Shown piece by piece: positions 1 to 33,377 of a stretch of DNA of 33,377 nt. The notes below the pieces were generated by a model. It saw only the letters and a program-made list of their open reading frames with translations. It did not search any database and was not told where the DNA came from. Made by a program: the position numbers and the translations under genes. Numbering within the stretch: position 1 is the stretch's first letter; every line of letters starts with the position of its first letter. This DNA is from a virus, in IMG/VR virus record IMGVR_UViG_3300037063_000241, positions 1-33,377 of that record; one strand, given 5' to 3'.

Positions 1-152
1 CGCCAGGCGGCGGCGTCGCGCAGCTCGCGCCGGGGAACGAGACGACGATCCTGCGCGCGCAGCGCCTCCCGGCGGAGAACCACATCTCGATCGTGAACTG
101 CGGCCCGGTCCGGAAGGCGATCCTCGCCGCCGTGCTGAAGGCGGCCGCATGA
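1..152 (+). CDS. 3' end of an unidentified CDS (5' truncated by window)
   Basis: An open frame enters from the left edge and stops with TGA at 150-152. The 49 visible residues begin PGGGVAQLAPGNETTI and end in an Ala/Lys-rich helix. The stop overlaps the ATG of the next gene (ATGA), so it belongs to the same rightward operon. The piece around NHISIVNCGPVRKAI could be the C-terminal His region of an alpha/beta hydrolase, but this is a guess from a short fragment. Confidence 0.6.
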   Translation, partial: PGGGVAQLAPGNETTILRAQRLPAENHISIVNCGPVRKAILAAVLKAAA

Positions 153-373
153 TCGCGCGCGCCGTCACCGTCACCCTCCTCGCCGTCGTCGGTTTCGTCA
201 TCCTGCTCGCGCAGGCCGACGACTCAGACCGCGCGGCGTGCCACGCCGACGCCGTCAAGTTCTGCCCGCACGCGCTCGCCGGCGGACCGTTCAGCGTCGC
301 CGGTTGCTTGTCGGCGAACAAGGCGAAGTTGTCGCCGCGCTGCCGCGCGGTTCTCGAAGCCCACGGACTTTAA
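149..373 (+). CDS. small exported Cys-rich protein
   Basis: 74 aa. The N-terminal hydrophobic stretch (residues 4-21) looks like a signal peptide or anchor. The mature part has four Cys, in CHADAVKFC and later in AGCLS and PRCRA. This spacing resembles the small Cys-rich-repeat proteins (GLG1/Cys_rich_FGFR-like) common in Rhizobiales, which have no settled function. Its start overlaps the previous stop (ATGA). It sits at the head of the secreted/lysis block, so an envelope role is inferred only from context. Confidence 0.7.
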   Translation: MIARAVTVTLLAVVGFVILLAQADDSDRAACHADAVKFCPHALAGGPFSVAGCLSANKAKLSPRCRAVLEAHGL

Positions 374-392
374 CAGGGAGAAGAAGACCACC

Positions 393-929
393 ATGAAGAC
401 GATCTTGACGAAGCTGGCGATCGCGACGCTCGCGCTGTCCCTCGCCGCCCCGGCCTTCGCGCAGACGAAGACCGCCGCCGGCAAGCCGGCGGCGACGACC
501 GCGAAGCTGACGACCGCCCAGGCGATCGCCAACCAGGTCGCGCTCCTGCAATCCTTCACCGTCGACGACCTCCAGGCTGCGCTCGCCGACGCCCAGGCGC
601 AGACGCCGCCCGACACTATCGCGGCGAACTGCTACTCCGCGCTGATCCCGGTCGTTCAGTCGAACCTGGCCAATCCTCTGCCGGCCGGCCTCGGCGGTTT
701 CCAAGCCCTGCAGAAGACCCGCGACCTCCAGAACATGGTGGCGAACATCCAGTCGCCGAACGGGCCGCTCGCGCCGCTGGTGACCGCGTGCGCGCCGCTG
801 ATCTTGTCCGTGCAGAACGTCCTCGTCGGCCTCGGGCTCAAGGCCGGGCTGGTGAGCGGCGTCGCGGCGAGCGGCGGCCTCGCGCTGCCCATCGCGCTGC
901 CGGGGCTTTCCGCGCTCGGCGGTCTCTGA
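393..929 (+). CDS. exported protein of unknown function
   Basis: 178 aa with a clear Sec signal peptide (Lys-rich start, hydrophobic core, AFA-Q cleavage site near residue 23). The mature protein is Ala/Leu-rich and helical, with single Cys residues near NCYSAL and TACAPL that could pair. The C-terminus is a hydrophobic Gly/Leu/Ala tail (GLALPIALPGLSALGGL). An AGGGAGAAG ribosome site precedes the ATG. I do not recognise the family. Placement before a holin candidate suggests a periplasmic factor made late in infection. Confidence 0.75.
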   Translation: MKTILTKLAIATLALSLAAPAFAQTKTAAGKPAATTAKLTTAQAIANQVALLQSFTVDDLQAALADAQAQTPPDTIAANCYSALIPVVQSNLANPLPAGLGGFQALQKTRDLQNMVANIQSPNGPLAPLVTACAPLILSVQNVLVGLGLKAGLVSGVAASGGLALPIALPGLSALGGL

Positions 930-969
930 TCGAACTCTTCCGCGTCCGTTTCAACAGGAGAACTTCACC

Positions 970-1317
970 ATGGCCGACACCGACGGCGGAGCGCCCGCCA
1001 AGACTTCCATGTTCGGCGCCTTCGACACCCAGCCGATCATCGCGATCGTCATCATCCTCGCGTTCATCGTCCTCGTCCTGATCTGGATGCTGCACACGCC
1101 GTCCGGCGATGCCTCGCAGCTAGCTCTGCTCAACGCGCTGATCATGGTCGTCGGCACGGCGTTCATGACGATCGTCAACTACTACTTCAGCTCGTCGAAG
1201 GGCTCGACGGGGAAGGATAGCACCATCGCGGCGCTCGCCTCCGGCAACGGCGCGCCCGCGGTTCCGGCGACGCCGGTCGTCCCCGCCACCGCGGCGGCTC
1301 CGCCTGCGGGAGGCTGA
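970..1317 (+). CDS. small membrane protein, holin candidate
   Basis: 115 aa. It has two predicted membrane segments (about residues 22-42 and 52-72), a short charged N-terminus, and after the second segment the motif NYYFSSSKGSTGKDSTI. That YF-x-S-S-KGS pattern is frequent at the end of the membrane part of phage holin-like proteins. The tail is a Pro/Ala-rich disordered extension. The start has a good SD (AGGAG). It is one of three membrane proteins in the lysis block, so which one is the holin is open. Confidence 0.7.
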   Translation: MADTDGGAPAKTSMFGAFDTQPIIAIVIILAFIVLVLIWMLHTPSGDASQLALLNALIMVVGTAFMTIVNYYFSSSKGSTGKDSTIAALASGNGAPAVPATPVVPATAAAPPAGG

Positions 1318-1320
1318 ACC

Positions 1321-1602
1321 GTGGACGCCGTCAAGATCGCCGGGGTCTTCGTGCCGGAACTTCCGGCGCAGGCCCCGACCATCGCCAAGGGGATCGCCTC
1401 GGCGAAGAAGATTCGCGCGGCGCTCGCTCCCGCGCTCGACCGGATCGAGGCCAACGAGCCGGCCTTCCTCGAGATGGCGGAGGCCGCCGGTCATCTCAAC
1501 GATCTGCTTCCCGACATCGCGAACGCGCTCAAGGCCTGCGACGCCATGGAAGCGATCGTTGAGAAGTACGCCGCCAGGATCGCGGAGGCGACGAAGCCAT
1601 GA
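1321..1602 (+). CDS. small helical protein, unknown
   Basis: 93 aa, GTG start three bases after the upstream stop. The sequence is Ala/Glu/Lys-rich and helical with no membrane segment or Cys pair (one Cys in LKACDAME). Its stop overlaps the start of the lipase-like gene (ATGA), so the two are probably translated together. No family recognised. A partner or chaperone of a lysis protein is possible but unsupported. Confidence 0.65.
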   Translation: MDAVKIAGVFVPELPAQAPTIAKGIASAKKIRAALAPALDRIEANEPAFLEMAEAAGHLNDLLPDIANALKACDAMEAIVEKYAARIAEATKP

Positions 1603-2291
1603 CTCAGATGTTGCGACGCATCGTCTTCGGCGAGCCGCGACCGGGCGGTCCGCAGTTCGCCGCGTTGCTGAAGAAGCTCGACGAGAGCGTGAGCTACCGC
1701 AACAGCGTCGGGCACGAGCACGATCGGGTCACGGAGGTCCCCTTCACCATCCCGGTCCCCGACCTCGACTTCCAGCAGCCGTCGCCGCTCGTCGACGTCT
1801 CCTCGCCGGCCGACCCGAAGGACCCGTGGGGCATCTTCTCGCTTCACCACATGCAGCTCTACGATTCGGCGGCGGCGTCCTTCGCCGACCCCGTCCACCG
1901 CGAGTGCGCTAGGCTCTGCCGCGCGATCTACGCTTACCCCGGCGACCCGCCGGAGCCATGGGACGCGACGTCGACGACCGACGGCGTGGTCTGGGCCGTC
2001 CGGTTCGAGGGCGACCTGGCCTACGTCGTCTTCCGCGGCTCCGACGATCTCCTCGACTGGCTTCGCGACCTGACCGGCCTGGACCTCGACGTGCTGATCG
2101 CGCGCGTGCTGCGGCACGAGACCTTCGGTCCGATGTGGGACGGCTTCGTGCTCGGGATGATCGACGCCTGGGCGGCGATCAAGGCTCAGGTGCAGTGGCA
2201 CAAGGAGGTCGTCTTCACCGGCCACTCGCTCGGCGCGGCGCGCGCCGACGTCGCCGCCGGCTACGCGCTGACCGACGCGATGGTCGCATGA
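1599..2291 (+). CDS. class-3 lipase-like hydrolase with circularly permuted domain order
   Basis: 230 aa. The family (Lipase_3, alpha/beta hydrolase) normally runs oxyanion strand (FRGS), nucleophile elbow (GHSLG), strand FGxPrPG, Asp loop, then His near the C-terminus. Here the C-terminal half comes first: FGEPRPG (10-16), SYRNS (32-36), HDRVTEVPF with Asp42, and HHMQLY with His83/84. The N-terminal half follows: YVVFRGS (142-148) and TGHSLGAA with Ser210. The protein stops 20 residues after the nucleophile. All three catalytic residues are present. The ATGA-coupled start makes the reading frame credible. It may act on host membrane lipid, as suggested by the lysis context. Confidence 0.85.
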   Translation: MTQMLRRIVFGEPRPGGPQFAALLKKLDESVSYRNSVGHEHDRVTEVPFTIPVPDLDFQQPSPLVDVSSPADPKDPWGIFSLHHMQLYDSAAASFADPVHRECARLCRAIYAYPGDPPEPWDATSTTDGVVWAVRFEGDLAYVVFRGSDDLLDWLRDLTGLDLDVLIARVLRHETFGPMWDGFVLGMIDAWAAIKAQVQWHKEVVFTGHSLGAARADVAAGYALTDAMVA

Positions 2292-2401
2292 ACGGGTCTT
2301 CAGAGGTTCCGCGGAGCGTCGAGTGAAAGTTCCGGCGAGAATCATCGCGGCGTCGAATCGTGGTAATGCTCACGCATCGCAACCGGGGGAACGATGCAGC
2401 C

Positions 2402-2716
2402 ATGGAAGCGTTTCTTCTTCACATCGGGATCAACCCCTCGGACGCCTTCGCGGCGTTCACCGGCGGCGTCTGCGCCGCGCTGGCAACCCAGGGCTCGAAG
2501 CCGACGCTGCTAGGCGTGATCAGCTCGATCGTCGTCGGCACCGGCGTCGGTTCCTACGGAGGCCAGGTGTTGCCGAGTTACGTCGGCGCCAAGCCGAGCG
2601 GCTTCGCGACGATGGTCATCGGGTTTTCCGGCCTGCCGATCCTGCTGCTCTTTCGAGCCGGCTTCACGAAGGCGCTCAAGATCAGGTTGTCGATCGCCGA
2701 ACGGAAAGGAGAATGA
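2402..2716 (+). CDS. small membrane protein, holin-like
   Basis: 104 aa from ATG 2402; upstream in-frame GTG 2360 is less likely. It has Gly-rich hydrophobic segments (about 15-30, 37-58 and 68-86) and a basic C-terminal tail (KALKIRLSIAERKGE). The pattern of a short N-terminal amphipathic helix, glycine-rich membrane helices and a charged tail fits phage holins. The SD before it is weak (GGGGGA about 13 bases upstream). It could also be a spanin-like or superinfection protein. Confidence 0.6.
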   Translation: MEAFLLHIGINPSDAFAAFTGGVCAALATQGSKPTLLGVISSIVVGTGVGSYGGQVLPSYVGAKPSGFATMVIGFSGLPILLLFRAGFTKALKIRLSIAERKGE

Positions 2717-2720
2717 TTCG

Positions 2721-3200
2721 ATGTATGACGTCGTGAGCCTTTACCTCAGCGACGAGATGGTGCGCTACGTCGTCGTCTGGACGATCGCCGTCTCCGCGCT
2801 GATGGTCTTCGTCATGGCCTTCGCGGTGACGCGCGGCGCCGGCTTCGGTTGTCCTCTCGCCCTCCTCCGCGGCGCTCAGCGCGTCTTCCTGTGCGCGCTC
2901 GCGATCTCGCTGGCGTACGTCGGAGCCTTCATCGCGGAGTACGCCGCCGACGCCGTTCCGCTCGGACCGTTGCTGATCCTGTTCCTCTGCTTCATGACGT
3001 CGACGTTGATCTCCGGAATCCGTCACCTGCTGGCCCCGGCGGTCGCCATCGACAACACCTGGGACGGTACCTGGCGCTTTCTTCGGGAGAAGGCGCGGAA
3101 CGTGTTGCTCGATCAGGGGCCGCCGCGTATGGTGCCGCCCGTGCGGCAGCGGGAGGTTTCCTCGCGTTGCCGTCGCCCTCCTTGGGCGTTTCCTCCCTAG
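2721..3200 (+). CDS. membrane protein with three predicted segments
   Basis: 159 aa, with predicted membrane segments near residues 14-36, 50-72 and 80-100, then a soluble basic C-terminal part ending in an Arg/Pro-rich tail. The AGGAG site lies in the end of the preceding gene. No family recognised. Three membrane proteins in a row next to exported muralytic enzymes suggests a holin/antiholin set. The last 25 residues (QREVSSRCRRPPWAF) look low quality and may be an unselected extension into the terminator. Confidence 0.65.
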   Translation: MYDVVSLYLSDEMVRYVVVWTIAVSALMVFVMAFAVTRGAGFGCPLALLRGAQRVFLCALAISLAYVGAFIAEYAADAVPLGPLLILFLCFMTSTLISGIRHLLAPAVAIDNTWDGTWRFLREKARNVLLDQGPPRMVPPVRQREVSSRCRRPPWAFPP

Positions 3201-3206
3201 ACTTGG

Positions 3207-3231
3207 GCCGCTCTCCGGGGCGGCTCTTTTC
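3207..3231 (+). terminator. probable rho-independent terminator
   Basis: GCCGC (3207-3211) pairs with GCGGC (3220-3224) around an 8-base loop, followed by TCTTTTC. It sits just after the stop at 3200. The stem is short but GC-rich, so strength is moderate. Confidence 0.55.
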
Positions 3232-3374
3232 TTGTGTCGACGGCCCCGGCCCGGTCGGGTAGATTCCCCGAATCGGCAAAACCAAGCACAGGGACCAACA
3301 CCATGAAATGGCTTGCCCTTTCCTCGCGGCCGCGCCTCTTCGGCGCCGAGTGACGCGAACGCTGTCCTGAAAAC

Positions 3375-3851
3375 ATGATCTTGCTCGCGCGGCTGGCAAC
3401 GGCCGGGCTTTGCGCTGCCGTCCTCACGGCATCCGCACAAGCCGCCACGATCACCTCGAAGGCCGGAGGCCGGGCATCGGTCTCCCCGCGCTACGCCGCG
3501 CGGTTCCAAGCCTTCGTCAACGACCTCGAAGCCCACGGGGCCGTCGTCAAGTTCATGGGCGGCTACCGCTCCGGCGTCTGCGGTCAGGCGAACAAGCACC
3601 CCTGCGGGATGGCGCTCGACGTCTGCCAGCTCTCCCGGGGCGTCGTCGCCCGTGGCCAGGTCTGGGGCGGCCGCAAGCAGCCGGACTGCCGCCTCCCCGA
3701 CAAGGCGGAGATGAGCGCGATCGCGCGCGCCCACGACCTGTTCTCCGGCGGCGACTGGTGCCGGCCGGACGACTACGGCCACGTCGAGGCCGGCGGTTCC
3801 GTCGCCTGCGGTCACCGCTGGACCGGCCGGGAATGGGCCCGGGCGCAATGA
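3375..3851 (+). CDS. exported M15-type peptidoglycan peptidase (endolysin candidate)
   Basis: 158 aa. The signal peptide is cleaved near AQA-A (residue 23). The body carries the metallopeptidase M15 pattern: YRSGVCGQ, then H75-PCG-MA-LD82 (the H-x2-G-x-A-x-D zinc motif), and YGHVEAG with H136 and E138. M15 enzymes cut peptide cross-links or stem peptides of peptidoglycan. Six Cys in the mature part could form disulfides, fitting a periplasmic location. Sec export would let it reach the wall without a classical holin pore. No strong SD precedes the ATG. The 170 bases before it hold only a terminator and a 16-codon ATG frame (3303) with no support. Confidence 0.82.
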   Translation: MILLARLATAGLCAAVLTASAQAATITSKAGGRASVSPRYAARFQAFVNDLEAHGAVVKFMGGYRSGVCGQANKHPCGMALDVCQLSRGVVARGQVWGGRKQPDCRLPDKAEMSAIARAHDLFSGGDWCRPDDYGHVEAGGSVACGHRWTGREWARAQ

Positions 3852-4054
3852 GCCCGGCCGTCAGCTTCGCCGCGACGGTGATCGGTCTTCCCTTGGGGAT
3901 GACGCTGCTGCTCGGTTGGGATCAGCCCGTCAGACGACAAGCGATCGGCTTCGGCCTCCTCGCGGCGGACATGACGGTCCTGTGGGGCGGCATCAACGAC
4001 GTGTTCGGCAGCGGCGTCGGTGCCGGGATGAGGATGTTCTTCGGAATCTACTGA
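3848..4054 (+). CDS. small membrane protein
   Basis: 68 aa, start coupled to the peptidase stop (ATGA). Two hydrophobic stretches (about 5-23 and 33-47) are separated by QPVRRQ, giving a hairpin topology, and it ends in GMRMFFGIY. No family recognised. Coupling to the endolysin candidate and adjacency to a transglycosylase suggest a lysis accessory (holin, antiholin or spanin part). Confidence 0.6.
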   Translation: MSPAVSFAATVIGLPLGMTLLLGWDQPVRRQAIGFGLLAADMTVLWGGINDVFGSGVGAGMRMFFGIY

Positions 4055-4069
4055 GGAGAGAAACCCCCG

Positions 4070-5074
4070 ATGAAGATCACGACCTTCGCGATCGCGGCCG
4101 TTTTTATGCAAATCTTATGCGGGGCGGCGGCGGCACGATCTCACCCGCCGGCGGCGGTCCAGGACTATCTCGACGCGGCGACCTGGGCGACGTACCACCC
4201 GGACGCCGTTTCGGCGGTCCCCCACCGGCTCCGCGCCGCCCGGCATCGCTGGAAACGGCCCGCCACGGCCCGCAGGCGGCCGCCGGTGAGCGTTCCTCTG
4301 GAAGCGACGAAGCCTGCTCCCCGGCCGATCGCTTCGGCGGAGGCCCCGTCCCCGGCCGACGGCGCGCCGATCGTGAGACCGACGATCCTGGCCGACTACG
4401 CCTACGCCGAATCGGTCCCGGAGAAGCCGGCGCTGATCGCCCTGGCCGAGCTCAAGCCGATCCCGGTCGGCTCCCCCCGGGAGGAGGTCGACCGCGCCGC
4501 CGACGCTTTCGGGCTGGACCGCCGGTTCATGCGGACCGTTGCCAGGATCGAGTCGGACTTCCAGCCGACGCAGCGGACCGGGTCCTACGTCGGGCTCTTC
4601 CAGCTCAGCCGGCACGAGTTCGACAAGTACGGAGCCGGCTCGATCACGAACGCCCGGGACAACGCGGTCGCCGCCGCCTTCAAGTTCGTCGTCGAGGCCG
4701 TCGAGTTCGAGAGCGCGACGGGCAAGATCCCGACCTTCAGCGACCTCTACCTGATCCACCAGCAGGGCGAGCAGGGAGCCGCCGAGCACGTCGCCCATCC
4801 CGAGCGGCTCGCGTGGCGCTCGATGTGCGCGACCGACGAGGGCAAGCAGAAGGGTGAGGGATGGTGCAAGCGCGCGATCTGGGGAAACACGCTTCCCGCG
4901 ATCAAGCGCCTCTGGCGGTCGGTGGAGAACCTGACCTCCGGCGCGTTCGTCGAGATGTGGCGATCGCGCGTCGCCGACTTCACCGGAGCGACCGTGGCAT
5001 CTCACCATCAGGCGGCGGCGCGGCCGCGCTACGCCCGCCGACGTTGGCGCCACGCGCACTACGCCAAGTCGTGA
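4070..5074 (+). CDS. exported SLT-type lytic transglycosylase
   Basis: 334 aa. Signal peptide (to about residue 22), then a Pro/Ala/Arg-rich linker (about 50-130), then a catalytic domain with ARIESDF (catalytic Glu161), GSYVGLFQLS (171-180, equal to the GxxGLmQi motif) and NARDNAVAAA (194-203). A second conserved block around WGNTLPAIKRLWRSV and a basic C-terminal tail follow. The family cleaves glycan strands between MurNAc and GlcNAc. A GGAG site precedes the ATG. It probably works with the M15 peptidase on the wall during lysis. A virion-borne role is less likely because of the signal peptide. Confidence 0.85.
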   Translation: MKITTFAIAAVFMQILCGAAAARSHPPAAVQDYLDAATWATYHPDAVSAVPHRLRAARHRWKRPATARRRPPVSVPLEATKPAPRPIASAEAPSPADGAPIVRPTILADYAYAESVPEKPALIALAELKPIPVGSPREEVDRAADAFGLDRRFMRTVARIESDFQPTQRTGSYVGLFQLSRHEFDKYGAGSITNARDNAVAAAFKFVVEAVEFESATGKIPTFSDLYLIHQQGEQGAAEHVAHPERLAWRSMCATDEGKQKGEGWCKRAIWGNTLPAIKRLWRSVENLTSGAFVEMWRSRVADFTGATVASHHQAAARPRYARRRWRHAHYAKS

Positions 5075-5205
5075 CCGCCGCCGTCGCCGTCGGGCTGATC
5101 GGTGCCGGGATCGTCGTGGCCGCGCTGCTGATAGCGATCCACATGGAGCAGGCGGACCGGCCGCCGCCGACCCACGGATGGCTGACACCGCCGCCGGCGG
5201 GTTGA
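5071..5205 (+). CDS. small single-pass membrane protein
   Basis: 44 aa with a GTG start overlapping the upstream stop (GTGA). One hydrophobic segment (residues 2-24) precedes a short polar tail (MEQADRPPPTHGW). It is the last gene of the lysis block. Size and topology fit a small lysis regulator, but no family is recognised. Confidence 0.55.
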   Translation: MTAAVAVGLIGAGIVVAALLIAIHMEQADRPPPTHGWLTPPPAG

Positions 5206-5294
5206 AGAGGGCTTGCGCCCAGGGTTCCGATCTAGTAAAAGGCCGACGCGAGCACGCAGCGTTGCGTAGAGTTTTCCTCAGGATGGAAGCCCCC

Positions 5295-5332
5295 ACGCGG
5301 GCGTCGGATCACTCCGGCGCCCGCGTTCTTTT
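5295..5332. terminator. strong hairpin terminator between convergent operons
   Basis: ACGCGGGCG (5295-5303) pairs with CGCCCGCGT (5318-5326), with an inner GGA/TCC pairing in the loop, followed by TCTTTTC. It ends the rightward block (last stop 5205). The leftward operon stops at 5332, right beside it, so the hairpin may also help terminate that strand, though the T-run is on the + strand only. Confidence 0.75.
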
Positions 5333-5550
5333 CAACGCTGAGCCGCGATCCCGAACCTCGGGACGACGGGTTGCTGGGCTTGGCCGATCAGACCCTTCCT
5401 GACGGTCATGGTGATCGTCGCGCCGTCGCAGATGGACAGGTGGGCCGCGTCGGTGACGAAGTAGGCGAGCGGCGGCGGGTTGAAGATCGGCGCGCCGATG
5501 ACGCCGAAGGTGAAGCCGACGACCACGGCCATGATGAGCAAGCGGGTCAT
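5332..5550 (-). CDS. small exported or membrane-anchored protein
   Basis: 72 aa with a signal-like N-terminus (residues 3-20, ending GVIGAP), a single Cys (ICDGA) and a short beta-rich C-terminal part. It has a good SD (TGAGGAAACG), and that SD contains the stop codon of the upstream radical SAM stub. It is the last gene of the leftward operon. Function unknown. Confidence 0.65.
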   Translation of the reverse strand: MTRLLIMAVVVGFTFGVIGAPIFNPPPLAYFVTDAAHLSICDGATITMTVRKGLIGQAQQPVVPRFGIAAQR

Positions 5551-5559
5551 TTCGTTTCC

Positions 5560-5736
5560 TCAACGATGCTGCGGGACGTGCGTCGCCAGCGGCACGTAGC
5601 AATAGGCGCACTTGTGGCCGCAGCCGCGGTAAGGGTTCGTCGCCAGCGGCGCGTACTCCCCGGCCTCGCCCGCCGGCCGGTAGATGACGTCGGCGCCGGG
5701 GACCTTCGGCTGGTCTAGCGTATACTTGTTGGTCAT
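5560..5736 (-). CDS. 58-aa N-terminal stub of a radical SAM protein
   Basis: The protein ends PYRGCGHKCAYCYVPLATH plus a few residues. C39-x3-C43-x2-C46 is the [4Fe-4S]/SAM cluster motif, in the RGCGHxCxYCY setting typical of SPL-like and phage radical SAM proteins, which are normally several hundred residues long. The stop comes 12 residues after the motif, and no continuation is found in other frames. The start overlaps the previous stop (ATGA) and the stop lies inside the next gene's SD, so the short form is neatly built into the operon. It might bind an iron-sulfur cluster; it cannot be a complete enzyme. Confidence 0.75.
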   Translation of the reverse strand: MTNKYTLDQPKVPGADVIYRPAGEAGEYAPLATNPYRGCGHKCAYCYVPLATHVPQHR

Positions 5737-5942
5737 GGGATCGGCTCCAGGTTGTTCCGGACGTAGACCTCGGTCTCGACGAAGACGTCGACCAGCGCGC
5801 GGTGAGCGGGCTTGAGCCTGATCGTCTCGCCAGTTCGGACGAAGGTCGATCCGCCGTGGCGGACGACGAGCGTTGCCGGGCCAACGTCGAGCGTCCCGAG
5901 GCGGACGTCGCGCTCGTTTATCAAAACGGCTCTGCGCATCAT
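5733..5942 (-). CDS. small beta-rich protein, unknown
   Basis: 69 aa, starting ATGATG with the first ATG overlapping the upstream TGA. The sequence looks like one small beta barrel (VRLGTLDVGPATLVVRHGG, then TGETIRLKPAHRALVDVFV). No Cys or membrane segment. Function unknown. Its stop overlaps the radical SAM stub start. Confidence 0.65.
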   Translation of the reverse strand: MMRRAVLINERDVRLGTLDVGPATLVVRHGGSTFVRTGETIRLKPAHRALVDVFVETEVYVRNNLEPIP

Positions 5943-6121
5943 CGCTTCGCCCTTTTCTTCGCCTTCCGCTTCACCGGCTTCTTGCCCGACGTCGCCGGCA
6001 GCTTGGCCGCCAACCCTGCGGCCAGTTCTTTGTCCGAAGGCAATGCGACGGGACGACGGGAAGCGAGTCGCTCTCGCAGGTCTCGCAGCGCCTGCTCGCG
6101 CGGGCCTATAGACTTGCTCAT
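5939..6121 (-). CDS. small basic protein with GPREQ-type N-terminus
   Basis: 60 aa. The N-terminus MSKSIGPREQALRDLRE matches that of the gene at 20182-20445 (MSNAPGPREQQLRAMRE), so the two share a small helical module. The C-terminus is a Lys/Arg tail (GKKPVKRKAKKRAKR) suited to nucleic-acid binding. Coupled on both sides by 4-base overlaps. Function unknown. Confidence 0.65.
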   Translation of the reverse strand: MSKSIGPREQALRDLRERLASRRPVALPSDKELAAGLAAKLPATSGKKPVKRKAKKRAKR

Positions 6122-6309
6122 CGCGTTTTCTCCCTTTCTTTCGGCGCGTCGGGTTCCTGCCGAAGCTGGGACAGAACTTCCGCGAGCGCAGCGCCAATGA
6201 TCTCGGCGAACATCCGGTTCGATGATTTATCGTCGGTCGCCATTCCTCGCTTCTTGTATTGGCGCATCGATTCGGCGACGAACAGCCCGGCGATTTCCTC
6301 TGGCGTCAT
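6118..6309 (-). CDS. small helical protein, unknown
   Basis: 63 aa from ATG 6309, chosen because it overlaps the upstream stop (ATGA) as elsewhere in this operon; an in-frame ATG at 6348 lies inside the HNH gene. Acidic N-terminus (MTPEEIAGLFVAESM), then SSNRMFAEIIGAALAEVLSQL. No recognised family. Confidence 0.6.
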   Translation of the reverse strand: MTPEEIAGLFVAESMRQYKKRGMATDDKSSNRMFAEIIGAALAEVLSQLRQEPDAPKEREKTR

Positions 6310-6947
6310 GGCGATTTCCTCCCGTTGATCTTCCGGCCCTTCGGCCATCTGCTGGCGCTCCGGAGCGGTCGCGACTTCATTTTCGGCGCCGATTTGGTAA
6401 CGGCAAAACGGAGGCTAATTTTGCCAGAATCAGATACGCCGACTGAATAGAGGCGCGGGCGGTCGGCTTTCTTCCGCTTTGGGCACCTAACCTTGACGCC
6501 AGAATCGGAAGTGCGCTTGACCTGGGACGGCCTTCTCGGTGCGCGGCTTGCGTTCCCGCACGGAAAGAACGTGACCTTGTCGATGCTGTCGACCGGCGGT
6601 CCGGTGACGACGATTCGGTTCGGGTTCTCAAATTCTGCATAGAGCGCGGCCGCGAGCGCAAACGGATCGACGCCGATCCGGCGGAAGAATCCCTTCTCGC
6701 TGGTTCGGTGAAGGCTATCCGGCGCATCGAGATGGCACCGCGTGCAAAGGGGAACGGCCCAACGGTCACTTGCGGTCTCCCCGCCGCCGGTTTCCCGTTT
6801 TCCGCGCTCGGGGCACGCCCGCCGAAGGTGAGCCGCCTGGACCGGCGGCCACTGACCGCAGCCGCAGCACGGCTGCGTCCGGACGAAGGCCAGGAAAGCC
6901 TTGTCCTCCTGCCGCGGCTCCCGCTGGCGCAAGGTTCCCCCCCTCAC
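6306..6947 (-). CDS. HNH-type nuclease-like protein (DUF968-like zinc fold)
   Basis: 213 aa from GTG 6947, which overlaps the upstream stop (GTGA). The N-terminal part has QPCCGCGQ, VQAAHLRR, then SDRWAVPLCTRCHLDAPDSLHR, a paired-Cys treble-clef arrangement of HNH endonucleases seen in phage genes. The segment after it (FFRRIGVDPFALAAALY) is also usual for the family. The C-terminal 90 residues are basic and unlike the family core. Likely a DNA nuclease in phage recombination or host DNA attack; activity is not proven by sequence. Confidence 0.75.
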   Translation of the reverse strand: MRGGTLRQREPRQEDKAFLAFVRTQPCCGCGQWPPVQAAHLRRACPERGKRETGGGETASDRWAVPLCTRCHLDAPDSLHRTSEKGFFRRIGVDPFALAAALYAEFENPNRIVVTGPPVDSIDKVTFFPCGNASRAPRRPSQVKRTSDSGVKVRCPKRKKADRPRLYSVGVSDSGKISLRFAVTKSAPKMKSRPLRSASRWPKGRKINGRKSP

Positions 6948-7150
6948 GGCCGGCCTCCCGGGATCCGGTACTCGACGGTCGTCCAGTTCTTGAACGGCAC
7001 CACGCGCGTCTCCGCCGCCCCGGCCTTCGCCATCTCGCCCAGGACCTGCCGGACGCGCCCCACGGACCAGCAGCCGAGGGCGTCCCGCACGGCGCGGGGG
7101 TTCCGCCATTGACCGTTCAGGGAGCCGGCGACCTCGTCCGCGGCGCTCAT
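6944..7150 (-). CDS. small winged-helix-like protein
   Basis: 68 aa. The pattern WRNPRAVRDALGCWSVGRVRQVLGEMAKAG resembles a helix-turn-helix, followed by a short beta wing (VVPFKNWTTVEYRI). It is wedged between the truncated ATPase (which itself ends in winged-helix repeats) and the HNH gene, with 4-base overlaps on both sides. A DNA-binding role is inferred. Confidence 0.6.
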   Translation of the reverse strand: MSAADEVAGSLNGQWRNPRAVRDALGCWSVGRVRQVLGEMAKAGAAETRVVPFKNWTTVEYRIPGGRP

Positions 7151-7959
7151 TGGAACAGCCAGTCGGCCGCGCGCACCATGTCGCGGCCCGGATAGTCGAT
7201 CAGGGATTTGGTTCGGAGCGAGCTGCGGGGGTTGGTGTAGCCGGTCGACGTCGGCGAGTAGCCGGCGTCCTCCGCGGCGATGGCGTTCGGAACCGCGTCG
7301 GGGTGACGGGCGGCAACCGCGACGAGGATGCGGCCTTCCGGTCCTGGCAACAGCCGGACGACGTGATCAAGCAGAACGCCTGGAGGCCTCTCGCCGACCG
7401 CAATTGCGGCGCCGTCCGGCGTCAGGGCGACCTGATCGCGGGAAGGATATTCGAGCAAACCTTTCGTCCGCAGCCCGGAGCGCGGGTTGGTATAACCGGT
7501 AGATTTCGGGCTGTAGCCGGCCAGCCAAGCCACCTGGGCGTTGTTCGGTGCGGGGTGGCCCATAATTTTCCACGATGCCAAGGCGTTGATGATGCGTCGC
7601 TCCGGCCCCGGCAAATGATCGTCGGAAAGGTTCGTCTTTGGTGGACGAACCGGGACGGTTTTCGGGTTTGGTTGCGTCGCCTGCCGGACGATTGGAGCGG
7701 CCGCGTCCTTGACGTTGAGCGGGTAGTCGGCGTGGTCGCCGCCGAAGATCGGGATGGCGTGCCCGGCGCTCTTGCCCGTCCTGCTGAGCCGGAGGCCCCA
7801 GTACGCCGCGGTCGGGTCGACGATGACGACGCGCTCGTCGCGGTCGAGCGCCGGCTCGATGATCATCGCCTTGACCACGCTGGTCTTGCCGCTGCCGGTC
7901 GCGCCGAGGAACGCGATGTGCTTGTCGAGCGCAGCCTCGGGGATCAATACCTTCGTCAT
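7147..7959 (-). CDS. HerA/FtsK-like P-loop ATPase lacking its core, with two winged-helix repeats
   Basis: 270 aa from ATG 7959, overlapping the upstream stop. The N-terminus holds Walker A (GATGSGKT, 19-26) and a strand VVIVDPT, and follows the DUF87/HerA pattern up to IFGGDHADYPLN (71-82). The usual 200 or so residues carrying the second acidic strand, sensor and arginine finger are then absent. A Pro-rich joint leads directly to the C-terminal duplicated winged helices (118-181 and 206-264), whose AGYSP-x-STGYTNPRS segments are nearly identical. It may bind nucleotide but probably cannot act as a translocase. Confidence 0.75.
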   Translation of the reverse strand: MTKVLIPEAALDKHIAFLGATGSGKTSVVKAMIIEPALDRDERVVIVDPTAAYWGLRLSRTGKSAGHAIPIFGGDHADYPLNVKDAAAPIVRQATQPNPKTVPVRPPKTNLSDDHLPGPERRIINALASWKIMGHPAPNNAQVAWLAGYSPKSTGYTNPRSGLRTKGLLEYPSRDQVALTPDGAAIAVGERPPGVLLDHVVRLLPGPEGRILVAVAARHPDAVPNAIAAEDAGYSPTSTGYTNPRSSLRTKSLIDYPGRDMVRAADWLFQ

Positions 7960-8306
7960 GATGCAGCTTCCTGTTTGATATTTTCCAGCGCCAATCTGAT
8001 GACTTCCCAGTGCGCGATGACGCATTCCGCGACCGCTTGAAGGTGGCCGACATCGACGTGGCCGATCCGCGCTTTCGACTTCGTGGCGGAATTGACTTGG
8101 AAAGCCAAGGCATCGAGCGTCTTGTTGATGGCGGCCGGCGATTTAGAGCGAATGTCCGCGCAAATTGCCTTGAGGATCAACGTTTCCTCATCATCGTTTC
8201 TATGACCAAGCGCGCGCGCGACTTCCCGCTCATCCTCAATGATCGTTTCGAGCGCCTTTAATTTTTGCTCATCGGTGAACATCTTCTGGGTCACGCGATC
8301 CTCCAT
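7956..8306 (-). CDS. helical protein, unknown
   Basis: 116 aa, ATG 8306 with GAAGG upstream. Entirely helical (KALETIIEDEREVARALGH, then HWEVIRLALENIKQEAAS), no Cys pair or membrane segment. The start overlaps the end of the upstream gene by 16 bases; an alternative start is ATG 8282. No family recognised. Its stop is coupled to the ATPase start. Confidence 0.65.
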   Translation of the reverse strand: MEDRVTQKMFTDEQKLKALETIIEDEREVARALGHRNDDEETLILKAICADIRSKSPAAINKTLDALAFQVNSATKSKARIGHVDVGHLQAVAECVIAHWEVIRLALENIKQEAAS

Positions 8307-8623
8307 GCGTTCGCCTTCAATCCAGATTTGTTGGCGCGGCGCTCGCCTGTTTTGACGATCTTTCCAGCGTGCTTCGGTCCGAGTTCCGAAAAGCGTGGGC
8401 GAATCGCGAGAACGCTCTCCTCCAGGATTGTTGCGGCCTCGTCCGGTGTCAGGCCGCGAACGCCGGAGCCGGCGATCACAGCGAGAATCCGGTCTCGGAG
8501 GAACGCTGCGTTGGCCGCGATCACGAGAGCAACATCCCGGGACGTCGTCGGTTCCTTGAATCCCGGCGCTGCCGGATAAGACAACGGCGCGTCGCCGTAA
8601 GCGGCCTCGGCAATCCGGCTCAT
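8291..8623 (-). CDS. winged-helix phage protein
   Basis: 110 aa. PGFKEPTTSRDVALVI, then GLTPDEAATILEESVLAIRPRFSELGPKHAGKIVKTGERR is a standard phage winged-helix layout, with a recognition helix followed by a wing and the usual R-x-R-x-S-EL signature. Likely DNA-binding; target unknown. The start is coupled to the preceding gene. Confidence 0.7.
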   Translation of the reverse strand: MSRIAEAAYGDAPLSYPAAPGFKEPTTSRDVALVIAANAAFLRDRILAVIAGSGVRGLTPDEAATILEESVLAIRPRFSELGPKHAGKIVKTGERRANKSGLKANAWRIA

Positions 8624-9234
8624 GTGGCAGCGCTCCCAGCTTCCCGCATGTGTGTCCCAGGCGCGACGCCAGTCAGCGCGTCGTTGAGGGCAAGGACGGC
8701 TTCCTTCGACGCCTGAAATTCTTTTTTCTTCATCGCGAGCCGCGCTTGTGACTTGGCACGTTGGATGACGACGGCCGAACCTCGAACGAATATCCTGGCA
8801 TAGACGTCCTCGGTCCGAATCCAGGTCGCCAGCAACTTCGCGTGCTTCGGGCTGGCTTCCTGGAACTCCTTCTCATCGTAAAGGCCGCATTCGATTAGCA
8901 ACCACTTCCGATAATGCTCAGGCGTCGGCCACTTCGGAATCCGATTGCCGGTCGCATCGAGGACGAAGGTGCCGTCCGTCCTGGTGCGGAAGAAGACGCG
9001 CTCCGGCAGGTTGTCGTAACCAGACTTCAGCGCGGCAAAAAAATGAGAGTGGCTCGCCATAGATCGTTCTTCGACTTGGTCGAGCGTATACTCCTCATCG
9101 TCGACGAATTGCTTGGTGGCCGCAGCGGCGTAGCGGGGCGACGGCATCATGACCTTGACGGTCTTGATCGCGCCGTCCCGGTCGACGATGTCGACCTTGC
9201 GCCAAAAAAAGTTAACCGGATAAATTTTGGTCAT
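8620..9234 (-). CDS. conserved-looking phage protein, unknown
   Basis: 204 aa. The N-terminus MTKIYPVNFFWRKVDIVDRD is beta-rich, then SHSHFFAALKSGYDNLPERV, and a helical Lys-rich C-terminus (AKSQARLAMKKKEFQASK). Proteins with the HFFA-x-L motif occur in early operons of alphaproteobacterial phages, without known function as far as I know. Coupled to both neighbours by 4-base overlaps. Confidence 0.65.
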   Translation of the reverse strand: MTKIYPVNFFWRKVDIVDRDGAIKTVKVMMPSPRYAAAATKQFVDDEEYTLDQVEERSMASHSHFFAALKSGYDNLPERVFFRTRTDGTFVLDATGNRIPKWPTPEHYRKWLLIECGLYDEKEFQEASPKHAKLLATWIRTEDVYARIFVRGSAVVIQRAKSQARLAMKKKEFQASKEAVLALNDALTGVAPGTHMREAGSAAT

Positions 9235-9497
9235 CCTTCGATTTCCCTGACGACCCCAATCGGAGCGTCGAGTTCTTCGAGCGCCGCGATGAGGCGGTCC
9301 CGCACGCGCTTCAGCCGGACGCCGCTAGTGAGGTTGGCCTCGTTCTCCAGAACGTCCAACGAAACCTCATAAGTCGTAAAGGCGAAGCCGCATGCTGAGC
9401 AGAAGCGCCGCCGGCGGATCGCAACATGACCACTGAAATGCTTCACGCGACTATCCTTCACCCGGACGCCGAGCGTGTCGCACTTTTCGCATTTCAT
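9231..9497 (-). CDS. NrdR-like zinc-ribbon protein without ATP-cone
   Basis: 88 aa from ATG 9497; an upstream in-frame GTG (9524) is possible. Residues 2-50 match the NrdR N-terminal zinc ribbon: C3-x2-C6, VKDSR, IRRRRFC33-SAC36, then FTTYEV. NrdR represses ribonucleotide reductase genes in bacteria using this ribbon plus an ATP-cone. The ATP-cone is missing here; instead there is a short helical tail (RVRDRLIAALEEL). It may bind NrdR boxes without nucleotide control, or act as an unrelated zinc ribbon. Confidence 0.7.
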   Translation of the reverse strand: MKCEKCDTLGVRVKDSRVKHFSGHVAIRRRRFCSACGFAFTTYEVSLDVLENEANLTSGVRLKRVRDRLIAALEELDAPIGVVREIEG

Positions 9498-9505
9498 GAG
9501 GCCGG

Positions 9506-9925
9506 TCACGTCAGTGGTTTCCACCGGATAAGCTTGCCCGAAAAAATGACGATGTTGCCATGTTCCTTCCGCCAGAATTGGAACAACTCGAACCAGTTTG
9601 TGAAGCCGTCTTGGCGGGCGAACTCATCGAGCGAGACCGCATCTTCGCAATGACCAGAATCTTTGTAGACGCGCGGCCATTGGTTGAAGTCCATGCGGAT
9701 ATCTTCGACCGCCGTGCATCGCGCGCGGCCGATGAGAGAGAAGTGGCGCGTCCGCATCCCGCAATAGAGTTGAAGTTCCTCGCCCGGCCGCGCATGGCGC
9801 TTACGATTAGCTCGGATCGTCTGCCGCTTAGGAGCTGGCAGCGGGCCAACGTCTACAAGGCGCGGTATGCCGAGACCGACGCATATCGGATCAATAAATT
9901 GTTTTTTGAAGCTGTATGCGACCAT
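9506..9925 (-). CDS. ASCH-domain-like protein
   Basis: 139 aa from ATG 9925 (TGATG overlap with the exonuclease stop). The pattern AYSFKKQFIDPI, then KRQTIRANRKRHARPGEELQ, LYCGMRTRH and LIGRARC matches small ASCH/PUA-like proteins, in which the TIR-x-x-R segment lines a ligand pocket. ASCH proteins are thought to bind RNA or modified nucleosides. Placed right after the recombination nuclease in the transcript. Confidence 0.75.
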   Translation of the reverse strand: MVAYSFKKQFIDPICVGLGIPRLVDVGPLPAPKRQTIRANRKRHARPGEELQLYCGMRTRHFSLIGRARCTAVEDIRMDFNQWPRVYKDSGHCEDAVSLDEFARQDGFTNWFELFQFWRKEHGNIVIFSGKLIRWKPLT

Positions 9926-10602
9926 CAACGCCTCCACCGCTCGACGAGGCGCTTCAGTTTGTAGTCGAAGTCCTCGATCTGCTCCTTGAGCTGCGCGATG
10001 AAGTGATCGTCGCGCGTGACTGAAAATACCGGCGGCTTCGGCCAGCCGGTGTAATAGAGGAGGAGATCCATCTCATCCCAATCGCAACAGAGCATCGTTC
10101 CGTGCAGCTGCGCGCGGTGCCCGAGCGGGAAGCCGGCGGCGCCGCGCTCCTTGATCTCGCCGAGGAGGTGCGGCGCCATCGTCTTGATCTCCAGGCCCTT
10201 GCGCTTGTCGACCTGCGAGTCCGGCGAGCAACCGATGACGAAGTCCTCGCCGAGCGGGACGCGGACGGTGCGCCGGACGAAGCCGATCGGCGTCAGGTCG
10301 ACGAACTTGGTGCGGGCGTACCAGTCGCGCGCCTCGGGCTCCATGCGGGTGCCGCGGTCCATTGCTTCGCTCTTGAACGTCTCCGCGACCTGGCCGGAGA
10401 CGATCTCGCCCGCGAGCAGTTTCATGTACTTTTCACGGGTCACGCTGTCGTTGCCGTCACGTCCGTCGGCCATGATGATCGCGAACTTCGACGCGGTAGG
10501 AATGCCGCGCCGGAGTTCGAACCAGTCGTCGGACCGCTGAGCAACGTCGCTGAAGAACTCGACGACGTCGGCCGGCGCCGTTTTTTTTGCGTCCTTACCC
10601 AC
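9925..10602 (-). CDS. YqaJ/lambda-exonuclease family recombination nuclease
   Basis: 225 aa. QRSDDWFELRRGIPTASKF (22-40) is the N-terminal signature; GTRMEPEARDWY contains Glu90, CSPDSQV contains Asp128, GLEIKT gives Glu138-x-Lys140, and HRAQLHGTM has Gln165. These form the PD-(D/E)xK active site. The enzyme chews 5' ends of double-stranded DNA to make ssDNA for the annealing protein. It overlaps the ERF gene by 8 bases, the usual exo-plus-annealase pair. Confidence 0.9.
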   Translation of the reverse strand: MGKDAKKTAPADVVEFFSDVAQRSDDWFELRRGIPTASKFAIIMADGRDGNDSVTREKYMKLLAGEIVSGQVAETFKSEAMDRGTRMEPEARDWYARTKFVDLTPIGFVRRTVRVPLGEDFVIGCSPDSQVDKRKGLEIKTMAPHLLGEIKERGAAGFPLGHRAQLHGTMLCCDWDEMDLLLYYTGWPKPPVFSVTRDDHFIAQLKEQIEDFDYKLKRLVERWRR

Positions 10603-11506
10603 GGCGCACCTTCGCAGCTTTCGCGGCGGCTTCGCCGTAGTCCTTCAGCGCGGTCATCGCCTCCTGGAAGCGATCCGCTTTCAATTCGTGAACGGCGTTG
10701 ATCTCATATTTCCCCATGAATCGAGTCGCCTCGATCCCGCTGTCGTTAATCGCCTTGAGCAACTCCTTCGCCTGGGCTCCGGTGATCGTAGCGTTCGGAT
10801 CAGCCGGGGCGTTGTTCTTCGGCTCAGCGGCGGCGCCAGCAGCCGGGCGGAGATTCTTCTTCTCGACGACGGCATCGGTGTCCCGGTCCTGCGGCGCCTC
10901 GGTTTCGATGTTGAGGAGAGCGATCGTGCCGTACCGCTTGCCGTAGGAGATCGCCGCGCCGACCGCTTGCTGCGCGTTCATGGCCGGGCTCGCCGATGTT
11001 GTCGGGCACGGGACGGTGCAGCTCTCCCGATAAAGTCCGCGAGTTAGATGGCAATGAACGACGAGGCCCTGGCCGGCCGGCGCCGTATCCGGCTGGAAGT
11101 TCAGCCGGAAGCCGTATCCGCGGATGATCGGCTTGATCTGCCGATTCAGGTTCTCGAAGGACGCGAAGAGGATCGGCTTCTTGGTGGTATCCCGAAAATC
11201 AATCTTGCCGTCCTTATTGATCCGGGGAAGCTGCTCGTCCATCACGACCATCGCGTCGTGAAACTGCTGCTTCGCTTCCGTCAGCATATAGAGCTCGTAC
11301 AACTCCCTCGCCTTCGCGGGATCAAGGTCGGGATTCTTCAGCAGCTCGGCCAACCCGGACATCACGCTCACCGGCGGCTTGACCGGTGCGATCTTAGCGA
11401 CGGCGTTCTTCGGCTGCGTCTTGGGCGCGATCGGCTTGGCGCCGGGCGATACGTCCTTGAGCAAATCGGGCGTCTGCTCCCGCTCTTTCGCTTGAGGCTT
11501 CGTCAT
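10595..11506 (-). CDS. erf: ERF-family single-strand annealing protein
   Basis: 303 aa. Disordered Pro/Lys-rich N-terminus to about residue 48, then the ERF core: AKQQFHDAMVVMDEQLPRI, ASFENLNRQIKPIIRGYGF and the signature NAQQAVGAAISYGKRYG (177-193). A linker of Ala/Pro leads to a small C-terminal helical domain (ATITGAQAKELLKAI...). ERF proteins anneal complementary ssDNA in phage recombination and circularisation. Forms a pair with the adjacent exonuclease. Confidence 0.9.
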   Translation of the reverse strand: MTKPQAKEREQTPDLLKDVSPGAKPIAPKTQPKNAVAKIAPVKPPVSVMSGLAELLKNPDLDPAKARELYELYMLTEAKQQFHDAMVVMDEQLPRINKDGKIDFRDTTKKPILFASFENLNRQIKPIIRGYGFRLNFQPDTAPAGQGLVVHCHLTRGLYRESCTVPCPTTSASPAMNAQQAVGAAISYGKRYGTIALLNIETEAPQDRDTDAVVEKKNLRPAAGAAAEPKNNAPADPNATITGAQAKELLKAINDSGIEATRFMGKYEINAVHELKADRFQEAMTALKDYGEAAAKAAKVRRG

Positions 11507-11538
11507 CGTTTACTCTCCTGTTGGCGCTGACGCGCAAT

Positions 11539-11805
11539 TCACCAATTTATATCCGACGACAGCAACGCGCGGTGAGCGCCCAGCCATTGCCGGTCGAGTT
11601 GTCCAGCCGCGATCCCGATAGCGATCGCGTCCCGCCGGCTGACGAGGCGCCCGGTTGAGGTGATGAAGCCTTCCTCGTCACCGGGCCTGCTCCTGTTCGG
11701 TTCCGCGTCGCCGAGTGAAGCCCGGAGTTCCCAGTGCGATTTGAACCCGCGCCCGAAGACGACGCCGCGCCGCCGGATCCCAGCGGCTTCCAGCCTCTCC
11801 GTCAT
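11539..11805 (-). CDS. small conserved phage protein
   Basis: 88 aa. The C-terminal half EEGFITSTGRLVSRRDAIAI, then AAGQ and LLSSDINW follows a pattern I associate with small early proteins of many tailed phages (GF-x-TS-x-GRF-x-R-x-EA...AGQ...SEDLW). The function of that family is unknown to me. It overlaps the upstream HIRAN gene by 4 bases; 32 bases separate it from the ERF gene. Confidence 0.7.
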   Translation of the reverse strand: MTERLEAAGIRRRGVVFGRGFKSHWELRASLGDAEPNRSRPGDEEGFITSTGRLVSRRDAIAIGIAAGQLDRQWLGAHRALLSSDINW

Positions 11806-12104
11806 TCGTCGATCTCCACCATTGGCTGCTTGCCGCCATCGATCGCCAGCTTACCCTTGAACCGGACGTCATCATCGGCGTCGGCGCGGGCGCGGTCCAT
11901 CCTGGTCGCAATCTGCGCGTTCTGATTGCTTTTCACGTAGCCGAGATGCTGTCCACGCGCCCAGACCTGGACGGCGCGCGGGTCGAACTTGTTGGTCGGC
12001 TCCCGGATGAGCATCAGCGGCTCACCGTTCGGGAGCGACGCGAGAAGCGCGACCATATCCGGGCCGCGAAACTTGGTGCCGACGAGGGCGACGAGCGATT
12101 TCAT
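11802..12104 (-). CDS. stand-alone HIRAN-domain protein
   Basis: 100 aa. LVALVGTKFRGPDMVALLAS, PLMLIREPTNKFDPRAVQVW and GQHLGYVKSNQNAQIA follow the HIRAN domain (PF08797) from start to end. In HLTF-like helicases this domain binds 3' ssDNA ends or stalled forks. Here it stands alone, just ahead of the annealing protein and exonuclease, so delivery or protection of DNA ends is a reasonable inference. Confidence 0.8.
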   Translation of the reverse strand: MKSLVALVGTKFRGPDMVALLASLPNGEPLMLIREPTNKFDPRAVQVWARGQHLGYVKSNQNAQIATRMDRARADADDDVRFKGKLAIDGGKQPMVEIDE

Positions 12105-12349
12105 TGTTTTAGCTTCTCCGCAATATGGACCTCAGTGTCGGGGCCGATAAATTCCGCCAACTCATGAGCCAACGTGGTTTCGTTTTCGCCCGCGGTGATG
12201 ATGACGTCGATCGGAAGTTTCATCTCCGCGCCGAGTATCTTAATGAAGCCGCCCGTGCCGTCCGAGCGGAGTTTGTCGAGGTTGGCGTGTGAAAGGCCGA
12301 TGATGAGATAGGATCGGCCATCGCGTCCCTTTGCGCTTGCTTTAATCAT
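12101..12349 (-). CDS. small alpha/beta protein, unknown
   Basis: 82 aa from ATG 12349, overlapping the previous gene by 8 bases. Pattern SYLIIGLSHANLDKLRSDG, then LPIDVIITAGENETTLAHEL. It looks like one small alpha/beta fold without catalytic motifs that I recognise. Coupled to the HIRAN gene. Confidence 0.6.
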   Translation of the reverse strand: MIKASAKGRDGRSYLIIGLSHANLDKLRSDGTGGFIKILGAEMKLPIDVIITAGENETTLAHELAEFIGPDTEVHIAEKLKQ

Positions 12350-12566
12350 CGTTGCCCTCATTTAGTAGCGCCAGCGTCGCGTCCTCCCAGTCGAGATCAT
12401 TGATCTTCGACGTGAAGGACATATCGGCGGCGGCGCGGACGGCTTGCGTCATCTCGGCTTCGAGATCGGAGCGGATCAGCACGCCGTGAGTCCACTTCTC
12501 CAGGACTTGAATGACGACGCGCTCGCGGCGCGGCGTGTAGCGATCGTCTTCGGCGATGGCGGTCAT
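12342..12566 (-). CDS. small acidic protein, unknown
   Basis: 74 aa, ATGA-coupled start. The N-terminus is charged (MTAIAEDDRYTPRRERVVI), then a helical acidic part ending LALLNEGNDD. No family recognised. Confidence 0.6.
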   Translation of the reverse strand: MTAIAEDDRYTPRRERVVIQVLEKWTHGVLIRSDLEAEMTQAVRAAADMSFTSKINDLDWEDATLALLNEGNDD

Positions 12567-12793
12567 GTCTCTCCCTCCCCAGCGTTGGACGGCAAGCCGT
12601 CAGCTAGAAGCTTCTCTCCGGGCGTGCGCTCATGTCTGAGCTCGATGAAGGCGAAGCGCCGAACGAAGGCTTCAAACTCATCGACCTTCATCGTGAGGTT
12701 GCCACACTTGCCGAGCGCGCCATCATGTTTCCCGGCGAAGAGGCGGCAGTGAACATGGCCGCCCCGCGTTTCGTGGTAGAGACGGAAGATCAT
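12563..12793 (-). CDS. small phage protein, unknown
   Basis: 76 aa from ATG 12793. This start is preferred over ATG 12799 because GGGAG lies 8 bases before it and it overlaps the stop of the 28-aa gene upstream. Pattern MIFRLYHETRGGHVHCRLFA, then GKCGNLTMKVDEFEAF. The HVHCRLFAGK segment seems conserved in similar phage proteins, with unknown role. Confidence 0.6.
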   Translation of the reverse strand: MIFRLYHETRGGHVHCRLFAGKHDGALGKCGNLTMKVDEFEAFVRRFAFIELRHERTPGEKLLADGLPSNAGEGET

Positions 12794-12876
12794 CGCCATT
12801 GCTCCCGTTCTTCGGGGTGCGGATCGAAGAATATCCGCCGGACGTTGCGGATGACCCGGCGGAGAAACGCGCTCAT
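12790..12876 (-). CDS. 28-aa basic microprotein
   Basis: MSAFLRRVIRNVRRIFFDPH and 8 more residues. Start and stop each overlap a neighbour by ATGA, and the frame exactly fills the gap between two genes. It is an amphipathic basic helix, possibly membrane- or nucleic-acid-associated. It could be only a coupling device for the next gene. Confidence 0.5.
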   Translation of the reverse strand: MSAFLRRVIRNVRRIFFDPHPEEREQWR

Positions 12877-13787
12877 CGCACGACCGTCTTCGGCCGGTAG
12901 CCGACCTCGGCGCCGGGCATCTGCGTTCCGTACCCGGTATTCTTCGCCCAGGCGCGCAACGCTTTCTCCTTCTCGGCGAGCGCAACGAACGGCCACAGCT
13001 TCGCGACATCGAGGAGCGCCGCATCGACCACGATCGCAAAGGCTTCGCGTTGCATCGTCACGGTCGGGCCTTCCTCGACACGGGTCCGCACGATATCGGC
13101 CGGCTTCGCCAGCGTGTCGATATGGGCCTGCTGCGCCTTGTCGGCCGCGATGTCGGCTTCAATGCTAGCGGTCGACGCCACTTGCTCCGATTCGGTGGCG
13201 ACGGTCCCCTTCTGCTCGATCGTCTCTGGCTTGCGGGCGCGCTCAGCGGCGAGGCGGTCATCCTCAGCCTTCCGGCGGGCGGCCTCTTCGACGCGACGGG
13301 CTTCCTCCGCGGCGCGGCGCTGACGCTCCTCTTCCACGCGGCGACGTTCCTGCTCGGCGCGAAGCTTGCGCTGCTGGTAGTCGTTGATCCGGTCGCTGAG
13401 TATGTCGGCGGCGCCGGGCTTGTTCGTCTTCGCCCGTCGGATGGCCTTATCCCATAGCGAGAAGAACCAGTTGTCGGCCGTCTGCTTGCTTCGGAAGTAA
13501 GGCCCGCTCACCTTGGCGTGCGTCGCCTCGATCTCCTTTGTCAGGTCGCGAAACTCCTTTACCAGCTTCGCGGCCTCGCCCATCACCGCGTCGTCGGCGA
13601 TCTCTTTCGGAATGTCCCGTGCGCGCGCGAGCATGGCGTCGAGGCGGCGCGGGATGCTGGCGAAGTCCTCTTCGAGATATTTGAGAACTTCAGCCGGAAG
13701 GTCTTCCATCTCCGCGATCAGGCGGGGAAGCGGCGGGTTGTTGTGGCCCATAGGGGCCAGCTTTTCGGCGGTCTCAGGATTCGACAT
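12873..13787 (-). CDS. coiled-coil phage protein of the recombination operon
   Basis: 304 aa. N-terminus MSNPETAEKLAPMGHNNPPL (the GHNNPP motif is frequent in alphaproteobacterial phage proteins), a helical region to about 130, a long Arg/Glu/Ala coiled coil (about 137-190), and a C-terminal globular part (RREAFAIVVDAALLDVAKLWPF, then KALRAWAKNTG). Such proteins often sit beside ERF/exonuclease genes; their mechanism is not known to me. It may scaffold recombination proteins. Confidence 0.7.
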   Translation of the reverse strand: MSNPETAEKLAPMGHNNPPLPRLIAEMEDLPAEVLKYLEEDFASIPRRLDAMLARARDIPKEIADDAVMGEAAKLVKEFRDLTKEIEATHAKVSGPYFRSKQTADNWFFSLWDKAIRRAKTNKPGAADILSDRINDYQQRKLRAEQERRRVEEERQRRAAEEARRVEEAARRKAEDDRLAAERARKPETIEQKGTVATESEQVASTASIEADIAADKAQQAHIDTLAKPADIVRTRVEEGPTVTMQREAFAIVVDAALLDVAKLWPFVALAEKEKALRAWAKNTGYGTQMPGAEVGYRPKTVVR

Positions 13788-14268
13788 CGGGTTTTTCCTT
13801 CAGTGTTAACATCTGCCACGGCATTGTTTCCATCTTGCCGGTAAGAGGCGGCTTCATCAGGACGTCCGCGCCAGCGACATCGAATGCGGGCGGTTCGGCC
13901 GGCATCAGATCGTCCGCCTTCTTTAGGTCCTCCTCCGGAACGCGTGGTTCGATCTGATTCGCGTGAAACGTCATGAATCGCTCGCCCTGATCGGCAAACT
14001 TGATCCAGACCATCTCACCGTCGACACTCATGACCTCACCGGGGCGCCGCCCGGCTAGATCGCGGCTGATGAGTTGAATCGCGTCGCCGGCGTCCCAATG
14101 ACGGCTCCACAATTGCTCAATCTTTTCGGCAGCGACAGATATCTGGCTGTAGTCGCCGACGATGTTTAGGAAGACGAGGCTGTCACTTCGATCAACGTCG
14201 TGTTTCACGACCGCGTGCAAGACGACGATGTCGCCCTTGCGCGGCAAATATCCTTCAGGCAGTGGCAT
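13774..14268 (-). CDS. phage protein with KOW/SH3-like beta segments, unknown
   Basis: 164 aa from ATG 14268, with AGGAGAG upstream. Beta-rich: LPRKGDIVVLHAVVKHDVD, then RRPGEVMSVDGEMVWIKF and GERFMTFHANQIEP. Patterns of this kind occur in SH3-like barrels, but the assignment is weak. It overlaps the HNH gene by 14 bases and the coiled-coil gene by 14. Confidence 0.6.
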   Translation of the reverse strand: MPLPEGYLPRKGDIVVLHAVVKHDVDRSDSLVFLNIVGDYSQISVAAEKIEQLWSRHWDAGDAIQLISRDLAGRRPGEVMSVDGEMVWIKFADQGERFMTFHANQIEPRVPEEDLKKADDLMPAEPPAFDVAGADVLMKPPLTGKMETMPWQMLTLKEKPDVES

Positions 14269-14887
14269 CGGTACTCTCCTCTGTTGCGGCCGGAGCCGCG
14301 TGCAAAAAATTCCTGATGTCGCCGAGCAATCTCGGATTGTTGCCGCCGACGTTGCCTCCGCAATCAAGGACGCCCTGGAGCAGCGCGGAGCCGCGCCCGC
14401 GCCGCTTGCGGTCGCGCATCCTGATCTTCTCCGGCACGCTCATGTGACCGGCCTCGGTGTTGCAGGCGTGGCAGGCGAGGAAGAGATTGCTGATGTGATC
14501 CGGACCGCCGGCGGTCTTCGGGATCAGGTGTTCCTTCGTCGGCGGCTGGGCGTCGGTAAAGGGATCACCGCAATAAAAGCAGGCGTGGCCGTCGCGATCG
14601 AGGAGCGTCCGGATGATCGGCGCCTTCTTCCGCTGGCGCTGGCTCAGCCCGACGGGACGCTTCGTTATCCGGAAAGCGTTGTCGTTGGTCTTGAAGGCGT
14701 CCCATGCCGCGCGAGCGCGGCCGGTGAACGACCGGGTGCCGGATTTGTTGACGTAGATGATCGACGTCACGCCGTCGCCGCGGAAACGGACAACCTCCCA
14801 CTCGTTCGTGGTGACTAGGACCTCACCGCCACATCTGGCGATCCAGTCCTTGAAGCGGTCGACCTCGTCCTTCTTCCGCGTCTTCAT
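14255..14887 (-). CDS. HNH endonuclease
   Basis: 210 aa. A small N-terminal domain (WEVVRFRGDGVTSIIYVNKS) is followed by the HNH core: CFYCGDPF, TKEHLIPKTAGG, then NLFLACHACN. These give the two Cys pairs and the catalytic His of a treble-clef HNH (PF01844). A basic stretch (RMRDRKRRGRG) follows. Could act in recombination, packaging-related cleavage or host DNA breakdown. It lies second in the leftward operon, an early position. Confidence 0.82.
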   Translation of the reverse strand: MKTRKKDEVDRFKDWIARCGGEVLVTTNEWEVVRFRGDGVTSIIYVNKSGTRSFTGRARAAWDAFKTNDNAFRITKRPVGLSQRQRKKAPIIRTLLDRDGHACFYCGDPFTDAQPPTKEHLIPKTAGGPDHISNLFLACHACNTEAGHMSVPEKIRMRDRKRRGRGSALLQGVLDCGGNVGGNNPRLLGDIRNFLHAAPAATEESTDATA

Positions 14888-15045
14888 CGGACCAGCCAGA
14901 GAAGCGCGGCCGCATAGGGCAAGATTGCCCACAGTTGAACGCCGACGATGAGCGAAAGGCCGCCAGCGGCCAGGACAAAGGCCGGGGCATCGAATCGACG
15001 CTGCGGCGCGGAAAACCCGTTTAATGCAATCAGATCGCGTTTCAT
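14884..15045 (-). CDS. 53-aa membrane protein, first gene of the leftward operon
   Basis: The frame from ATG 15045 has a GAGGG SD and ends with a TGA overlapping the HNH start. A charged N-terminus (MKRDLIALNGFSAPQRRFD) precedes a hydrophobic hairpin (APAFVLAAGGLSLIVG and LWAILPYAAALLWLV). Being first after the predicted leftward promoter it would be strongly expressed early. Superinfection exclusion or another membrane role is possible; no family recognised. Confidence 0.6.
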   Translation of the reverse strand: MKRDLIALNGFSAPQRRFDAPAFVLAAGGLSLIVGVQLWAILPYAAALLWLVR

Positions 15046-15077
15046 CCATCGGCCCTCTTCGGTTCCGAAGCGAGTCG

Positions 15078-15106
15078 GTTATAGCGTGAAATTTTTCTTC
15101 CGTCTA
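15078..15106 (-). promoter_or_regulatory. predicted leftward promoter with operator in spacer
   Basis: On the minus strand: -35 TAGACG (15106-15101), 17-bp spacer, -10 TATAAC (15083-15078). The spacer holds the GAAAAATTTC copy (plus strand GAAATTTTTC, 15088-15097). It points at the leftward operon beginning at 15045. Confidence 0.6.
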
Positions 15107-15160
15107 GGCCATTTCGGAATCAAGGTAGTGGTAACACCTGGAGCGGGATTGGTGCCGGTC

Positions 15161-15189
15161 TTGCGTAACCGTGAGATTTTTCTTAAAAT
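15161..15189 (+). promoter_or_regulatory. predicted rightward promoter with operator in spacer
   Basis: -35 TTGCGT (15161-15166), 17-bp spacer, -10 TAAAAT (15184-15189). The spacer holds GAGATTTTTC (15173-15182). The 14-mer GTGAGATTTTTCTT here repeats GTGAAATTTTTCTT at 15086-15099 with one mismatch. It would transcribe the repressor-like gene at 15232. Confidence 0.6.
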
Positions 15190-15231
15190 AGGCGCTCAGT
15201 CTCAGCCACGATAGGCAACGGAACCCGAACA

Positions 15232-15480
15232 ATGATGAGCAAAACGTGCCGGACAAACCTGCTCATACTCGCCGGCACCTATGCAAAGGCGAACCGGATG
15301 TCCTTGTCGCAGGTCAGCACAAGAGCCTACGGCAGCGCGTATTTCCTCCAGAAGTTCAAGGAAGGCAAGGTCTCGATATCGCTCGCCAAGCTTGATGAGA
15401 TGATCGCGTGGTTTCGGGCGAACTGGCCGCCCAATGCGGACTGGCCGATGCTCCGCGCGATTTTCATGGATCGCAATTAA
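15232..15480 (+). CDS. small HTH protein, phage repressor candidate
   Basis: 82 aa; the second ATG (15235) is an equally good start. Pattern NLLILAGTYAKANRMSLSQV, then LQKFKEGKVSISLAKLDEMI and AWFRANWP is the layout of small helix-turn-helix regulators found at phage control regions (the AxxLSLSxVS...F...L..GxxxSL motif). It is next to divergent promoters that share an operator-like repeat, so it is the first candidate for the protein that reads that repeat. Confidence 0.7.
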   Translation: MMSKTCRTNLLILAGTYAKANRMSLSQVSTRAYGSAYFLQKFKEGKVSISLAKLDEMIAWFRANWPPNADWPMLRAIFMDRN

Positions 15481-15487
15481 ACCGGTT

Positions 15488-15497
15488 GAAAATTTGC
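15488..15497. promoter_or_regulatory. operator-like site GAAAATTTGC
   Basis: A fourth copy of the GAAAATTTTC-type element, one or two mismatches from the palindrome, in the 50-base gap between the repressor-like gene and the next gene. A clear promoter around it is not seen (TTTAAC at 15498-15503 is a weak -10). Confidence 0.4.
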
Positions 15498-15530
15498 TTT
15501 AACGAATAGCGCGGAGGCGTCGAATCGCCT

Positions 15531-15734
15531 ATGACCTCCGCCATCATGAGCAACCGCCCCGAAGATGACGTTTACGTCGAAGTCGTGCCGATCCCGCTGG
15601 ACCAGCCGACGATCGCTTGGCTGGCATGGCTGGAGCAGAAGACCGGCGAGCCGTCCGCCAAGATGGCGGGGCGGTTCCTGAGAGACCTGCGCGACCAGTT
15701 CGGCAGCGGCGGCGCTGGCGCGCGCGTGCACTGA
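15531..15734 (+). CDS. small phage protein, unknown
   Basis: 67 aa from ATG 15531, with ATG 15546 as alternative. The core IAWLAWLEQKTGEPSAKMAG, then RFLRDLRDQF resembles a small helical early phage protein. No defined family. It is followed after 22 bases by the next gene with its own SD. Confidence 0.55.
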   Translation: MTSAIMSNRPEDDVYVEVVPIPLDQPTIAWLAWLEQKTGEPSAKMAGRFLRDLRDQFGSGGAGARVH

Positions 15735-15756
15735 TCAATCCCCAACGGAGGACGAC

Positions 15757-16179
15757 ATGGCGAAGGACGAAGAAACAGGAACGGACGCTGCGAAGCGGAT
15801 TAACGCGAAGGCTTGCAAGGCGCTCCTCAAGGACCTGCGCTCCGGCCAGGACGACATCGACGAGGTCAAAGGCTCGATGGGCGGCAAGGTCAACGCCGCG
15901 ATCGAGAAGTACAATCTCAACAAGAAGATGTTCGGCTGGATCAGGCAGTTCGACCGGATGACCCCGGAGCGGCTCGCCGATAACTACGACGACTTCCTTC
16001 ACTTGATGGACGTCAGTGGGCTCGCCGAGCGCGCCAAGCAGGCGCAACGGTTGGCTCTTGAGGAGGCTCCGAAGGACGATGAGGGAGGGGCCGACAAGTC
16101 CGAGAAATCCGGCGGCGGTAGCGGCAAGGTTCATTCGTTCCCGCAGCACCGCCAGGCGGCGGCGCCTCCGAAGGAGTGA
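15757..16179 (+). CDS. helical phage protein, unknown
   Basis: 140 aa, start with GGAGGACGAC. Helical core (KACKALLKDLRSGQDDIDEV, then NLNKKMFGWIRQFDRMTPER and LADNYDDFLHLMD) and a disordered acidic/Gly-rich C-terminal third. It reminds me loosely of GapR-like (DUF2312) DNA-binding helices but lacks their sequence signature. Its end overlaps the RusA start. Confidence 0.65.
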   Translation: MAKDEETGTDAAKRINAKACKALLKDLRSGQDDIDEVKGSMGGKVNAAIEKYNLNKKMFGWIRQFDRMTPERLADNYDDFLHLMDVSGLAERAKQAQRLALEEAPKDDEGGADKSEKSGGGSGKVHSFPQHRQAAAPPKE

Positions 16180-16625
16180 TCTCCTTCGAGCTACTCGGCG
16201 AGCCCGTCGGCTGGCAGCGGACGGGCGTTCGCATCGTCAAGCCGAAGTTTGGGAAGCAGTTCGCGACCCTCTACACGCCGGCGGAGACGCGGGCCTATGA
16301 GAAGGCGCTCGCCCTCGTCGCGAAGGTGGCGATGGCCGGCGCCGGGAAACCGGCACCGATCACGGGGCCGCTTCGGCTTACGGTAACCGCGTTTATGCCC
16401 GTTCCCGCGTCGTGGTCGAGGAAGAAGCGCGACGCCGCCTTGGCGGGAGCGATTCGGCCGACAGTCAAGCCGGACTGGGATAACATCGGCAAAATGACCG
16501 ATGCGCTGAAGGGCATCATCTGGAACGACGACACCCAGGTCGTCGACGGAAGGGTGGTCAAGACTTACGACGAGCACCCGCGTCTGCGAGTAGAGATCGA
16601 AGTTCTGGAAGGGGACCTGTTATGA
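16176..16625 (+). CDS. rusA: RusA-type Holliday junction resolvase
   Basis: 149 aa, GTG start overlapping the previous stop. SFELLGEPVGWQRTG, LYTPAETRAYE, then KPDWDNIGKMTDALKG (98-113) and WNDDTQV (116-122) give the RusA acidic residues (Asp100, Asp102, Asp118/119) and Lys106. RusA dimers cut four-way junctions, clearing branches before packaging. Full family length. Confidence 0.9.
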   Translation: MISFELLGEPVGWQRTGVRIVKPKFGKQFATLYTPAETRAYEKALALVAKVAMAGAGKPAPITGPLRLTVTAFMPVPASWSRKKRDAALAGAIRPTVKPDWDNIGKMTDALKGIIWNDDTQVVDGRVVKTYDEHPRLRVEIEVLEGDLL

Positions 16626-16810
16626 CCGAAGGCTTGCGTTCGATCATTTCGCTTTCGCCCGACTCGCTTCGCAGCGTCGCGCCGGCGGAGATCGTCGGTC
16701 GGCGCCCGAAGTTCGAATGGGTGGACCCGCGGTCGCTTTTCGTCGAGGAAGACTACCCGCGCGCGCCTGGAGATCCGGGTGATTCCCCGGATGGGCAATA
16801 TGCTGGCTGA
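16622..16810 (+). pseudogene. N-terminal stub of a ParB-like gene
   Basis: 62 codons, ATG overlapping the RusA stop. Residues 26-46, ending FEWVDPRSLFVEEDYPR, match the start of phage ParB-like proteins (WVxPxxLxVxxxYQR). The frame then becomes Gly/Pro-rich and stops. Another frame just after this point reads LEIRVIPRMGNMLADLG, which could be a shifted remnant, but it also stops. The 100 bases after the stop hold no gene. Confidence 0.5.
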
Positions 16811-16911
16811 CCTCGGCCCGGGATAACTAGGATAGCGGGGACTCGCCGAGACAGACGTGGACTTCCCCGGCCGTTCCACGCTAGTCCCGATTCTCCTAAG
16901 GATTCGCGGCA

Positions 16912-17544
16912 ATGAAAAAAACTATCCCCGGCGCGCCGAATCGCCCGCCGCTTTTCGACGGATTGCCGGAGAGGCACTTCGGGGCGGTCCTCATCGACCC
17001 ACCGTGGTTCTTCCGGACCAGAACCGACTTCGTGTCTCGCCGCGATCCGCGTCACCACTACAAGGGCGGCGTGATGTCAGCGGCCCAGATCGCTGCGCTC
17101 CCGGTTGGCGACTATGCCGCGCCAGATGCTCACCTATTTCTATGGGTGACTGGACCTTGCCTTGAGCAGGCGTTCGGCGTGATCCGCGCATGGGGTTTCC
17201 GCTATAGCGGGATCGCGTTCACCTGGATCAAGCTGAAGAAGTCGTTCGACGCGAACCAGTTCCGATTCCTGCCGAGCGTCGACGGCGACTTCCACGTCGG
17301 CCTCGGTTTCACAACCCGCAAAAACGCCGAACTATGTCTCCTCGCCAGACGTGGAAGCGCGAAGCGGCTCGCCAAAAACATCCGCGAGTTGATCCTCGAA
17401 CCGCGCCGTGAGCACTCCCGGAAGCCGGAACAGACTTATGAACGGATCGAGCGATATACCGCCGGTCCTTATCTCGAGCTCTTCGGACGCCAGCAGCGCC
17501 CTGGCTGGACCGTTCGCGGGGACGAAGCAGGGAAGTTCGGATGA
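16912..17544 (+). CDS. MT-A70-family adenine DNA methyltransferase
   Basis: 210 aa. GAVLIDPPWFF has the DPPW catalytic motif (29-32). HLFLWVTGPCLEQAFGVI, then GFTTRKNAELCLLARRG, REHSRKPEQTYERIE and YLELFGRQQRPGW complete the MT-A70 pattern. Such phage enzymes make N6-methyladenine, often against host restriction. No restriction nuclease is beside it. A second, unrelated adenine methylase lies at 19034. Confidence 0.9.
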   Translation: MKKTIPGAPNRPPLFDGLPERHFGAVLIDPPWFFRTRTDFVSRRDPRHHYKGGVMSAAQIAALPVGDYAAPDAHLFLWVTGPCLEQAFGVIRAWGFRYSGIAFTWIKLKKSFDANQFRFLPSVDGDFHVGLGFTTRKNAELCLLARRGSAKRLAKNIRELILEPRREHSRKPEQTYERIERYTAGPYLELFGRQQRPGWTVRGDEAGKFG

Positions 17545-17585
17545 CGTGCTTCGTCGACGGTTGCGACGTCGCGGAGATCACCTGA
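17541..17585 (+). CDS. possible 14-aa coupling peptide
   Basis: MTCFVDGCDVAEIT: the ATG overlaps the stop of the methylase gene and its TGA overlaps the ATG of the replication gene (TGATG). It may only carry ribosomes across the gap. It holds two Cys but nothing else of note. Confidence 0.3.
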   Translation: MTCFVDGCDVAEIT

Positions 17586-18445
17586 TGGTCGAGTTTTTCC
17601 AGCGGCACATATCAGCCTGGATGGACGGCACCGAAGGACTGACCGATGGCGAGTATCGGGTCTACGACGTCATTTGCAATTTGATCTATTTAAACGACGG
17701 TCCGATCATCATTCATGAGTCCGGAATCGCCGGCCGTTGCCATCAGCACATTCTGACGTTTCGGAAGAACTTCAAGACCCTCATCGACCTCGGAAAGCTG
17801 GTCGTCGTTGCAGGCAAAATCACCAACAAAAGAGCGTCGACGGAGCTAGGCCGAATCAGGGAGCGAAGGCGCAAACCTACCTCAGACCCCCGGGCAACCC
17901 CCGGGCAACCCCCGGCGGACCCCCGGCGGACCTCGACCGAACCCCCCCATGGTTCCGCCGACAAGCCTTTGAAATCTATAGAGCCAGTCCTTTTCGATGA
18001 CCCTATAGAGAAGAGAAGAGAAGAGAAGAGTACGGAAGCTACGCTTCCGCTAGATGAGCGGACGAAGCTTTTTCGGGATGGGCTTCAATCGCTGATCCGG
18101 CTCACCGGCCGTCCGGAAACGGCGTGCCGTGGCCTCATCGGCAAATGGCTGAAGCTGGCGAACGACGACGCGCTGCTGGCCCGCCGCGCGATCGAGGACG
18201 CCGAACGTGATAGGCCGGCGGAGCCGGTTTCGTGGATAGTCGGAGCGATCAACCACAGGATGGGAGGACGACGAGATGGACCAGGCGAACGAAGCGCAAG
18301 CCGCGCAGCCGGGCAACTGGAAGAACGAATACGAACGGGTGAGGTCACGATCCCCCCTCGACCAACGGGAGCGAGAGGCCTTCTTAACGCGGCGAGCGAA
18401 GCTCCTCTTCGGCTCGTACCGCCGGGACGATGCGAGCGATCCTGA
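17585..18445 (+). CDS. DUF1376-type phage replication protein
   Basis: 286 aa. The N-terminal domain FFQRHISAWMDGTEGLTDGE, then YRVYDVICNLIYLNDGPI is the DUF1376 signature (winged helix in replication initiators). A low-complexity linker (about residues 100-160) carries the two tandem repeats listed separately. The C-terminal domain (GRPETACRGLIGKWLKLAND, then SWIVGAINHRM) is typical of phage replication/helicase-loading proteins. The last 57 codons overlap the next gene in another frame, which is longer than usual and may mark a shifted C-terminus. Confidence 0.8.
   Translation: MVEFFQRHISAWMDGTEGLTDGEYRVYDVICNLIYLNDGPIIIHESGIAGRCHQHILTFRKNFKTLIDLGKLVVVAGKITNKRASTELGRIRERRRKPTSDPRATPGQPPADPRRTSTEPPHGSADKPLKSIEPVLFDDPIEKRREEKSTEATLPLDERTKLFRDGLQSLIRLTGRPETACRGLIGKWLKLANDDALLARRAIEDAERDRPAEPVSWIVGAINHRMGGRRDGPGERSASRAAGQLEERIRTGEVTIPPRPTGARGLLNAASEAPLRLVPPGRCERS
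17886..17929 (+). repeat. 11-nt tandem repeat, four copies
   Basis: Two copies of ACCCCCGGGCA followed by two of ACCCCCGGCGG, head to tail, within the coding linker of the replication gene. The unit length is not a multiple of three, so gain or loss of one copy would shift the frame. Confidence 0.8.
18007..18030 (+). repeat. 5-nt tandem repeat (AGAGA), 4.8 copies
   Basis: AGAGA repeated four times plus AGAG, about 80 bases after the 11-nt repeat in the same linker. It encodes KRREEK-type residues. Another non-triplet unit, prone to slippage. Confidence 0.85.
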
Positions 18446-19037
18446 CAACTACGTTGGGGCGGTCGTTCTAGTTTTGTCGGAATATCCGAACGGCATCGTC
18501 GAGTTTGCCACCGATCCGCGCACGGGCCTTCAGGCCCAGGAGAAGTTTCGCGCGTTCATGCCGAACTCCGGTGAGGTCAAAGCTTTTTGCGACGAAGAGA
18601 TTCGCCGCGCGCAACGAATGGCTCAGCCCGCGACAACGTTTAGCCGGCGCGGTTACGCCCCGTTGCCGAGATATCCCGGCTCCCGCGCGAACGTCTTCGT
18701 GCACGCCGGCGCGCCGCAATATCCGGCGCTGCTCGAGCGGAGCCAGTCCCCGGGCGAGGACGAATGCGAGTGGCGGCCAAGCGACGACCACCGCGACGGC
18801 ATCTGGGTATCGCCGGCATGGATCGACAGCTACGGGATCGCAAAATGGCGCAGGCCGCCGGCGTCCGTGGCGCTGGCGCAAGGCCCGGACATAGTCACGC
18901 GCGAGTATATCGCCGCCGGGCTGGAGCCGCCGCCGCTTGGGGCCGATCGCGTCTCGCTCTCGATGCTCTTGCGCCGCGGCTACACGATCGCGGACGTCGA
19001 CGGCAAGCGCGAGCTGCTCTCGCCGGCGACGCGATGA
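18276..19037 (+). CDS. phage protein of unknown function
   Basis: 253 aa, start with GGGAGGACGACGAG. N-terminal helical part (REREAFLTRRAKLLFGSYR), a region DNYVGAVVLVLSEYPNGIVE, then FRAFMPNSGEVKAFCDEE, which resembles the C-terminal domain of replisome-loader partners in phages, then a poorly conserved C-terminal half. It overlaps the preceding gene by 170 bases; codon pattern and SD favour this frame in the overlap. Confidence 0.65.
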   Translation: MDQANEAQAAQPGNWKNEYERVRSRSPLDQREREAFLTRRAKLLFGSYRRDDASDPDNYVGAVVLVLSEYPNGIVEFATDPRTGLQAQEKFRAFMPNSGEVKAFCDEEIRRAQRMAQPATTFSRRGYAPLPRYPGSRANVFVHAGAPQYPALLERSQSPGEDECEWRPSDDHRDGIWVSPAWIDSYGIAKWRRPPASVALAQGPDIVTREYIAAGLEPPPLGADRVSLSMLLRRGYTIADVDGKRELLSPATR

Positions 19038-19840
19038 GCCAGGAAACCGCGCCGCGCTTCGCTAGTATCGGCGGCCATCACTCGCACCGATCCGGTACGG
19101 TCGAATGGCTGACGCCGCCGGAGATCATCGTCGCGCTCGGACCGTTCGATCTCGATCCTTGCGCGCCGTCGAACCAACCGTGGCCGACCGCGGCGCGGAC
19201 GTTCACCCGCGCCGACAACGGGCTGACGCGACCATGGACCGGGCGGGTGTGGCTGTGCCCGCCGTATACTAACGCGGAGATCGGACGCTGGCTGGCCCGC
19301 ATGGCCGACCACGACCGCGGGACCGCGCTGATCTTCGCGCGGACGGACACCGACGCCTTCTTCGAGCACGTCTGGAATCGGGCGACCGCGCTGCTCTTCA
19401 TGAGGGGCCGGATCAACTTCCACCATGGTCCCGGCCACGTCGACAGGAAGACGAACCGACCGATCCCTGTCGGTTCGCGCGCCAAGGGCAACGCCGGGGC
19501 GCCGACGGTGCTGTGCGCCTATGGGGTCGACGACGCGGACGTCCTCGCCGCCTGCAAGGTCGACGGGCGGTTCGTCCCGCTCCGCATCGCGCGATCCGTC
19601 GTCGTGTCACTTTTCGGCGGTTTAATTAAAAGCCGGGAAAGTAACGCGACGTGGGCTCAGGCGCTCGCGGACTTCTTCGCCGACCGCTCCGGCCCGGTCG
19701 CGCTCGACGATCTCTACCGGCACTTCGCTGGCCACCGGAAGGCCTCGACGAACCGCAACTTCGATGCCAAGTTGCGTCAGCAGCTTCAACAGGGACCGTA
19801 TCGTCGCGTTGATCGCGGCGTGTGGGAGGCGCGCCGATGA
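19034..19840 (+). CDS. phage Dam-type N6-adenine methyltransferase with C-terminal HTH
   Basis: 268 aa, ATGA-coupled. WLTPPEIIVALGPFDLDPCA, TRADNGLTRPW, then WLCPPYTN (CPPY, 75-78, a variant of DPPY) and ALIFARTDTDAFFEHVW are the marks of the phage DNA_N6-MTase family. After residue 203 a separate domain follows (TWAQALADFFADRSGPVALD, DLYRHFAG, RRVDRGVWEAR) with the layout of a HARE-HTH domain. That fused HTH could read DNA sequence or methylation state. Confidence 0.85.
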   Translation: MSQETAPRFASIGGHHSHRSGTVEWLTPPEIIVALGPFDLDPCAPSNQPWPTAARTFTRADNGLTRPWTGRVWLCPPYTNAEIGRWLARMADHDRGTALIFARTDTDAFFEHVWNRATALLFMRGRINFHHGPGHVDRKTNRPIPVGSRAKGNAGAPTVLCAYGVDDADVLAACKVDGRFVPLRIARSVVVSLFGGLIKSRESNATWAQALADFFADRSGPVALDDLYRHFAGHRKASTNRNFDAKLRQQLQQGPYRRVDRGVWEARR

Positions 19841-20097
19841 GCGTCGCGAAGGGTGACACCGTCGCCTACAAATCGTTCGCCGGCACTGTTTACACGGCCG
19901 TCGTCGCTGAGGTCGGACCCGAAGGCTTCGTCGATCTTGACGTGGATGCCGGAACCAAAGAGCCGGTCCGGCTGACCGCTATCCGGGTCGAGCGGTGCGG
20001 GGCACCCGGCGCGAAACCAGATCGAGGGGCTACCCAAGAGCCTCCGGCCGGGAACTCGCACCACAGATCGCCTATGGGCGCTGGTAGGGGCATCTGA
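19837..20097 (+). CDS. small beta-rich protein, unknown
   Basis: 86 aa, coupled to the methylase (ATGA). The first 55 residues look like a small SH3/KOW-type barrel (KGDTVAYKSFAGTVYTAVVA, then EGFVDLDVD). The rest is low complexity. No family recognised. Confidence 0.55.
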   Translation: MSVAKGDTVAYKSFAGTVYTAVVAEVGPEGFVDLDVDAGTKEPVRLTAIRVERCGAPGAKPDRGATQEPPAGNSHHRSPMGAGRGI

Positions 20098-20099
20098 CG

Positions 20100-20267
20100 A
20101 TGGCAAGAAAACCGCAGTCACCCCCGTTTGCCGCCCCGGACTGGCCTGCAGCCTCGGTCGAAATGTGGCGGCTGGATCGAATCAAGCCTTATCCGCAAAA
20201 TCCACGGACCCATTCGCCAGAACAGATTTTGAAACTTTCGCCGGGGCCCGGGTTGGTAGTTCATTGA
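20100..20267 (+). pseudogene. N-terminal stub of a ParB-like/methylase gene
   Basis: 55 codons. VEMWRLDRIKPYPQNPRTHS followed by PEQILKL is the start of the ParB/Srx domain of phage ParB-methylase proteins. The frame is then broken and stops, with no continuation in other frames. The end overlaps the opposite-strand gene 20182-20445 by 86 bases, which suggests a recombination junction near 20230. Confidence 0.6.
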
Positions 20268-20445
20268 TCTTCGGAGTGAAGCGCGCGGGTGGGCGTTGTC
20301 CGCGCGCGGCGTTTTGGATTGCGGCGTCGCGGATGGCGTCGATCTGCGCCCGCGTTTTGCCCTTCGTTCGGTCCAGCGACTCAGGAATGTCGAGCTCGCG
20401 CATGGCGCGGAGTTGCTGCTCGCGAGGTCCGGGCGCGTTGCTCAT
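20182..20445 (-). CDS. small protein with GPREQ-type N-terminus
   Basis: 87 aa, start with AGAGGAGATCAG. N-terminus MSNAPGPREQQLRAMRE is shared with the gene at 5939-6121; then KGKTRAQIDAIRDAAIQNAA and a Pro-rich part. The last 15 or so residues (KSVLANGSVDFADKA) are antisense to the ParB stub, so the original C-terminus was probably replaced at the junction. Function unknown. Confidence 0.65.
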   Translation of the reverse strand: MSNAPGPREQQLRAMRELDIPESLDRTKGKTRAQIDAIRDAAIQNAARGQRPPARFTPKINELPTRAPAKVSKSVLANGSVDFADKA

Positions 20446-20471
20446 ATCTGATCTCCTCTCTCTCCGGCGGT

Positions 20472-20481
20472 GAAAATTCTC
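20472..20481. promoter_or_regulatory. operator-like site GAAAATTCTC
   Basis: A copy of the GAAAATTTTC-type element 27 bases upstream of the leftward gene 20182-20445. A matching promoter is not clear on either strand. The 218-base gap 20446-20663 otherwise contains only the terminator below. Confidence 0.4.
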
Positions 20482-20571
20482 CATTTCCACCGGCGCGGCC
20501 ACACGTTTGCGTGGTCCAGATAGGAAGTCCAGTGGTTTCCGTGGGGCGCGAATTGTGGCAGTTTTTAATAG

Positions 20572-20599
20572 AAAAAGGGCGGCCCTGGCGGACCGCCCT
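20572..20599 (-). terminator. rho-independent terminator (minus strand)
   Basis: On the minus strand AGGGCGG (20599-20593) pairs with CCGCCCT (20582-20576) around a 10-base loop, followed directly by TTTTC. It closes the gene at 20664-20993. Confidence 0.85.
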
Positions 20600-20663
20600 C
20601 GGATCGAATCGACGTGGCGGATCAGGCGCCGGCGATGCCGAAAGCGTTGTTCCCCCGCGGCCG

Positions 20664-20993
20664 CTATCTCAATCCGGGCTCGGCATCCGCCATCGTATCC
20701 ACGGCAACGTATTGCGCCCGGACCAGCGCCTCCGCCCAATCGGCAAGCGCGTGAGCAATAGCAGCGCGTCCTTCTTCGGTGATCGTCGTGTGCGTCGGCT
20801 TGATCTTGTTGTCGGTCCTCAGGAAGCTGCGGGCGAGGAGCGCCGTCGTCGTCTGGTGACGACCCTGCGCCTCCTTCGCGGCGAGCCCGTCCGAGCAGCT
20901 CGACGGGAGAACGATCGGGAGGGCAACGCCATCGAGGTGGGCGATCAGGACGTCGCGCTGACCGCGGCTGAGCCAGAGACCGGACGCCTTCAT
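20664..20993 (-). CDS. phage winged-helix-like protein
   Basis: 109 aa; GGAG lies 8 bases before the ATG. Pattern LSRGQRDVLIAHLDG, then GRHQTTTALLARSFLRTD and HTTITEEGRAAIAHAL follows the MarR-like phage winged helix (helix, turn, wing, ITxxGRAA). It is transcribed alone, leftward, with its own terminator, and its start faces the predicted promoter of the large rightward block, so it could regulate that block. Confidence 0.65.
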   Translation of the reverse strand: MKASGLWLSRGQRDVLIAHLDGVALPIVLPSSCSDGLAAKEAQGRHQTTTALLARSFLRTDNKIKPTHTTITEEGRAAIAHALADWAEALVRAQYVAVDTMADAEPGLR

Positions 20994-21092
20994 GCGACGC
21001 TCCGTCGTTGTGGGTTTTTCATCGTGATCTCCCGTTGTGCAAGGGGATTATCCCCGAGGCCAGCCTAGCACCGATCGCGCGCGAAGGTCCAC

Positions 21093-21121
21093 TTGCATTG
21101 ATGAAAATTTTCTTTTATGAT
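21093..21121 (+). promoter_or_regulatory. predicted rightward promoter with operator in spacer
   Basis: -35 TTGCAT (21093-21098), 17-bp spacer, -10 TATGAT (21116-21121). The spacer contains the perfect palindrome GAAAATTTTC (21103-21112). It would drive the small-gene block starting at 21199. The 205-base gap 20994-21198 is AT-rich for this genome and holds no other gene. Confidence 0.65.
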
Positions 21122-21198
21122 CCACGGGAATAATGATTCCGAGGGTACAAAGTTTAATTAAGCATTCGGGAAATGAGTGAAAGAAACAGGAGGTTACC

Positions 21199-21504
21199 GT
21201 GATTCCAAGCAAAGAAGATTTCCTAGCTGCTTCGTGCCGCTGGAACGGGTCGCACAACGGTATCGGTTTTGAACTTAATTGGCACGGTCGCAGCGACTAC
21301 AATCAGTCCGGGACTTGGTGTTGCTATATCCTCATTTCGGATGAGCAGTTTTATCCGGATGATTGGGCCAAGCTTCGCTTAGAGCGCGACGATATAGAGT
21401 TTGCAGGCTCATGGCGTCGCCATTGGAACTACGACAATTTCCCGGATCTTGGCGCGCACCGTGCCTTGAACAAATCTTCGCTCCCTGGGGACGAACGCAA
21501 ATGA
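21199..21504 (+). CDS. small protein, unknown
   Basis: 101 aa, GTG start behind CAGGAGG. Aromatic-rich: GIGFELNWHGRSDYNQSGTW, CCYILISDEQFYPDDW, then RRHWNYDNFPDLGAH. First gene of the small-gene block and so likely the most strongly expressed. No family recognised. Confidence 0.65.
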   Translation: MIPSKEDFLAASCRWNGSHNGIGFELNWHGRSDYNQSGTWCCYILISDEQFYPDDWAKLRLERDDIEFAGSWRRHWNYDNFPDLGAHRALNKSSLPGDERK

Positions 21505-21674
21505 GACGCCGCGAGCTGATCCGCAAACTGGATGAAATCAAGTCGCGCTCATGGCGAGCGCCGTGGTTCCCGACACGCGATGACGTGCTCCGGCTTTACG
21601 AGGAAGAAATAAAGCGGCTCCGCGATCTTTATGAGATGCTTCCCGAGATCATCGAAAAACTGGACGCTCACTAG
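21501..21674 (+). CDS. 57-aa charged helical protein
   Basis: ATG 21501 overlaps the previous stop. RRRELIRKLDEIKSRS, then RLYEEEIKRLRDLYEMLPEI gives a likely coiled coil. Unknown function. Confidence 0.55.
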   Translation: MRRRELIRKLDEIKSRSWRAPWFPTRDDVLRLYEEEIKRLRDLYEMLPEIIEKLDAH

Positions 21675-21683
21675 GACGATGCG

Positions 21684-21917
21684 ATGAAAATCACAATGCG
21701 CGCCTTCCTCGTACGTGACCCTACCAGCGGGCAAGTGACAATCTATGGGCACTCGGAAAACGACGACCAGCAAAATCGCGACGACTTCGGCGAGTTGTGG
21801 GAGCCTGGCAAGAATGACCAGCACGCGATTATCGAGTTTGAGGTCGAGATACCGGGACCGCAGCCGATTCCGGTAGCAAAAGTTACGGCAATATCTTCTG
21901 CTGAGTGCGACAAATGA
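21684..21917 (+). CDS. small protein, unknown
   Basis: 77 aa, beta start (MKITMRAFLVRDPTSGQVTI), acidic middle, beta end. No family recognised. Coupled to the next gene by ATGA. Confidence 0.55.
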   Translation: MKITMRAFLVRDPTSGQVTIYGHSENDDQQNRDDFGELWEPGKNDQHAIIEFEVEIPGPQPIPVAKVTAISSAECDK

Positions 21918-22282
21918 CGATCAGAGGCGAACTCATAGAAGTTGTGACCGGAGCCGCGCCGGACGGGTGGGAGCATGGCGAAGTTATTATCAGCCTCGTC
22001 CATCCAGATAATAGGGCTGTCATCGAGGCTTGGCGGCATGGCGCTTTCGCGGTTCACGAGGTTAAACGTATTGGTGGTCGTGGTTGGCGCCTCAGTCACG
22101 CTCCAAGTGGCTTACAGATATGGACCTTCTCGACGATGGAGGATGCCGTCGAACTTGCCGAGCGGATTGAGCCGCTAACGGACTGGAACGCGATCAACAA
22201 GATGCTGCCTTCTGGCACTGAATTATATCCCAAAGTCCGCAAGGTCGTGGACGAAATCGTAGAGCGCGAAAGCGCACGCTAG
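21914..22282 (+). CDS. small protein, unknown
   Basis: 122 aa from ATG 21914 (ATGA overlap). Alpha/beta pattern: HGEVIISLVHPDNRAVIEAW, then SHAPSGLQIWTFSTMEDAVE. No catalytic motif seen. Confidence 0.6.
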   Translation: MTIRGELIEVVTGAAPDGWEHGEVIISLVHPDNRAVIEAWRHGAFAVHEVKRIGGRGWRLSHAPSGLQIWTFSTMEDAVELAERIEPLTDWNAINKMLPSGTELYPKVRKVVDEIVERESAR

Positions 22283-22302
22283 ACTGCTGAGCGAGAAAAA
22301 GC

Positions 22303-22557
22303 ATGAGAAAGATCGAAAGTCACCAGTTCTTCATCCATACGGTCGGCGATATTTGGAGTTCATCTTGTCGCGCTGGGCTACCTGACGGCACGTGGCCGTA
22401 TGCGGTTGCGGAGCCTTACACAGCCGGCAGGCTCAAGGCTGCGTGGTGGGTGCTTACGGGCCGCGCTTACGCGTTTCAATGGCCCAAGCCAGGCGACGTT
22501 GAACAAGCACTCGGGCAACCAGCTTATCGGCCCCCGACCGCATCCGGTGCACAGTAG
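22303..22557 (+). CDS. small conserved-looking phage protein
   Basis: 84 aa. The end LKAAWWVLTGRAYAFQWPKP followed by GD is a pattern I associate with small phage proteins of unknown role (AWxVxxGRAxAxxWPKPGDLE). The SD is weak. Confidence 0.6.
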   Translation: MRKIESHQFFIHTVGDIWSSSCRAGLPDGTWPYAVAEPYTAGRLKAAWWVLTGRAYAFQWPKPGDVEQALGQPAYRPPTASGAQ

Positions 22558-22575
22558 ACCGCAGAGTGAAACAAA

Positions 22576-23067
22576 ATGCTCAGTTACTACGCCCCAACCT
22601 TCCTCGACGAATCCTTATCGCATCCAGATAAGAAAGGACAGCAGTATGCGACGGGCCGCAGAAGCGGGATGATATTTGTTAGAACTTTCTCTAAGAGCCG
22701 GAGCGGTTTCAAAGCGCGGCGTTTAGTGATCTCGTTTTCCTGGGACGACGACAGCGCAGAGGCAAAAGCCACTGCGCTCGCCAAGGTGATCGACGGCATG
22801 GAGGAAATGCCGGAACTGGACAAAAACCCTCCCCTCAACTGGATACCAAAGTTCATCAAGGAGAAGCTCATGAAATTCCCCAAGAAGCTGTATGTCAAAG
22901 TATGTGATGACGGTTCCGGCAACGAGTATTTTGATCCACATCGTGCCGTCGAAACCTTAGCCGACGCTGGCGAGAAGGTGCGCGTCGGCGTTTACGAACT
23001 TTCTAGCGTCATAGAAGCCCGCGGGTCGGTCAGCGTCGTTACAACCAACCGGGTCAAGCGCGTATGA
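22576..23067 (+). CDS. two-part protein with C-terminal FPKxLYxK module
   Basis: 163 aa. Residues 1-98 are unknown (RRLVISFSWDDDSAEAKA...). From residue 99 it reads MKFPKKLYVKVCDDGSGNEY, ending TTNRVKRV, clearly related to the separate gene at 23559-23753. AAGGAG lies 6 bases before that internal ATG (22870), so the module may also be made alone as a 65-aa protein. Confidence 0.6.
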   Translation: MLSYYAPTFLDESLSHPDKKGQQYATGRRSGMIFVRTFSKSRSGFKARRLVISFSWDDDSAEAKATALAKVIDGMEEMPELDKNPPLNWIPKFIKEKLMKFPKKLYVKVCDDGSGNEYFDPHRAVETLADAGEKVRVGVYELSSVIEARGSVSVVTTNRVKRV

Positions 23068-23109
23068 AGAGGCTTGTCGGCGGCACCACGGAGAATTTGG
23101 ACGCACAGA

Positions 23110-23313
23110 ATGACGGCAAAACAATATCAAGCGGCGCTCGATAAACTCTGCCTCTCTCAGCTTGGGGCGGCGAGGCTATTCGGCGCGGACGGCCGCACGT
23201 CGCGGCGTTGGGCGTCTGGGGAGCGTGGCATCCCGGAAACGGTTGCGATCCTGCTGCGGCTGATGCTCGCCGGGCTGATCACGGCGCCCGATATCGAGAG
23301 GATCAAGCCATGA
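23110..23313 (+). CDS. XRE-like HTH protein
   Basis: 67 aa from ATG 23110. MTAKQYQAALDKLCLSQLGA, then ARLFGADGRTSRRWASGER and IPETVAILLRLML is a classic helix-turn-helix seen in small alphaproteobacterial phage proteins. Likely DNA-binding. Coupled to the next gene. Confidence 0.75.
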   Translation: MTAKQYQAALDKLCLSQLGAARLFGADGRTSRRWASGERGIPETVAILLRLMLAGLITAPDIERIKP

Positions 23314-23540
23314 CAAAAGACACGCCGGCCCTTGTCCGCAGCGATCTTCGCGCATGGGCCAAAACTCAACGCGACCCGGCTGTCGTCTCCCTGAGTGAGA
23401 TGGCCCATACCGGCATTCGTGGCCTCGAATATAATCCGGAGAACCACGAACTGCGCGCCAGCCTTTGGAAAACGATCATCAGTCTCGGCGCCGCGGTTGG
23501 CCGGCCGATTGGTCCTGCGGAATGTATGCCAAAAACTTAA
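23310..23540 (+). CDS. small protein, unknown
   Basis: 76 aa, ATGA-coupled. Helical N-terminus (ALVRSDLRAWAKTQRDP), then ENHELRASLWKTIISLGAAV. No family recognised. Confidence 0.5.
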   Translation: MTKDTPALVRSDLRAWAKTQRDPAVVSLSEMAHTGIRGLEYNPENHELRASLWKTIISLGAAVGRPIGPAECMPKT

Positions 23541-23558
23541 CCCAGAGGAGAACTGAAA

Positions 23559-23753
23559 ATGGCTACCAAACAATTTCCCAAGACCCTGTATGCGAAGATC
23601 GAGAAGGACGGCGACACTTCCTATTTCGTCGCTGTCGCTGACGAGGGCATCTATGGCCTCGCCGAACACGGCAAGAAGATCAAGGTAGCTACTTACAAAT
23701 TGATCGAGGTCAATTCGGTAGATTTGGTCGCGGACGTTCGCAAGGTGAAATAA
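23559..23753 (+). CDS. FPKxLYxK-module protein
   Basis: 64 aa with a good SD (AGAGGAG). MATKQFPKTLYAKIEKDGDT, then SYFVAVADE and KIKVATYKLIEV aligns along its length with the C-terminal 65 residues of the 22576 gene. A small beta-rich fold, function unknown. The pair is a local duplication. Confidence 0.7.
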   Translation: MATKQFPKTLYAKIEKDGDTSYFVAVADEGIYGLAEHGKKIKVATYKLIEVNSVDLVADVRKVK

Positions 23754-23787
23754 TGCTGCGGAATGAGCGAAATAAACAGAGGAGGCC

Positions 23788-23985
23788 ATGATGATTGAAT
23801 TTGTGGAATTTCCGAAGATCGCCCGGCTGCGGACGATGCTGCAAGAATGCCGAAACGCAGTTGCCGCCCTCGACCCTATGGCGCTTGGCGGCCAGCACGC
23901 GAATCACCCCGAGGAACAGGAATGGTATTTTCGGGACGAACTGCTGTCGCGTATCGACGCGGCACTCGTGGGGAGCGGCCGCTAG
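23788..23985 (+). CDS. small helical protein, unknown
   Basis: 65 aa, GGAGG before a double ATG. RLRTMLQECRNAVAALDP, then EWYFRDELLSRIDAALV. No family recognised. Confidence 0.55.
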   Translation: MMIEFVEFPKIARLRTMLQECRNAVAALDPMALGGQHANHPEEQEWYFRDELLSRIDAALVGSGR

Positions 23986-24001
23986 CGCGGCAAGAACAAA
24001 C

Positions 24002-24316
24002 ATGAAAACGGCCCCAAAGAAGGGCGATTATGTCGTGGCGACCAAGTACGCTGACGGCGATCCAGGCGACCAATTCTGCATCGGCTTCTACGATGGCGGC
24101 TACGATCACTACGGGCAGACGAGGCATCTTGTCGTGGATAGCCACGGCAAGAACTTCCGCCATAACGGATTTCGGCGCGTGGCCCGCGTCGGAGCGAAGC
24201 GTGGAACCTGGATGGTCCAGAACATCGCCCACATCGAACGCATGATGAACCGCTTTAGCGTCTGGCACTGGTGGAAGGCACCATGGCGCGAACTTTCGCT
24301 CTTGGGGAGATCATGA
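24002..24316 (+). CDS. small protein, unknown
   Basis: 104 aa from ATG 24002. Start KKGDYVVATKYADGDPGDQF, then FYDGGYDHYGQTRHLVVDSH, a possible small barrel. The C-terminus RFSVWHWWKAPWRELSLLG is Trp-rich. Coupled to the next gene. Confidence 0.55.
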   Translation: MKTAPKKGDYVVATKYADGDPGDQFCIGFYDGGYDHYGQTRHLVVDSHGKNFRHNGFRRVARVGAKRGTWMVQNIAHIERMMNRFSVWHWWKAPWRELSLLGRS

Positions 24317-24489
24317 ATAAAAAATCAATGAATCCGCCTCGACCAAAACGTCGGCGCGAAATGCCCGAAGTGATCAATCGGGTGAAGGCCGTGACTAGCG
24401 CCACGGCGGCGGACCTTTATATTGATCTGAAACCGATGATCGCCGCGCTTTACATTCGGCGGTATCGGACGGTCATGGGGAAGATGTAA
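24313..24489 (+). CDS. 58-aa basic protein
   Basis: ATG 24313 overlaps the previous stop, with GGGGAG before it. Very basic N-terminus (PPRPKRRREMPEVINRVKAV) and a helical C-terminus (MIAALYIRRYRTVMGKM). Nucleic-acid binding possible. Confidence 0.5.
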   Translation: MNKKSMNPPRPKRRREMPEVINRVKAVTSATAADLYIDLKPMIAALYIRRYRTVMGKM

Positions 24490-24491
24490 AC

Positions 24492-24698
24492 ATGCGAATG
24501 AGCCAACGTGAGATCGACGCGATGATGGACGAGCATATCCGCCGCATGGGAGAGCCGGAACCGTACCGATCACTGCGGCTTCAAAAAGAGCGTATCGAGC
24601 ACGAACAGGAGCACCAGGCGCGCGGGGCTGCCTATGACCGCCAGGCCGAACAGTTGCGCCGCGACATTCGCAAGCTCGGCGCGCGTCCTTGCGCCTAA
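24492..24698 (+). CDS. 68-aa coiled-coil-like protein
   Basis: MSQREIDAMMDEHIRRMGEP, then LQKERIEHEQEHQARGAAYD and RQAEQLRRDIRKL. Charged helices only. Unknown function. Confidence 0.5.
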   Translation: MRMSQREIDAMMDEHIRRMGEPEPYRSLRLQKERIEHEQEHQARGAAYDRQAEQLRRDIRKLGARPCA

Positions 24699-24726
24699 AA
24701 GTTTCACTGAACAGGAGTGCTCGCGC

Positions 24727-24948
24727 GTGACCGAACGACCGTTCTGTGAGAACTTTGAGCGAGCGCGGACATTGCAGCGTATGCCCGAACCGTGTGCCGA
24801 ATGCGGCTGGCCGAGACGCGCTTGCAAGATCATGTGGCCGTGCTTGCACGCCAAAGACGAGATCAAGGCACGGACCTATACGATAGATGGCCTGTGGTTT
24901 TGGAGCTGGCCTGGACGATACTTTTCCGAGCCACCGCTTGGATACTAA
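24727..24948 (+). CDS. small Cys-containing protein
   Basis: 73 aa, GTG start 11 bases after AGGAG. CAECGWPRRAC, then CLHAKDEI gives a possible zinc site, and the C-terminus is Trp-rich (LWFWSWPGRYF). No family recognised. Confidence 0.55.
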   Translation: MTERPFCENFERARTLQRMPEPCAECGWPRRACKIMWPCLHAKDEIKARTYTIDGLWFWSWPGRYFSEPPLGY

Positions 24949-24975
24949 AAATCTCACAGAAAAGGAGCGACTGCC

Positions 24976-25125
24976 ATGTGGTGCGAGAAGTGCGGCTACA
25001 ACGTCACCAAAGAATATGTCGAGGAACAAGAGTGTCCCTATTGGGAATGCCCGATGGAGAACCGCACTGTTGATACGGCCGATGAGCTTCATCAGGTTTT
25101 CGGCGAAGCATTAAAAACGCAATAA
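24976..25125 (+). CDS. 49-aa zinc-ribbon protein
   Basis: ATG 24976 behind AAGGAG. MWCEKCGYNVTKEYVEEQEC, then PYWECP gives two Cys pairs (C3/C6, C20/C25), a minimal zinc ribbon, followed by a short helix (TADELHQVFGEALK). Confidence 0.6.
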   Translation: MWCEKCGYNVTKEYVEEQECPYWECPMENRTVDTADELHQVFGEALKTQ

Positions 25126-25155
25126 GCATCCGTTAGCGAAAGGAAAGACTTCCAC

Positions 25156-25485
25156 ATGCGATATTGGCCACGTCGTGTTTCTGTCTGGGACGGCCCGGCA
25201 ACCAATGTAGCGATGGCGCGAAGTGGTCCTGATCCGCTAAACCCCACGCGGATTCGAATGCTTCGTGAACGCGGCCTTTCATACAGAGAGATCGGGATAT
25301 TGATCGCAAAACAGGATGGACGAAAAATGCCGTATCTTGCCCTTTCTGTCGCTGGAGCGCTTCGTAATTTTCATCGAGGAAATCGCGATGAGGACGGCGA
25401 ACGTGAGTTCGAGCGTGCGACAGCCAGACAAACCAAGTCCGTCAGTTTAGGTGACGGGATTGGGACTATTATATTTAGAAAATAA
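25156..25485 (+). CDS. HTH-containing small protein
   Basis: 109 aa, SD AAAGGAAAG. RIRMLRERGLSYREIGILIA is a resolvase-like helix-turn-helix; a basic helix and Ser/Gly tail follow. DNA-binding inferred, target unknown. Confidence 0.6.
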   Translation: MRYWPRRVSVWDGPATNVAMARSGPDPLNPTRIRMLRERGLSYREIGILIAKQDGRKMPYLALSVAGALRNFHRGNRDEDGEREFERATARQTKSVSLGDGIGTIIFRK

Positions 25486-25517
25486 CGCTCTGCGTCAGAG
25501 AACGAACCGAGGTTAAA

Positions 25518-25796
25518 ATGAGCAACCCAACAATCAAAATCGGCGGCTTGGCGCTCCGACACGAGGGCAAATTTTGGAATGCCTATTACGCGCTGCCAGA
25601 TTCGATGGCCGATGCGATCCAGCTCGGCTCTATCGCCATGCGGTTCGTCGAGAATAACCAGGAGCGCAAAGACGCCTTCATGGCGTTGATGCGCGAAGGT
25701 GTAGCCGACATCTTGCAGGAACAGACCGGCACGCGCCCCACGTGGCCGGATGGTCCACAGTCGGCCCCGGAACACGAACGTGCAGGGCACTCTTAA
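25518..25796 (+). CDS. small protein, unknown
   Basis: 92 aa. IKIGGLALRHEGKFWNAYYA, then ADAIQLGSIAMRFVENNQER. The pattern recalls small phage proteins with a beta hairpin followed by helices. No named family. Confidence 0.6.
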   Translation: MSNPTIKIGGLALRHEGKFWNAYYALPDSMADAIQLGSIAMRFVENNQERKDAFMALMREGVADILQEQTGTRPTWPDGPQSAPEHERAGHS

Positions 25797-25822
25797 GGGA
25801 AACGATCAGCAAGCCGCTTCAG

Positions 25823-25975
25823 ATGACGGAAGTGCAGAACCGCGAATTACTTGCAGCCTCTGAACAACGACGACGCGAACATGGTGATCAGGAAGGCAAC
25901 AGGCATGATCGCCGGCTTGCCGCAAAGCGTGAGCGGCAAGCCAAACGGCGAGAAAAAGCGATAACGTCATGTTAA
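25823..25975 (+). CDS. 50-aa Arg-rich protein
   Basis: ATG 25823, no clear SD. ELLAASEQRRREHGDQEGNR, then HDRRLAAKRERQAKRREKA. Highly basic, probably unstructured, likely nucleic-acid binding. Confidence 0.4.
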   Translation: MTEVQNRELLAASEQRRREHGDQEGNRHDRRLAAKRERQAKRREKAITSC

Positions 25976-26346
25976 CGCGAAGGATCACGGCAATGGGTCT
26001 ATTTGCTTTTCTATTCGGTTGCGGCGACGATGATGAGGAGGCGCCCGCGTCTGTTCAGGATGCCGTCAATCTTCAAATGCAGCCGCTATGGACGGCTGTG
26101 CACGGGACCGCCTTTGATTTCGATGATGATCTGGCGCACAAGCAAAAGAGGATTGACGAACTGAGCGCCTGGGCCGGAAAGACCGAGGACCGCGCCACGC
26201 GGAAGGCTCAGAGGTATTGGATCTCGGTCGCTCAATATACCATCAACCGCGAACGCCAAGAGCGATCAAAGAAGCGCAGCGCCGAAAAATTACTTCCATC
26301 TTTGCCGCCGTTGCCATCGATCATCAAACGTCAGTTTCCGTACTAA
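25969..26346 (+). CDS. small protein with short hydrophobic N-terminus
   Basis: 125 aa from ATG 25969, with ATG 25993 as alternative. From the second start it reads MGLFAFLFGCGDDDEEAPA, which could be a very short lipoprotein or membrane tag. The rest is helical and charged (DDLAHKQKRIDELSAWAGK). Unknown. Confidence 0.5.
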   Translation: MLTRRITAMGLFAFLFGCGDDDEEAPASVQDAVNLQMQPLWTAVHGTAFDFDDDLAHKQKRIDELSAWAGKTEDRATRKAQRYWISVAQYTINRERQERSKKRSAEKLLPSLPPLPSIIKRQFPY

Positions 26347-26368
26347 CGTGTCGTCAGGATCATTCATC

Positions 26369-26644
26369 ATGAGATTGCCAATCACCGAACTCCTCATCAC
26401 CGATGGCATGATCGACGCCCACGAAGCTGAATGGGAGCGATGGAGCGTGCGCCTCAATAAGGTTCCGCGCATGACGACTTACGAGGTGATCCGCGGTCCG
26501 GCCGCTGACGAACCAATCTCAGAAGAAACGCTCAAGATCATCGAGGATCATCCTGGCGACTGGGAGCAGGCGCACTACCGAATGGAACGGCTACGTATCG
26601 AGGCGGCGATTAAGGCCGCACTTTCGTGTCGAGAGGAAAAATAA
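26369..26644 (+). CDS. small helical protein, unknown
   Basis: 91 aa from ATG 26369; an in-frame GTG at 26348 is possible. MRLPITELLITDGMIDAHEA, then PISEETLKIIEDHPGDWEQA. Acidic, helical. Its stop overlaps the next ATG (TAATG). Confidence 0.55.
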   Translation: MRLPITELLITDGMIDAHEAEWERWSVRLNKVPRMTTYEVIRGPAADEPISEETLKIIEDHPGDWEQAHYRMERLRIEAAIKAALSCREEK

Positions 26645-26721
26645 TGGGATTTATATACATGACTCCCTTCGTTACCCGCGTCGCTGGGAAGCGACTGACT
26701 TACAAGGCCCTGATCGCATAG
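26644..26721 (+). CDS. 25-aa microprotein
   Basis: MGFIYMTPFVTRVAGKRLTY plus five residues. The ATG overlaps the preceding stop with GAGGAAA just before it, and the stop forms part of the next gene's SD (TAGGAGG). Placement suggests real translation. Confidence 0.45.
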   Translation: MGFIYMTPFVTRVAGKRLTYKALIA

Positions 26722-26730
26722 GAGGCGACG

Positions 26731-27069
26731 ATGGTTGAAAAACCGCGAACCACGCTTACGGACGGCAGACAGGTCTACCCGGAGCATCGCGATACCCTCA
26801 AGGATGGTCCGCGCGCCGGTCAGCAGAAAGACTATGTCGTGCTCGCCGAGGAAGAGCGAGCCAAGGGCTTTGTGCGGCCGGTGCGCCGCTCCTACAAACA
26901 TCAGAAGTGCGGGGGCATCACCACAATGGGCCAAACGCTCGCCGAGACTTACGCCCGGCAGCCCGACTTTTATAGCGGTACGTTTTGCTGCCATTGCGCC
27001 GCTCATTTCCCGGTCGGCGCCGACGGCGAGTTCGTCTGGCAAGGAACCAACGAAAAGGTGGGAACGTGA
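26731..27069 (+). CDS. phage protein with zinc-ribbon-like C-terminus
   Basis: 112 aa, strong SD. A basic middle (KGFVRPVRRSYKHQK) is followed by CGGITTMGQTLAETYARQPD, then FYSGTFCCHCAAHFPV and GTNEKVGT. The C...CxxC set and the TMGxxLAETYAR segment look conserved among alphaproteobacterial phages as I recall them; function unknown. Confidence 0.7.
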   Translation: MVEKPRTTLTDGRQVYPEHRDTLKDGPRAGQQKDYVVLAEEERAKGFVRPVRRSYKHQKCGGITTMGQTLAETYARQPDFYSGTFCCHCAAHFPVGADGEFVWQGTNEKVGT

Positions 27070-27344
27070 CGACCTCTCATTCGCCGCTGTCGCAGCTTAA
27101 GGCCCAAGCCGACAAGATCGCGGCGACGCTCAAAGCGGCCGAACGAGGCGAGCAAATCGACGTTCGTTTCGCGGAAAAGATCGAAGCGGCTCGAAGCAAG
27201 GACAGCTTCAAAGTCGGAATCGTCATGGACGACAAGGTAATCACCATCGAAATGCCATGGGCCACGATCCGCAGCACGAACGAAGTCGGACTTGCCGAAT
27301 ACATTCTCAACCAGATGCGAGAAGCAAGGGACACCGTGCAATGA
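27066..27344 (+). CDS. small helical/beta protein, unknown
   Basis: 92 aa, GTG overlapping the previous stop. LSQLKAQADKIAATLKAAER, then VGIVMDDKVITIEMPWATIR. No family recognised. Coupled on both sides. Confidence 0.6.
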   Translation: MTTSHSPLSQLKAQADKIAATLKAAERGEQIDVRFAEKIEAARSKDSFKVGIVMDDKVITIEMPWATIRSTNEVGLAEYILNQMREARDTVQ

Positions 27345-27715
27345 CAGAGCAAGCTTTCCTGATCGGTGGCGGTCAAATTCATCGGCTGATCGGCCCGCGC
27401 GGTGAAACGCCGCCGTGCCCCGAGGCCAAGTACAAGCGCGGCGACGTGGTGAAGGTCCGCAACACGAAGGCGCTGGCGAGTTTCCCACGCGAGGCCGTGA
27501 TAGCGGTTGCGATCCCGCCGGGTTTTTCCCCTGACCACGCGCTTGCGGACCTCGTAGGCGAGCCGCGTCCGTTGATGGCCCAAGTTGGCTCGCGGTCCAT
27601 AACCTACGTCCTGGTCCGCGAGAACGATCCCAAGCCTTATCTGGCGCGCGAGAGGGACCTGTTGCCCAGCGGCAAGCCGCCCGTTGAGATCGGCACAGTG
27701 AGCCGCGCGTCATGA
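27341..27715 (+). CDS. small protein, unknown
   Basis: 124 aa, ATGA-coupled. YKRGDVVKVRNTKALASFPR, then VIAVAIPPGFSPDHALADLV; beta-rich, possibly a KOW/SH3-like barrel. No family recognised. Confidence 0.6.
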   Translation: MTEQAFLIGGGQIHRLIGPRGETPPCPEAKYKRGDVVKVRNTKALASFPREAVIAVAIPPGFSPDHALADLVGEPRPLMAQVGSRSITYVLVRENDPKPYLARERDLLPSGKPPVEIGTVSRAS

Positions 27716-27834
27716 AAACGCCTAGCGCCCTAGACGCTATCGCGGACAAAGTTCTGCGATACCGGCCCAAGCCCAAGTCAAAGCCAGCGAAGCGGCGCAA
27801 GCGCCGCGCGGCCAAAATCGAGCGGTCAAAATGA
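27712..27834 (+). CDS. 40-aa basic protein
   Basis: MKTPSALDAIADKVLRYRPK, then a Lys/Arg run ending KIERSK. Start overlaps the previous stop. The PSxLDAIADKVL-x-YRPK pattern is one I associate with small phage proteins. Nucleic-acid binding is likely. Confidence 0.6.
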   Translation: MKTPSALDAIADKVLRYRPKPKSKPAKRRKRRAAKIERSK

Positions 27835-27846
27835 GAGCAGGGAGTC

Positions 27847-28527
27847 ATGTATATAATTCCCAAAATAATGGCGTCTTGGAATAAGGGAACAAGCGCGGGA
27901 CGGGATTTTCTGGAAGCCAATATTGGCTATACCGGCGACGGTTGCCTGATCTGGCCATTTTATAGAAACCCAGGCCACGGGCGCGGAACCTTTGGCGTTG
28001 ATGGCGAAGTCCACTACGCGCACCGCTATATGTGCGAACTTGTTAATGGATCACCGCCGACGCCAGAGCACCAAGCGTCGCATTCTTGCGGCAAAGGGCA
28101 CGAAGGGTGCGTCGATCCTCGGCATCTGTCGTGGGCGACTAATTCCAAGAATCAATTGGATCGGCGCGGACATGGTACGCATATCAGCAATACACACGGA
28201 AACCGCGGAAAGATGACGCGAGCGCAAATTGCAGAATTGCAAAGCCTCAAGGGAAGAATGTTACAGACAGAGCGTATGGCAAAGTTTGGAATATCACAGG
28301 GAACGGTTCAGTATTGGCACGGCGTTCGCGCACAGCGGCAGGCCGCACAGCCTCCGATCGATCAAAAGATTGACGCGGCCTTAGATGGTAAGCCAATGCC
28401 GATCAAAGAGTTGGCGCAGAAAATGTACGGTAATACTCGACAAGGAGTTGCCATTATATCGCAGTGGATTCCACACCGTGGCTTTGAGTTTCGCGATGGT
28501 GTTGTGTTTCCGCGCACGTCTCAGTGA
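27847..28527 (+). CDS. HNH endonuclease (homing-type, HNH_3)
   Basis: 226 aa, SD CAGGGAG. YAHRYMCELVNGSPP, HQASHSCGKGHEGCVDPRHL, then SWATNSKNQLDRRGHGTH is the HNH_3 core found in free-standing phage homing nucleases. A C-terminal part (MTRAQIAELQSLKGRM, then FGISQGTVQYWHGV) gives a DNA-binding HTH as in NUMOD-type tails. Such genes are mobile, and its lower GC at the start fits a late arrival. Confidence 0.85.
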   Translation: MYIIPKIMASWNKGTSAGRDFLEANIGYTGDGCLIWPFYRNPGHGRGTFGVDGEVHYAHRYMCELVNGSPPTPEHQASHSCGKGHEGCVDPRHLSWATNSKNQLDRRGHGTHISNTHGNRGKMTRAQIAELQSLKGRMLQTERMAKFGISQGTVQYWHGVRAQRQAAQPPIDQKIDAALDGKPMPIKELAQKMYGNTRQGVAIISQWIPHRGFEFRDGVVFPRTSQ

Positions 28528-28542
28528 TATGGGAGGAACCAA

Positions 28543-28863
28543 ATGATCCTGCTTACCGGATTGATGCTCATGGGGTTTTATTCAGGGCCAGCGACCCTTT
28601 ATCCCTATGACCCCGTCTACTGCGACAAGGACGGCGGGGGACCATGCTACGGCGTTTATATGTATCTGCCAAAATCTGCACCGCTTCCCCCAAAAGAAAC
28701 GTGGTGCAAGTGGGCAGATATCTCCGGAGATATGGGCAACGGTTGGTATTGGTGGAAGCCGCGCACCGTGGCGGCCGATCGCCAGAAGTATCTGGGCGAG
28801 CGCGTATGCTACCTTGAGGACAAGGGCGACCCGCACAGCATCAACGACATGCCGCGCGATTAA
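28543..28863 (+). CDS. small possibly exported protein
   Basis: 106 aa, SD GGGAGGA. Short hydrophobic N-terminus (MILLTGLMLMGFYSGPATLY) that could be a signal peptide, then an aromatic-rich part with Cys at YCDKD, PCYGV, TWCKW and RVCYL. Disulfides are possible if it is exported. Unknown function. Confidence 0.6.
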   Translation: MILLTGLMLMGFYSGPATLYPYDPVYCDKDGGGPCYGVYMYLPKSAPLPPKETWCKWADISGDMGNGWYWWKPRTVAADRQKYLGERVCYLEDKGDPHSINDMPRD

Positions 28864-28895
28864 TTGCACACTCATCACACAAGCGAGAAACTGAT

Positions 28896-29045
28896 ATGAT
28901 TCCCCCCGAAGTTTCAGAAATCGCCGACCTCATGGTGCCGGATGGATGGCGCGACAGCACCATCGAGGATGGCGTACTGAAAGCCGCATGGCGTGTTTAC
29001 AATGCCGGCTACCGGAAGGTCGATGAAGAGGCGCGGTCACGATGA
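28896..29045 (+). CDS. 49-aa protein, unknown
   Basis: MIPPEVSEIADLMVPDGWRD, then GVLKAAWRVYNAGYRKVDEE. Helical. The stop overlaps the next ATG (ATGA). No family recognised. Confidence 0.5.
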   Translation: MIPPEVSEIADLMVPDGWRDSTIEDGVLKAAWRVYNAGYRKVDEEARSR

Positions 29046-29239
29046 CAGATCGCGAGAGAATCGAAGAATGCTTGGCCCACATACGCGCCTACGCCTCCGT
29101 CATTTCGCCCGAATTTTTAATCGCTGTTAAGCGAAGCGTATACCGAAGGATCAGCGAACCAGCGCGGCCCACGGGGCACCAAAAGCATGCCATCCTAAAA
29201 TGGCAATTAGGATCCACAGCCAAAACCACCCGCCGATGA
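29042..29239 (+). CDS. small protein, probably with replaced C-terminus
   Basis: 65 aa. The first 35 residues (RERIEECLAHIRAYASVISP...) look normal. The remainder is antisense to the membrane-protein gene on the other strand and is probably an unselected extension after a recombination joint near 29150. Confidence 0.4.
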   Translation: MTDRERIEECLAHIRAYASVISPEFLIAVKRSVYRRISEPARPTGHQKHAILKWQLGSTAKTTRR

Positions 29240-29330
29240 TCCAGTAGGTCGGACGCGCTCCCCACCACGGTCGGGAGGTGAAGATCACGCACAGCACGAA
29301 GATGAGCCAAAACCAAAATCCAAGGGGCAT
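29151..29330 (-). CDS. small two-segment membrane protein
   Basis: 59 aa, SD AGGAAAGG. MPLGFWFWLIFVLCVIF and GGWFWLWILIAILGWHAFG are two membrane helices around RPWWGARPTYW. Very similar tiny Trp-rich proteins are common in tailed phages, of unknown role. It is the only leftward gene between the small-gene block and the packaging genes. Confidence 0.7.
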   Translation of the reverse strand: MPLGFWFWLIFVLCVIFTSRPWWGARPTYWIIGGWFWLWILIAILGWHAFGAPWAALVR

Positions 29331-29425
29331 GACGTGGTCGCCTTTCCTATGTGCGCGATGAGAGAACGCCGCCATCCCGCGCGCAGTTCCACTTCTCTAC
29401 CGAATAGCCCTCGCCAACCATCCCC

Positions 29426-29440
29426 AACCTAATTAGGGTT
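29426..29440. promoter_or_regulatory. palindrome before terminase genes
   Basis: AACCTAATTAGGGTT, with a perfect 10-base palindrome CCTAATTAGG at 29428-29437, starts 21 bases before the first packaging gene. It could be a regulator site, part of a promoter, or a terminase recognition element. The gap 29331-29446 holds nothing else that I can identify. Confidence 0.35.
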
Positions 29441-29446
29441 AGGACC

Positions 29447-30106
29447 ATGTCAGAACCCCCCAAAACCCCCGCGCCAGGGCCGGAAAAGCCTCAGGACCCG
29501 CAATCTGACGCGCCTCGTGGGCTGACGAAATTCGGCGTGCCGCGCAAGAAGCCTGGGCCACCGAAGGGCGTGCGCGTCGGCGGTCGACGGAAGGGCGACA
29601 AGAACAAGACGACCATCGAGCGTGAGGAGCGCGATCGACTGATCCGTGAGGCGGCGGCCGCGGCGTTGACGAAGGACACGGTGATCGAGACGCTCGACCG
29701 AAAGAACACACCGGATTCGCGGCGGGCGAAGAAGGTGCTTGAAACCTTCATGGAATTGTTCGCGGGGATGGCGGCGACGCATCAGCCGCTCCCGCCCGGG
29801 CAAGTGCTTTCGCCGGCGGATGTTACGAGGCGCCAACCTAACCCGGCGCTGTTCAAGGAATACGCCACGCTCGCGATCGATGCTGCGAAGGCGCTGGCAC
29901 CATTTCAAGACCCGCGCTATTCCGCGATGATCGTTGGCGCGTCGATCGTGACGAAAGTCCAGGTCGAGGGAGGAATGCCGAACGATTTTGCGCCGCCTGT
30001 GCCGGCGGGCGAGGTCATCGACCTCAAGCCGGGGACGGTGATCAACGCTGAGGACGACAAGGAGCCGCTGGCGCTCGCGGCGCCGGCGAAGGCGGTGAAC
30101 CAATGA
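29447..30106 (+). CDS. terminase small subunit-like protein
   Basis: 219 aa. A Pro-rich N-terminus and a basic Gly/Lys stretch (RKKPGPPKGVRVGGRRKGDK) lead to helices (EERDRLIREAAAAALTKDTV, then PALFKEYATLAIDAAKAL). The position directly before the terminase large subunit region and the DNA-binding look support a small-subunit role. I see no textbook small-terminase motif, so this is mostly context. Confidence 0.55.
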   Translation: MSEPPKTPAPGPEKPQDPQSDAPRGLTKFGVPRKKPGPPKGVRVGGRRKGDKNKTTIEREERDRLIREAAAAALTKDTVIETLDRKNTPDSRRAKKVLETFMELFAGMAATHQPLPPGQVLSPADVTRRQPNPALFKEYATLAIDAAKALAPFQDPRYSAMIVGASIVTKVQVEGGMPNDFAPPVPAGEVIDLKPGTVINAEDDKEPLALAAPAKAVNQ

Positions 30107-30444
30107 ACCCGAAGAAGGCGTTCCGGAAGTTCGGCGACATGGCGATGAAGGCCCCGGAGGGAGCATCGATGGCGATCGGTCTAAGCTGGATCGAGAAAAA
30201 AGGCTGGCGCGTGATGATGAGCATCCACACCGCGCTCCTCCTGCTCGGATCAAGGGACGCGCGGGCGCTGGCTGATACCTACGACAAGCAACATCGATCG
30301 CCCGGATTTCGAGGAAAGATAACCGGGCTTGAATGGGTAGCGCCGGGGCTACGCAGTCTCGCCGATGAGGCCGATCAAAAGAACCGGGATAACATTTTTC
30401 CGGAAGGCGCCGTCGAGCGTATGCAATCGGCAGGAACCGCTTAA
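30103..30444 (+). CDS. packaging-region protein, unknown
   Basis: 113 aa, ATGA-coupled. Helical: NPKKAFRKFGDMAMKAPEGA, then WRVMMSIHTALLLLGSRDAR. Lies between the small and large terminase genes. No family recognised. Confidence 0.6.
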   Translation: MNPKKAFRKFGDMAMKAPEGASMAIGLSWIEKKGWRVMMSIHTALLLLGSRDARALADTYDKQHRSPGFRGKITGLEWVAPGLRSLADEADQKNRDNIFPEGAVERMQSAGTA

Positions 30445-30447
30445 TCA

Positions 30448-31773
30448 ATGCTCGATACCGCTCCCGGCCGGGATCACAATCGTCCGCCAGAGCTGCTGCC
30501 GTTCGAGGCGACGACGGCCAAGGTGCAACTGCCGACCTTCCACGCCGCCCAGGCGAAACTTCGCTGGGTCATGCAACACGCCAGGTTTGTGGTCGCGCGC
30601 TGCGGCCGGCGCTGGGGCAAGAACGTCGTCGGCGAGGCGGTGGCGGCGGACGACGCCGCGAAGGGACTCCTGGTCGGCTGGTTCGCCCCGGAGAACCGGC
30701 GCGCGGCACGATCGTTCGAGGTCATCGAGGAGATGCTTCACCCGATCAAGAAGAGCTCGTCGAAGACAGACCACGTCATCCGGACGATCACGGGAGGCCA
30801 GATCGACTTCTGGTCGCTCGAGGATGAGAACGCCGGCCGCGGTCGCAAATATCACCGGGCGATCGGCGACGAGATGGCCTTCACGAAGCCGAAGACGATC
30901 GATATCTGGACGAAGTCGATCAAGCCGACGCTGCTCGACTACAGCGGCCGCGCGCTGATGATGTCGAACACAAACGGGATCGACCCGGATAACTTCCTTT
31001 ACGATATCTGCCATAACCCGGCGCACGGCTTCGTCCAGTTTCACGCGCCGACGCGATCGAACCCGTTCCTGCCGCGGGCTGAGGTCGCCGCGCTCCAGGC
31101 CGACAATCAGCCGCTCGTTTATCAGCAGGAATACCTCGCCGAGTTCGTCGACTGGTCCGGCGCCGCGTTCTTCTCTCGCGACAAGCTGCTGGTCAACGGC
31201 GAGCCGATCGAGTTCCCCGTGCGCTGTGAGGCGGTCTTCGCGATCATTGATTCGGCCACGAAGACCGGGCGCAAGAACGACGGCACCGGCGTGGTCTACT
31301 ACGCGGTCGTCCGCAATATCATCCGGCCGGTGAGCGGCGACGGAAAGATCGGCCCGGAGCATCGGCTGGTCATCCTCGATTGGGATCTCGTCCAGATCGA
31401 GGGCGACCTGCTCATCACCTGGCTACCGACGGTCAATCAAAACCTCCTGGCGTTCGCAGCGGAATGTAAATCGCGCACCGGCTCGCTCGGCGCTTTCATT
31501 GAGGACAAGGCCTCCGGCATGATCCTGCTGCAGCAAGCCGCGCGCGCCGGCATGGCGGCGACGCCGATCGATTCGAAGCTGACGGCCCTCGGCAAGGATG
31601 AGCGGGCGATCTCCGTCAGTGGCTACGTCTACCGCGGCCTCGTGAAGATGAGCCGCCGGGCATACGACAAGGTGACGATATACAAGGGCACAACGCGCAA
31701 TCATCTATTGGGGGAAGTCGTTGGCTTCCGAGTCGGCGATAATACGCCGGGTCGGTCCGACGACTTGCTTTGA
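30448..31773 (+). CDS. terL: terminase large subunit (C-terminus continues in +1 frame)
   Basis: 441 aa in the zero frame. ATPase: RCGRRWGKN (Walker A variant, 51-59) and AIGDEM (Walker B, 138-143). Nuclease: IIDSA (Asp268), FIEDKASG (Glu352/Asp353) and RSDDLL (Asp438/439). The frame stops with TGA right after DDLL, but the +1 frame directly continues DCFCYGIAIALGDSAGF, the usual end of this family (RaDDLLDAfxYGiaiA), to TAG 31823-31825. A complete protein of 458 aa therefore needs a +1 shift. The enzyme packages DNA into heads and makes the cuts. Confidence 0.92.
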   Translation: MLDTAPGRDHNRPPELLPFEATTAKVQLPTFHAAQAKLRWVMQHARFVVARCGRRWGKNVVGEAVAADDAAKGLLVGWFAPENRRAARSFEVIEEMLHPIKKSSSKTDHVIRTITGGQIDFWSLEDENAGRGRKYHRAIGDEMAFTKPKTIDIWTKSIKPTLLDYSGRALMMSNTNGIDPDNFLYDICHNPAHGFVQFHAPTRSNPFLPRAEVAALQADNQPLVYQQEYLAEFVDWSGAAFFSRDKLLVNGEPIEFPVRCEAVFAIIDSATKTGRKNDGTGVVYYAVVRNIIRPVSGDGKIGPEHRLVILDWDLVQIEGDLLITWLPTVNQNLLAFAAECKSRTGSLGAFIEDKASGMILLQQAARAGMAATPIDSKLTALGKDERAISVSGYVYRGLVKMSRRAYDKVTIYKGTTRNHLLGEVVGFRVGDNTPGRSDDLL

Positions 31774-31774
31774 C
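31768..31774 (+). other. candidate +1 frameshift site CTT TGA C
   Basis: The heptamer CTTTGAC at the end of the zero-frame terminase gene is the same as the RF2 (prfB) +1 frameshift site. Moving one base forward on CTT (to TTT) reads GAC TGC TTT TGC TAC and restores the family C-terminus. The SD-like stimulator of prfB, a few bases upstream, is not evident here. A one-T insertion or sequencing error would look the same. Confidence 0.55.
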
Positions 31775-31882
31775 TGCTTTTGCTACGGAATAGCGATTGC
31801 TCTAGGGGATTCGGCAGGTTTTTAGGGTATAAACAGCGCGGAGCATGTTGTCATCGTCGCGTTCTTCAAGGACGGTGAGTTC

Positions 31883-31999
31883 ATGCACATGCAGGATGCC
31901 GGTTCGGCTCCGATGCCTTTACCGGATCTCTACAAGCGGCTGCTCTCAGCTCGGGAGATTCTCGATGCTTCCGGTGGTGAGGATGTGGCGCTAAGCTAA
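31883..31999 (+). CDS. small protein, start codon uncertain
   Basis: From ATG 31883: MHMQDAGSAPMPLPDLYKRL and 18 more residues (38 aa). The frame is open further back to TAG 31823 and reads protein-like there (HVVIVAFFKDGEF) but has no ATG, GTG or TTG. So either the start is as given (weak GGTGAG SD) or the true start has been lost. The next gene follows after 47 bases. Confidence 0.4.
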   Translation: MHMQDAGSAPMPLPDLYKRLLSAREILDASGGEDVALS

Positions 32000-32046
32000 A
32001 TCTGCTACGGTGCGACCATCGCGCTCGGCGACTCGGAGGGCTTTTG

Positions 32047-32241
32047 ATGGCGACGGACACCAAGACCGACAAGATCCGCGTGATCCTAGCCGACGCGATG
32101 CTCGCGGAGATGTGCCCTCCTACGTTGGCCCGTCGACCTTGGGACGATCTCCCCGTTGCGGACCAGATGGCGTTTGTCGAAAAGGCGGACCGCATTATCG
32201 CCATCCTGGCGCGGCGCGGGCTGCGGATCACGGAAATCTAA
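32047..32241 (+). CDS. small protein, unknown
   Basis: 64 aa from ATG 32047 behind GGAGGG. IRVILADAMLAEMCPPTLAR, then ADQMAFVEKADRIIAILARR. Helical. In the packaging/portal region; role unknown. Confidence 0.6.
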   Translation: MATDTKTDKIRVILADAMLAEMCPPTLARRPWDDLPVADQMAFVEKADRIIAILARRGLRITEI

Positions 32242-32265
32242 ACGGCAACCACAGGAAACAGGAAC

Positions 32266-32829
32266 ATGACCGACCGAAGCGAGAAAGTCCCGATCACCGA
32301 TCCCCCCGAACCCAAAGTCCATGATCCTGAGCGCGCGGCGCTCAGCCAGAAGGCCGATGAGGCCGCGCAGGCCTTCAAAAATAGACTTGTCGACGTCATG
32401 AAGTCCCGTGAGACACCGGAACTGATCGACAAGATTACCGAAACGCAACACAAGGTAGCGGCGGAGGCGTTGCAGCCCGAACTGCCGCCCGGCGTGACGG
32501 CGGAAGTCATCGCCCAGGCGACCGCGATGGAACAAGCGGCCGGCCCGGTCGTGCGTCAGGTCATCGGCACTGTTCTCCGTGGCCTCTTGGTGTTGAGCCC
32601 GGGCGTTCCGCCTCAGGTCCTCCTCGCGATCATCGCATGGCAGACCGGCAATCTCCTGGCTGGCGCGTTCCAGTCCGATCTCGCGACGACGCTCACGATC
32701 CGGAAGAACATCAAGGACGGCTTTGCCGACGGGATCACCAAGACGCCGATTGCACACCCGCCGATGCCGGGCCGCGCGCTGGCGCCCGGACTGCCCGGAA
32801 TGCCGACCCGGATGAACGGCCGCAACTGA
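32266..32829 (+). CDS. helical protein between terminase and portal
   Basis: 187 aa. Long charged N-terminal helix region, TPELIDKITETQHKVAAEAL, then VLRGLLVLSPGVPPQVLLAI and IAWQTGNLLAGAFQSDLATT, which is moderately hydrophobic. No recognised family. Position suggests a head or packaging accessory. Confidence 0.65.
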   Translation: MTDRSEKVPITDPPEPKVHDPERAALSQKADEAAQAFKNRLVDVMKSRETPELIDKITETQHKVAAEALQPELPPGVTAEVIAQATAMEQAAGPVVRQVIGTVLRGLLVLSPGVPPQVLLAIIAWQTGNLLAGAFQSDLATTLTIRKNIKDGFADGITKTPIAHPPMPGRALAPGLPGMPTRMNGRN

Positions 32830-32836
32830 GGACCCG

Positions 32837-33377
32837 ATGGGCCAACTCCAGATCGACGGCAGCAGACTCGGCAATTCGCTCCTGACGCTCCTCACTTGCG
32901 AGGAGATCGAGCCGGGCGATCAGCCGTCCTATGAGCTATGCAAGACGATCTGGCTCTATCACCCGCTCGGCGGGAAGATGGTCGACGCGCCGATCAAGAT
33001 GGCGCAGTCGCAGGCCCGGGAGATCAGCGTCCCGAACAGCCCGGAGGATCGCGTCCGCGATCAATTCGTGAAGGAGTGGAAGGCGATCGGGGCGGACGAG
33101 CACATCCGCAACGTCGCCGCGACGGCGCGGGCGTACGGCATCGCGTCGCTGGCGCTGCTCGCCGAGGGTGTCCCGGCGGACAAACCGATCGACATGAAGA
33201 AGCTGGCCGACCTCTCGATCAGCATCAACGCCTACGACCCGCTCAACACCGCCGGGAGCTTGGTCCTGAACCAAGACCCGAACGCGATGGACTTCCAGAA
33301 GGTCACGACGATCGCCGTCTCCGGCGTGCCTTACCACCACTCGCGCACGATCACGATCATGCACGAGCGACCGGTCT
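32837..33377 (+). CDS. phage portal protein, DUF1073 type (3' truncated by window)
   Basis: 180 residues visible. CEEIEPGDQPSYELCKTIWL, YHPLGGKMVDAPIKMAQSQA, then YGIASLALLAEG and YDPLNTAGSLVLNQDP match the N-terminal part of DUF1073 portal-like proteins (PF06381; this family has also been linked by name to Acb1-type anti-CBASS domains, which would lie beyond the window). The portal forms the dodecameric ring through which the terminase pumps DNA. Confidence 0.85.
   Translation, partial: MGQLQIDGSRLGNSLLTLLTCEEIEPGDQPSYELCKTIWLYHPLGGKMVDAPIKMAQSQAREISVPNSPEDRVRDQFVKEWKAIGADEHIRNVAATARAYGIASLALLAEGVPADKPIDMKKLADLSISINAYDPLNTAGSLVLNQDPNAMDFQKVTTIAVSGVPYHHSRTITIMHERPV

Follow-up and report, generated by a model that had tools for sequence, protein, structure and literature searches.

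The window, that is, the whole stretch of 33,377 nucleotides of phage DNA analysed here, contains a gene for the large terminase subunit (terL) that is interrupted close to its 3′ end. As the sequence-only reading had described, the zero frame ends at RSDDLL followed by TGA, and the +1 frame continues into the C-terminus of the TerL family. The gene consists of the following parts:

30448 to 31773, plus strand: zero-frame open reading frame of terL, 441 amino acids, ending in GRSDDLL followed by TGA (PHROG_2 TerL, 3.4e-27; Pfam Terminase_6N; AlphaFold2 model)
31768 to 31774, plus strand: putative +1 shift heptamer CTT TGA C, with CTT (31768-31770) as the P-site CUU, TGA (31771-31773) as the A-site UGA, then C
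31772 to 31825, plus strand: +1-frame tail with codons at 31772-31822 encoding DCFCYGIAIALGDSAGF and a TAG stop at 31823-31825 (pN/pS 0.21; Asp442 invariant)

The AlphaFold2 model of the +1 TerL fusion had a mean pLDDT of 84.8, and Foldseek matched it to T4 gp17 and to the TerL proteins of phages D6E, Sf6 and HK97. The protein has the N-terminal ATPase and the C-terminal nuclease fold of a TerL, including the third acidic motif, which is SDD at residues 437-439. In the model, the terminal helix spans residues 439-452, so the zero-frame stop at residue 441 falls three residues into it. Asp442, the first residue past the shift, is invariant across 24 homologues, and alignment to relatives places DDLL and DCF contiguously within the family sequence. 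The helix and the invariant Asp bear out the earlier suggestion that the +1 tail is the C-terminal helix of the family. In G20c, the third acidic motif is H427-D428-D429 (PMC5389553), and the Ser-Asp-Asp before Asp442 in the window would be its counterpart by motif position. The earlier suggestion that two forms of the enzyme could be made holds only in part. The short zero-frame product does keep the Ser-Asp-Asp motif. However, it lacks Asp442, the residue shared by all 24 homologues, and ends within the terminal helix; therefore, it is more likely to be non-functional than a second working enzyme, and any role for it would be conjectural.

Elsewhere on the contig, PHROG matches mark HNH endonuclease genes at 14255-15049 (minus strand) and 27847-28527 (plus strand) and a phage DNA methyltransferase gene at 18764-19840 (plus strand; phrog_111, E 1.4e-38). 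Far from terL and on the opposite strand, the open reading frame at 7147-8025 (minus strand) showed a weak TerL-family match (phrog_2666, 7.5e-6, residues 20-79); it probably encodes another ATPase or reflects a chance match.

Conservation of the heptamer and constraint on the +1 tail

The CTTTGAC heptamer occurs five times in the window, compared with approximately three expected, so the heptamer by itself is not rare and what counts is where it stands. We found it at the same terL codon in independent contigs of the window phage (L002/L084 and L003/L096) and in four other TerL lineages. We scanned IMG/VR with a pattern that left both the inserted base and the Leu codon preceding the Asp codon free, and retrieved 18 interrupted contigs from many metagenomes. 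A separate scan for the uninterrupted form of the site gave at least 120 matches. All 18 interrupted contigs read exactly CTTTGAC, that is, CUU, UGA and C as in an RF2-type site; no other inserted base or Leu codon was seen in the scan, and among the IMG/VR relatives the frame was broken at this codon only where the sequence was CTTTGAC. These contigs represent five TerL lineages with pairwise TerL body identities of 64-76%: the window phage (L084/L002 and L096/L003), the L082 group (13 contigs from different metagenomes), L090/L012, L094 and L098/L016. The conservation among homologous terminases that the sequence-only reading had proposed to check was thus found in every +1-interrupted allele of all five lineages. 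That reading had also held that relatives with an uninterrupted frame and no slip motif would count against it. Such relatives exist, including L004, whose TerL is 97% identical to that of the window, but they do not overturn the frameshift, because they carry a different 3′ allele that lacks the hairpin described below, which argues for an exchanged trait rather than an error.

The codons beyond the stop behave as coding sequence in the +1 frame, as expected for an RF2-type site. Over the 17 post-shift codons of the five lineages, we counted 42, 26 and 104 changes at the first, second and third codon positions, respectively, so that most changes fell at third positions. The pooled pN/pS of the +1 frame was 0.21, compared with more than 1.2 in the other frames; none of 2000 column shuffles reached a value as low as that of the +1 frame. 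The pattern of changes in these lineages indicates that purifying selection acts on the post-shift codons in the +1 frame alone. Their synonymous sites are approximately saturated, which indicates that the constraint acts on the protein. Synonymous-codon conservation within the gene peaks just before the shift (0.74 versus a mean of 0.55) and is 0.41 after it, and the gene's most strongly conserved synonymous block falls among the 22 codons that precede the shift. Taken together, the heptamer conservation and the constraint on the tail strongly support the original proposal that TerL is completed by a +1 shift at an RF2-type CTTTGAC.

Four MAGs that contain related terminases have prfB genes with a Shine-Dalgarno (SD) sequence and CTTTGA(C/T), so hosts of this kind shift at the heptamer. 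The frameshift motif was absent from 297 genomes belonging to the same order as L101, a host-like MAG labelled Rhizobiales.

The upstream hairpin and the probable replacement of the 3′ end

Known prfB sites contain an SD-like run three bases before CUU (PMC12421855). An SD-like purine run 3 nt 5′ of CUU was not found in any of the five lineages, all of which have GACGACTTG or a similar sequence directly before CTT. The absence of a prfB-like stimulator, already remarked upon from the window alone, is therefore confirmed, and we did not class the site as prfB-type and SD-stimulated. In place of the SD, a two-part hairpin is predicted directly upstream of the heptamer:

31715 to 31724, plus strand: 5′ arm of the outer stem, AAGTCGTTGG, pairing with 31757-31766
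31728 to 31738, plus strand: 5′ arm of the inner stem, CCGAGTCGGCG, pairing with 31745-31755
31745 to 31755, plus strand: 3′ arm of the inner stem, CGCCGGGTCGG, ending 12 nt 5′ of CTT
31757 to 31766, plus strand: 3′ arm of the outer stem, CCGACGACTT, ending 1 nt 5′ of CTT

The hairpin comprises a 10 bp outer stem and an 11-pair inner stem, and its predicted stability ranges from -33 to -42 kcal/mol in the five lineages (window MFE -37.3, z -6.3); L094 uses a slightly different pairing register in the inner stem, and 98% of outer-stem cells are paired across six sequences. The fold is both stable and specific to the shifting alleles. The 69 nt upstream of the shift had a mean MFE of -36.6 (z -5.5) in the five lineages, compared with -18.1 (z -0.27) in 89 uninterrupted relatives, none of which reached -33; L018, which has no frameshift, folds to -32.1. 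In each lineage, the native fold was better than 94-99.5% of synonymous recodings, and a covariance model scored the frameshift alleles at 88-105 bits and other sequences at 34 bits or less. The amino-acid motif GEVVGFR, encoded by the 5′ arm, retrieved precisely the 18 frameshift contigs. At the stem-forming residue, 8 of 8 frameshift alleles encode Glu and 134 of 135 others Gln, as though the protein sequence had been adjusted to suit the RNA structure. The distance from hairpin to heptamer is fixed and ungapped in all lineages. Compensatory covariation was confined to one pair changed on both sides and did not exceed that in shuffles, owing to the near invariance of the stems; the stem was therefore judged by the stability, synonymous-recoding and allele-specificity tests. 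The outer stem follows in part from GC-rich codons for VV and DD.

On a TerL body tree built without the 3′ end, the distribution of the frameshift allele is patchy, and the frameshift label needs five changes, which are forced by well-supported branches. Near-twins differ in the trait: L004 lacks the frameshift that the window phage has, and L018 lacks that of L098. Downstream of the +1 stop, the window contains the following:

31829 to 31999, plus strand: inserted DNA with a 56-aa open frame in the frame of the +1 tail, first ATG at 31883, absent from L004
32000 to 32047, plus strand: remnant of an older terL 3′ end, ICYGATIALGDSEGF and stop

From 32006 on, the window is approximately 99% identical to L004, where the matching sequence lies downstream of a different insert of L004's own. 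Inserted DNA followed by a leftover older terL 3′ end is the arrangement of the frameshift alleles; the remnants are clear in the window and in L098 (GVAIALGNAEGF) and weaker and partial, as read from the sequence, in L090, L094 and L082. The insert of L016 has a GIY-YIG-like open reading frame with a NUMOD3 motif (weak Pfam scores), and a GIY-YIG-like open reading frame also follows terL in the uninterrupted L101. Among the uninterrupted phages, L004, L190 and L013 likewise have a second terL 3′ end downstream, and L004 has a minus-strand HNH gene at its terL 3′ end (2352-3150). The occurrence of inserts and second 3′ ends in both frameshift and uninterrupted phages marks the terL 3′ end as an insertion hot-spot, and the comparison indicates that the hairpin and the shift belong to one class of replacement 3′ end. 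We suggest that related phages exchange the frameshifting 3′ end as an allele, in the form of a cassette that inserts at the 3′ end of terL. Spread by such a 3′-end-replacing cassette is, in our view, quite likely. We are less sure of endonuclease-driven homing as the engine of this spread and consider it evenly balanced; the 56-aa open frame of the window insert has no endonuclease domain and no Pfam or PHROG match, and its only relatives found were in other copies of the same phage.

This open frame lies directly after the TAG of the +1 tail, with no ATG until 31883, and may represent a gene in decay or depend on an unusual start. In L082, L090 and L098, the first base of the +1 stop is followed 2-5 bases later by an ATG (TGATG in L098), and coupling to frameshifted ribosomes may therefore allow the inserted open reading frame to be translated there.

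A putative mechanism and its alternatives

Drawing on sequence comparisons of the heptamer, the +1 tail, the hairpin and its allele specificity, the patchy distribution and the duplicated remnant 3′ end, we propose that full-length TerL is, very probably, made by programmed +1 ribosomal frameshifting. In this reading, the shift would be RF2-sensitive and hairpin-assisted and would be carried on a 3′-end-replacing cassette. A ribosome with CUU in the P site and a poorly terminating UGA-C in the A site would slip to UUU and then read GAC TGC onward, which would give the nuclease domain its last helix. While CUU occupies the P site, the ribosome would enclose the 3′ strand of the outer stem, and the inner stem would have refolded at the mRNA exit; closing of the outer stem would favour forward slippage. 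This geometry is inferred, and the efficiency of the shift would be expected to depend on the level of RF2. The hairpin is a likely +1 stimulator on the sequence evidence. An artificial hairpin upstream of CUUUGA stimulated +1 slippage by E. coli ribosomes to approximately 60% of the SD effect (PMC6321510). However, the published effect was seen in vitro only without RF2 (PMC6321510), which weakens the hairpin-stimulation reading.

The terL site shares with prfB the CTT-TGA-C heptamer, the +1 direction and a UGA-C stop read by RF2, but prfB shifts at its 5′ end and has an SD-like AGGGGG three bases upstream, whereas terL shifts at its 3′ end and has the hairpin instead. All CUU-stop +1 entries in RECODE are prfB (PMC10885494). 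The construct of Huang et al. 2018 (PMC6321510) resembles terL in placing a stable stem upstream of the same slippery site, where it acts on 70S ribosomes like an internal SD; it was an artificial reporter with a 12 bp GC-rich hairpin, whereas the terL hairpin is natural, conserved and two-part. A further comparison is T4 gene 60, where a homing endonuclease gene has split the topoisomerase gene and where closure of a 5′ stem at the mRNA exit is believed to pull the mRNA (PMC5009743). Gene 60 is likewise a phage gene with a stop after the take-off codon, a 5′ stem at the mRNA exit and a homing-endonuclease history; however, it is bypassed over a 50-nt gap to a matched landing codon, and terL makes a one-base slip with neither a long untranslated gap nor such a codon. 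When we searched the literature for frameshifted terminase genes, the sole result was the bypass suggested for the phage Hau3 terminase (PMC5009743), which is linked to UUA codons in Streptomyces rather than to an RF2-type +1 shift.

A sequencing or assembly error of one base, or the decay of terL in a dead prophage, would require only a single inserted T, and the close uninterrupted L004 fits such an origin. We rejected it as extremely improbable, since all 18 contigs, spread over five lineages, have the same heptamer (one lineage alone accounts for 13, from different metagenomes), the scan revealed no alternative inserted base or codon, and the pN/pS of the +1 tail reveals purifying selection. 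Hardly more credible is an intron or translational bypass joining DDLL to the downstream copy, ICYGATIALGDSEGF, which the second terL 3′ end and the suspected bypassing in Hau3 (PMC5009743) might bring to mind. We rejected this as well, because the join would leave out the Asp invariant in 24 homologues, the search of Rfam gave no match, to introns or otherwise, only a few bases separate the copies in L094, and the +1 tail already provides a complete C-terminus under selection.

Two further alternatives accept the frameshift. Instead of acting on the ribosome, the hairpin might serve at the DNA level, in endonuclease recognition or recombination, or in mRNA processing, as an RNase site; in favour of this, the allele is passed between phages at a position that endonuclease genes also occupy, and the hairpin would sit at the left boundary of the cassette. 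We think this unlikely, given that L094 keeps the hairpin although almost no insert remains, that it is missing from uninterrupted alleles carrying an insert at this site (L004, L190 and L013), and that its distance to the heptamer is fixed and ungapped in all lineages. It is also rather improbable, slightly more so, that the site is a corrected accident, in which an inserted T was tolerated through leakage of full-length TerL at CTTTGAC and serves no regulation. Few copies suffice for a packaging motor, CUUUGA shows weak shifting even in the absence of stimulators (PMC6321510), and there is no SD. Yet the site is kept in five diverged lineages, in which changes to amino acids and codons form a specific stable hairpin beside the heptamer, which argues that the site is maintained and not merely tolerated. 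At slightly less than even odds we place a more far-reaching reading: a natural RF2-type +1 site outside prfB that uses a refolding upstream hairpin rather than an SD, completes an essential phage packaging enzyme and spreads on a mobile cassette, which would thereby repair, by recoding, the gene that it breaks.

Several soil-type phages appear to complete an essential packaging enzyme only when the ribosome passes over a single base at a stop signal that had been known from the release-factor-2 gene of bacteria. Terminases of this kind will be truncated or marked as broken by gene callers. If the proposed mechanism is true, phage genome packaging would be under the control of host release factor 2, and a natural upstream hairpin would do the job of an internal SD at a +1 site, an effect found in the literature so far from artificial constructs. 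The locus would also make it possible to test how mobile cassettes can enter the 3′ end of an essential gene and leave that gene working.
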